NCBI RefSeq assembly: GCF_004664715.2
Contig: NC_051063.1
Coordinates: 116,422,829 to 116,486,828 of the forward strand
Direction: 5' to 3'
DNA from: Peromyscus leucopus
Taxonomy: Eukaryota > Chordata > Mammalia > Rodentia > Cricetidae
Length of the DNA: 64,000 bases
In this document: piece after piece, positions 1 through 64,000 of the stretch
Layout of the letters: each line of letters begins with the position of its first letter
Numbering within the stretch: position 1 is the stretch's first letter
The notes under the pieces: generated by a model
Seen by the model: the letters and a program-made list of their open reading frames with translations, nothing else
The model's database searches: none
What the model was told of the DNA's origin: nothing
Made by a program: the position numbers and the translations under genes

Positions 1-30
1 CTCACTCGCCTTAGTCGCCTTTCTTTAGCA

Positions 31-223
31 CAATGGTTCTCAACCTACCTCAATGGTGTGACTCCTTGATCTAGTTTCTCATGTTGTGGTGACCCCAACC
101 ATAAAATTATTTTTGCTGCTACTTCATAACTGTGACTTTGTTGCTTTTTTGAATCATAATATAAATAGCTTCTGAAATAGAGGTTTGCCAAAGGGGTCAT
201 GAACCATAAGTTGAGATCCATTG
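31..223 (-). mobile_element. URR1-like hAT DNA transposon fragment
   Basis: Imperfect terminal inverted repeats (CAATGGTTCTCAACCT at the left; AAGTTGAGATCCATTG at the right) enclose sequence that matches the 21311 copy in reverse. It is shortened and diverged, and no clear 8-bp duplication remains. Confidence 0.7.
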
Positions 224-389
224 CTCTATCCTCGGGTCCCTTTCCCACTTTTATTTAGTATCTGTGTTTCCGATTACAAAAACTGTTGCATGATGGTGCC
301 CTTACACTAGAGAGATGGAAAGAAACTTTTATGGGAGATGGGAGATAGATGTGTTCATATTTCCATAGTTTACATTTGCTAATGGCACA

Positions 390-624
390 TTTTAAAATTT
401 TTATTTTTTAATATTTCTTTTATGTATATGGGTATTTTGCCTACATGTATGTCTGCACACATCATATGTGTCTGGTACCTGAGGAGGCCAGAAGAAAGAA
501 TCAGTTTCCCTGGAACTGGAATTATAGATGGTTTGTTTGCTGCCATATGAATGCTGGGCATTGAACCTGGGTCCTCTGGAAGAGTGACCAGTGTTCTTAA
601 CCAATAAGCCATCTCTTCAGCTCC
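390..624 (-). repeat. B2/B3-type SINE
   Basis: On the minus strand it reads GAGATGGCTTATTGG, then the GGTCACTCTTCCAGAGGACC block and a CCTGGAACT-type segment, with an A-rich tail at the plus-strand left side. A near-perfect target duplication (TGCTAATGG(C/G)AC) lies at 378-389 and 625-636. Confidence 0.75.
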
Positions 625-636
625 TGCTAATGGGAC

Positions 637-3570
637 TTATATCTCCCTGATAAGGTGAAACCTATGACATCTGATTTATAGTTGTAGAAGGCAGCCTTCT
701 CTGGAATAACCCAGTAATCCTCCCTTCCTGGGAATCTGCCTGAGTAATTTGCTTCTGACCAAGAGAATATGAAAATGTTGAGCTGTCTCTTCTATAATCT
801 GGTCGCAAAAGATTAGGAAATCTGCCTTGTTATGTAGGTGCTCTCCATGTTTCTCACAGCTCATACAGGTCAAATGTCGCTGACTTCATTGGGCGGAGAG
901 GCCCACACAGCAAGGCCTGGCAGGTGGTCTCCTGCAGCAACTAGTGCTGTGGTTTTCACCAAAAATGTTTCCTAAACCAGCTGTGGTGGTGCATGCCTAT
1001 AATATACTCAGAAGGTGAGCCTGGGCTACATAACGAGAGTGTGTCTCAAAAATCAATCATCAATCAATCAATTAACCAATTAATGAAAAGTTCCTAGATG
1101 CTTATTTGCTGAAGCCTTAACTGTTAGTGCAACCATTTTCAGAGGTGGGACTTTAGAGAACTGATTCACTCTTGACCGCTCTGACCTTTTCAGAAAAATT
1201 AGTCTATTGCTGCCTTCATAATTTGATGGGATCCTAGGCAGTGACAGAAACTTAGGCAGTGAAACCCAGTGACGGAAATGAAGAGGGTTCTTGGTAGCAC
1301 GCACTTGGCAACTGTATCTTCGTGCTGACTCCCATCACTGCTTCCAAGTCACCATTATTAGGTAAGCAGCCTTACTCACCACATGCTCCCTGGCACAATA
1401 ATTCTACCTCACCAGGGCCCAGAAACAACAGAGCCAAATGACTATGAACTGAAACCAGAGGCCAGAATAAATCTGTCCTTGTTTGAGATGACGTCCTCTT
1501 GTATTTTGCCCCAGCAACAGAAAGCTAACCTATCAGCAAGGTACTTGTTCAGTTCAACTACCTACAAAGGACTGGATTGGTTCTTCAATCTGAGAGAGGC
1601 TTTCATAGCTGAGTCTTCAATGAGACTGCAGAGCAGGATTTCACACTTTAGCTGCAGCTTTGTGATAGGCAGAAAGCCAAGAATCCCCCGACAGCTATAC
1701 CAAAATTCCTAACCCACAGAAATTGCAAGACAACAAATGAATGCTGATTTAAACCACTAGAATTTGTGAGAAATGTATTATGCCACAATAGATAATTATT
1801 ACAAGTGCTTTAGAGATGGAGGCCGTATTTGGGACTCACCAGCACATAAATGGTATGTATTAAGTATGTGTGGTCTCCCCTAGGGACAGTATGAAGAGAT
1901 GGAAAGGGAAAATGGTGTGGAAACTAAAGGAAGAGCAAGTTTGAGGAATAGGTGGAGGAGGACCAGGAACCTGGGATGAAAAAGAGGACTGACTGCAAGG
2001 CTGGGGAATATCAAATACTGAGATGAAACTGTTTCTAGCAACAAGATGGATTTTGCTTACTTTAATGTGAACAGTTTCAAAGCAATGACCTGGAGGCAGG
2101 CAGATTTCAGTAGTCTGAGGAGTCAAATCAAAGTGAGAAAACAAAGGTTCTTTCTTGAAGAGGGATAGCCCTTGACAGAGGCAAAGATTAAGGTGATATT
2201 TGTAGAAGAGGGTGACTCTGTGTAGGAAGAAAAACTTGCACATTAATGTGACAAAGGCCTTTGGCCATGCAAATTTAGATTACTTTTTCTGTTATTTATA
2301 ATGCAGTCATTTAAATCACAAAACCAAAAAGAAAAAAAATAACCTAGTCATTCATAATCCTCCTGCCCTTTTGAAGGCATTTACAAGTCCATTTGCATCT
2401 TACATAACAAAACTCAGTATCATTTCTCCCCATATATAATGTAAACAGTTCTTAATGTCGTTATATTGGCAGCATAATTATTTTTAGCATTACATATTGT
2501 CAAATTTATATACTATAAACAACTTATTTTGTACTTGTTGGGATTCTAGGTTGTTTTGACATTTTTGTAAGTGTAAATATGACTGTGTTAATTGTACAAA
2601 CTTTCTCCAAACAAAGCCAGAGAAGCTTCCCATGGGAAGAAGCTTCGCGGATGCCTTTCAAAGCCAGCACTCTGTGCTAAAGAGCTCTGAAGTGACTTAA
2701 ATATGAATGCATGCAAAAATTTTCTAGGGTTCCTTTGTATTATTATTTTATTACCCCAGACAGCAGATGAGTGCTTCAAATGAGCAGAAGGTCAATTGTG
2801 ACTCACCCAGACTAACTTTAAGTCTTATGTACCCTGTATTTTTTGAAGACTGCTCTTGGCTGCTGTCTTTTTACCAAGACCCAGAGGAGTGTGAAACACA
2901 CCAGAGAGACCCTCCATCATCTCTCATATTTTGTGTGCATATTAACTGTATCAGAAGAAGCATTGCCCTCAATACTTCCCCTGCTATTGCATGGTGAGTC
3001 ATATAACCCCCTAGGAGGTCTGAGCACACAGCAAGAAAATATCTTCTGTTCAAGTTCACAGCAGTTGGTGCACATCTGCTCAACATCAGATCTGCCAAAT
3101 CATCCTCACGTTTCTGGTAAATGCTTGTTGAAAGGAAATTATTTTTCTGCTTTTGTAGTGGTCGGCTGAAACGTTCCATGTTTGTTCAAAAGCTATACAT
3201 CATTTTTTCACTAGATCCCCTCTGACCATCTGCTATGGGTTAGATCTGGTTTGTCTTTCCCAAAAATTCATGTTGATGCTTGGCTTTGGGAGGTGGTGCT
3301 GAGTCGGTAGATTTTGAACCATAGCAGAGCCCTCATGCAGAAATACCTGGATGGGACTGCATCTGTTACCAAAGAAGTGAATGGTTACAAAGTAAGCCTA
3401 CCTCTTTTGTTCCTTCTGGTGCACTACCTTCCTTCCCAATTTCCACCCAGAAATGAAATCACATAGGGTGCTTACCATAAGCTAAGATTTACAAAACATA
3501 CAGTCTCAAAACTTTTTCCTCATAAATCATCCAGTCTCAGAAATCCTGTTATAGTACATTAATCCTGGTT
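637..3570. other. Intergenic stretch without recognised gene
   Basis: A B1-derived fragment (about 975-1050, plus strand) followed by degenerate CAAT repeats (1051-1085) is the only repeat I recognise. The open frames here, up to 127 codons, show no family resemblance, no splice-site context and no promoter. The rest appears to be old unique sequence 3' of Ctsc. Confidence 0.5.
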
Positions 3571-3587
3571 TATGATGCTAAAGGTAT

Positions 3588-3742
3588 TTCTTTTTGGTTT
3601 TTCAAGACAGGGTTTTTCTGTGCAGCTTTACTCCTGTCCTGGAACTCGCTTTGTAGCCCAGGCTGGCCTCGAACTCACAGAGATCTGCCTGCATCTGCTC
3701 CTGAGTGCTGGCATTAAAGGCGTGCACCACCACCGCCTGGCA
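3588..3742 (-). repeat. B1 SINE
   Basis: The minus-strand body runs from GCCAGGCGGTGGTGG to the GAAAAACC-like end. A perfect 10-bp target duplication CTAAAGGTAT flanks it (3578-3587 and 3743-3752). Confidence 0.85.
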
Positions 3743-3752
3743 CTAAAGGTAT

Positions 3753-5160
3753 CCTTTTACCCCTCACGGCTTATAGAAGTATAAAAGAAACCATGTGGAA
3801 ACCCATGATTCATGCTCCCACTAACTGTAAAGTGCAAGAAATCAATGTTTGCAGTTACATACATGGAATGCTTCTGTCACAGCCTCTACCCCCACCCCAA
3901 TGCCCACCCTCCAAAAAAGTAGCAGCCTAAACAGAAAGGCATTAAAGAGAACTCTTAAAAAGTGTGATAAGGATGCTGAAGTTAGCCCTCCATAGTTGAT
4001 GGCTTCTGGCAGGAGTGTGAGAGGGGAGCAATTCAGTTCTATTTAAGGGGCTGGCCACTAAGAGTTTACCCATGCTTCAGTAAGTATATTAATAACAGAA
4101 ATCAGACTTTTTAAATTTTTTAATTTTAATTGTTTTGGAGGGGGAGGTCACAAGAGTGCAGATGGACATGAAAGGACTGGGAAATGAGTGTGATGGAGTA
4201 CATAATGTGAAATTCCCAAAGAATAAATAAATATATTAAAAAAAGAAATTAGAGTAGGTAATAGGTTTGGTTTTCAGCCTTGGGCTGAATTCAAATCCCA
4301 TGCAAATGTATGAGCTCACTCATTCAAGACAAGTTACTGAGCTGGTCTTATTTCTTATCTATAGAAGAACTTCATGTGGAATGACATGGTATGTAGGTAG
4401 GACTTGCCTACATTATTGGTTCAAGTGAGACTTCTTTCTGTGAATGGTAGCTGTCAATACTGGCTATGAAGGCAGAACTAGTTGCTTCAAAAAAATGAAT
4501 ATAATTTATCATTTGCAAGTATTCACTGGATGAAGCCGTCAGTGTAAGCCATAGTACCCTTCAGGGGGAGGCTTCGGAAAGGCAGCAGCGTGGCTCCTGT
4601 GGTTAACAACAGTAAACGTGGTGAGTAGTCCAAGCATAGCACAAAATGACTAAGTCCAAAGTGGGGGGAGGATGAGAACGGCTTCCCAACTGGTCCTATT
4701 GGCCTGGTGAACCCGGTGCAGCTTTATTGGTTAGCTTTGAATCTAGAGATGGGGGTAGCAGAAGTGTACCTTGATCTCAGAGAAAATAAGAAAGGCTGGA
4801 GACTGAGAGATCTCCTAAGACCTAAGAAACCAATGGGAAGCTCAGTCTGCACACAGGTGATGTCCAGTGGAACTGTCATTTAAAGATGAGTCCTCCAGCT
4901 ACAGCTTCCTGTATGTCGCTGGCTAACTCACACCACACCGATGGTTCCTTTCTGCCTATAACAATGAAAATCCTGAGCCTTGGGTTGGCTACTGGCTAGA
5001 GAAAAACATTACCTGTTTTTACAGAAGTTCATGGCACTCGGGCTCATGTTTCCAGGAGTCTCCTGAAGTTGTGTTCAAAATGCAGAAAAATATATCCATT
5101 TCTCTATGGGGAAGACCTATAGTTTTCTATAGTCTAAAAAGTGTTCCTTCTTTTTAATTT
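3753..5160. other. Intergenic, mostly unique, with a short L1 3' end
   Basis: About 4135-4245 resembles the end of a rodent L1 3'UTR on the plus strand (GTGAAATTCCCAAAGAATAAATAAA). No gene or other recognised repeat is seen in the remainder. Confidence 0.45.
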
Positions 5161-5161
5161 T

Positions 5162-5165
<4 letters not shown>

Positions 5166-5209
<44 letters not shown>
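5166..5209 (+). repeat. (TG)n microsatellite
   Basis: About 22 uninterrupted TG units, next to the A-rich tail end of the SINE that follows. Confidence 0.9.
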
Positions 5210-5372
5210 TTGTTTTGCCTGTAGGTATGATTGTGCACCACATGCATGCTTGGTAATCACAGAAGCCTGAAGATGGTGTTGGGTACCTTGTAATTTAGTT
5301 GTACTGATTTTGAGCCACCGTGTGGGTACCAGGAATTGAACCTTGTTTCCTTCAAGAGCAGCCAATATTCTT
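5210..5372 (-). repeat. B2/B4-type SINE, interrupted by an L1
   Basis: Minus-strand SINE remnant with GGCTGCTCTTGAAGG and GGTTCAATTCC-like blocks. It is cut by the L1 at 5373; a short piece may resume after 6352. Confidence 0.6.
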
Positions 5373-6335
5373 TTTTTAAATGTGTTTTTTATTAAGATAT
5401 TTTCTATTCATTTTACATACCAACCACAACTCCCCTGTCCTCCCACCTCCTGGTCCCAGCATTCCCCCCCAACCTACCCCCTATTCCTACCTCCTCCAAG
5501 GCAAGACCTCCCACGGGGAGTCAGCAGAGCCTAGTACGTTCAGTTGAGGCAGATCCAAGTGCCTCCTCCCTGCACCAAGGCTGCACAAAGTGTCTCACCA
5601 TAGGCACTAGGCTCCAGAAAGCTGGCTCATGCACTAGGGACAGGTTCCGATCCCACTGCCTGGGGGCCTCCTAAACAGTTCAAGCTAAACAATTGTCTCA
5701 CTTATGCAGAGGGTCTAGTCCAATACCATGGGGACTCTTCAGCTATTGGTCCACAGTTCATGGGTTTCCACTAGTTTGGCTAGTTGTTTCTGTACTTTTC
5801 CAATCATGGTCTCAATATCTCTTGCTCATAGAATCCCAGACTGCAACCCACAGCTCCAGGGAGGCTAACTAGTAAGGAGGACCCTAGGAAGGGTGCATGA
5901 ATCGCCCAATGATGAAGAAATGCATGAGATCTACATGAGTAAACTGGGATGAGGGAGGTTAATGGAGGGCAAGGAATGGGGGATGAAAGCTTAGAGGAGT
6001 GAGAGGTTTGAACTGGAATGGGAACAGAGTGGGAGAGCAAGGAAAGAGATACCATAATAAATGAAGACACCATGGGAATAGGAAGAAGCAGAGTGTTAGG
6101 GAGGTTGCCAGGAATCTACAAGGATGACTCCACCATAGACTACAGGCAATAGTGGAGAGGGTGCCTGAGCTGGCCTACTCTGGTGATCTCATGGCTGAAT
6201 ACCCTAACTGTCATCATAGAACCCCCATCCAGTGACTGATGGAAGTAGATGCGGAAATCCACTGCTGGGTCCCAGGCAGAGCTCCAGGAGTCCAATCTAT
6301 GAGAGAGAAGAGGGATTTTATGAGCAAGAGATATT
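5373..6335 (-). mobile_element. L1 3' end with 5' inversion (twin priming)
   Basis: The left half (5373 to about 5830) is an L1 3' end on the minus strand, starting with its poly-A tail read as T. The right half (about 5831-6335) is the adjoining upstream part of the same L1 in plus orientation. Both halves belong to the L1 3' region that is also present intact at 14250-15225 and 55738-56610. The insertion is flanked by a 17-bp duplication (GAGCAGCCAATATTCTT, 5356-5372; one mismatch at 6336-6352). Confidence 0.8.
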
Positions 6336-6399
6336 GAGCAGCCAGTATTCTTAATCAAGTGTTCTTTTAAGTTAAAAAAAATTGTAGTTTTTCTGTTGC

Positions 6400-6450
6400 T
6401 GCTTCTTCTGTTTGCATGCACACATTTTCTGCTTTTGTTTCTGTGTGAGC

Positions 6451-6499
<49 letters not shown>

Positions 6500-6778
6500 T
6501 GTGTATGTAGAGGCCAGAAATCAACTTCAGTGTTATTCCCAAGGAGTCATTCATTTTGTTTTTTGCAACAAAGTCTCTCACTGGGACATAAAGCTTCTTA
6601 ATTAGGCTATGCTGGCTGGTCAGTGAGCCCCAGAAGTGTGACTGTCTCTGTCTCCACAGCTCTAGGATAAGAAGCAATTTCCACCATGCCTGAATTTTTA
6701 CACAGGTGCTTAAGATTGATCTCAGATCCTCATGAGTGTGAGGCAAACACTTTATTCACTGAATTGTCTTCCCAGCCA
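6400..6778 (-). repeat. B4-type SINE with internal (TG)n
   Basis: Minus-strand composite SINE: ID-like end GGCTGGGAAGACAATTCAGTGAA, B1-like middle (CTGGCTGGTCAGTGAGCCCC on the plus strand), and a (TG)n run at about 6453-6494 in its tail. Confidence 0.65.
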
Positions 6779-6899
6779 TAATTGTCCTTCTAACCCTTAT
6801 GTCAATCAAATATGATGAGATGAATGGTGTGTTTATCTCCTATAGAAGAATTTTTCCTTCACACGTGGGCCTCCAATTTTCCTTATACCTACCTACTTG

Positions 6900-6999
<100 letters not shown>

Positions 7000-7284
7000 T
7001 ATTGCCATTTCTGGCCTAGTAATGACTCTCATTCTTCTACATTATAGCTGTGTATTTAATAACTTGTACAAACTTTTAAAATGTCAGTTTGTTCCTGTTG
7101 GCTGGAGACTCCTATAGAACAAGAGCTCAGTCTACCACCTTGAATCTGAAAGAACATGCCTGTTACTTCTTGCTTCTGCATTCACCCACTCCTTTTCCTT
7201 GTTCGCATCTCACTATTCCTTTTGAGCTTTAAACTTAGCTTCAGTTCTTTATTCTTATTGGAAGTTTCTACTATAGCTTTATTT

Positions 7285-7520
7285 CCTTTTTCATTTTAAA
7301 TTTTGTTTTATTATTTTATATTATATGGGTGTTTTTCCTGCACGTATGTCTGTGAACTACATGCATTTCTGATACCTACAGAGGCCAGAAGAGGAGACAG
7401 ATCCTCTGAAAATGGAGTCATAGTTGTCGTAAGCCACCTTGTGGGCACGGAGACTGGAATCCAGGTCCTCTGGAAGAACAGCCAGTGCTCTTAACTGCTG
7501 AACCATCTCCGGCCTCTGTT
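7285..7520 (-). repeat. B2/B3-type SINE
   Basis: The minus strand carries GAGATGGTTCAGCAGTTAAG, then GAGCACTGGCTGTTCTTCC-like and GGACCTGGATTCC-like blocks. The AT-rich tail lies at the plus-strand left end. Confidence 0.75.
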
Positions 7521-9190
7521 TCTGATATAATTTTAACCTCTTCTTCCAAAGTCCACAATTATTTGCTGCTGGGAAAGCATGAAAGAAAGTCACCAGGTTG
7601 CTGACTTAACTTTCCAACACTGCACTGTTGGCATTTATTTACATAATTCTCCGTGTGGAAGAATGTCCTCTCCTTGTCTCATGCTCTCCTATCTACCTGG
7701 CCTCTAACAACTGAGTGTGCCATAGCATGCTCCTCTCTCCCAATTGTGACAACCTCCAGTGTCTACATACATTATCAAATGGTCCCAAGGGATAAGACTA
7801 TCTCTAGCTGGGAAGCACTGAGGAAGAGTGACTGCTAGGTGTGATGTGAGTCTGTGGAAACTTTCTTAGTTTAATCACATCTTTCTATCCTTCTCTTAGA
7901 TTCACTTATTCTAACATACATGCACGTATCAATACCAATACCATACACATATACCAAGTACATACAAATATCCATCACCACTCATTTTCAAACCCTTAAT
8001 CAACCCTTTAAAATAGATTTTAATGTTTCCTTTAATAGGTGAAGACACTGACAACAAGATCTTTTACTTCAATGACTGAACAAAGCCCAACTAAGAAACA
8101 TCAGAGGAGCCAATCCTCAGAATCAGGATGATCTGATTCCCAGGGTCGTGACATTTCCAGGGTACGATGCTGTCCTTGCTCACTTTCTTCCTGTTGATTT
8201 GTCCTTTTTCTCCAAATGGATCTCAGGCTGAAGAACTAGGATTGTGTCTGCATTCTCTTGGGAACAGCATCAGTTTCTCAGGATGGCTCAGAGATCAATT
8301 TCAAGGAAAATCATATCTTTTATTTTAACTCTCTGGGTTCCATCCCCTGCCAAACAGAATAGGGGTATAAAAATCTGATACTAGAACATTCATTTTTATC
8401 CTTCATCTTAAGCTACAGCAAGACTATTTAATGTATTTGAAGGTTCAGGCAATACATTTCTGAAAAGAAATTCTGCATGATTACTTTTAATGTGCATCTT
8501 GAACTTCATGGTGTTTCCTTCATTACCTCTGGGAAGGCTATTTCTCCAGCTTATTTCTTTTCCATTGATTGCCAGAATTTCAATCGATTTAGACCTTTTG
8601 CATTAGAGGAAGGAATAGGTCTGCTATTTTTTCTCAATTTATGGAGTTTGAAATTTTTAACACCCCCCCCCCATTTAAGCACCTATGGAATAGAATTTCT
8701 ACAAACAAGTTTTCTTTTAAGACATAAAATTAAAAAATCTAAGAAGTATGTGTGTGCATGACAGACTCAGAGTTGGAGAGGGAGAGGTTAAGTTAGTTCT
8801 TCTACTTACTTTTAAATGTCACTGAGGAGAAGGGATTTTGATAAATATGTTCTTGAAGGAAAAAAAAATAAAAGATACAGACCAAACCATATGTTGCATT
8901 TTCTGTCCAAGGACTAGTATATCTTCTGTGGTTTGATGCTGTCACCAACCATAAAGTGTGGCTTGACTGACCAGAAGGTTGGCTGAGGTTCAATCATGGT
9001 ATAGTCCAGAAAATTTCAGGCAAACATGAATTTTGAATCAGAATTATTATTCCAAGAGGTCATTCTACTACAGCTAGTAATTCATTAGGCTTAGTGGCTG
9101 CTCGGTCACCAACTCACAATTTCAAGGTCATATGCACTTGAAATGTATATATTGAAAAACATAGATACATCTTCAGTTTTAGTTTTTACA
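7521..9190. other. Intergenic stretch, no feature recognised
   Basis: I see no coding region or clear repeat beyond a short C-run (about 8663-8671). The open frame at 8477-8761 has no recognisable domain. Confidence 0.5.
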
Positions 9191-9197
9191 TTATCAT

Positions 9198-9294
9198 TTA
9201 TCTATCTGTTTATCTATCATCTATCTGTCATCTGTCTGTCTATCTATCTCTCTTTCTATCTATCATCGATGTACTATCTGTCTATTATCTAACT
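9198..9294 (+). repeat. Degenerate (TCTA)n microsatellite
   Basis: TATC/TCTG units with interruptions, next to the tail of the B4 SINE that follows. Confidence 0.85.
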
Positions 9295-9295
9295 C

Positions 9296-9590
9296 TATGT
9301 GTGCAGGCATGCCTGTGCCATGGCAAATGTGTGGAAGTCAGACATTGATTCTCATCTTACTGAGGCAGGATCTCTCTTGTCTCCTCTGCTACTCTGTTGG
9401 GTAGTACTCTAGGATAGCCAGCATAGAGATCTTTGAGCTAATTCTCCTGTCTCTGCCTCCCACCTCTCTCTAGGAATGCTGAGGTTGTAGATGAATGCTA
9501 CAACGTCAGGATTTTATGTGGGCTCCAAAGATCAAACTCTGGTTCTTAGCCTGTGCAGAAAGCAGTTTACACCCTGTGAAATTTCCCTGT
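9296..9590 (-). repeat. B4-type SINE, old
   Basis: Diverged minus-strand copy: GTGTGGAAGTCAGACATTGA, a B1-like middle and an ID-like end (GCAGAAAGCAGTTTACACC). Confidence 0.5.
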
Positions 9591-12033
9591 CCATAAATCC
9601 TGCAATGTTGCCCAGAAAGCTTCACCTTTATAGGGTTAAAAGATGTAAACATTCACACAGTATATTTGAAGGAAAACCATTCAATTAAAGCCTCCCAACA
9701 ATCACCCATGAGTTGAATATACCTGAAACACTTTGCCTCAAACAAAATATGAATTGTGAGAACTAGAAAGGATTTTAGAAATAAGTTTACAGAGCAAGGA
9801 TTACAAAAACCATGATAAAGTTCTGAATATACTGAGGTCTAGATGCCTTTACTATCAAGGACTTCCTCAGGCCTGTTATTCATCTCCCATAAACAAATCC
9901 ATTCTTAAAAAGGAAGATGAGCTAGAATACATGGCGGTACAGTCGTCTTTGAGCTTCTTAGAGCCCACTTCATGCTGTTTGGAACCTAAGAAGGAAAATG
10001 ATGAAAATCTTAGATGAACCTTACTTGTTCTGCTTCAGTCTTGCTCTGCAACACTGTCATCAGTTTCCAAATCGCCTTCACCTCCACACCCACTCTGTCC
10101 CCATGGGTGGCAGCAGATGCAATGGGGTAGAAAATGTAAAACCCTCAACAACAACAACAAAAAATGCCACAAAAACTAACTCAGACCAACTCAAATCAAA
10201 AGCATCTCCCCAAGTCAACAGTTTTTGAAGATTTTTATGTGGGTTTCCCTTCATTGTTTCTTTCGGGGTTCTTAAATACAATTTTAAAAACCCAATAAAC
10301 TCTAGGTTCCCTCCAGCAAACAACCCCACTCAAGCACAGGCACTGTCTCCCAGAAGAACAGGTAGGCATACCACCCATGGTGCCCCCCCCCACTTCTGTT
10401 GCCTCATGCAACCACAGGCCACACCTGCTAGATCCTGTGGACCTTCTCCATTTTCTGGATTCCCTCCAGCATGCACCTCCAACCACAGGCCCTTCCTGCC
10501 ATAACAGGCAAGCATGCCACCTGCTGATACCCCCACACTCTTTCCACTCCCTCAGGCAGACACCCCCTGCCTAACCACAGGCCACATCTGCTAGAAGACC
10601 ACGTAGACCACCCACCTTATCCCCAGTTCCCTGTTCCCTCTTAACCACCATATCCCAGCCCCAAACTTGGAAGGACACTCCCTGCTGTACCAGAGGCCAT
10701 ACCTGCTACCAGAACTCCAGCTTCTAACTTGGGCAGAGACTTCCTGCTTGATCAAAAGCCAAGCAGCGTGCCAGAACTCCTGCCCTCAACTCAGCTGGAG
10801 ACTATCTGCTCAACCACAGGCCACATAAGCAAGAAAAACAGAGAGGAAACTAAAACCATGGAACAACATACACATCCAACAAAGACAAACCCAGAAACCA
10901 GCACCTAGACATATAATCACCACAAACCCAGATGCCTAGATACCAGCATAAGAACACAATCAACAACAGCCAAAGTAATATGTCACCAGCAGAGCCCAGA
11001 TACCCTACTACAGAAAGCCCTGAATATTCCAACACAACTGAAGAGTGAGCAAAAGACCTTAAAACCAATTTATGAAGATGATAGAGGTCCTTAAAGAAGA
11101 AATGAATAAATCTCTTAAAGAAATCTAGGACAAGATAAGAAAAAAAAGAGGAGGAAATTAATAAAACCCTTAAAGAAAGCCAACAAAACCAAGAACAAAA
11201 CAAAAAGACAGTTAAAGGAAAAAAATGGAAATAGAAACAATAAAGAAAACACAAACTGAGGGAATTCTGGGAATAGAAAAATCTAGGTAAGTGAACAAGA
11301 ACCACAGATGCAAGCATCATCAACAGAATAGGAAAGATGGAAGAGAGAATCTTAGGCATTGAAGATACAATGGAAGAAATAGATACACCGGTCAAAGAAA
11401 ATGTTAAATCTAAAAAGTTCCTGACACAAAACATCCAGGAAATCTGGGACACTATCAAAAGACCGAACTTAAGGATAACAGCAATAGAAGAAGAAGAATC
11501 CCAGCTCAAAAGCCCAGAAAACATTTTCAATAAAATCATAGAAAATTTTTATGACCTAAAGAAAAATAAACATAAAGATAAAGATACAGGAGGCATACAG
11601 AACACCAAATAGATCAGACCAGAAAAGAAAGTCCAAGTACCACATAATAATCAAATCACTAAACATACAAAACAAAGAAAGACTACAAAAAGCTGCAAGT
11701 ACAAAAAGCCAAGTAACATATAAAGGCAGACCTATTAGAATTATACCTAACTGTTGAATGGATAATCTAAAAACCAGACAGCCGGAACAGATTTGCTGCA
11801 GATTGTAAGAGACCTCAGATGCCAGCTGAGACTATTATACCCAGCAAAACTTTCAATCACCATAGATGGAGAAAACAAGATATCCCATGACAAAGTCAAA
11901 TTTAAACATTATCTATCTATAAATCTAGCCCTACAGAAGATATGAGAAAGAAAGCTCCAACCTAAGCAGGTTAACTGCACCCATAAGAACACAGGAAATA
12001 AATAATCTCATACAAGCAAAGCCAAAAGAAGGG

Positions 12034-12037
<4 letters not shown>

Positions 12038-12098
<61 letters not shown>
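12038..12098 (+). repeat. (CA)n microsatellite inside the L1
   Basis: About 30 CA units at the ORF1/ORF2 boundary region of the decayed L1, where L1 copies often carry a short CA-rich stretch. Confidence 0.95.
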
Positions 12099-12101
<3 letters not shown>

Positions 12102-13042
12102 CACAACCACCATCACCACCAACAACAAAATAAGAGGAATTACTGTCATTGGTCTTTGATATCTCTCAATATCAATGGACTCAATTCCCTGATAAAATGA
12201 CACAGACTAACAGAATGGATGTGAAAACAAAATCCATCCTTCTGTTACCTACAAGAAACACATCTCAACATCAAAGGTAGGCATCACCATAATGTAAAGG
12301 GTTGGGAAAAGATTTTCCAAAGAAATAGACCTAAGAAGCAAGCTGATGTAATCATTCTAATATCTAACAAAGGAGACTTCAAACCCAAATTAATCAAAAG
12401 AGATGGAAAAGGACATTTCATACTCATCAAAGGAAAAATCCAACAAGAGGACATCTCAATTCTCAGCATCTATGCCCCAAACACAAGGGCACACACATTT
12501 GTAAAATAAATTTTACTAACTCTTAAGTCACACATCATGAACATCACACATTAATAGTGGGAGACTTCAATACCCCACTCTCACCAATGAGCAGGTCATC
12601 CAGACAAAAACTAAACAGAGAAATAATGGAGTGAACAGATGTGAGGAACCAAATGGACCTAACAGATATCTACAGAACATTCCATCCAAACATAAAAGAA
12701 CATACCTTCTTCTCAGCACCTCATAGATCTTTCTCCAAAATTGGTAAAACAAGACTCACCATATACAGGAAAATTGAAATAGACCCTGCATCTTCTCAAA
12801 TCACTATGAATTAAAGTTGGTTGTCAAAAACAACAGGAACAATGGAAAGATTACACACTCATGGAAAATGAACAACTCTCTACTGAATGACAACTAAGTC
12901 AAGACATAAATAAAAAAGGAAATTAAAGACTTCCTAGAATTTAATGAAGATGATTGCACAGTATACCCAAATATATGGGACACAATGAAAGCAAGATTAT
13001 GAGGAAAGTTTATAGGACTAAGTGCCTACATTAAGAAAATAG

Positions 13043-13199
13043 AGCCGGGCGGTGGTGGCACACGCCTTTAATCCCAGCACTCGGGAGGCAGAGCCAGGCG
13101 GATCTCTGTGAGTTCGAGGCCAGCCTGGGCTACCAAGTGAGTTCCAGGAAAGGCGCAAAGCTACACAGAGAAACCCTGTCTCGGAAAACCAAAAAAAAA
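13043..13199 (+). repeat. B1 SINE, young cricetid type, inserted in L1
   Basis: Intact consensus-like body (GCCGGGCGGTGGTGGCACAC through AAACCCTGTCTCGGAAAACC) with a poly-A tail. The target duplication AAGAAAATAG is at 13033-13042 and 13200-13209. Confidence 0.92.
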
Positions 13200-13497
13200 A
13201 AGAAAATAGAAAGATCTCATACTAGCAACTTAACAGCATACCTGAAAGCTATAGATTCTCTTGGACATTTTGTGTATACTGAAGAAGGCATTTATCTTCA
13301 GAGTTCTGTCTGAAGCAGGCACTTATTTCTCTTGCAATCAAATCTGAGTTCAGTGGTGAGAGGTCATATAGGGTTCCATGAGCAACTTTGGATATCCAGA
13401 AAAACTGAATTATTTATGTCTACTTTAGGTCCTCTACTTAAGTGAAATAGTCTTAGGTGAAAAGCCAAAGATTTAAGTAGCAAAGTAGCAAGTCTAA

Positions 13498-13661
13498 TTT
13501 TAATCAATTTATTGTTTATTGGGTTATTTCTTGAGTCAGGGTCTCACTATATAACCTTAGCTGGCCTGGAACTCACTGTGAAGACCAGGCTGGCCTCAGA
13601 CTCACAGAATCTGCCTGCTTTTGTCTCAGGAGTGCTGGAATTAAAGGCATGTCCCACCACA
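13498..13661 (-). repeat. B1-family SINE, older
   Basis: Minus-strand copy containing GCCAGCCTGGTCTTCACAGTG-like sequence. The target duplication CAAGTCTAA is at 13489-13497 and 13662-13670. Confidence 0.75.
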
Positions 13662-13699
13662 CAAGTCTAACTTAAAAGGCAAATGGACACCTTTCCATG

Positions 13700-14248
13700 C
13701 CCTAGCATAAGACCCTAGAAGTATCGAACTCACAGTAACAATCATCACCTTTCCTGCATCTCTCTCAGGAAACATGCACAGGAGTGGATGGAAACCCAGG
13801 GAGACAGCTGTGAAATTCTGCCATAGCAATGTGTGCAGAAACAAGACTGAACAATGGCAATATCAAAAGACATGCAAGCCAGGAATTGGGGAAATCTCTA
13901 TCTCACTCATAGGGTCCCACCTCTAGACAAGGAACTACAGGTAACTAATGACTGTTGAGAGAAGGAGAATTAACCTCTCTCAGGGCTGAGACTCAAAATT
14001 GGCTATACAATACAACGTTGTTAGCCCGAAACCATATACACAGAGACAACAAAAGTGGACTCAAGTTGTATTTATATACTATGCATAAATATGTAACAGT
14101 AATGATCAACGAAAATGGGGTTATCAATTTGAGAATGGGGAGCATGGGGAGCAGGTGGTGGGACAGAACTGGGAGGGGCTGGAGGTAAGAAAGGAGGAAA
14201 ATAGTGTAATCTATTGTAATTAAAAGTGTATTAAGAATAAAAAGTAAA
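13700..14248 (+). mobile_element. L1 3'UTR fragment (Lx-like)
   Basis: It contains AACTACAGGTAACTAATGACTG, an AT-rich middle and a G-rich end (GAATGGGGAGCATGGGGAGC) with an A-rich tail. It is related to the plus-strand fragment at 48180-48480. It probably ends near 14248, where a second L1 end begins. Confidence 0.6.
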
Positions 14249-14249
14249 A

Positions 14250-15225
14250 TAATGAATATCATCCTGAGTGAGGTACCCCAGACTCAAAAGGCAAACATGG
14301 TGTGTACTCACTCATAAGTAGATACTAGATGTAAATAAAGGATAACCAAATTACAACCCACAGCTCTAGGTAACAAGGAGGACCCTAAGAGGGAGGCATG
14401 GATCACCCTGGGAAGGGGAAATAGATGAGAGCTTCTGGGTAAACTAGGGGCAGAGGTGAGGGGATGATAAAAGGGAGGAGATGAGAACATGAAAGAAAAG
14501 GATGGTCGAGCAGAGAGATGGATGGAGTGGGAGAGCAATGAAAGAGATATCTTGATAAAGGGAGCCATTATGGGGCCAGGGATAAACCTTGTGCTAGAGA
14601 AATTCCCAGGAATCCACAAGGATGACCCCAGCTAAGACTGTTAGCAATAGTGAAGAGGGTGCCTGAACTGACCTACTCCAGTAATCAGATTGGTGAATAC
14701 CCTGTCATCATAGAACGTTTATCCAGTAAATGATGGAAGCAGATGCGGAGATCCACAACCATGCACCAGGCTGAGCTCCTGGAGTAAGGAGGGATTATAT
14801 GAGCAAGGTGGTTCAAGATCATGATGGGGAAATTTACAGAGACAACTGAACCAAGCTCATAGGAACTCACAAACTCTAGACCAACAGCTGTGGAGCCTAC
14901 ATGGCTCCTCTGCCTGTAAGAGACAGTTGTGCAGCTTGTTCTGTTTGAGGGGCCCCTGGCAGTGGGATCAGGATCTATCCCTAGTGCATGAGCTGGCTTT
15001 TTGGAGCCCATTCTCTATGGTAGGATGCCTTGCTTGGTCCTACCTCAACTGAATGTACCAGGCTTTGTTGACTCCCCATGGAAGGCCTTACCCTTTTGGA
15101 GGAGTGGATGAAGGGATGGGTCAGAGGAAGAGAGGCAGGGGGGCACGAGTGGGAGCAGGGATGGGAGTGGAAACTGTGGTTAATATATAAAGTGAAAAAA
15201 AAATAAATAAAAAATAATTTTAAGA
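14250..15225 (+). mobile_element. L1 3' end, 5'-truncated
   Basis: It begins ATCATCCTGAGTGAGGTACC, continues through GACAGTTGTGCAGC and GTGCATGAGCTGGC, and ends in an A-rich tail (AAAAAAAAATAAATAAAAAA). It is the same region as the inverted copy at 5373-6335 and the minus-strand copy at 55738-56610. Confidence 0.75.
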
Positions 15226-15239
15226 AAGAATTATCCATT

Positions 15240-17030
15240 TTACAGATGCAAACACTAATGTATAGACAAGGTAAGGAAACTTCCTAGGATTTAGCAAATT
15301 ATCAGCCAGAACCAGGAAGATTCTGGACATTATGGCTCTGGGCTGTGCCAGAATTACAAAGCCCAATTCAATTTTTTCCCCTTTGTCCCATGGACATCTT
15401 CTGTGGATTTTCTGGGCATGTGTTTGGGAAGGTTTACCAGAGACCTGAGTCTGGCTTTTCCAGAGCCTAGTGTCTGCAGATTATGATGGTGTGATTTTTG
15501 GTGCTACTATAGACAAAGTATATACAATGAACCTTCTTTGCTGCATGGCTCAGTAGTCTGGAAAGATGGTATGCCACTTAAGAGCGTCTTTGCTGAATTC
15601 CATGAACCACAATGGAGGGAGATGCTTTCTGCATTATAGGAAAAGCTGCTTTCCTTGCCCCCAGTATAGATTAATCTTAACTTTGAGTACAGAATACTTG
15701 TACAAGTACCTGAGCTCTTGTTTTTGATTCTTCCTCTGGTTGCCTGAAAAGTTAGGATCTCTTCAAATCATTGCTCTTAACTCAGCATGGCTGTAAGAAG
15801 TGGTGCCCATAGCCAGTTAAATTCAAATCTATAATATGCCTTCCAAAATATCCTAAAGTAGTTAATGAATGTCAGCGATTATACTTTAGACTTCACATAG
15901 CCCTCACAAAGGAGAAAGGCAAGGCATTATCTAAGAATAAAAGTATATTTGGTAACAATTTCAAAAACTATGTGTCTTGTTGGAGACCTACAAAGTAATG
16001 GTCGAAGCTGTCCATGGCAGAATATCTGCTTCCTTATCAGCATGAGAAAGTCAAAGACCTTTGGCAAACTCTAGGAAGTTCAAGAAGCTTAAACATGTAC
16101 AGCTGGGCTTGGTAAAGAAAATCTGCAATCCTGGGACACAGGAGGCACAGTCAAGACTATGGCCCTGTCTAAAACACCAAAAACCCAACAAACAAACAAA
16201 AAAACCTCAACAACATAAGTAACAAAATGGTGAATCCACAGTGCATGTTTCTAGTGTTATTTTTCTTCAAGGGTAGAGAAAATATCATTTTAGTCAACTG
16301 AAATTTAAAAAAAATGATACCTGGGTGGCAGAGGCAGGCAGATCACTGTAAGTTTAAGGCTAGCCTGGTCTACATAACAAGTTCCATGCCAGCCAGGACT
16401 ATATACAGAGACCCTGTCTCAAAACAAATAATAGGTTTAACAATAAAAGTCTTAGGACTCAGAATGCCAAGATAAGCTGCATATGCAGCTAACATCCCAG
16501 GTGATTAGATACTAGTAGTATTCTAAGATGCTCTGGAGTGGAGCCATGACTGTATCAAGACTGTATCACTTATTAGCTGCAAGACTCAGTATGGCACCTC
16601 TTGCCTTTTGTCTAAATTTGTCTTTATCTGTGTAAGGAGCTTAGGTGTTATGAGTGCTGTGGTTTTTTTGAACCTCAAAAGACTTCTGGTTAGTGTCATT
16701 GTTGTAGAGCTCTGATATTTGCCTGTCACATTACTTTCAATAGATATCAACTGTTTACTTAGCATAGCAATTTCACATCATTGTGCAACATCTACAGAGG
16801 TCCCAAAGAGCTACTCAAATCTAAACAGTTAATATTTCAGTCATTAAGCTACTATTATTGACCAGAAAAGGCCCACTAATGTTTCCAAATGTAGAAGACA
16901 CACCACAAGAAATAGTTTAAACATGCAGGGATCATCAAAACACCTTCGTTATTTCCTGTATGGATTTTTAGGGTTTACTGGGTATCCTCAAAAGATACTC
17001 CTTGTCATAAGTTTAAAAGTTTTTGTTTTG
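15240..17030. other. Intergenic with B1 pieces
   Basis: A B1-related copy lies at about 16318-16430 (plus) and a more degraded piece at about 16105-16200. The remainder shows no gene or clear repeat. Confidence 0.5.
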
Positions 17031-17034
17031 CTTT

Positions 17035-17365
17035 AGTTTTATTTAAGTGTGTGTTCACGTGTGTGCAGAAGCACAAGCATGTGGAGAAGCCAGAGGTGAG
17101 AGTTCAACCTTGTCTGTAGCTTCTCAGGAACACTGTCAACTCCATTTTGACATGGGTCATTCAGTGACCTGGAACTTGTCCACTTAACTATGCTGGTTGA
17201 CCAGTGAACTCCAGGGATCCGCCTGTTTCTGCCTCCCTGTGCTGTGATTACAAGTGTGTCAGCATGTCCAGCTTGTTTTCCTGACATGGATCCTGCAGAC
17301 TGAGCTCAGGCCCTCACGCCCGCACAGCAAGCGCTTTTGCAGCTGACTCATCTTCCCTGCTCCCC
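17035..17365 (-). repeat. B4-type SINE just 3' of Ctsc
   Basis: Minus-strand composite SINE with a GTGTGTGTTCACGTGTGTGC tail side, a B1-like middle (CCAGGGATCCGCCTGTTTCTG) and an ID-like end (GCAAGCGCTTTTGCAGCTGA). It is followed, in the direction of the gene, by about 130 bp of unique sequence up to the poly(A) signal. Confidence 0.7.
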
Positions 17366-17479
17366 AGCATGTTCTCTCCATGAAATATTTTCAATGTCTT
17401 TCCTCCTTCAAGAAGTACTTCCATAAATGCTTCTAAGAGTCAGTGACAAAAATTCTCTTAAACACACAGAAATTCCATA

Positions 17480-17877
17480 GGACTGACTGAAAGAACATTT
17501 ATTTAAAAATCCTTGAAAAAAAATTAACTATCGTCGTCATGTTTTCATGTGATTTTGTCATTTTAAACACAAGCCTGCACTTTTACATAGACTTTTTTTT
17601 TTTAATGAAACATCTGGTTGCATTGTAGATGACCAGCAAAAACCATTGTCTGACAACTTAACCATTGTTCACAAAAGTCTTACTTAATCAAGTCGTTTAA
17701 AAAGTAATTCAGTGGTTGGTAGAGAGAATACTAAAAACAAACAAGAGTAGTTTTAAATTCAAAGGCGAACATCTTCATGGAAACCTAGTGGTATGCTCCT
17801 GAAATTGCTCTTGTAGAAGTCTCAAGCCTGTGACCAAATCACTATGAAGACCCATAGGAAAGACTGGGAGTTCTGCC
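17480..17877 (-). other. Ctsc: Ctsc 3' untranslated region
   Basis: About 400 bp of AT-rich, non-repetitive sequence between the TAG stop and the expected cleavage site downstream of the AATAAA. The 3' end (about 17480) is an estimate. A B4-type SINE begins about 100 bp further on, so the unique 3'UTR ends shortly before repeat sequence. Confidence 0.75.
17498..17503 (-). terminator. Ctsc: Ctsc polyadenylation signal AATAAA
   Basis: The plus strand reads TTTATT, giving AATAAA on the gene strand 375 nt after the stop codon. It is the only canonical hexamer I noticed in the proximal 3' region. Cleavage would be expected 10-30 nt further on, around 17470-17488. Confidence 0.75.
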
Positions 17878-18380
17878 CTACAGTTTAGGAATCGGTATGG
17901 CAGCCACGGCTATACTCTCAATTGCACACTCATCAGTTCCTCTGCGGATCCGGAAGTAGCCACTCTCACCCCACTGACTGCCCCAGCTGTTCTTCACAAC
18001 CCAATAGTCTAGACCAGTGTCTGGATCGCGTCCATAGCCCACAAGCAGAACAGCATGATTTGTCAGCTCAAAGGGGTTGAAAGGGTCTCTCAGCCCGGTG
18101 TGGTGATAGACTCCACTGTGGTAGTGCAGGAAGTCATCATGGACTTCAAAGGCAACGGCCATGGGCCCGTGTTGGACCAGCTCAAGCTTCATTAGGGCTT
18201 CATTGCAGCCACCATAGAAACCACCCACGTAGTAGTACTCAGAAGTGTAGTAGCGGAGGCAGTTGTCCTTTGGTTTGCATGGAGCATCTGTGGCTGTGTA
18301 GGGGAAGCAGTTTTCCTCCACCACCCCAAAATCTTGGGCATACTTTCCTGCAATGAGGTATGGGAACCCACCATCACAAC
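17878..18380 (-). CDS. Ctsc: Ctsc exon 7: rest of heavy chain, light chain, stop
   Basis: The last coding exon (503 nt) codes residues 299-465 and TAG. The acceptor is TTTCATCCTTAG. It holds [19 protein letters not shown], the heavy/light cleavage region near Arg396|Asp397 ([16 protein letters not shown]), catalytic His407 in TNHAV and Asn429 in [11 protein letters not shown], and the C-terminus AAIPIPKL. Phe304, Tyr306 and Tyr349 correspond to the chloride-binding residues known in human cathepsin C. Two early cysteines of the exon (Cys323 and Cys339) have counterparts in other mammals. The exon is fully open and closely resembles mouse and rat sequence. Confidence 0.98.
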
Positions 18381-18789
18381 CTAAGGATGAAAACACACAT
18401 GGTTATTACACTTCTGCTGGCAGAAGGCACGGACGACTTCTGCTAGGCCCTGCTTTGTTCTCCTCTGTTCCCTGGAAGTGTTTCTGAGTTTCAACGTCAC
18501 TTCATTCTTCCTTCCTTGGCCATTCATCTAATAGTCCGCCCACCATATATCTTTAGTAGTCATTTATTTAACACTTAGTAAGGAATAGAGCTACTCTAGC
18601 ATAGTGGTTGACTGATGGAGGCTCTGAAACCAGAATAAGTTCAAATGCAAAAGTCTGTGAACCATTTAACATCTTTGCACCTCTACTTTATCTGTAAAGT
18701 GTAGATGATGACAGCACCATGCTCAATGTTTAGAGTAGTTATTTTGCATAAAAACAATCACTTTAGTAAGTACTGCCATTGCCATATAG

Positions 18790-18831
18790 ACACACACACA
18801 TACACACACACACACACAGACGTACACACAT
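18790..18831 (+). repeat. Impure (CA)n microsatellite, intron 6
   Basis: CA units with TA and GA interruptions. Confidence 0.85.
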
Positions 18832-19629
18832 ATTCCTTCTCAAGCAAATTTCCCATCTCCATCCTCACCCTGGACCTATTACAAATATCAATAGCCTTAT
18901 ACCTCTCATCAATGTAATTATTTAACTTCTGTTTCTGTTGCCTAATTGTAAACTTCATGAGCATAAGGATAGTTTTGATATCCTACACTCTCCAGTGCCT
19001 AGACTTCACAATGTGGTATGTAGGATTTCATACATACATGAAAGGCTCACTGATAGTCATTCACCAGCAGTTTGAGTGGTGACCTAGAAACTTCCCAGTG
19101 GCCACATCTAGGCTGGCATCAGAAAACTTGAAAGTGGAAGTAGTTTAAATAGTATTTCTTTCTAAATCCTATCTGAATCTTTTATATAGCCTGCTCTGAA
19201 AGGCTAAGTGTAGAATGCTAAATTCTCTTAAAAACAGATACTACAGCTTTAGAAACTGGATTGTAGGAAGAGACCATGATTGGAACCTAAATCTTCAATG
19301 CTTAAAAGCTGTAGGATTTTCCTAAGAAAATTTGCTCATACTCATTTTCTGCTTTTGAAAAAGGTTTGTACCTGCTTTTTACAGTTTTGTGCACTGGTAG
19401 GTGATGTTGGAAGAAGCAGTACTCACTTGATATATTGACATCTTGCTATAGGATGCAGTAGATTCCATGATAAACCGTCCACTGATAATTGATGGGACCC
19501 GATTCCCACCAGGGCTCTCTAACTACAGACCCTGTACTTTCTGTTATGCCACCCCTCTACTTTTGCCAGTTATGGTTGCTGACATGCAGTCAAATAGCTC
19601 ATAACGTAGCTCTGACATACAACATTTAC

Positions 19630-19761
19630 CTTGGGCATACTTGCTACAAGATACAACCTCCTGAGGACTCAGGATTGGGGTCTGAGTATTGTTGGTTAAT
19701 ATACGGATTCTTGCTTCTAGCATACCCATAGAGGCAAATGAGTAGCAGCTTCCACAAGATT
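19630..19761 (-). CDS. Ctsc: Ctsc exon 6: catalytic cysteine exon
   Basis: The exon codes residues 255-298 plus one base of Gly299 (132 nt, the human size). The acceptor is CATCTACAG and the donor CAAG|GTAAAT. It begins [11 protein letters not shown]; the second cysteine of CGSC, Cys260, is the nucleophile. The motif LTNNTQT carries the N-glycosylation sequon at Asn278, which corresponds to the fourth human site. The conserved [11 protein letters not shown] segment follows. Glu255 is the form I recall in rodents; human has Ala. Confidence 0.97.
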
Positions 19762-21310
19762 CTGTAGATGAAGAAAAAAATAATATATATGCATATTACT
19801 TATTTGTAATCTCACAAAGAAACACAAAAACCTGAGTGAATGAGACATCTTAATATAGGATTTATAATAAAAGCTTTTCATAAATATCAGTACAACATAG
19901 AAGACTCAATTCACAAGCACCATACCTGAGATACTTCTTGACAGTAAAGAGTGGATTTATGTCTATAATAGTTTTAGACAACAGACTGAGAGAAATATGG
20001 TAGAACACATATGAGCTAAACTTAAAAAAAAAATCTCTAATGCATTAGAAAGTTTGAGTTCACACAAAAATTATGCTCAAATTCCAAGCTCTGGTTCTAG
20101 GAGTTGGGAAGAGTGCTCATGAGTATGATTAGTGTCCTGTAAAAAGATGTTTCCTAACTTATTGGTTAGGGCCAAATGAACTTATTAGAAGCATCTGCTT
20201 TGAAGACAGTTGCCATTGCAAGAAAAGGAGAACAGCTGTATTATAAGATAATGTACATGAACAATGTTATTTTTCTATGTTTCTTCAAATTGCATGGGTA
20301 AAGGAAATAAACATATATAACAAAACATTGTAAAACTGGACTTCCTCTTGTTATAATTTATAAACAAATGAATATAGCTTTATATTTCTGTTGTCACACA
20401 GCCTCTCTCATCTCTGCCATTGCTACAAAGATTACAAGGAAATATGCCTATACCAAATCCATGATAAAACCAGTTCTGCACAAGATGTATATCATTCAAT
20501 TTATTATATTAGTTTCACAAAACTATTAAAGTGCTAAGAGTTCCACCATGAATCTAAAGATGTATGAAGTCAATTTAACTAATTTTACATACAGAGGTAT
20601 CTTTAATAAATCTGATTATTAATAATTTGGTAACTACATTCTTTATGGAAAAGCACTTATGGAAACTCTTATGCTTTTAAATGTTAACAGGAATACTGTT
20701 TTTCCTTCTCCAGGTAATGATTTATGAACCCCCTGGAGGCAAAGAAAAGCCAGGACACTGTTCAAACTCCACCATCATAAATGCTGTTTGAAATACTTAG
20801 CTTGTTTTTCCTTACACTAAGCTCGGTATCTCCTCAAGTGCTCTTTATCTTGCCACGTGACACCGGAAAGGAGCTTAGTGCATGTTTGTGGAAAGAATGA
20901 GTCAAGAGATAACAAGTAGGCACATTTTTGCAACCCAGAAATGAAGTAAATTCAAGGCAAACTATCAACCACTTAATTCTAAGCTGTAGAGGAAGCAGAA
21001 CTTTGGGTCCTAACGTGAGTCTCCTTACACAGGTCATAGTGCCACAGTGCCACAAGAATTTGAATCCAATCTACCAAGAGTTTCATTTCTTAATGACTGT
21101 CATGTCTGATGTTCCCACAAATTCTCTGTTCTAAAGGTCTCATATTTGTCCATGTTACATACTGCTCTTGCTGCTGAGAGACCATCTAAATAATGAAGAT
21201 GAGAAAATAAACAGCTGTAATGGTGACTTAGAAGTCACTACTATACAGTCTACTCACTTGATAACTGAGGCCTAGAAACTGCAGCAATGACCTGAGTCCA
21301 TCAGCTAACC

Positions 21311-21535
21311 CAGTGGTTCTCAACCTGTAGGTTGTACCCACTTTGGGGGGTCCAAGAATCCTTTCACAGTAGTAACCTAAGACCACTGGAAAACACGGGT
21401 ATTTACAGCATGATTCATAACAGTAGCAAAATTACAGTTATGAAGTAGCAACGAAAAAAATTTTATGGTTGGGGCTCACCACACCATGAAGAGCTGTATT
21501 AAAGGTTACAGAGCTAGGAAGGTTGAGAACCACTG
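21311..21535 (+). mobile_element. URR1-like hAT transposon, intron 5
   Basis: A 225-bp non-autonomous DNA element with perfect 16-bp terminal inverted repeats (CAGTGGTTCTCAACCT and its complement) and an 8-bp target duplication (AGCTAACC / TGCTAACC, one mismatch). No coding capacity. Confidence 0.88.
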
Positions 21536-22273
21536 TGCTAACCAATAGCAGATGTTAGTACTTTGTTTTCCTTTCATGCTGAGCTAGTGACCTTTGCATT
21601 TTTTTTCTAATCACCGTACTTTTGAATCACCATTTTGTTTATTCATGAACAGAGGATAAGCTCTGTAAGGGGAGAGACTGTCTATTATTTACATTATCCA
21701 CAGAACTACAAAGAAAATCACATATTTTCTTTTCTCATTTGGCTTTTTTTAAAAAATCTGTTTCAGATTTTCTTTCCTTGTCACATAATCACTACATAGA
21801 AGATTAACTTCAACTTTGTGGTTTCCAAATCATCTAGAAAATACTTCCTTGGGACTCTTCCTTTAAACAAGGAGATCTCAACAAACAGATGTGTGACCAA
21901 ATAACCAAAGTCACTATTGCTCGCTGGAGACACCTAAGTCCTATAAGCCATCCAGCTTCCCCAGCTTGTAACAGCCATAGAGACAAAGCCTGTAAGTATT
22001 AATCATTAAACTCACATTATCTGATCATCCGCTAAGACAGGAGGGACAGGTCACAAGAACAGCTCATGGCCTAGAAAGTGCTTTGTTTTGAAATCACAGG
22101 ATTGTGAAAATCTCTGTTAGGCCCCCAACTTCCTGGGAAGATTATCAACTTACTCTCTGGGAAAATAATTATTGCCTCCTTTCTAACAGAAAATCCAGTC
22201 TAGATTCCAAAAGGAACATAGTATGTAAGACAACCATAAAGCAATAAATAAGAAGGGGCCTGTCTCTCAGAAA

Positions 22274-22407
22274 GCTCTGCATGTGACCCCACTTCTACAA
22301 GCTCTGCATGTGACCTCACTTCTACACGCTCTGCATGTGCCCCACTTCTACAAGCTCTGCATGTGACCACACTTCTACAAGCTCTGCATGTGACCACACT
22401 TCTACAA
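22274..22407 (+). repeat. Five-copy 27-bp minisatellite, intron 5
   Basis: Tandem units start at 22274, 22301, 22328, 22354 and 22381. Each begins GCTCTGCATGTG and ends CACTTCTACA(A/C). The third unit is 26 bp, one base shorter. Confidence 0.95.
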
Positions 22408-23509
22408 AGAGATGAAACATAGTGACCACATAGTGCACATCCTCCCACAGTGGGTAACACACTGCAGTAGCACGGAAGAGTTCTCTCACCTCTCTAGCTG
22501 TGTTCCTCATTAGCCATGTGGCCCAGAGTAAGTCACTTAGCCTCTGGCATTTCTTTTCCTTTTAGTGCAAAGATAGATTAGGTAGAGTGAACAATTTAAG
22601 GGCCTTGTCTTCCTGCTCTAATGAACATTTATAACCAAGACTTAAATAGGGTGTATTCCAAATACCAGGGAGACCCTCCACATTACCTATTTGACCCCAG
22701 AGAACCACTCTCACTCTCCCAGATACAATGAGACCTAGTGGGAAACAGAGTAAACCTATCTCGCTCAGTTTCCTCTCTCCTCTCCCCACTTCCACCTCAA
22801 AGTCAACCTAGGTATAAGGCCTTTTTAAAGCTTTGTTTTGAAGTGTAAATGTAAAACTTCATTTGTCTTTCCAATATTGCTTTTTTCTTTAATCTTAATT
22901 TGTTCACAGACTAAAGAGAAGTTGTGGATTCCTTTAACTATGGCCAATTTGGAATTCTGGGTTACATAGAAGACTGGTATTATGAAAGTGGGACATTTCC
23001 AAGTATCTCAATTAATAGGAAGAAGAGAAAACTTCGTCTTTGCCACTCTGAAGTATGAGAAAAATATCAAAAAGTAGAAAAGGATCTTCTAAGTGCATTT
23101 TTCCCCTCCGGCACCCATGATGACAGTGCAGGTGAGAGGCTGGTTGAAAGCAATCAATTCACAAATGACGTGTGTCTTGAAACGGCCATGTGTTGGTACA
23201 AATCATATTTACAGCACATAAAGAATGGGGAGGTTTGGGGACAGTAAGAGCTCTGACCAATCTCCAGGAAAGCAATACCAAAGAACTTTCTTCAAAATGT
23301 CTCATTTCTTTCCCCTGGATTACTGTCTCATCTCACCAGTTAGCCACACATGTGGGGAAACTCTACCCCCCCCTCAATTCCACAATTCCTGTATTAATGT
23401 GATTATCATGTTGTACTTTAATGTTTTGCTTGTCTAGCCTTCTATACTCTAACTCTTAGGGATAAGAGCTGTTAATATTTAAATACTGTTATTATTAAAA
23501 GGCTTCTTA

Positions 23510-23820
23510 GGGGGATAGAGAGGGGGCTTAGTGGATAAAGTGCTTTTTATGCAAACACAAGAACCTGAGTTCAGACTGCCAGGACCCACAAGAAAGCTGC
23601 GTGTGGCAACACAAGTCTGTAACCACAGAACTGAGTTGATGGAATCAAGTAGGAGGCTTGCTAGGCAGCCAGCCTGGCTAAAATGGTGAGCACCAGGGTT
23701 GGTGAGAGATGGTGTTTCAAACAATAAGATGAAGTGTGATGAGAAAGACACCTTCAGCAACCTGTGGTCTCCACACACACAGGTGAATTCAACTATACAC
23801 ACACATACATCACACATGCA
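23510..23820 (+). repeat. B4-type SINE hosting the LTR element
   Basis: Composite SINE: ID-like start (GGGGCTTAGTGGATAAAGTGC), B1-like middle (GGAGGCTTGCTAGGCAGCC) and CA-rich tail. The LTR element inserted in this tail at 23820; the tail resumes at 24968. Confidence 0.65.
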
Positions 23821-24163
23821 TGCTGTGGATATCACTCTATATAAATAAACACTGATGGCCAGTGACCAGGCAGGAAGTATAGGCGGGACAAAGAGAGAGG
23901 AGAATTGGGGAAACAGGAAGAAGGAGGAGAGACACTGCAGCCACCGCCAGGAGAAGAGCATGTAGAGACGCCGGTAAGCCACCAGCCACGTGGCAAGCTA
24001 TAGATTTATAAAAATGGGTTAATTTAAGATAAAAGAACAGTTAGCAAGAAGCCTGCCACGGCCATACAGTTTATAAGTGATATAAGCGTCTGAGTGATTA
24101 TTTTATAAGTGGATTGTGGGACTGCGGGGCTTGGGGAACCTGGAGAGAAGCCCTCCAGCAACA
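23821..24163 (+). repeat. 5' LTR of the intron 5 retroelement
   Basis: 343 bp, TG...CA ends, with a TATATAAATAAA string about 17 bp from its start. It is nearly identical to 24625-24967. Confidence 0.92.
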
Positions 24164-24165
24164 AA

Positions 24166-24241
24166 TGGCGCCCAACGTGGGGCACGAACCCATGACCCTG
24201 GGATTAAGAGTCCCATGCTCTACCGACTGAGCTAGCCTGGC
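24166..24241 (-). pseudogene. tRNA-Lys(CTT)-derived sequence copied into the retroelement
   Basis: The plus strand is the reverse complement of a whole tRNA-Lys with CCA: TGG, then acceptor and T arm, the anticodon region (ATTAAGAGT, complement of ACTCTTAAT, anticodon CTT) and the D arm ending GCTAGCCTGGC. Against the Lys-CTT consensus I recall, three of 76 positions differ: T to A opposite A58, C to T opposite position 49 in a CpG, and G to T opposite position 4. The presence of CCA and its position at the primer-binding site show it came from a primer molecule, not from a tRNA gene. A tRNA finder may call it a minus-strand tRNA-Lys pseudogene; the B box is damaged by the A58 change. Confidence 0.88.
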
Positions 24242-24624
24242 CTAACATCAACTGAAGTCTCCAGAAAGCCAATTTGAATGCACCAACAATGCTGAAAAAC
24301 ATTAGGTGACTGTCCAGGCTGCCAGCTGTCTTGGTCTACTTTTGCAAGATTCCCGAAAGTTGCTTGCATCCATCTACCATTTCTCAGGTACCATTATGTT
24401 CCTTCTCAGGTCTTTGATGTGGTTGAAGACTAGATAGTCGTAATTTCCTCAGTTATGATAAAAGATAAGTTAACTATAAAACCTTAAACTCACAAATATA
24501 AGATAGATAGGACATCTTCTTTAATATTGTAACTATAATTCTTGCTCGGTAATTGTTTTGTTATATGTAATTTTACCATGTTAAAGTTAAAACCTTCCTT
24601 TTTAAAAAAAGAAGAAAGGGGAAG

Positions 24625-24967
24625 TGCTGTGGATATCACTCTATATAAATAAACACTGATGGCCAGTGACCAGGCAGGAAGTATAGGCGGGACAAAGAGA
24701 GAGGAGAATTGGGGAAACAGGAAGAAGGAGGAGAGACACTGCAGCCACCGCCAGGAGAAGAGCATGTAGAGACGCCGGTAAGCCACCAGCCACGTGGCAA
24801 GCTATAGATTTATAAAAATGGGTTAATTTAAGATAAAAGAACAGTTAGCAAGAAGCCTGCCACGGCCATACAGTTTATAAGTGATATAAGCGTCTGAGTG
24901 ATTATTTTATAAGTGGATTGTGGGACTGCGGGGCTTGGGGAACCTGGAGAGAAGCCCTCTAGCAACA
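24625..24967 (+). repeat. 3' LTR of the intron 5 retroelement
   Basis: 343 bp, preceded by a polypurine tract and followed by the CATGCA target duplication. I found one base difference from the 5' LTR by eye. Confidence 0.92.
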
Positions 24968-25139
24968 CATGCACATTTACAAAAGCTTCCAAACATAGAA
25001 TAAATTACTATAAGCAATGAGAGATGCAGCATCAATGCACTAGCAGCTCACATTATTTACCAGTTGCTATGCACCAGGATATCAATAATGAAGTCAGCAC
25101 AGGACATTCCTTATTTCTATAATCTCTCAAGTAGGCACA

Positions 25140-25543
25140 GAGACTCTCTCTTAGGGTTCTACTCCTGTGGTACAAAACCACAACCAAAAGCAAATTGGGG
25201 AAGAAAGGGTTTATTTCATCTTACACTTCGAGGAAATGTTCTATTATAAAGGTAAATCAGGGCAGCAACTCAAGGCAGGAACTGATATAGAAGCCATTGA
25301 AGAGGTCTGCTTACTGGCTTGCTTTTTATGTCTTGTTCAGCTTTTCTTATAGTACCCAGGCTCACCAAGCTCATGGGTGGTACCTCCCACAGTGATCTCG
25401 ACCCTCCCACATCAATCATCAATCAAGAAAATGCCCTACAGGTTTGCCCACAAGCTGGTGGAAGCATTTTTTTTTTTTTTCAACTAAGGCTCCCTCTTTA
25501 AAAGACTCTAGTTTGTGTCAAGTTGACACAAAACTAGCCAGCA
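25140..25543 (-). mobile_element. LTR-like (probably MaLR/ERVL) repeat
   Basis: On the minus strand it begins TGCTGGCTAGTTTTGTGTCAA and ends with AATAAACCCTTTCTTCCCC and a GGTTGTGGTTTTGTACCAC segment. This end is common in rodent LTRs and contains an AATAAA. The outer boundary near 25140 and the family name are uncertain. Confidence 0.45.
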
Positions 25544-27234
25544 CCAGATCTATTTGATGATCAGGTAAGTGCTAATCCTCTTCAGGCTGAGTGACTGATT
25601 AGAACATTCATGATTCTAGGGAATTGTTTGAGAGTCCACGATCTCTTGGGCTATCATTAGTGGTGCCAATGGTTATTTACATACTCCTGCGGTAATCTGA
25701 CCTAATATTTGGTTATAAGGTAACCCTTTTGGAATGTATTAATTAACTAAGTTAATAGCAAACCACTAACTTCCATTACCCCAGACCCAAGAATATCACC
25801 AGAGAGCATCTGAATTTCACAGCCAAGAATTGCCATCTTCGCTTAACCCAGCTACTTGGGGCTCCCATCAACACATTTGGCAAATGCACTCATTTATAAC
25901 TTTGTCTTGCTCTGTGACTATAAAATATTGTGTCTGAAATGGAATGGCCCTCCTACCATAGAATGTGTCATTCAGAGAAACCTGAATTCATGTTCCCAGG
26001 CCACAGTCACATATTTAGCTCAGAATGAACTATTCTCTTTTTATTTGGGGGACAAGGCCTTTTTTATTTGTCAAAAAAGTTGACTGATCAATTACTTGCC
26101 ATTTTCCTTCATTTTCCTCTCTAGGAAATGGCAAAGGTAAAGGATTTCTGGATGCACCCCTTCTCTAGAGGCAGTGAGCCCAAGGGAAATTAAGGAAGAA
26201 CACCCCTGACATCAAATGAAGGATGGAAGTCTTTTGGTCTGGATAAAGCCAGACCTGATCAAAACTTTGTACACTCAAAACCCCTTCAATAAGGATGAAA
26301 CTTGAAGTGCATGCAATTAATGGTAAGATGTGGAAGATGTTAATATATTTGTAGAAAAGAGGAAGAATTTATCTTTCAAAATCATACATGTGAAACTATG
26401 ATATTCATTTGATAAAAACTATGGATAATTTATTTTCTAAGTTGAAAAATACTGAAGAATATTTCTTCAAACATTTGAGGGTGTATGTAGAGTTAGCCAT
26501 TCTCCTTTAGCAAACTTGTAACATCTATAGACAAAACCATTTTGATGTTGTTGATGTCTTATATTTCATAGTAACTAACAAGTAAATTATCTTCAAAGTG
26601 AACATGTGCATTCTTTTACCTGCTGAGTGTCCTTAATTTACCAAACCTGCAATCTAACATGTTAACAAACTTTGAAACTTATTTTAACATCACAAAACTT
26701 TTCAAAAAGCTTTATGTTTGGAACATTTCAGATTGGTTACATAACCTGTATTAATGAGTCTCTATGCAACGGTTGAGTAAAATTTAGGAAAGTAAGGTTT
26801 TCTGTTATCATGTGCAGTTAAAGGAAGTTTTACAATTGCAAAGCTAAATCAATTCACCACTTAGGAAGCTGAGTTAATCCATTCCATCAGAAGTCATGTT
26901 TTCATATAAAGTGAATTAAAAGGTCCATATATAGCTCAAGAAATCTAAGCTTGTGCAGTAATTAAAGATCACATAGTGGGAGAAACATAAGGGCAGATAG
27001 CAGAAGAGATTCAACAAACCAGTTTATCTTCCACTGGAGAGAAGACCAGTTTAATTGCATACAATTATTTCTTCCCACAGAAGTGTCTCCTAGCAGCCAG
27101 GTAAATGACTCCTACTTACCACTCCAGTGAAATCTATATTGAGAAATGTTGAAATCAGCTAAAGAGATTATTTTTAGTGAATTTGGTCATTTATGCAAAG
27201 GAAGGGAATAAGAATACAAAGGCTACATTTTTGC

Positions 27235-27330
27235 TTTTTAATGCAGGATCACACTCTACAGTGTAGGCTATCTACCAACTGGCAGTCCTCCCTCCTCAGC
27301 CTCCATGACATATGCTACCACACTTGGCCT
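27235..27330 (-). repeat. Old B1/B4-derived fragment, intron 5
   Basis: GGATCACACTCTACAGTGTA and CCTCCTCAGCCTCCATGACA resemble a strongly diverged antisense B1. It lies within 150 bp of exon 5. Confidence 0.4.
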
Positions 27331-27472
27331 CCATCTGTTTACTGAAGTAGAAAGACCATGGCCATCCCTTTCCTGTATCCCTAAATCCATCCTAGAGCTG
27401 AATACACAATGAGTAATCAATTACCAACAGCTTGAGATAACTTGATGAAACTCAGTCTTTTGTTAGTTTTAC

Positions 27473-27588
27473 CTTGGTTTCGAACAGGGCTAACAAAATT
27501 GACACCATGGACATTTCTCCAGTCCCAGGATTCTGGCAAATTTAAAATCTGTTTCTGTATTTCATCAGTCATCAGGGCAGGTTTAGGC
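27473..27588 (-). CDS. Ctsc: Ctsc exon 5: end of propeptide and start of heavy chain
   Basis: The exon codes the end of Arg216, residues 217-254 and one base of codon 255 (116 nt, the human size). The acceptor is CATTCTAG and the donor CAAG|GTAAAA. The mature heavy chain is expected to begin at Leu233 in [13 protein letters not shown], the LPxSxDWR start common to papain-family enzymes. The exon ends in VSPVRNQ; the Gln at its end (Gln254) is the oxyanion-hole glutamine conserved six residues before the catalytic cysteine. Confidence 0.97.
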
Positions 27589-30214
27589 CTAGAATGGAAA
27601 TATGTATTTAATACCAACATAAAGTCTTTCCTGAGAAGATTATCTTCCAACCTCTAATTCCAAGGTCTAAGCCATCAGAGCAGCTAGTGTCTTCTTTGAG
27701 GCCCAAAGAACACTATCCCCATGAATGGCCATTACACAGGGTGTCAATTACATAACCCGGCTGCATAAATAGCTTTCAATTACTGCAGATTTTCAGGATC
27801 TAGTCATTTTCCTTGTACAGTGAAAGCTACTTTTAGTATGCTTGAACAGTTACATTCACTTACTTTTGGGAGATGTTGGTCAAGAAAAAAGATACAAGTT
27901 CAAGGTGTTCATTGCAGGGTCCAGAGAAAACACTGGACTAACTGGTGTTTGTCTCAAGAGGTAGTGATGGCTTCACACTTACTATGTGACATTCTGCAAG
28001 GAACTTTAATGTCACAAACTACTGTTTATTCTTAAGAAAATGTATACTCATACCTATTTCAAAGAATTTGTATAAAAATTCAAAGAATAATAATAACAAC
28101 AACTCAAAAATGAAGACATACTTATAAATGTCACTACCACCACCATACATGTCACTATGAGTACTAAATAGGATACTGGCGGTGTGAAATGATTTTCTGG
28201 CAAAACTTTACACTGAATTGCTAACTTTCATATTCCACCCCATAAGGAAGAGGATTTGTCCACAACACATACATGCTAAAGAAACTCAAAGTTAGAAAGC
28301 AATGTAATATGGGCACGAACAGAAAAAGAAGGAAAAGTTTAGGGGTACTAACATGAGAACTAGAAACACTTTACAGATACCAGCCATTATCTGTCTTAAT
28401 GCCTTGGGCCACAATGCTTTAGGGCTCCAGGGAAATGTCTGTCAGAATGAATGTCTGTATCCAGTGAAATCTCTGTATCAGAGAGCTGCTTAGGAGTGAT
28501 AACATTTGTGTGTGATTGCAGCAGTTCCCTGGATTCTTAAGTCTCAGCTTAATAATATTTGAGACTTTCTACTACACAACTACATATTTACAGCAGAATC
28601 AACTCACATATGAAAGTTCTACTGGAAACTAAGCAGGCAGACTTCCATATTTGCTTTAATATTTTCATCTCCCTATGACTTCTGTCTTTATCTTAAACTT
28701 TCTATGGCTCTCTAGGGGTAACAACTTTTCACAAAACAAAGGTTAGTATGTTGACATAGTCTAAGAGAAAAAATGGTCCTCCTAAAACACAGCATGTAAC
28801 ACATGACAAAACTAGTTGGAGGGTCACACTCTCAGACAGAGCAAGCTCCTGCCTCCACTGCTGATTCTCTCTGCTTCAAGTTTCTGTTAAACAAGTCTCA
28901 ATGTTTTCTCACAGACACATTAGGACTCTGCTTAGAGAATCCCGGAAGGGGATACTACAATACATTCCTTGTTCCAGTTTCACCAACCAGAATAGCTCAT
29001 ACACTAGAAGCCTCTAGAATAAGCTTTGAGAAATATCATAGAACAGTCTTTGAGAAAGGGACAGATTATGGGAAGGCTGTTATTAGTTGGATAAGAAAAA
29101 GTGCATAGTGTCTCGTGGTTGAAATTTTCCATTGAATGTGGGTCGTTAATCCATAAACAAAAAAGTTAGAGGTGTATCTCAGCTAGTTCAAAGAGCTGCA
29201 CCATTGGTGGCTTAATTCAGTTATTTAAAAAAAATCACAAACTATAAATATCCAGAAATTAACCTTTGAATGCTCTGAGAATGGAAGAATATTTTCATAT
29301 ATTAAGAGAAAATAATCATCCCAAATAACTTATCAACCTCATAAGCTCCCTATTCGCCTCTAGTTCCTTTGTCTTTAGCCATGTTGGTTTCTCCTGAACA
29401 AAGGTTTGGCATCACAGGAATAGCCTCGGATGATTAACAAATTCTAAGCAACCACACATCCACTTCAGGCTCCAGCCTTCTAGAAAGGGAGTGCAGAATA
29501 CTCGCATTCTCTTTCACAGAAATACAGAACAGTATATATAATTTCCCAAGGCAGGAAGATGAGGTAGCCAAACAAAAGATGCCAAACACAGCAAAGCTGT
29601 GGCTACAGAGGTGGGGAAGGGGCGGGGGTGGATGGAGAAATAAGAATTATTATTTTTTTTCCCTCAAACTTAAAACACCTCGATTTTCAGATTTTTCAGT
29701 GGCAAACTTGACAGTTATTATTAGCAAGCTGAGAGATATCTGAAGGAGCAGCAGTGGTGGCGTAAAATGGAGGTAAAATGAAAATGAAGTTCTCAAGAAT
29801 GTTTACCATCATTTTTGAAAGCAAGTCATGTAGTAGACACAGTTATGGTCCTCGTTAGATAACCTGGGATAGCAAGGATGAGTCTAGTCATTAGATTGGG
29901 GTCCATAACAGCCGTAGCTGGGGACAGGGAAGTGAAACTGGCAACATTTCAAACGGATAAAAATGACAATAAGGAGAAGAGATAAACAAAACACAGAAAT
30001 AAAAGGAGTGAGACAGGATGTAAACCAACAGTACAGGAAAGACCCCAAAACATGACTTGGACAAATGTGAACAAATATGAAGGAAGGTGGAGGAAAAAAA
30101 GACAATAAAATCCCAATAAGTTAAAAGATGGGCCATGGGGTGGGGGGCTTGAGTGGAGGGAGGGTGACCTTCAGTACTGAAGTTCTTACTATTGACAGGG
30201 AGTGACACTGTTAC
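27589..30214. other. Ctsc intron 4, no repeat recognised
   Basis: Mostly unique AT-rich sequence. A plus-strand open frame of 101 codons at 28803-29108 is antisense to the gene and shows no recognisable domain. Confidence 0.5.
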
Positions 30215-30370
30215 CTTGGGATCCTTTGGCTATGGCCACCACTTCTTCTGATCAGATCTCTTAGGCTCATTTTCTCATATTCCTTGTATGTGGTTGCAGT
30301 CCAAGACTTCTGCACACTATTGATGGCCTTCACAAAACTGTGGTCATAACTGTAGAGCCTATTGGAGTAT
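30215..30370 (-). CDS. Ctsc: Ctsc exon 4: activation peptide
   Basis: The exon codes the last base of Lys164, residues 165-215 and two bases of Arg216 (156 nt, the human size). The acceptor is TGTTGGCAG and the donor AG|GTAACA. The product contains [21 protein letters not shown] and the RRSGGHS motif. This region is the propeptide that covers the active site in the zymogen and is removed by other cysteine cathepsins. RRSGGHS keeps both glycines as in human; I recall mouse and rat having only one, which would account for one residue of the length difference from them. Confidence 0.97.
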
Positions 30371-30833
30371 CTGCCAACAAAGAGACACAGTTTCAGATCT
30401 ATCTTTCTGGTAAAAGTACTCTCCAATAAAACTGATACTCACACTGTGTGTCAAGGTAGGGAGTGGTGTCTTTTAGGAACACAGCTGGCAACAGAGAAGA
30501 GCTGAAAGCTGTTATGGCTCCCATTAACCAAGCAGGATATATGGCAATATTCAGTAGAATATTTATGTACTAGTGATAGATTGGGAACAACCTAGATCAA
30601 TGTTCTAAAATAAGGAATTTATTAATGTAAACGGTACTTTATTTATTTGTATTTCATGCTAAGAAAATGTATAGAAGATTATTTAGTGATATAAAGAGAA
30701 TTTACAGTATATTAATTTTAAAAGGTAACGTTTATACAGAATTAATCAATTTTTATAAAAGTGTATATATAAATTCTTCTTAAAGTCATATTTATCTTTG
30801 TAGTTGGCATGAAAACATTATCTTTTCTGCGTG

Positions 30834-31055
30834 TCTCATTTATTTATTTATTTACCTTTTTTTTTTTTGAGACAGGCTCTGAACTCAAAATCATTAAATA
30901 TCCAAAGATGGCTTTGTACATCTGCTCCCCCAGTCTCCACTTCCTAAGTGATGGATTATAGCATGTGGCACCATACATGGTTTTTGCAGCACTAAGTGCA
31001 GACTCCAGGGCTAGGCAGGTACTCTACCTGCCAAGCCGATCCTCAGCTCCTACAT
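30834..31055 (-). repeat. B4-type SINE, intron 3
   Basis: TTTGAGACAGGCTCTGAACTC followed by an ID-like end (CAGGTACTCTACCTGCCAAGC). Preceded by a short (TTTA)n tail. Confidence 0.6.
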
Positions 31056-31059
31056 GTGC

Positions 31060-32080
31060 CCTTTCAAAATGCACATTTACAATATGTTATATGAACTAGA
31101 GAGGAAAACAAAAAGTATATGTAATGTACACATTTTATAAATAGACATTCCTAAATATTATTCCATATAGGTGTTTTATACCCTTAATATTAAAAACTGG
31201 GATCAGCAGCAATTTCTGAGAATTTTGAAGCAATGTGGACAGTTCTGAACTCAGATCCTTGAAATCAGAATCTGAAATAAGTTCCCCATGTGAGTCATAG
31301 AAACATTAACATGAGAATCATTTGTGTACTTTGTGTGAAATGCTTGGCCACAGACATAAAAAAAACAAAGAGCATGTTTTTTCAATGTTAATTATTCACT
31401 GAATTCCAACATTTGTCAAACCCGTGTGCCAATGGACAACAATTAGATAAGTGACTGTTACTCCCATGGTAAAACACTCAATGGTTTGAGCAAATGTAAC
31501 TCAACATTCAAGACTTTAACCAAAACTCAATTACATGAAATCAGATGCACCCAACCCAAGCGACACCCAATTTAGGCACTCTATAAACTTTTCTGTCCCA
31601 TTTCATTCACATTTGTAAAAGAGTACTTTGATAGAATCAAAGAAACGGAGAACACTGCAAAGAAAAATGTGCATCCATGTTGATAACCATTTTATCAAAG
31701 CTCTTTCCAGTTGCTGCAAAGTGTGACAGCAGAGGAAACTATTAGATAAGCTATGAAGCTGCTCCAGCCTTATTTCTGACCTTAACCCAACAGTAAAAAG
31801 AAGCTACAGTGTTTTTTATTTCTTTTAGAGACAAGAATAAATTTGAAAATGTATGTGAAATATTTTAAAATATTTTTGACCAAATTTTCCATTTTTCCCA
31901 GACTATTAAATTTTTGAGAAGCATTGCTTCCTACTTTTCTTGCTTAATCATAATAGCTACAAGAGCCTCATATACTGATATATGCAGTACAGTAATGACA
32001 GGGTGCTATCATAGCACGTAAATGCCATTTTTGGTGCTTACAAGTCAAGGAGATTAAAAAAAAGATCAAGTCAGTCAACA
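31060..32080. other. Intron 3, unique sequence
   Basis: AT-rich intronic sequence; I recognise no repeat, exon or other element in it. Confidence 0.45.
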
Positions 32081-32089
32081 TTCCAGTAT

Positions 32090-32412
32090 GGATGGGTGAG
32101 ACTCCTGAGACCACACCCTTAACTGAGAGCTACTGGCAGCTGATGGCTGGAGGGGGAGGAAGGGTCAGTTTTCTTCAGGGGTGTGGCCCAGCTCCAATGG
32201 GAGGATGCAAAACTATGTGTATACAAGCAGCTCAAACTGGACTCAGTGAGTTATAATGGAACAACAACAACAAAAAGAAATGGATATGAAATTTGAAGGG
32301 ATCATGGGAAGGTGGTCTGGAAGAAGTTGGAGTGGATGAATGGCGGATAGGTATGAGAATAATACACTATGTACATGTATATAATTCTGAAAGGATAGAT
32401 ATAAATAAAATA
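32090..32412 (+). mobile_element. L1 3'UTR fragment, intron 3
   Basis: It contains CAGCTCAAACTGGACTCAGTG, a GGAAGGTGGTCTGGAAGAAG stretch and the end AATTCTGAAAGGATAGATAT with an A-rich tail. Antisense to Ctsc. Confidence 0.6.
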
Positions 32413-32639
32413 TAATAATGTATCCAGTATTAGGTAACAGATCACTAAGAGCTGAAAGAGATCCTAAAGTTATTTGATTTCAAATGTCTATTTAAGTATA
32501 AGGCATTGCAGGGGAGAGTCTTCACTAAATAGTGCAATGTTTTTGAAAGATCTAATCAGGCCTACCAGTACATAGCACACCAGAAAGGATACAAGGTGAA
32601 CAGCTTATAGGAAACTATGATGCTAAAGAACCATGCCAC

Positions 32640-32870
32640 AAGAGCTGGAGAGCTGGCTCAGTGGTTAAGAGCACAGGTTGCTCTTTCAGAAGACCTGGGT
32701 TCTATCCCCAGCACCCACATGGCAACACACAATCATTTGTAATTCCAGCTTTAGGGGATCCAATGTTTTCTTCTGGCCTCCAGGGGCTCAGGCATGTATG
32801 TGGTACACTGATATAAATGCAGAAAAAACACCAATACACGTTTAAAAATAATGAAGAAAACTAAAAAACG
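32640..32870 (+). repeat. B3-type SINE, intron 3
   Basis: GGAGAGCTGGCTCAGTGGTT, GAAGACCTGGGTTCTATCCC and a tail with AAACACCAATACACG. Confidence 0.8.
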
Positions 32871-33992
32871 GTTTATATAAAAAATTAAAAAAAGAACCAT
32901 GCCACATAAATCTACTTAAATATTGAACTCAAAAGGAGGGCTGGATCAGTTTCCATTTTGGTTTAGCCCTCTGAGCAATAAGAGTAAGTCATCTCTCCAG
33001 TCAAATCTTCCATGACCTCTCTGCTACAGGTGTTCCTCACCGAGGTCACTTGGCTTTGAACACTTTGGTTCATGTGTACTTTCAGTGGCTTTTGCAGCTA
33101 AACAAAATAGGAAAGGAAATAATACTTGATCTCCCTCTTGCAAAACTAATCATGTCTGAAAATTGTTGTTTGTTAGCAGACACCTGAATGAAAATGGTAA
33201 CTGCATTTTATAGGCTGAATTTTATCCCTTGGAAAGGGGAAGGGAAAATATTGCAATTACATTATAATCTCAGATAAATAAATAAGTAAAAAGCCATGCT
33301 TAAAACCCTTACCTCCAATATCTCAGCCTGAGATTGGATTTGGAAACAGGTCTTTAAAGAGGTTATAAAGGCTAAATGAGAACGCTGGTATGGAATCTGG
33401 TCTAGCTTTCCTAAGGTCCTGAGAGGAGAAGTTTAAGATACAGCAAAGAAGGCCAAGTGAGCAGACTGTGAGGGGAGGAGCCAGCAGCAAGGGAGGAGGA
33501 AACCAAGTTCTAGCCTTCAAAAGGAACAGCAAACACTTTCCATTAGGCCCCCAGTGTGAAGTGCTTCTACATGACAGCCTGAGCAAATAATACACCGCAG
33601 AGACACCAAGAACTTTAACTGCAGTTGCTTGCTTTGTTCACAGTTGAGTTTGTAACTGAACACGCATTGTAGCATCATCATAGACATATATTATTCAAGA
33701 CATTACTATACCACAGCCAGAGAAATATTTTTTCTTTACTAGTAGTAATTTGCAGTTTTGTTCCTTTGATCATGTTTTTATTTTTAAGCATGCCCTGCTC
33801 CATTGGGTTCGAAATGTGTCGAGATATTACTTTTTTTTTTTTGTCAATTCCATCAGTCTGCATATATTTCCAGAACAGTTTTATATGACACAGCTAAGTT
33901 CATAAGCCAAAATGACGTCTACAAATGAACACACTCATACCATACATACCATAAAACAAAGCTAAATGGGCGTATCCCTTGCCACAACTCAC

Positions 33993-34159
33993 TTTTCCTG
34001 GAGACTTCCAAGGTGTGCCACATTCACATTAGCCTTCTCTGAAGGACTTCCCACCTTCTTGCCAGCAAAGCAAGCCCAGTTCCGGCCCAGCACATCGTGG
34101 ACCCACCCCGTCATGGTCTCATGGCAGTAACTGACGACTGTGCTGCCTTTGACTTCATA
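33993..34159 (-). CDS. Ctsc: Ctsc exon 3: end of exclusion domain, start of activation peptide
   Basis: The exon codes residues 109-163 plus two bases of codon 164 (167 nt, the same size as in human). The acceptor is TTGGTTGCAG and the donor AA|GTGAGT. It contains the conserved block [18 protein letters not shown]. Human cathepsin C has a glycosylated Asn in the CNET motif here; this protein reads CHET (His121), so that sequon is absent. I recall mouse and rat also having His. The expected end of the exclusion domain (about residue 136) falls inside this exon; the rest belongs to the activation peptide that is cut out during maturation. Confidence 0.97.
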
Positions 34160-34790
34160 CTGCAACCAAATGAAAAAAAATGAAAGACCAGTTACTCCTG
34201 GGCTCGGCTCTCAGGGCTCTTTCCCTGGCTCCCATTTACCCTAAAGATGCATCGTGGCCCTCTGCCAGCCAAAATAAAAACGTTACTTTAGCTGATGATG
34301 TTCCAATAACTATTCTAGAAAGCAGAGAGACCCGTTTTCCTAAGACAAGCATTTGCTGACTACCAAACAAGATGTACTCTCGGAAGGAAAGAATGGGTAT
34401 GGAAAAAGCTCACCTACTTAAAGCAATTATCATATCCTAGGCAGTTTGCATTTATTTCTCACAATCAGTCTAGGAAGAAATAATAAACAGTTCTGTACTT
34501 CCGATGACCATTCAGGGCGAGTCATCATTCCTCCTGAAGGCCACAGGGCTGTTACATGGCAGGAACAGGGTTTCCTCCACTGCGTTTTTGTCAGAAGAGG
34601 CTCCCATCAGTAGACTATAAGAACAGGTGACAAATGTTTCCTGTGTAGCTAAACAAAATCCACTTTTGCTGTTAATCTCCTGGTGTATTAGAATATGCCC
34701 ATTATGAGGCACTTCATTACTGTCCCCACTTTATTTCAGTAATACGGTACTTTGCATAGTTCCATGCTACCACCGAAAGAACACTATGCA

Positions 34791-34940
34791 AGCCGGGCGG
34801 TGGTGGCGCATTGAAAGGGTATACGGTGCTGGTGTCTGGCGCTGGTTACCACGTGGAAAGGTCACAGTAACAACAGAACCCAGTGGTACCTTTTAGAGCT
34901 TTATTAGGAAAAGGAGAGAGAGACAGAGACAGAGAGAGGA

Positions 34941-35000
<60 letters not shown>

Positions 35001-35235
35001 TGGGGGTGCGTGTCCGGCTTTTTGGCTGCGACACGGTCGCCTGCTGATGATGTAATAAGGCGCCAGATGAGACCCCAGCTGCGAATATACATAATCCTTA
35101 CATGCATGTCTTTAATCCCAGCACTCGGGAGGCAGAGGCAGGTGGATTTCTGTGAGTTGGAGGCCCGCCTGGGCTAGAGAGTGAGTTCCAAGAAGGGCGC
35201 AAAGCTACACAGAGAAACCCTGCCTTAAAAAACAA
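34791..35235 (+). repeat. B1 SINE split by an LTR, intron 2
   Basis: The first 21 bp (34791-34811) and the rest (35103-35235) form one B1. The 15-bp target duplication AAAGAACACTATGCA (34776-34790 and 35236-35250) brackets the whole, showing that the B1 came first and the LTR second. The structure lies about 630 bp upstream of exon 3. Confidence 0.9.
34812..35102 (-). mobile_element. Solo LTR inside B1, sense to Ctsc
   Basis: A 291-bp insertion. On the minus strand it begins TGTAAGGATTATG and ends CCCTTTCA, with an AATAAA (34900-34905) and a long CT-rich tract (GA on the plus strand, about 34914-34990) before it. The flanks CGCAT (34807-34811) and TGCAT (35103-35107) suggest a 4- or 5-bp duplication. 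The overall plan (CT-rich R region, AATAAA near the end) resembles class I/II ERV LTRs. No internal region. Confidence 0.75.
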
Positions 35236-36263
35236 AAAGAACACTATGCAGTGACAGAGCCAGGTTTGAATTCAGACTCATCGGCTCTAACAGTCCCATT
35301 ACTTTCATGTAAAGACATCTCATCCAGAGGAGAGCATGACCAGAATAAGCGAGGAGGGCGGCAGGCAGAATGAAGAAAGGCACGGGTATAGGTTTAACTT
35401 GTAGAAACTGGAAAGAGATTCTATTAGGTCATATTTATCTGTAAAACAAGGACACCAGAAAAAAAAATCACACCCAAAAGTATAATGCTGGGAGTCAGGA
35501 ATCCAAAGTAAGTTGATAAACATGTCCTCAAACAGACGAGCACAAATACTTTGGGCTACATACACAGAATGTCAAAGTTTATCCTATCTGCTGGTCTCTG
35601 CCACACAGCTTGACAAGTTGAGCTTAATAAAAACATTTTTGACACAACTGTTTCTAACTCACAATGTACTTATCAAGATCTCAGCCAACTTGAGAGACAG
35701 CCATACTGAACTATATAAAACTCTGTTATTGGTAGACTAAATATTGGTGAGCTTATACAATACACCCTGAATTTCCTAGACTTTAATGATATATTTCTTT
35801 TGGGCACCATTTGTGGTCATATTCATTAGTCTTCTCTTGTTTGCTAAGACAGGCCAGGTAGGTCTTGGAGGGCCAATGCTGACTGAAGAATGTCCTGAAA
35901 TGTTTTAAGAGCCTCCAAATTTTCCTTACAGCAGAGCGTTGCTCTCTGTCTCCATCTCCCTCTATAGCAGTACATCAGTAAACATTTACTGCAGTATAAT
36001 AGAAAAGTAGAACGAGAGAAGGCCTAAAATGTTTCACATGTAGAAAATGACAACATTTTTATTAACCAATAACAATTTGCATGATTAATAAGTACTATGA
36101 GAAAAGGTGAGCCAACCAAGGTTTGGGAAAACTGGGAAATGTGCCTCCTATTGTATGACAGTTTTCTTGGACTCCTGGGAAGCATAGCCATCTAGTAATT
36201 CATTGCATACAGTTTTATTTCTATGACAAAGGTAGAAATCCTCTTATTTAAAAACTGTACATA

Positions 36264-36410
36264 GCCGGGCGGTGGTGGCGCACGCCTTTAATCCCAGCAC
36301 TCAGAAGGCAGAGCCAGGCAGATCTCTGTGAGTTCAAGGCCAGCCTGGTCTACAAAGCAAGTTCCAGGAAAGGTGCAAAGCTACACAGAGAAACCCTGGC
36401 TCGAAAAACC
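36264..36410 (+). repeat. B1 SINE, young cricetid type, intron 2
   Basis: Consensus-like body from GCCGGGCGGTGGTGG to CTCGAAAAACC, followed by a long (AATA)n tail. No convincing target duplication found. Confidence 0.9.
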
Positions 36411-36412
36411 AA

Positions 36413-36459
<47 letters not shown>

Positions 36460-36461
36460 AA
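36411..36461 (+). repeat. (AATA)n tail microsatellite
   Basis: About 12 AATA units expanded from the B1 poly-A tail. Confidence 0.9.
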
Positions 36462-36489
36462 ACAGGGCAGGCCTGTACAGTGCAAATGT

Positions 36490-39400
36490 AGCAAACGAGA
36501 GAAGACTAATGAATAAGGATACAGATTCCTTATTCATCCTAGGGGTTCAAGACAATATAGAAATAACATCTCAGAGGGCAGAAATGAAAGATCTAAGAGG
36601 TGTGTTAAACTAGATTTTAACACCAGCCACTCCTACAACCAAACACTGTTCCCTATAACAAGCAGTGTTTCTTCATAGACTGCTCTTTCACAAACAGCTA
36701 GAGTGGCCGATGACACAGAGGAGAGAAGCCAGAAAGTACAGAAAAAAGGCTAAGTTCCCAATGTTTTTCCATCTGTGTTTTCCCAACACAGATAAGGAGA
36801 AATATTTCTCCACTGTAGTAAAGGGGATCCTGCAAAGAATGAGGCTAGGCAGAGGTCACACCTAATGCTGATTTGTTGTTTTTTGTTTTTTTTTTTTAAT
36901 CCACTGAATGCTCTGAAAACACTTCAAATTAGCTGACTCAACAGAGCTTCACACTGTGGCCCATGACTATTTCCAACTCTTCGCCGTTCTTGCCAAGAAC
37001 AGAGGTGACGGATACATTCCTCAGACCTTGGAGGCTTGGAAAGTCTAGAGAGAATCCAGTTCTGCTGCTTTGGGCCTGTACGATCCTGTGTCAGTGTCTT
37101 CCACCTGTCCTTTCACTGGGAAAGTGGGGTTGATAGTCACAGATTCCATCCCACAGACTGTGTTTATGTATTCTCCCTCAGGAAACCTCTGTCTATTCTT
37201 CCCCAAAAGACATAAGCATTGTGAAAATGAGATTTTTGTTTATTTACTATCTAGGAAGCTGTGTGGCAGTAGAAAGCAATTATTTATTGAATGAATGAGT
37301 AAGCAAAAAAAATGAATGATAAAGAACTGGTCTTATTAAGACTGATTTCAGCTTGGACTTACAAATTTCAGAAAAGGTAAGGAATTAATAATTAATAACA
37401 GAGTTGTAATGCCAAGTCACCCAAGAGCCTGGAAGCAAACAGTTTCTTCAGAAATAACCACTCTCTTCTCCAAGTCTGTCTATGCTGCAAATTCAGATTC
37501 ACCTAGAAGTCCCAAACCTTCCCTTAGAACTCTCAACCTGTACAATCTCATTTCCATGGTTCTACACAAAATTAGCAAAATCTGGCAAATAACTGTTATT
37601 GTGGACACTTTAATTTATATACTCAGGAGCAATTTTTTAAAAACCTACAAGTTGGTTATTATAACTAAAATCCTCCAAATGTAGTAAAACTGGCATTTGC
37701 AATCACTGGTGAAGCATTAAATTCATGGAATCATTTCCTCCTTTAAAACTGTATTTTATATTATTCTGTAGCTAGAGGAATCTGCTCTTATTCTTTTGTT
37801 AACCTGAGGTCACCCTGTTAAAGGCAGGGCATGGTAGCACAGACAGGGCAGGCCTGTACAGTGCAGCCCAAAGAGGTGGGAATGAGTCACTGATCAGGTT
37901 AGCTCAAAAGTCAAACGCTAGAAACCTTAACCTGAGGGACCTCCCCAGAGGGATTCTATTATTTCCTTGATTTGAAAGTTCTCAGGGTCTCTTCCAGCTA
38001 CAGTGAACCCTTAATGCTTGTAAGGATTAAGAGGCTGAAATTTTGGCCACATTATCCCATAATAAGTGTAGTCAATTTTCTCCCCTGAAAGAATTTTTTC
38101 ATTTGTATAAACATTGGTCTCTGAAGACTGGCTTGCATGGATGAGACAATTTAAGTTTCCACTCACATTTGCCAATTCCTACTGCAACAAATAGAGAATT
38201 TGCTACAATTCAAAGGCCTTCCAACATGTAGCACTTACGTTCAGAGAACTGCTATCCAGGAGCTCTTCTTCTTCAAAGTTCCTATTAAATTGTCATGTAT
38301 TCTCTAATATCCTTCCTAATCCCCGCCTGCACCACCATCACCATGGTTTCATCAGCTCTCCTAGCTCTACCTGTTAATACTGACCTGTTGGGGATAGTTT
38401 ATAACTTAAGCTATTTATCCTATAACTTCTTTACTGTTTTCTGATACTTTAAAGAATTTTTTAAGGCACTAAAATATCCTTCCATTGTTTCTCTGGATAT
38501 ACTTTACAGCAAATATTTGAATGCTTATTTCCCACAGTACACTGGTTAAGAGACACCAACAATCAACAGTATTGTTTTTTAAATTCTAGTTCTGTTACCA
38601 TTCACGCAGCTTTGAGCAAGTTATAATTAGGGGCCTCTTTCTGTGGTTTTTTTTTTTTTTTTTTTAACTAAAATGGGCAAGAAAGACATGACTGATTCTA
38701 CTTTGCTGGATTGCTAGGAAGGATTAAAAATAATACTGAAGCTTAAAGAATTTTACATGTTTAAAAATATGCTTCCCGAAAGTACCAATATAAGCCTGTA
38801 TAAACAATCGTGAAGGCAACAGAAAAGTTACTAAAACATCATCTGTTGCTGTTTCTGTGTGGATATATAGGTAACAAAGTTGTTCAACACTTTATCTATG
38901 AGTTCAGACAACTACTTCCTTTCAAATTATCAACTGTGCTGTTTCTTTATTTAAAAGACTGGTAGTGGTGCACACCTAAGTCACAGAACTCCAGAGGCTC
39001 CTGCAACGTAAATTTAGGCAGTAACACACTAGCATCGTTTTATAGGAACAAGATTACGACAGTGACTTTCCTTCATTATTAATGAAATCATCTGAAACAA
39101 CTTATTACAATATACACTGCTCATTTAATCATGTAATATCTCATGTGCATTATAACATTACTATAGTGGTCCACTCATGCCGTTTTAAAAGATGTCTATA
39201 CAAATCGTAAAATAAATAAAAATCTGGACATGGAAGTCTCATCTACCATGTTGATTTATTACTTCACAGAGCAGTACCTCGGAGATGTTTGAGAACTGAA
39301 TGATAAACATATTTATGGAGATTTCTGACATCTGAGCAACACTGAAAACCAGGGAAGGTTACTCAACTTTTTACCTTTCTTTTCCTCCCTTGTAGACAGT

Positions 39401-40125
39401 GACATCAACGCAAAGTAAACGGCTTCATTTGCTGCTATGTTCACAGTGTGAAGAAAGTGTGAAGAAACAACAAGGCTAATTTGACCAAATCCATGTTTGG
39501 CTAAATCCCTCCAGACTACCATAGCTCGCTCGGAAAGAAGCCAACTTCCCCAATTCTGTTCCAAGAATAAGCGTCGGCTTTCTGCCCATTAACAAGACTA
39601 AACAGTTTATTTAAGAAGTTGAATTTTAATCAAATGTAAAGTTGCCAGGAAGTTGCAACCAAATGATGATACATTTTAAATGGAAAATATTGGCATTTCG
39701 ATTCAAATATAAGAATGGAAGATGTTAAATTTGATTATTACCTATGCTGAAGACACTAGATTTAAGCTTAAAAAAAATACAGAAATAGAGAAGAAAACTA
39801 CCATTTAACACTCAGCAAAGTGGTCAGCATCCTTGGGCTCATTCTCAGTGCCTTGTTCACAAAATCTCAGCGATGGGATTGAAAGGGAAGATGAAAGCTC
39901 ATTAAACTGTTAATTAGTCCCAATTCCTTCCTATGTGCTGCAGAGGTAGGGCATAGCCTAGCCTCTTCCAGGCTAGTTAAAACAGAAACCACCACAGACA
40001 TAAAAATCTCTTTCCCTAGGCCACAAATTGAGTCATAGCTCCAAAAGCTGGAACTTTACTATTTTAAGCTTAGAGCCCTTTTTTTGGCTTAGTAAGTCAA
40101 GAAGTTTAAGGCATAGGTAAATTAA
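36490..40125. other. Ctsc intron 2, largely unique
   Basis: Only B1-like scraps (about 37826-37845 and 38960-39000) and a T-run (38648-38665) are recognisable. No exon signal seen. Confidence 0.45.
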
Positions 40126-40131
40126 TACACA

Positions 40132-40186
<55 letters not shown>
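40132..40186 (+). repeat. (CA)n microsatellite, intron 2
   Basis: About 27 CA units. Confidence 0.95.
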
Positions 40187-40188
<2 letters not shown>

Positions 40189-40788
40189 AGTCTGATCTCT
40201 TTTCTATTAAGTCATTTAACAAACGGCCCAAGGGCCTGCCATAACCTCTAAAGGCACAAAGGTAAGAATATTTGGGAAACATCAATAAAAACAATACCAC
40301 AATGAGGTATTTTTTTCAAGCTTCTTTCTTAAAGAATTATTTATTAAACCCATTATTTTCATGTTATTTGACACACATTGCATGATACACGGGGAATACA
40401 GTATTCTGTAATACAGAGTCAATAATCCCTTCTCTTACAGAGCAGAAGGGAAGACAAACAGGCAATTATGACAAACAATGCTAAGCATTAGTGTACTGTG
40501 AGCCCTTTGGCACATATCTACAATTTTGTGCCCACTAATTTGCTCCCATAAACATTTAGAAACCAAATTACACAGAGAAATATATATATATATAAAAAAA
40601 TTCCATAGCAAGTACATCTGTGTGTGTAGTCAACAATATTTATAGACCTTGAAAATCAGCTTTAAAATATAGAACTCTCTGAAGGCTCTGGAGGCAGGAA
40701 ACTTGATAATATTTCCTAGAACAGAGAACTAAAGATATAGCACCACCCCTGGCCAATGTTTAAAGAACCCAAGAAAAGTGATGCTTTG

Positions 40789-41126
40789 TGTGTTGGTTTG
40801 AGTAAGGATGCCCTCCCTTCCATAGGCTCATCTACATAAATACTTTGTCCCCACTTAGTTGAACTGCTTGGGAAGGATTGGGACATGTGGCCTTGTTAGA
40901 AGAGGTGTGTCACCAGAAGTGGGTTTTAAGGGGTCAGAAGACTCTCCAGTTCCCAGTTAGCTCTCTCTGCCTAGAGTTCGTGGCTTAAGACGTGAGCTCT
41001 AAACCATTCTTTCACTCCACCATCACAGACTCTAGCCCTCTGAAACTGTAAGCCAAATTAAACAGTTTCTTTTATGGGTCTCCTTAGTCATGGTCTTTTA
41101 TAACAACAATAAAAACGTAGCTGACA
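40789..41126 (+). mobile_element. Solo LTR (MaLR/ERVL-like), intron 2
   Basis: 338 bp with TG...CA ends (TGTGTTGGTTTGAG; GTAGCTGACA) and an exact 5-bp target duplication CTTTG (40784-40788 and 41127-41131), the length made by ERVL/MaLR elements. The segment GTAAGCCAAATTAAACAG resembles the polyadenylation part of rodent LTRs. Antisense to Ctsc. Confidence 0.75.
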
Positions 41127-41139
41127 CTTTGTAGGCTAG

Positions 41140-44580
<3,441 letters not shown>

Positions 44581-45027
44581 CTACGAAGAGTTTGCATTGG
44601 TAAACTGAGTCATGACAAAAGTTCACATCAATAAGGAAATACACATGAGGCATGCATCAAGATGCTTTTGATACCAAACCTTCATCAAAACTCTTAAAAG
44701 TGAATCTCAAATTTTAAAAATTAACCCTTGTGTTTAAATATACAGAATTTATATTTTTTTAAAAGTTCATCTACTGCAAAAATAATCCTTCTAAAGTTGT
44801 TTTATCTTAGAAATAAACCCAGAAGGCACAGTGAAAAAATTAGTACACAGTTCTCAAATCCTTTATTATGGAAAGGCAACCAACATTTCTGGTTGGGGTG
44901 AATCGTTTGAAACCTGCAAATTTCTGGCACACAAACTGTGGATTTGAAACCTAACATGGGCTTCTCAATGTGTCAGCCTAGACTGAAGAAATAGCTTGCT
45001 TTATGAATCTAGTGGTGGTGGTGTCTC

Positions 45028-45030
<3 letters not shown>

Positions 45031-45062
<32 letters not shown>

Positions 45063-45065
45063 TAT
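45031..45065 (+). repeat. (ATT)n microsatellite, intron 2
   Basis: About 11 ATT units. Confidence 0.9.
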
Positions 45066-45169
45066 TTGTTATTATATAATTCAATTAAAACTGGAGGGCA
45101 AAAGAAAGCACTCAATAATTGGGAAGTTTAGCTTGACTACCACAAAAAAACATGCAAAGCCATAACAAG

Positions 45170-45370
45170 GGTCCAGTGAGATGGCTCAGTGGGTAACAGT
45201 GATTGCTGCCAAACCTGTAGACCTGAGTTCAATTCCCAGAACCCCCATTGTGGACAGAAGGAACCACAGGTTCCTTCCATAGGTTGCCTTCTGACTACAT
45301 AGGAGCTGTGGTCCACAATTGCCTCCCCAACCCCCACCACTACCCACAATCCCCACAAAATAAAGAAATA
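45170..45370 (+). repeat. B4/ID-related SINE, intron 2
   Basis: GTGAGATGGCTCAGTGGGTAAC and GACCTGAGTTCAATTCCCAG at the start; CTTCTGACTACATAGGAGC later; A-rich end. Confidence 0.7.
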
Positions 45371-46639
45371 ACAAAAATATTTAGCCATGATAAATCTATT
45401 TTCCCCTTTATTTTTTTTCACTCTTTGAATAACTCTCTTCAAAACAAGATGAGGTTCTTTTTTTACCCCTCTCTTCTCCACTGCCTCGCAGAAGATAAAA
45501 TGAGAAAACTGAAGAGTTAGTAACTTGTTCTCCTTGAAGACATTGTTTGGGGCTCAGTTTGTTTACATGTCCTCTGGACAGCTTGGTTGGGGTTGTCATG
45601 CAATGGAGCTTTATATAGCTGGTCATAAAAACTGATGAAAGCGCATAAAAACACAAGGGAAGGAAAAGGAGCCACCACCAGTGCCGTAAAGTCAGACATG
45701 ATCACAGCTGTTTACATTCTGCCTGGTTTTGTTTCATTGTTCTTTTATAGGAGGCCAGCTGCTTTGTCATATGCAGATACCTAACGGAGGTGTAAATGTG
45801 CCACGGGGACCTGGAGAGCGGAATGAGAACTGCCCTTACAATCCAACAGTGTCTGACATGGCTGCAGAGAGGAGCTTCACTCCTGGGCCCTCAAAGGCGA
45901 CTCTCAAGAAGTTTCCATTCTATCACAAGCCTAATGACTCTATTTTGTTTTACAGGAGGTTGTAAAGGTTTAGGTCCCTGCCTGAATGGGAGTTCAGGTC
46001 AGAGACTGACTTGAAGAAAGAGAAAAAAAGAGAACCTTTAAAAACACAAAGTCAGTGTTTTCTGTTCAACTTGAACTATTCAAGCTTGAAGGCATATGCA
46101 AAACCACAGAGAGACTAACCCTATTTCAGCCTAACACATTTTAAGTAATTAAAAGCCATTTTTTTTTCATTTTTTAAATTGTTTAGGAATTAAACACTTA
46201 ATCCTGTCATGAGAAATGTTTCAGCTAATGCCTGAATAAGATGTGAATAATGCAAGGTGCCAGCAAAGGGACTGACATTAGGGCTAGTGGGAATTCAGAA
46301 AATGATGGGGAGGCCATGTCTGCTGTTGTACTGTAGGACACAAAAGAAATAACTGATGAACACCCTGCACGTAAACACTACCTACTCAATACACTCTGGC
46401 AGGACAGCAGTCAGAAATCTAAGAAAAGCACATTTCACAGATGTAATGGGAAACATATGATATGGTCTTAGGTGTGCTAATGGAAAGATTTGGAAATCCA
46501 ACTGTTTTGCAGAAGAATAATGGACAGAATTGCAATGGCAGGCACATGTAGTAAACTTTTGTTAGATATTCATGTAATAGTTGGGTTGAGTAAATGTAGT
46601 TTATATATGACATTTAAAATTGATACTATTTATCCATTT

Positions 46640-46755
46640 TAAGCCAGGCCTGTTGGACACACCTGTAACCCCAGTACTTAGGAGACTAAGACAGAATTTC
46701 AAGTTCAAGGTTAGCCTGGACAACAAATCAACAGCTTCTCTCAAAAATACAAAAC
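46640..46755 (+). repeat. Old B1 SINE, intron 2
   Basis: AGCCAGGCCTGTTGGACACACC to CAACAAATCAACAGC with a degraded A-rich end. Confidence 0.6.
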
Positions 46756-47069
46756 AAATGAAAGACCAATTTTTAAATACTAGTTCAATAAATATTGTCT
46801 GTGCTGTTATGAAAAAGTCCATGTGTTTTAGTCAATGAACAGGTTTATTTTTGAGTCACGCATTCCTCAAAGTATGGTTTCCCAGCACTGTAGGAAATTC
46901 CCTGATGCTTGTGGTAAAATCCAACTAGCTTTGGGTTAACAAAGTCACCCAAAGTACTTGACTTTCCTTTTATATAGTCACTCCACTTTACAATTTTTCT
47001 TAAAATTTTAAACAGTTTCCCCTAATATTGCTGCTGTATTTGCTATTGAAAATGCTTTAAATTTTTACT

Positions 47070-47220
47070 TATTTATTATTATCATATAAGTACAGAGGAG
47101 TGTACTCTGTCATGGTACATAAGTGGAGGTCAGAGGACAACTTTGTGGATCTCGATCTACCTTTCCACGGCTTCTGGGCTCTACCTCAGGTCACCAGGTC
47201 TGTGTAGCAAACTTAGCAAG
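47070..47220 (-). repeat. Old B4/ID-related SINE, intron 2
   Basis: GTGGAGGTCAGAGGACAACTT and CTACCTCAGGTCACCAGGTC read as the tail half of an antisense SINE. Confidence 0.5.
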
Positions 47221-48179
47221 CTATGTTCATCGGGAACTACTTGATTACATTAAACATGTTTTAGAAACAAAAATCTAATATATGTTATTCCTGCTTGTTG
47301 AAAGTACTATCTTTATCACCAGATCTAACTAACGCCAGTGTTTGGTTTTTCTTTAGGGAAAGAAAACCAGGCCCTATTAAAGGTTCTGGGAAATGGCCAC
47401 TTTAAATGCGCATATATAAAAAACTCAGTTGGGTACCAACCATCTTCATACTTACAAGAGAATAAGCATCTATCTAATACCATCCAGAGAGGTGTATGGG
47501 CACCTGTTAATCACTGACTAGACATTTACATATACATTGACAACACATTTACCTTTATATGGCTTTAAAATTGATTTTTTTGACCTAATGTGATTAATAC
47601 CCTCATGCTCTGGCAAAATATTCAACCTGCCTACATTGATTTGAAAAAAAAGGCACTGTTGTACTCCATTTCCTTCTTCAGCTGCCAGAGAGTTCCACTG
47701 TCTCTGATGATAAACACTGTGGGAAATTGCCCTAGTCTATTTCTGATTATGATGCTTCTGGTAATTAAAAGGTGATTTTACCAGTTTCCCCACCAGTATT
47801 TTGTAGTACCGATAAATGGGTAGTTTTCTAAGACAAGTGGATACATTATTTATTTATCTACTTATATCCCATTCCCAACCTCTTAATAACTTATTCAACC
47901 TATTTCCAAACTAAGTTCAAGTTCACCTATTCCATTCATTCTTCATTTTTTAGCAAATAAAACTAAGTATTTCTTGCATGTCAATAAGAGAAGAAGAAGA
48001 CAACCACAAGGACAGTACGTTATGGCACATCTCAGGGTTCATAATGAAAACTAAGCATCTTTTTTGTGCATTTGTTTGCCAAGTCCACAGGCAAATCGGA
48101 TCTGAAGGCAAAGAACCCTTAAAGGAATGTGGCTACACACGAGGCCTAAAAATCAATGAACATGCTAAAGTGGTCGAGG

Positions 48180-48318
48180 GAAAGTCTATGAGGCTTCAAC
48201 CCTACACCAAGAACTACAGGTAACTGAAGAATTCTGAGACAGGGAGAAAGTCTTCCTCAGCGAAGAGTATACCAAATATTATCATTCAGCCTGAGAAGTT
48301 ATGCTTGTGTACTTAGGA

Positions 48319-48366
<48 letters not shown>

Positions 48367-48480
48367 CAAGAAATAATAAAAAAATAAAGGCCATGAATTT
48401 GAAAAGGAGAAAGGGTGGGTATATAGGAAGGTTTGGAGGATGAAAGAGAATGGGGAAATGATGTATTTCAAAAAAACAAA
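48180..48480 (+). mobile_element. L1 3'UTR fragment with (TG)n, intron 2
   Basis: AACTACAGGTAACTGAAGAAT, a (TG)n run (about 48319-48364) and a G-rich end (GGAAGGTTTGGAGGATGAAAG) before AAAAAACAAACAAAAA. Antisense to Ctsc. Confidence 0.65.
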
Positions 48481-49506
48481 CAAAAACCCTAGGCCCATTC
48501 AAATGAGACCCAAACTCGGATTGAATACACCCACCACAAAACTGAAACAAGAGATTCAGATACTGCCAGGATGGATTTTAGTACAGTGTTCAGAGTTGTT
48601 ATTAAAAATAGTTAATAACTAGTCACACGGGCTCCTAACTAACAATTCCCAGACTGACTCTTACTAACTAGATAGTTCCTGGAGAGGAATTAAACATCCT
48701 TCTGGATCTCTCCCTTTTCTTTATTTATTTTATATCAAAGAGAAGTCTGTATTAAAATATTTCTGGAAGTTATTATTCTAAGAAATTTGTTTGGCCCAGA
48801 ATACTATATGCTGGTGATAAATCATGTCACATGAGAAATCAAACTTAGAGGTCAGGCCTCCATGCCTATGCTGTCTGTTACCACTTTTAACAGATGCATT
48901 CCCCAAGTTCCCAGAAGTCTCTATAAATGGTCTATTCTTACCAGATGCTTCAGCGGCTGCAAAGACTGTCCATGAAAAATTCTGATATATATTCCATGTA
49001 TAATGAGAAACAGCTGCTTCAGTTTCAGTTTACATGAATCATTGAATACTAGGAAAAGTTTTCCTATAGGAAAAGTTTCAACTCTTCCCCAAGAACACAG
49101 GCGAACCACAGTTCCACCCACTTTAAACCAAAGAGTGCTTGTACCTGGAAGCAGTGTGTTTGAATATAGGAACACACAATGGTTCCTTACTAGTTGGAGA
49201 TTTAAAATTCTAGCTATGTATGTCTTTTTCTTCAATCAGCCCAAGGAGCATAATGACTTTTATGCATTCCATTTCCTGCTCTAGCCAAATAAATTATTCA
49301 CATTACCATATATAATACATTTTTATACTCCAATGAGTCCTTGAGGCCAATCTCTCAGAGCCAGCAGGTCATTATTAGGATAGCATGAATTCCAGAAAAT
49401 GAAATTTATCATCTCCTTATCCTTCCTACAGATTCACTACAAAGCCAGAGACTAAACAAACATTTAAAAGTAAAAGTATAGTGATGCAAGAAGTAAGAAT
49501 TTTTCA

Positions 49507-49568
49507 CACTTACCTATATATGTGTGTGTATGTATATATAAACATATATATATATATATATATATATA
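49507..49568 (+). repeat. (TA)/(TG) microsatellite, intron 2
   Basis: Mixed TGTA and TA units ending in about 14 TA units, roughly 190 bp from exon 2. Confidence 0.85.
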
Positions 49569-49757
49569 CAAAAGACTATACATTTTCAAATGTACAACTT
49601 ACTCAAATTTTAATTTTGATGTCAATTTTACAATATGCAACTTGTCTTAGAAAACTAGCATCTATTCTGGTTATGTTCTTGGTCTAAAAGTAACACTCCA
49701 AGGGGTCTCTAATTAGGAGAAATTTTAGATGAGAAATGACTGGAAACATAAACTAAC

Positions 49758-49909
49758 CTTGAAAAAGGCAAACCATTTGTAGTCATTCAACACAATCTCG
49801 AAGCCTTGGTTGTAAATGAGGGTGAAATGTCCAGAATTGCCGAATTCATCATATGCTGTATCCAACTTCTTAAGGTGTACCACAACATGGACGTTTTCTT
49901 CCTTTGGTT
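49758..49909 (-). CDS. Ctsc: Ctsc exon 2: exclusion domain
   Basis: The exon codes residues 58-108, ending in KWFAFFK. The acceptor is TTTCTTTAG and the donor AAG|GTTAGT. The segment from [19 protein letters not shown] to the end of the exon is close to known mammalian cathepsin C. At 152 nt the exon is 6 nt longer than the human one (146 nt, from memory). The extra two codons fall in the variable start of the exon, which reads [16 protein letters not shown]; residue 58 is Glu (G|AA across the junction) where human and mouse have Gly. The exon ends in phase 0, so either normal exon 3 or the alternative exon at 44496-44580 can follow without changing the preceding codon. Confidence 0.97.
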
Positions 49910-50064
49910 CTAAAGAAAATGAAATGGATAACACATGAAAATTAACTGAACATCCAGGGGAGCAAATAACCCCAATAATTTTCATGTTAAGGTACTTTCC
50001 TACCTTGTAAACTGACTGGGATTCATGGTCTGGCTCATGAAAAAATTGGTCTCTGCTGGACCCC

Positions 50065-50890
50065 ATAGCACAAGCCTTTAATTATAACTTCAACACTGGG
50101 GATACAGAGGCAGGCAGAGTTCTAGGAGACTAGCCTGGAATACATAGTGAGTTCTATGCTATACAGGGTTATATAGTGAGGCTCTGTCCAAAAAGACTTT
50201 AAAAAAAAAAAATTCAACTTTGTTCCCTCTGTATTGTGATGGAGGGATCTGGGAAAAAAACCTATGAAGTAAGGTTTCTGAAGAACATAGAGGTGTCAGG
50301 TAGCATGGTAGGCAGAGAGACCACCGTGCAATGAAATATTTAAAATATTTTTCTAGCTGGGTATGTTAATCTCAGCAGTCCAGAGTCAGAGGTAGGTGGA
50401 TCTCTGTGAGTTCAAAGCCAGCCTGGTCTACATAGCAAGTTACATGCAAACCAGGGCTACATAGCAAGGTGCTATCTCCAAATAAAGAAAAGAAAAAAGA
50501 AAGGAAAAGGAAAACAAAGAGAAAAAATATTTTCTTTGTAAAGAATGGGGAAGAGGTTGGAAAGATGGCTCAGTGGTTAAGAGTACTGGCTGCTGCTCTT
50601 CCAGAGAAATTGGGTTCAATTCTCAGCACCCACGTGGCAGCTCACAACTGTCTGTAATTCCAGTTCCAGGGTGCTCGACATCCTCATACAGACATACATA
50701 GGCAAAACACCAATGCCTATAACTAACTAACTCAATAAATAAATAAGACTGTCCAGCAGTGGTGGTAGTGCACACCACCTTTAATTCCAGTACTCAGCAC
50801 TCTAGAGGCAGAGGCAGGCCTGGTCTACTGAGCAAGTTCCAGGATAGCCAGGACTACATAGAGAAACCCTGTCTTGCAAAGCACCCCTCC
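50065..50890 (+). repeat. SINE cluster in intron 1 (B1, B1, B3, B1)
   Basis: Four plus-strand SINEs lie end to end: B1 at about 50075-50200, B1 at 50353-50485, B3-type at 50548-50747 (GAAAGATGGCTCAGTGGTTA) and B1 at 50757-50880. All are antisense to Ctsc. Confidence 0.75.
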
Positions 50891-50899
50891 CCCCCAAAA

Positions 50900-52271
50900 A
50901 AGAGTGCCTAGATGTGCATCTCAGTGGTAGAATGTTGACCTAGTAAAGAATGGGGAGGGGACTGTTTCCAATCATAAGGATGTGCTGAGCCCATTAAGAC
51001 AGAAAGTAATGCATTCAAAGAGCATACCTCTCTCCTCAGCATCTGTAGAAATGAACACCTCAGTTAATTGAATCTTACTGAAGGACTCAGCAAACATGAG
51101 GCTTCTAATGCATCAAGCTAGTTTGCATTGATAGCTATTAATGTTCAACTTTCATAAGATCAGGGGTCAGGTCTTTGTGTGCCTTTAATTGTTGGGTTAG
51201 AGTCAAAAGGAGGTTTATAGGCAGAGGCTCCCGGAAAAGCAGTCCCGGAGAGTCCCATCCGCAGAGTCCCACACTTTAGTCTTTCCTTGTTTGAGATGAA
51301 CACCCTAAATGGGAGACTGAGTCAGATAAGGCAATGCCAACCCTTTCTCCCTTCTGTCTCATGTCCATGCTAAAATTTAGAAAGAAAAAAAATGGTAGAC
51401 ACCACCGATTAAGCAAACCCCATAAACACCTGGAATTAATTAAATGAGTCCCTTTTTGCACACAGGGTGGGGGTGGGGGGTGGGGGTGGGATATGTGACA
51501 GGCTTTATTCTACTGACAGGGAGACTAACTACACAGCCCAGAGTTGAATACTCTGTGCAAGTCAGACTTACAAAGACCAGAAGTGCCACTCTTCTGGTCT
51601 GTCCTAGCATTTTCCTAGGGATAAGCAATTAATCCGAGGCACGTGGAATGCCCCCGGTGTTCGCTCACTACATACTCACAGAGAGCCTTCCCCGAGTGAG
51701 CGAGCGAGCAAGCGAGGCATTGTGCTTGGTTCCGGGCATTTCCAAATACTACTGGGTAACGCGTGACAAAAGAAACAGAAAAAAGCTTTTGTATATCTCT
51801 TGCTATCATTAAACAGAACAGCCTGAAATATCAAGGAAAGTAGCAGGTAACAGAGGTCCAGTTTGAAAGCGGCTGAGAGAATGGTCCTGTTCCACAACTT
51901 CACAGGGTGCCCCCCCCCAAAAAAAAAACTTGCTACATTCTACCCAGTCTGAACTCGACAGGACTTTTTTAAAAAACAAAACGTGCCAGACTGCAATGGA
52001 AGATCAAAAAAAGCAGTTCTCCACTCTCTTCGAAGCAACCGAAATAATTAAAAATTAGTGGGGAGTTTTCTTGAAAATACGAGTTGTGAGAAAAACCAAG
52101 AAAGTTAAGTGTGAAGTTCTCAGCCGCTCAAATTTAACTTGGCGGCTCTGGCTTTGGATCCGATCCCCCAAGGGACCGTCTCTTCTCAACCAGTCACCCA
52201 CAAGCACCGGCCCGAGGCAGGGACTCAAGGACAGAAAGGGAAGGACTCCGGGATCCCGGGACGCGGCTTAC
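50900..52271. other. Rest of intron 1
   Basis: Unique sequence with a G-rich run (51465-51490). CpG density rises towards exon 1, from about 52.1 kb. Confidence 0.5.
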
Positions 52272-52443
52272 CCATCACCGAGCAGTTAACGTGGCTTCGG
52301 GGACCTCTGGGGCCCACCTGGAAGACCCAGGTGCCCAGCAGGTCAGGGTAGGTGCAGTTGGCAGGTGTATCGGAACGCACGGTGCAGACACCCAAGAACA
52401 CCAGCAACAGGGCGGCGCGCGCCAAGTAGGGCCAGGGACCCAT
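52272..52443 (-). CDS. Ctsc: Ctsc exon 1: signal peptide and start of exclusion domain
   Basis: The exon codes residues 1-57 plus the first base of codon 58. The start ATG (52443-52441) has G at -3 and G at +4, a strong Kozak context, and I see no ATG in the short stretch between it and the TATA-like site. The N-terminus is a typical signal peptide with a hydrophobic core ([10 protein letters not shown], residues 10-19) and likely cleavage before Asp25. Asp25 of the mature exclusion domain is known to bind the substrate amino terminus and so makes the enzyme a dipeptidyl peptidase. N-glycosylation sequons are at Asn29 (NCT) and Asn53 (NCS). The donor is ATGG|GTAAGC. The exon sits in a CpG-rich segment. 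Confidence 0.97.
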
Positions 52444-52526
52444 GGCTGATGGCGCCCGGGAGCAGATGGCAGCGAAAGAACTGGAGCACCGCGCGCTGGG
52501 AGTCAGGCGACCCTAGTGGCTCGAGC

Positions 52527-52571
52527 CTTAAAATACCCACGAGCCCGGAAACCCTAAACCCGGGGGCGGGG
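52527..52571 (-). promoter_or_regulatory. Ctsc: Ctsc core promoter: TATA-like site and GC box
   Basis: On the gene strand GGTATTTTAAGG (about 52527-52537) lies 84-94 bp upstream of the start codon, and a perfect GC box (complement of GGGGGCGGGG, 52562-52571) lies some 25 bp further upstream. A second GC box is at 52651-52660. The surrounding 52.2-52.7 kb is rich in CpG, consistent with a broadly expressed gene. By spacing, transcription would start near 52500 and leave a 5'UTR of about 60 nt. The start site itself is inferred. Confidence 0.55.
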
Positions 52572-52699
52572 TTACAGGGCGCTGAGAACCGAATGAGGTG
52601 GGGGAGGAGCGGCCGAGGCTGCGAGAACCGGGGTGGAGAGGCTGGGATGAGGGGCGGGGCAGGGTGTGACTAGGTGAGGCCGGACGAGGTGGGAAGAGC

Positions 52700-54220
52700 T
52701 GGGTGGGGTAGAAGGAAAGGAAGGTGGCCAGAGGATGTTAGAGATAGGGCAGGGTAGGGACTGGAGGGGGGAGGACCTCTGCCCTTCACCGGCTTCGGCC
52801 AGACCCTGAAGCTGAGGACTCTGGCCAGATTGCTGAGTTTTGTAATGCCGGTGTGATTAAAATAGAACCTAGCCCGGGGCCAAGACAGGGTTGACCAAGA
52901 GGCTTAAGTCAACGGAGTGTAGACTTTCCCTTGTTTTCCTTCTCTTAATCCTTGGTCCAGTTGCTTGCATTTTTGTTGCCTGTGGAAAAACTTTACTTGC
53001 TAACGTCAGCCACTCGAATTGTTTGAGAACTTCTGTTCCGTTTCCCAACTCTACCTTTTTATCTTCTCGGTTTTGTTTGGTTTCCTGTGTGCCTATTTAC
53101 CAGATTTCAATTGTGGTGCATATTTGTAGGTTCAGTGTATCGTTTTTTGTGTTTTTCCTCTCTAGGTTTAAGTTGAATTGGGTGAGAGGGTAGAGAAGGT
53201 TACAGGACTCTCGATTGATCATATTGCTCAAGTTCTTTTGTTTTCAAAATGAAAAGCAAGAGATAGAGAAGGAGGAAGTGGCCAGCCCAAGATGAGCTGA
53301 TGGCAGTGGTCTGGGTTCCATGGGCTGATGGGAGAGTAGTCTTTGGAACCTTAGTTCCTCTATCAGTCTTCTTGCCTACAACTGCTAGGTAGCAGTCTTT
53401 AGGGAAGCCCCCTTCCTATCTTCTGAGAGCTGTTCTAGCTGCCTGGCTGTTGTTGGGAGGGTTCACGTCCCCTCTAAGCTAACTTGAGGATATAGTGATA
53501 GACCAGGAAGACTTGATGTGTCTTTTTGCCCAATTAGGCTTGTTCGTTTTCCACCCCATCTCACAGATCACAGATATTTGCATGCAGACTTTTTCCACTG
53601 AGTACGAGCAGTCTGAGGAAGCAAAGTGGTTGAAGAAGAAACCACGTCTGTTTCCAGATTCTACCTTAAAAACACTCAGGCTTCTGAGCTTGAAGGCACA
53701 CTTTGGTAGGGGTATTTCTTGGGAACTCAGGGGTGAAAGTGCTCTTTAATGTGAAATTAAGCTAGAAGAGCTAAGTGAGGAGGGGCTGACACCCTTTACA
53801 TTTCGTAGGCCTTTATAGCATTAAGAACTGACATTATATAATTAAGTAGTGTTTTTAAAGGCACCATTACATACTAACATCACCTTCCTAAATTTTTGCA
53901 AAGTTTGCCATTGTTAAAACATTAAAAATTTTACTAAATAGTCCATATCTTAGAGCTAAACAGTGAATCTGAGGATTTCTTTGATGGACATGATCAAAGT
54001 AGAACTTTTAATTGTGAAAAAAGTTAAAGGAACTTTCTGCAATCAGTGACAAATAGAGACTGTGGGGCTCTTTGGATTAATGAATTCATCCTGATACTGG
54101 GAAATGGATATTTAAAGAGTTGAATCACTTGTTAAATTTCATTGCCAGTTAGTGAGAATCAGCAAGAAATGGGTGCATGTTGCATGCCCCCAAGTTCAGT
54201 GTATGTTGAATGATATGAGA
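52700..54220. other. 5' flank of Ctsc, no gene recognised
   Basis: GC-rich sequence fades by about 52.8 kb. The open frames (up to 100 codons) show no recognisable product. No repeat recognised until the B1 at 54237. Confidence 0.5.
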
Positions 54221-54236
54221 TAAAATGAGTTTCTAA

Positions 54237-54401
54237 AGCTGGGCGGTGGTGGCGCACGCCTTTAATCCCAGCACTCGGGAGGCAGAGGCAGGCGGATCTC
54301 TGTGAGTTCGAGGCCAGCCTGGGCTACCAAGTGAGTTCCAGGAAAGGCACAAAGCTACGCAGAGAAACCCTGCCTCGAAAAACCAAAAAAAAAAAAAAAA
54401 A
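54237..54401 (+). repeat. B1 SINE, young cricetid type
   Basis: Consensus-like body with poly-A tail and a perfect 15-bp target duplication AAAATGAGTTTCTAA (54222-54236 and 54402-54416). Confidence 0.95.
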
Positions 54402-55042
54402 AAAATGAGTTTCTAAGCAGAGCACCCTTTGTCCCCAGACTTCCACAACCACAGGGAGGTGTCCAGAGGCAGCTCTGCCTAACATGGTTCTGAAAATGTA
54501 GTCCAGGGCCAGCAAACATCAGCATCTCCTTGGAATTTACTAGAAATGCCAGTCTATCTTATTCCTGCCCGATGGACCATGTTGAGGTGAGTTCCAACAA
54601 TGTGTTTTAGCAGTCTTCTAGAGGATATGAGCTCAATTTGAGGTTTAGGACACATCTTCAGGGATTCCCTAAGAGTCAAGCTTGGAGTCTGGCTGTGTTA
54701 CAGCTGTTTTAGATCTGCTATTGTCTTTGGGCTTTTAAAAAAAATTCCATAATGTGTACATGATTATATCTCCTATATCTATCTCACCGGGTTTAACAAT
54801 GACCAAGTGAATCATTAGCAGATATCTTCAGATATCAGACATTTATCATTGCATATATTTTAAAAACTATTTTCTTCTCGTTTTCATTTTTTATTAAATT
54901 TATGTATTTATTTTGTGTAGGGAGGATGTACACAGAGGTTGGAGTAAGTTCCATTCTTCCACCACATGCAGCCCAGGGCTCAAACTTACGTATTCAAGTT
55001 TGTGGCCAGCACCTTTACCCATGGAGCCATTCATCAGCCTAT

Positions 55043-55102
<60 letters not shown>
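55043..55102 (+). repeat. (AT)n microsatellite
   Basis: About 30 uninterrupted AT units. Confidence 0.95.
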
Positions 55103-55104
<2 letters not shown>

Positions 55105-55499
55105 CTATTAGACAACTTTTCCCTGTTCCTTCAACTTCAGAATCCTAAGTGTCCTAAATAATTCCTGTCACACAATTAATTCTCCACTTACTTGTTAAAA
55201 GAATAAATAATATGATGATATTTGGCATCATGATTCTATATTCCCTGACCTGTGAATAAACGTGAAATGCACTGTACTACAATTCACATCAAAATAAAAG
55301 ACCTTAGAGGGAGAGAGAACACTAGAAATATCAACTCCGGGTATGAGATTTGATATTATAAATACTTCTTTTTAGTTAGTGTGTTATATGTTTACCAAGG
55401 CCACATACCTACCGATTTAATAAATAATACCAAGTCAATAAACATACACTATCCTATTTAATAAGTATGGCATAAATCTATAAGGCAGCTATTATATTT

Positions 55500-55636
55500 T
55501 TTTTTCTGAGACAAGCTTTCTCTGTGTAACAGCCCTAACTGTCCTAGAACTAGATCTATGGATCAGGCTGGCCTCGAACTCACAGAGCTCCACCTGCCTC
55601 TACATCCTGAATGCTGCAATTCAAGGTGTGTGAATT
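55500..55636 (-). repeat. B1 SINE, older
   Basis: TTTCTGAGACAAGCTTTCTC to GCCTCGAACTCACAGAGCTC and the CACCTGGC end; minus-strand copy. Confidence 0.75.
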
Positions 55637-55737
55637 TCACCTGGCTTTCAACCTTATTCTTAGTAAAGCTGATGTTCAAAGGACTTACTTGAGACTAATG
55701 TCTATAAAAGAAAAAGTACAAAGGGAATTTTTTTTGT

Positions 55738-56610
55738 TTTTATTTTATTTATTTATTATCAAGAAATTTTCTATACATTTTACATACAGATTCCCCCTCT
55801 CATTCTTCCTCCTGCCCCCAGCCTTTGCTCCCAGCCCATCCCCATTTCTACCTCCTCCAAGGCAAGGCCTCCCATGGGGACTCAGCAGAGCCTGGTACAT
55901 TCAGTTGAGGCAGGTCCAAACCCCTCCCCCTGCATCAAGGCTGTGCAAGGTGTCCCACCACAGGTAATGGGCTCCAAAAAGCCTGCTCATGCACCGGGGA
56001 TGGATCCTGATTCCACTGCCAGGAGCCCCTTAAGCAGGCCAAGCTAAACAACTATCTGGCCCATGCAGAGGGCCTAATCCAGTCCCATGGAGGCTCCACA
56101 GCTATTGGTCTATAGTTCATGAATTCCCACTAGTTTGGTTTGGTTGTCTCTGTACATTTCCCCATTACGATCTTGATGCCCCTTGCTCATAACATCCCTC
56201 TTATCTCTCTTCGTCTGGACTCTCAGAGCTTGGCCTGATGCTTGGCTGTGGATCTCTGCATCTGCTTCCATCAGTGACTGGATGAAGGCTGTATGATGAC
56301 AGTTAGGGTATTCACCAATCTGATTACTGGAGTAAGCCAGTTCAGGCACCCTCTCCACTATTGCTAGTAGGCTAAGGTGGGGTCATTCTTGTGGATTCCT
56401 GGGAACTTCCCTAGTACCCTGTTTCCCCCTATTCCCATTATGACTTCATTTATCATGGTATCTCTTTCCTTGCTCTCCCACTCTGTCCCTGTTCTAGCTC
56501 AATCATCCTGTTCCCTTGTGTTCTCATCCCCCATCCCCTACCCTCCATTTCCTCCCCTCACCCCCAGTTTGCTCATAGAGATCTCATCTATTCCCCCTTA
56601 TCGACAGAGG
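55738..56610 (-). mobile_element. L1 3' end, 5'-truncated
   Basis: The T-rich left end is the poly-A tail; CTCAGCAGAGCCTGGTACAT and GTTCAGGCACCCTCTCCACT match the other two copies of this L1 region in reverse. The 5' end near 56610 is approximate. Confidence 0.75.
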
Positions 56611-57171
56611 CCAACAAGGCAGGTGAAGAAGAAGGGACAGAGAATTTGGAAAAAGAAGCCTCAAAAAGAGGTCTGAGATAATCATAGCTAGCCCAGCAAG
56701 GAGTTTGGGTACCGCAGCTGCCAATAGATAAGTACAGCTAGGTCGGAAAGGGCCAATCCCTGGCCTAGAAGCTGCACTTTCAGTGGCCTACCTGATTAGG
56801 ATGCTGAGGTGGATCCTGGAGTCTTGCTGTGAATATTACCATAGCAGGAGCTTTTGGAAGGAAAAGGGCTTAGTGTGGCCCCTCTGGTGACCATGGTGAG
56901 TGGGGAGACTTATGTTGCAAATTATCTTCAGCAAGCCAAAACTCTCCTCAGCCTGATGCATTCCTGTGGTTCATTCTAATGATGTGATTGACTTTTCTAC
57001 CAGACTTCATGCTCTTCCACTGTAGGACTGTATTAATTGTGTACATCAAGCTTTATCACAGAGCTCAGTCAATCTCTCCTCCCCCCCCACCCCGTCCCCG
57101 TTCATATCCTCAACAAAATGGATGAAAGCAAGGAAGGCAGGGAGAGAAGCCAGAAAAGAGGCAGAAGGAAT

Positions 57172-57173
<2 letters not shown>

Positions 57174-57232
<59 letters not shown>
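57174..57232 (+). repeat. (GA)n microsatellite
   Basis: About 28 GA units, at the A-rich end of the B1-like copy that follows. Confidence 0.95.
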
Positions 57233-57236
<4 letters not shown>

Positions 57237-57365
57237 CACTATGTACCCTTGGGTGGCTGGAACTCAAACTCACTGTGAAAACCAGGTAACCCTCTATTCA
57301 TAGAGATTTGCCTGCCTCTGCTTCCCAAGTTCTGGTATCAAACCGGTGTCACCATGCTCAGCTTC
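57233..57365 (-). repeat. Old B1-like SINE
   Basis: TCTCACTATGTACCCTTGGG and TTGCCTGCCTCTGCTTCCC on the plus strand identify an antisense B1. Confidence 0.6.
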
Positions 57366-57369
57366 ATGA

Positions 57370-60300
57370 AGGTTATAAAGACTCCAAGATAAAGCTTATT
57401 CTACTATGAATGAAAAGTGTTTTTGAAAGAAAAAAAAAACCTATTTATTAACAATAATGGCAATAACACGAAATAGAACTGGACTTGTAGGGTAGGGATC
57501 CCACAAGAATCAACTCCTAGAATGTCTTTGCTGGAGGCCAGAAGAGAGTTCTGGTTTCTGTGTCTTCATTATCTCCTCTAGCTCTGCTGCCTAGAGGCTG
57601 CACGTAGCTACCTGACTACGTGACTACTGGCTGCAATCTAGAAAAGGCACCTGAACACTTGGTTGGGCCAACTGGACTGACCAGCTCATCCCCCTCCCCA
57701 TGCCTCACCCAAGTTTCTCTCATAAACGCTTGAAAAGCCCCCAAACTAGCAGCTCAAAAATACTCCATTTTCTGGGGACCACACAATTTTCCATCTACCT
57801 CCTTTGCTCCCACCTGTGAATCTATACTAAACTTCGCTCTCAATCCCATCATCTGTGGTTCATGAATTTCATTCTTCAAATTGTTGAGACAAACACCTGA
57901 AAATGACTGGCTCAGGGCAGCTTTTGTGGTGCTGGAGTTTTTAGAAACCTGGCCCCACCTGCCCCTTCATCCCCTGGAGCTAAGATCCCCTCAAATGCTG
58001 AGAGAAGCCATGTAGTTTTCAAGGCCATTGCAGTAACCTCCTATAAGTAACAATACAATGAAGGTGACAGGTGACATACTTTTTTCAAAACCAGTCATGT
58101 GTCTCTTCACAGCAGAGATACACTCTGAGACATTTGCCACTGAGGTTGGCAAACATTATAGAGAATTCTCATAAAACCCAGATCATCTAGGCCAATGACT
58201 CTGAAATGTCTTTTGCTACGAAGAAGAGACATGGTAGATACAAGGTGGCTTAGGCTGTTGCACTGTTAACATGATTAATATATTATGTTACAGTAATTCT
58301 TGATTTCTAATAATTAGAAGGATGACTCTATAAAATAATAACTAAAGATGGCTTGCAGCGTGTTGATCACACCGTTACAGATCTAGAGTGGCAGCCCTTG
58401 ACAGACTGAGACAAAAGGATCATCAGATCATAGCCACCTTGGGCTGCAAGTTACACTTCATCTCAAAAAGCAAAAAAGATAAACATTTACTATAACTACT
58501 AAATAGCATGTGTGGTATGGTTCATAATCCATGTTTTTGCATGATTGGCAGCAGTGTGTATTTCTTTTATACCCCATAAATACAGGAATAATGTACTCTA
58601 AGAACATCTTAGCTAGAATAACTTTCTACCTGACATCCTGTCAGGGACAGCTGTCTCAAAACTATGTGGCCTTGCTCACAAGAGAGCAGTGATGAGCAAT
58701 CAGAGAGTGGTTATATGACCACAACATGAATCTAAGAATGGAAGACCACTGAAAGCACACTGCCTGCCTGTTAGCTGTGAGTCACTGTCTTCATTTTTAA
58801 TATCAAGTATGGGAATACTCTAGTTTTATTCAGATAATGAATAAAAAATAATAGAATATCCTAAAATTTGATGGAATCCTGAGCTTATGACATTAGAAAG
58901 AGAATTATTTTTCATACTTTAATAGCTTACTGGCATGTATATAATATAGCCATCTTTTCTGTCAACCTGAGGGTAATCTCCCAGATTTTACTACTTCTGT
59001 GGATAGATAAGGAAACAGGAGGTTAGAAAGGTAAGTGGTTTTTCTGTGGGTTCACTGATGGCAACTGTAAACCTAACAACCAAGGGAAGATCAGTTTTTA
59101 AATTTGAATGGTAGAATGGAGCTAAGAAAGCAAGCGAGACTTCTCTAATGATGAATGCAGTCAGATACAAAAGGGAGCGAAACAGGTTTTACAAGTGAAC
59201 TGTCCAGACTGGAAGCAGCTGAGCTGTGAATTGCTCAGCTAATCTCTACTCTATGATCCCAATTCCCACTTCACTAGCTACTTGCATTGCATCAGCCCAG
59301 GATTTTGAAACAACAATTTAGAGAAGCATTTATTCCACCAAAAGCAAACTTTCCCTGTGGGCCACAGAATAGGAATAGCCCTCTGGAGCAAACTTAAAGT
59401 CTGTAGCCTTCTTGGCTCAGCATTTACCAATGCTCTTTGTCCAATGTACCATCATTACTTCTTGCTGTTCCCCATGGTAACTGTCTTCTATTTTCACGTT
59501 CTTTCCCTTAGGCACAAGACAGAAGCCTAAGGGTCTCTCATGATGTTCCCAGCTCCTGTCCCTCCCTGCCGCTTCCTCATTTGATCAGCAATGTGTCTTA
59601 GGAACCCTTATTGCTGAGCTTTTTTTCCTTTATCAAGTAACCCCCCTGTTAAACACACCTACTTTTTTTTTTTTTTTAATCATTTTGGGCAAAATCCTAT
59701 GAACCGTGTGTGACTGGCCTCACTCACTCATTGGTCTTCTGATTGCTGACTGTCCTAGAAACATTTGACCATTAAGCTGTCCAGATTCCTCTTCTCTTTA
59801 TTACCTTTGTGTCTTTCTAACCTCCCTACCTGAAATACTTCAGTATTTTTTTAATGACTGCTCATTTGCACCACTTGGGAAATTCTTTCTTCTAAATCCG
59901 TTACCTCCTCAGAAGCTCCTCCCAAATGGCAGCGCTTAAAGAGTACTGCTGGTCAACTTTATTACTTTATTTGCAAATATTTCTTAAAGCCATGTGTAAT
60001 TAATCTTTCTGCTCTCCTGGAACAGAAGCGCTAAGCTAACCGAGGCTTGGTTGTCTCATCAAAAAGAGATTTTCAATAAGTATTATTAAATGTTGACTTA
60101 CAATGCCCTACTTTACTCTCTAGCTTTAAGAATCAGGTTTATCAGGAGCAGATATTCACTGGATTTATACTTGCATTAAGGGGTGATGGATTTGGTGTGT
60201 CTTACACTGTACTGTTCATTTTCAGACACATTCATCCAGCATAAGAGAGAAGTTGTAAAAGTTGACCCCGAACTACTTAACAAATACTTGACCTGAGTGA

Positions 60301-60690
60301 AATAACTTAAAAACACATATTGGGCAACAGGAAGCCTAAACTGTGTGTCATCGTTTTATTTTCAAAGCTTTGCAGTTTAGGTTGACTTCCTTTTTTGTTA
60401 TAGGCCATGCCAGGAGGAAAAGATAAATTCAACAGAGTGAGTTCTGAAACAACAGGACTACATCTTGCCAAGAGGAGATCAAACCAAGCCAGCAGCTGGT
60501 CTACGGTGGCAGGAGTGAAGGTCAAGACTATCAAGTTCTCCAAGCTGAGAAAGGTCTTCCCTTTTCAGAATCAGATACCTTCCTCAATTACTGACAGGGT
60601 GAATTTAAACATTTAATGTGCATAATAATTTAAATGACAGAGAGAATTATGTGTTCCTCCTCCATATCCTCAAGGTGAATGAATCCATAG
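57370..60690. other. Intergenic, repeat-poor
   Basis: One B1-like degraded piece (about 58345-58475) is visible. A 69-codon plus-strand frame at 60407-60616 is described under rejected items. No gene is supported. Confidence 0.45.
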
Positions 60691-60691
60691 G

Positions 60692-60692
60692 C

Positions 60693-60743
<51 letters not shown>
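60692..60743 (+). repeat. (GATA)n microsatellite
   Basis: About 12-13 uninterrupted GATA units. Confidence 0.95.
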
Positions 60744-60771
60744 CACTAAAGATTATGAAGTCTAACAAAAG

Positions 60772-61068
60772 GGTCGGGGAGGTGGCTTAGTCAGCAAAGT
60801 GTTTACCATGTGAGCATGAGTTCCTGAGTTCTACCCCACACTCCTCCCCATGTAGAAAGGCAGCAGCAGTGGTACCTGCTGTTATTATAGCCCTGGACAA
60901 CAGATACAGATGGGAAGATCCCTGGGGTGCTTTGGCTAGTCAGCCTAGCCAAATGGGTGAGCTTCAGGTTCAGTGAGAGACCTTGAGATCTTAAATAAAT
61001 TATTATGTGAAATATTTAGAACAACACTGCCATTGATTATATACTGGAAATAATATTGTTTTGATGAT

Positions 61069-61100
<32 letters not shown>

Positions 61101-61115
61101 ATACACACACACACC
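60772..61115 (+). repeat. B4-type SINE with (CA)n tail
   Basis: GGAGGTGGCTTAGTCAGCAAAG, a B1-like middle with GTTCAGTGAGAGACC, and a CA-repeat at about 61070-61115. Confidence 0.65.
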
Positions 61116-61559
61116 AATGTTTCGGAGTTATGCTCATTAAATGGTTACATGCTCAACACATTGCTTCTCAATCTTATTTCCATTCTTTTATTATTAATAA
61201 ATTAATAATTAATTAATGTTTCCTCGCCTGATCAGTCTCTCCTTGCTCCCTCCTCCCCTCCCAGCCCCTCCTCCACACTCTCCTCCTCTTCCCCCATTAT
61301 TGTCATTCTTAATAGAATATCTTCATTATTGAAATTACATTACAGAGATCTTATCACTTCAAGCAGTTTAACTAACTTACAGAATATAGTTGCACAGTGC
61401 TACATATCTATAATAAATCTACTTAACAATTTTCTTATTAATGGACAATTGAGTTATCTTCAAGTATTTTAGCATAATCATTCTTCACCACTGTATGCAA
61501 TGTCATAATAAAAATTCTTGAACATGTATATGCCCTAAACATACTTTAAAAAAAAACAA

Positions 61560-61756
61560 TTCTTAAAAAATACTTTTTTATATTTATGTATATGTGTGTG
61601 TGCACATGTGTGCACCTGCCAAGGCATGCATGTGGAGGTCAGAGGACAACTTGGAGGAGTCATTTCTCTCCTACCACATGGGTTACAGGAAGTAACCACA
61701 GGACATGAGGCTTGCTAACAAAAGCCTTGCCTGCTAAGTCATCCTGTCAGCCCAAG
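61560..61756 (-). repeat. B4/ID-related SINE
   Basis: GTGGAGGTCAGAGGACAACTT, CTCTCCTACCACATGGGTTAC and TGCCTGCTAAGTCATCCTGT read as an antisense SINE. Confidence 0.65.
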
Positions 61757-62355
61757 GTACTTTTATTTCTATAGAAAAGCAACAGACTAATTGATAAAAA
61801 TCAGCATTGATCTCTACCCAGAACAACCCTAGCAAGTCCCGCTGCCTCCAGGGGTTCAGAAGCTTCTAGCATCCTTACCAAGCTCCCTGCTGAAAACCTC
61901 ATTTTTCTGAGTTGGTTTAAATGTAAACATTTCAGATTTTTAAAAATGCTTTGAAATATTTCTGATACATATTTATTTAACTTTAACCGTGTATTTCCAC
62001 ATTTCGCCTTGCATTTCACCTAAGGTCTTTTTTTTTTTTTATATGTGATGTGATGCAGGGGTTCACTTATATGTTGACTAGCTGGTGCTTCTGGCACTTT
62101 GTTAAAAATCCTCACTGTACTTCTAAATTTCATCACCAAATTTAAATATATTTAGTTCCTCAGTACACAGGAAGTATTTAACCTTGTTTTGTTTTACTGT
62201 TCAAATGAAAAGTAAGTACATTCAATATTTTTATAATTTTTCCAGACATTTCCATCTTTGTGAACTTTAGGATCTCTCTACTTTTTTTTTTCTCAAAATA
62301 ATTAACATGTTCAAAATTGCACATATTTGACCAATCTTTTGTTGTGAATTTATGC
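61757..62355. other. Intergenic, no feature recognised
   Basis: AT-rich sequence with T-runs; nothing identified. Confidence 0.5.
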
Positions 62356-62356
62356 A

Positions 62357-62715
62357 TGCATGGGAAATCCCCAGCTGGCTGGGCCAAGGTATCCCACTCA
62401 TGCAGGGAACCATGCTGGCATGCTGGGCAGATACGGGGGGGGGGGCACCCACACATTCGGGCAAAGCACCAGGGTGGTGGGTGGGAATCCACAACCCAGA
62501 TGCTGCATCCATGTAGAAATGGTTTATTATACTAGAAAGATGAAGAGAAGATAGGAAAGAAGGAGAGAAAAGAGAGAGAGAGGGAGAGGGGGGTCGAGGG
62601 GTGCACACCTCATGGGAGTGGAGAGAGAGAAAGGAAGGGGCAGAGTTTTTCCTTAAAAAGAGGCTTTTACATCAGGATACAGGGCGGCACCAAGGGGCGG
62701 GTCAAAATATTAACA
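62357..62715 (-). mobile_element. LTR-like element
   Basis: On the minus strand it runs from TGTTAATATTTTGACCC to TTTCCCATGCA, with CT-rich tracts and TATAATAAACCATTTC (an AATAAA) in the second half, an LTR-like arrangement. It contains an 11-G run. No clean target duplication was found, so the ends are uncertain. Confidence 0.55.
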
Positions 62716-63101
62716 CCTTTCTCTCTCTTTTTTTTTCTTAATGAAGCATTCAGTGAAACTAATTTTAAAATATTTCAGAAAAAAAACATTCTTGGATAGA
62801 TCTACTTCCAATTATTTTGCTGGTTTTTAATAAACTAAGGCCACCTTTTATTCATAGTGATGTTTTTCTTTTTACTGTATTTGTCTTGTTTTACTGTTAT
62901 TTTTTTCTTATTTGTTCATAGGATATTTTAGTAATAAGGACATATTAGGGTCTACATTTTTTTTTTGAGAAAAACTTCATCCCTTAGTTAAAACATGAGG
63001 TGCTATTTTTTGTAATTTTAAGAATATATGGCATCTGTTTCTTCTATATGTTATTTAAGAGTCTTTGTTTTTTATTTTATGAAGTTATTTATGGTGTAAC
63101 C

Positions 63102-63389
63102 TGTAGTGGGTAGCTGTTTCAGCTTTGATCTGGAAGTTCTACCCCCAATGAAGCTTTAGTAACTGTCATGCCTACAAGGCGGGGCTGAGACAGGAGCCTT
63201 TAAGACCCTCGATCTGATGTGCCGCTTCTTGGATCCTGGACGCTGGAGGTGAATTGAGCAGAGTTTTCCAGAGAACACCGCCGGACTGTGACACACCTTT
63301 CCCAGACCCTGTAACCTATCCCTTTACTTGTAAGTTACCCCACAAAATAAACCTCCTTTTTAACTACGTGGAGTTGCCTTAATACTACA
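63102..63389 (+). mobile_element. Solo LTR, rodent ERV type
   Basis: 288 bp with inverted ends TGTAGT...ACTACA, a GCCTTTAAGACCC region, and AAAATAAACCTCC shortly before the end. The arrangement (promoter-like middle, AATAAA, short U5) is LTR-like and resembles a common mouse ERV LTR from memory. No clear target duplication. Confidence 0.65.
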
Positions 63390-63576
63390 ACCAATAGTAA
63401 TATTTTTTTATTAAACCAGACTGCTTTGGAATGATATACTATAAAGTATCATTTTACATTTTGCTAATACTTTCTTGGTGGTCAAATTGATTTACCAGTT
63501 TATAAGATAAACTTATAAAAAAGTTATATTTTTCTTTTCAAATTAATGCACTACACAGTGAGTGTGTTGTCTTTCT

Positions 63577-63609
63577 ACAACTTTGTTTGTTTGTTTGTTT
63601 GTTTGTTTG
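63577..63609 (+). repeat. (TTTG)n microsatellite
   Basis: About eight TTTG units. Confidence 0.9.
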
Positions 63610-64000
63610 GTCAGTAGAGCTTTAGAATGTGATTGAAATATTTCAGTGTAATTTCAAATCAACTTTAGAGTCTATCAAATTATTTTTAATTCATTTAGTT
63701 GCTATGCCATTTGCTATATTTATCTATTTTATTCTTTAAATCCAAGAGAGTTTTTAATATGGTGGCCAAGAAAAGTAAACTGCAGCATTGTAAAAATTAA
63801 GAGGAACAACTGACGGGCAGTTTAAGTCAGCCTTGGATGTTCTTTTCCCCTTTCTATACTCATAAATATTGCGCATTTTTAAAAACATGGTATTATCTTT
63901 TGCCTCTGGGCTTTTTCCTTCTCTTACTTCTGTAATCTTACTTTCACTCTTACTCTGTGGTTGGCTGTGTAGCTGGGTGGCTGGTCCCTGGAGTCCTTCT

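Follow-up and report, generated by a model that had tools for sequence, protein, structure and literature searches.

The window analysed here is a stretch of 64,000 nucleotides of the Peromyscus leucopus genome (contig NC_051063.1, positions 116,422,829 to 116,486,828 of the forward strand). An LTR element occupies window positions 23821-24967 and carries the target duplication CATGCA on both sides (Table 1). Its 343-bp LTRs have TG...CA ends with 1 difference in 343, and the paired LTRs, the 6-bp target duplication, the tRNA-Lys primer-binding site (PBS) and the polypurine tract are those of an ERVK/betaretrovirus-type element, possibly of the MYSERV type named in the earlier note. gag-pro-pol is absent from it: only 383 nt lie between the tRNA copy described below and the 3' LTR, which leaves no room for these genes, and the element is thus at most a deletion derivative of an ERVK/betaretrovirus-type element. 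Upstream of it, at window 22272-22407, there is a 27-bp tandem repeat of 5 copies with 93% matches.

Table 1. Features of the LTR element and its flanks, in window coordinates
Feature	Position	Strand	Basis or remark
Left target-site duplication CATGCA	23815..23820	.	sequence
5' LTR, 343 bp, TGCTGTGG...AGCAACA	23821..24163	+	1 difference from the 3' LTR, at 24156
18-nt primer-binding site (ordinary), tRNA-Lys(CTT), includes TGG (CCA complement)	24166..24183	+	sequence
Base opposite tRNA A58 (m1A58 site), A not T; putative misincorporation mark	24184..24184	+	A or C there in 90/101 panel loci
Over-extended copy, the remaining part of tRNA-Lys(CTT) as far as the 5' end (a filler start at 24238 would make it stop at nt 72 = 24237)	24184..24241	+	ARAGORN, Rfam, alignment
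Filler, source not found (from 24238 if the copy ends at nt 72)	24242..24253	+	comparison with relatives
13 nt GAAGTCTCCAGAA, recurring at L039, L076 and L113 in ERV internal sequence	24254..24266	+	probable intermediate template switch
3' internal remnant; whole in L003, L004, L015, L018 and L019, partial in L002 and L020	24267..24624	+	comparison with relatives
Polypurine tract AAAAAAAGAAGAAAGGGGAAG	24604..24624	+	sequence
3' LTR	24625..24967	+	LTR pair alignment
Right target-site duplication CATGCA	24968..24973	.	sequence

A 76-nt stretch complementary to tRNA-Lys(CTT) starts two nucleotides past the 5' LTR; it was called on the minus strand by ARAGORN (24166-24241) and matched by Rfam RF00005 (24169-24241, 49.1 bits). 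It includes the complement of the CCA end (TGG), and CCA is not encoded in eukaryotic tRNA genes. The window therefore holds a product of the kind expected from primer read-through, in which the complement of a mature, CCA-bearing tRNA starts at the PBS and passes nt 58. Compared with a tRNA-Lys(CTT) reference, the copy differs at 3 of 76 positions. The nt 49 difference (24193) is a C to T change within a CpG. The nt 4 difference (24238), G to T, lies in the junction zone and can be read in two ways, either as a change within a full copy or as the start of a filler TGGCC after a copy that ends at nt 72. At nt 58 (24184) the copy has A where T is expected, opposite A58. The earlier note had proposed that the whole tRNA-Lys primer was copied into this element, which these calls and the CCA complement bear out along with the genome survey; it remarked on the G-to-T change at 24238, which it thought might belong to the acceptor template, and the telling base is instead 24184, which it did not mention.

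The genome scanned was the window's own assembly, of 2.475 Gb. A search with a 181-nt query gave 41 rows from the best 40 scored of 1459 candidates, and the first 20 loci fetched all had a non-T base opposite A58 (19 A, 1 C) as against 13 differences in 1423 other cells, in a set that is biased because the query itself carried A. An exact 34-nt pattern, which comprises the PBS plus the T arm with N opposite A58 and begins at the PBS by construction, was present at 116 places in the 2.475-Gb genome, and the same pattern read backwards as a control at 0; the 116 places are thus not due to chance. The window is missing from them because of its nt 49 change, and six of the first 20 loci (L001, L002, L004, L006, L013 and L016) match the 34 nt inexactly and lie outside the panel. 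This panel consists of the 101 distinct loci among 103 of the 116 places that were read, the remaining 13 all having A or C opposite A58; where 150 nt were identical only one locus was kept (L023 and L003, L044 and L018, and L048 and L017 are the same places), and L020 and L046, the tandem partners of L019 and L045, were dropped as rows. The tRNA copies of the panel are 34 to 76 nt long, reaching at least 44 nt in 98 and at least 60 nt in 87 of the 101 loci. The CCA-plus-T-arm patterns of tRNA-Lys(TTT) and tRNA-Pro gave 0 places each in the window's genome, so that the series is described for tRNA-Lys(CTT), and extended patterns for Lys(CTT), Pro and Lys(TTT) gave 0 each in the viral contigs scanned.

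BLAST of the 120 nt preceding each copy sorted the 101 loci into LTR-B/D (58), LTR-A, the type of the window (16), LTR-C (16), another cluster of 2 and nine singles, among which L032 and L054 match LTR-A by BLAST and L061 has LTR-B-like ends by eye. Two tRNA-Lys(CTT) isodecoders occur among the copies, and the downstream sequences fall into 93 acceptor classes in the 101 loci, loci with T runs being kept apart. Between loci the LTRs of the LTR-A type show up to 11.9% difference (17 loci), and the two LTRs of one locus show 0-3 differences in about 344 positions (4 loci). The LTRs closest to those of the window, at L014 and L007, are 0.6% and 0.9% different from them, yet their copies are of the other isodecoder and have other junctions. 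These observations bear on another history, in which one ancestral element gained a tRNA copy with the A change and all others are its mobilised, later deleted descendants. Such a history would agree with the A in most copies, with the tandem copies L019/L020 and L045/L046, and with the one junction common to L031, L063, L068 and L085; but the upstream regions of these last four are 86-93% alike with different flanks, which fits a microhomology hot spot, and a single ancestor accords poorly with two isodecoders behind several types of LTR, with marks of both A and C, with the 93 classes of acceptor, with copy ends piled up at the tRNA 5' end and with near-identical LTRs followed by different tRNA copies. 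We regard it as highly improbable. The earlier note had left the choice between a one-off event and a mobilised subfamily to a search for the junction, and that search points to neither, the structure being recurrent. The tandem pairs themselves, with the same LTR-tRNA structure twice, are 2.2 kb (L019/L020) and 0.8 kb (L045/L046) apart and are apparently tandem duplicates.

An exact pattern of the LTR-B end plus the 18-nt PBS was found at 112 genome places, and we read the first 20 outside the panel among 100 listed of these 112. The tRNA match stops at exactly 18 nt in 10 of the 20, which continue into common ordinary internal sequence; 4 have an inverted LTR-A joined at nt 18, and in the last 6 the tRNA copy goes on beyond 18 nt and contains changes, with A opposite A58 in 4 and T in 2. 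In LTR-A the parental stretch (L006 and L012) agrees with the tRNA for at most 12 nt. In the relatives read, the tRNA stretch is hence not ordinary internal sequence of the parent family, a possibility that the earlier note had raised against its own reading. It had raised another, that a tRNA-derived SINE was inserted independently, and tRNA copies are indeed a common source of SINEs. A SINE of this kind, or a tRNA retrocopy made by a LINE and inserted beside the PBS, might account for the 6 of 101 CCA-bearing copies which have no recognised LTR end upstream, the other 95 having one or matching an LTR. For the panel at large we consider it barely credible, as the copy continues the PBS without a break, the upstream end is common to at least one other locus and in register with the copy in 92 of 101 loci, and L032 and L054 match an LTR by BLAST. 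The six copies (L052, L058, L086, L095, L099 and L106) have 4 A, 1 C and 1 T opposite A58, and may stand behind elements of another sort or represent a different kind of tRNA retrocopy.

We then turn to the base opposite A58. When the 34-nt pattern was restricted to G or T at this position 11 places remained, all with T and none with G, and consequently A or C stands at 105 of the 116 places. In the panel there are 81 A, 9 C, 11 T and 0 G, compared with 24 differences among the 3535 cells that positions 35-76 contribute inside the called extent of each copy. By upstream cluster the counts of A, C and T are 52, 4 and 2 for LTR-B/D (58 loci), 13, 2 and 1 for LTR-A (16 loci), 9, 2 and 5 for LTR-C (16 loci), 1, 0 and 1 for L011 with L053, and 6, 1 and 2 for the nine singletons. 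The wrong base is not universal, T being present at 11 of the 116 exact places and in 2 of the 6 further LTR-B copies; hypomodified tRNA or correct bypass would explain these T-bearing copies. Other differences occur in 5 of the 11 T-type loci as against 17 of the 90 non-T loci, a comparison that is not conclusive (P 0.06). The correct T was commoner in LTR-C (5/16) than in LTR-B/D (2/58).

Could this base come from a variant tRNA gene, or be the parental base that follows the PBS, and not an error of reverse transcriptase (RT)? For two LTR types the mark is ambiguous. The base after the 18-nt PBS is A in 10/10 ordinary LTR-B relatives read, so that an A mark is ambiguous for LTR-B, and the single LTR-C-type parental PBS (L011) has C at the +19 place, so that a C mark is ambiguous for LTR-C. 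The remaining marks speak against such an origin: 9 of 16 LTR-C copies have A, four LTR-B copies have C, and of the 16 LTR-A copies 13 have A, 2 have C and 1 has T in place of the parental G, which is present in L006 (the sole one with an LTR end) and in the same stretch of L012 and L102. As a gene control, the tRNA stretch without TGG gave 3 genome matches, a number that is not a full gene count because genes with T three bases before are excluded. The two gene-type matches both have T opposite A58 and are without CCA, L115 being a tRNA-Lys(CTT) gene near tRNA-Pro, of the other isodecoder than the window's, and L114 a tRNA-Lys-like copy that has one change and otherwise belongs to the window's isodecoder type; the third, L113, is an LTR copy with an altered TGG and A opposite A58. 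Furthermore, the second tRNAs found at L103 and L091 (see below) have A at their own position 58, but the tRNA-Glu of L081 has T. Taken with these counts, a variant gene or a parental base seems quite improbable as the source of the mark. We infer that RT, not later mutation, made the error opposite A58, and the A or C, read from the letters of the copies, suggests that A58 was methylated in the template. At L115, about 100 bases separate the tRNA-Pro(CGG) gene from the tRNA-Lys(CTT) gene, and the two are on opposite strands.

The commonest end of the copies is the 5' end of the tRNA: nt 76 is reached in 37 of 101 loci, or 43 if a change at +73 is allowed. In 11 of the 43 TGG follows directly (P 5e-11 against 1/64), a motif that was noticed before it was counted. 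At L081 the tRNA-Lys copy is followed by a complete tRNA-Glu(CTC), CCA end first, and then by an inverted LTR-B end, and at L103 by most of a tRNA-Glu, also CCA end first (both by ARAGORN and Rfam). At L091 it is followed by a tRNA-Arg-like CCA end identified by letters, presumably of tRNA-Arg(CCT). An exact 31-nt CCA-bearing pattern of tRNA-Glu occurs at 3 genome places, two of which are L081 and L103. The third, L117 (C17:71394780-71394810), is a CCA-bearing tRNA-Glu copy of about 49 nt embedded in ERV-like sequence; the 120 bases that precede it contain no tRNA-Lys copy.

Among the 101 loci the sequence joined to the copy is same-strand sequence common to another locus in 57, such common sequence on the inverted strand in 14, a U5 tail in 4, an inverted U3 tip in 4 plus 1, a second tRNA in 3, and unmatched in 18. 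In four LTR-C loci an inverted stretch of U3, 60 nt long, runs to the LTR terminus, and the flanks beyond it differ. The matching LTR of L051 has 6 nt (CCGGGC) in common with the tRNA end at the join, and that of L055 less, which suggests a snap-back hot spot. Long T runs directly after the tRNA 5' end were seen in 4 of the 43 (L003, L087, L106 and L109) and may be copied A-rich ERV sequence or RNA poly(A). Target duplications of 6 bp were looked for around the whole LTR element in 16 loci and found in 8; the other 8 gave none, and there the stretch read may miss the right end.

In the window, 25 to 29 nt of filler separate the tRNA copy from the common 3' internal sequence that starts at 24267. 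The last 13 nt of it (24254-24266) recur in ERV internal sequence of other loci, and no source of 24242-24253 was found in comparisons with other loci. The earlier note had placed the join at or near a short GGC match, which we rejected: the filler intervenes, and the sequence of the relatives just before the common part has no GGC there. The filler suggests that more than one template switch took place at this join.

Thus, combined together, these results make it very probable that the copies arose by recurrent read-through of the primer past m1A58 with misincorporation, followed by run-off and movement of the over-long end to another template. RT would run through m1A58, the normal stop of plus-strand strong-stop synthesis, leaving a wrong base there, and would copy on to the tRNA 5' end and run off, the primer presumably not having been removed before plus-strand synthesis. 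The growing end would then likely switch to the internal minus strand, deleting the intervening sequence, or alternatively to its own U3 (snap-back), to a U5 end or to the CCA end of a second tRNA. Products ending in an LTR tip could still integrate, and the target duplications would be accounted for if LTR tips had restored the ends. What the earlier note had proposed for the window, read-through of the whole primer and joining of the over-extended end elsewhere, agrees well with the LTR types, the isodecoders, the clustering at the tRNA 5' end, the A58 base and the second tRNAs; its GGC join and its choice between a one-off event and a mobilised subfamily were given up.

After the same read-through, the over-extended viral DNA could have been joined by the end-joining machinery of the host in place of template switching by RT. 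Two ends appear as if ligated both in the head-to-head joins to inverted LTR ends (L008, L062 and L081) and in the inverted-strand joins of 14 of the 101 loci. However, a second tRNA can be copied from the CCA end onwards (L081 and L103, and by letters L091) only by RT acting on RNA, and the target duplications in 8 of 16 loci indicate that integrase acted on finished ends. We therefore favour template switching by RT, from which host end joining, a tentative and rather doubtful alternative, is not fully separated. The loci probably form an archive of single-molecule crossings of m1A58 by ancient RT, in which about nine in ten left an error (dA far more often than dC, and dG never in 116) and end-to-end jumps, including jumps to CCA ends of other tRNAs, then produced LTR-tRNA inserts as a class. 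On this likely reading, germline DNA would keep a legible trace of how tRNA was modified in the past and how RT bypassed the modification.

Reading through the primer is commonly regarded as a dead end in reverse transcription. Large deletions from strand-transfer errors were reportedly obtained by Pulsinelli and Temin in 1991, in a vector system within one replication round, and there as here mis-transfer during strand transfer is said to remove internal sequence. According to PMC13191261, m1A58 is a strong stop for plus-strand DNA of HIV-1 and unmodified tRNA is copied to its 5' end. The over-extended plus-strand strong-stop DNA which HIV-1 makes on unmodified tRNA or in TRMT6-mutant cells resembles our copies in passing A58, with m1A58 as the stop, but it is described there as a replication intermediate, whereas the copies here are integrated germline products with a wrong base opposite A58 (PMC13191261). 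According to PMC4787781, mismatches at an m1A followed by G, as A58 is here, are low in C signal, i.e. have little G in the cDNA, and the mark opposite A58 fits this signature. DNA in which a tRNA is copied and joined to retroviral DNA, as here, is recounted in PMC12220202: a tRNA-Gly lying between the LTRs in a cloned circle of MLV DNA (Colicelli and Goff 1986), pieces of tRNA-Asp/Glu in HIV-1 variants (Konstantinova 2006) and a tRNA-Gly, with CCA present, beside an HIV provirus which is likewise deleted. Unlike ours, each of these MLV and HIV cases is a single laboratory finding and involves a tRNA that is not the normal primer, and 'm1A' occurs 0 times in the main text of PMC12220202. The mysTR-related non-autonomous ERVK of the deer mouse, for which recombination has been suggested, have a conserved stretch before the 3' LTR and otherwise variable internal regions like the elements here (PMC10089650); 'tRNA' occurs 0 times in the main text of that paper. 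In the literature searched, with most subscription papers outside it, we found neither a germline series of such copies nor an m1A58 error in proviral DNA, and absence from print is not claimed.

Likely read-through products at more than 100 places of one genome amount to an apparent record of an RNA modification in DNA. With sequence alone it could be tested how retroviral RT behaved at m1A58 in the germline, and how often a failed second transfer makes non-autonomous elements. The PBS followed by a non-T base at +19 and by tRNA sequence serves as a search signature for any genome.

A minor class of joins was noticed beside these copies. At L120, L124, L128 and L133, which are 4 of the 20 places with an LTR-B end and PBS, the PBS runs directly into the inverted LTR-A end (GGGGCGCCATTTG...), and this looks like head-to-head joining of two plus-strand ends through a palindromic PBS overlap.
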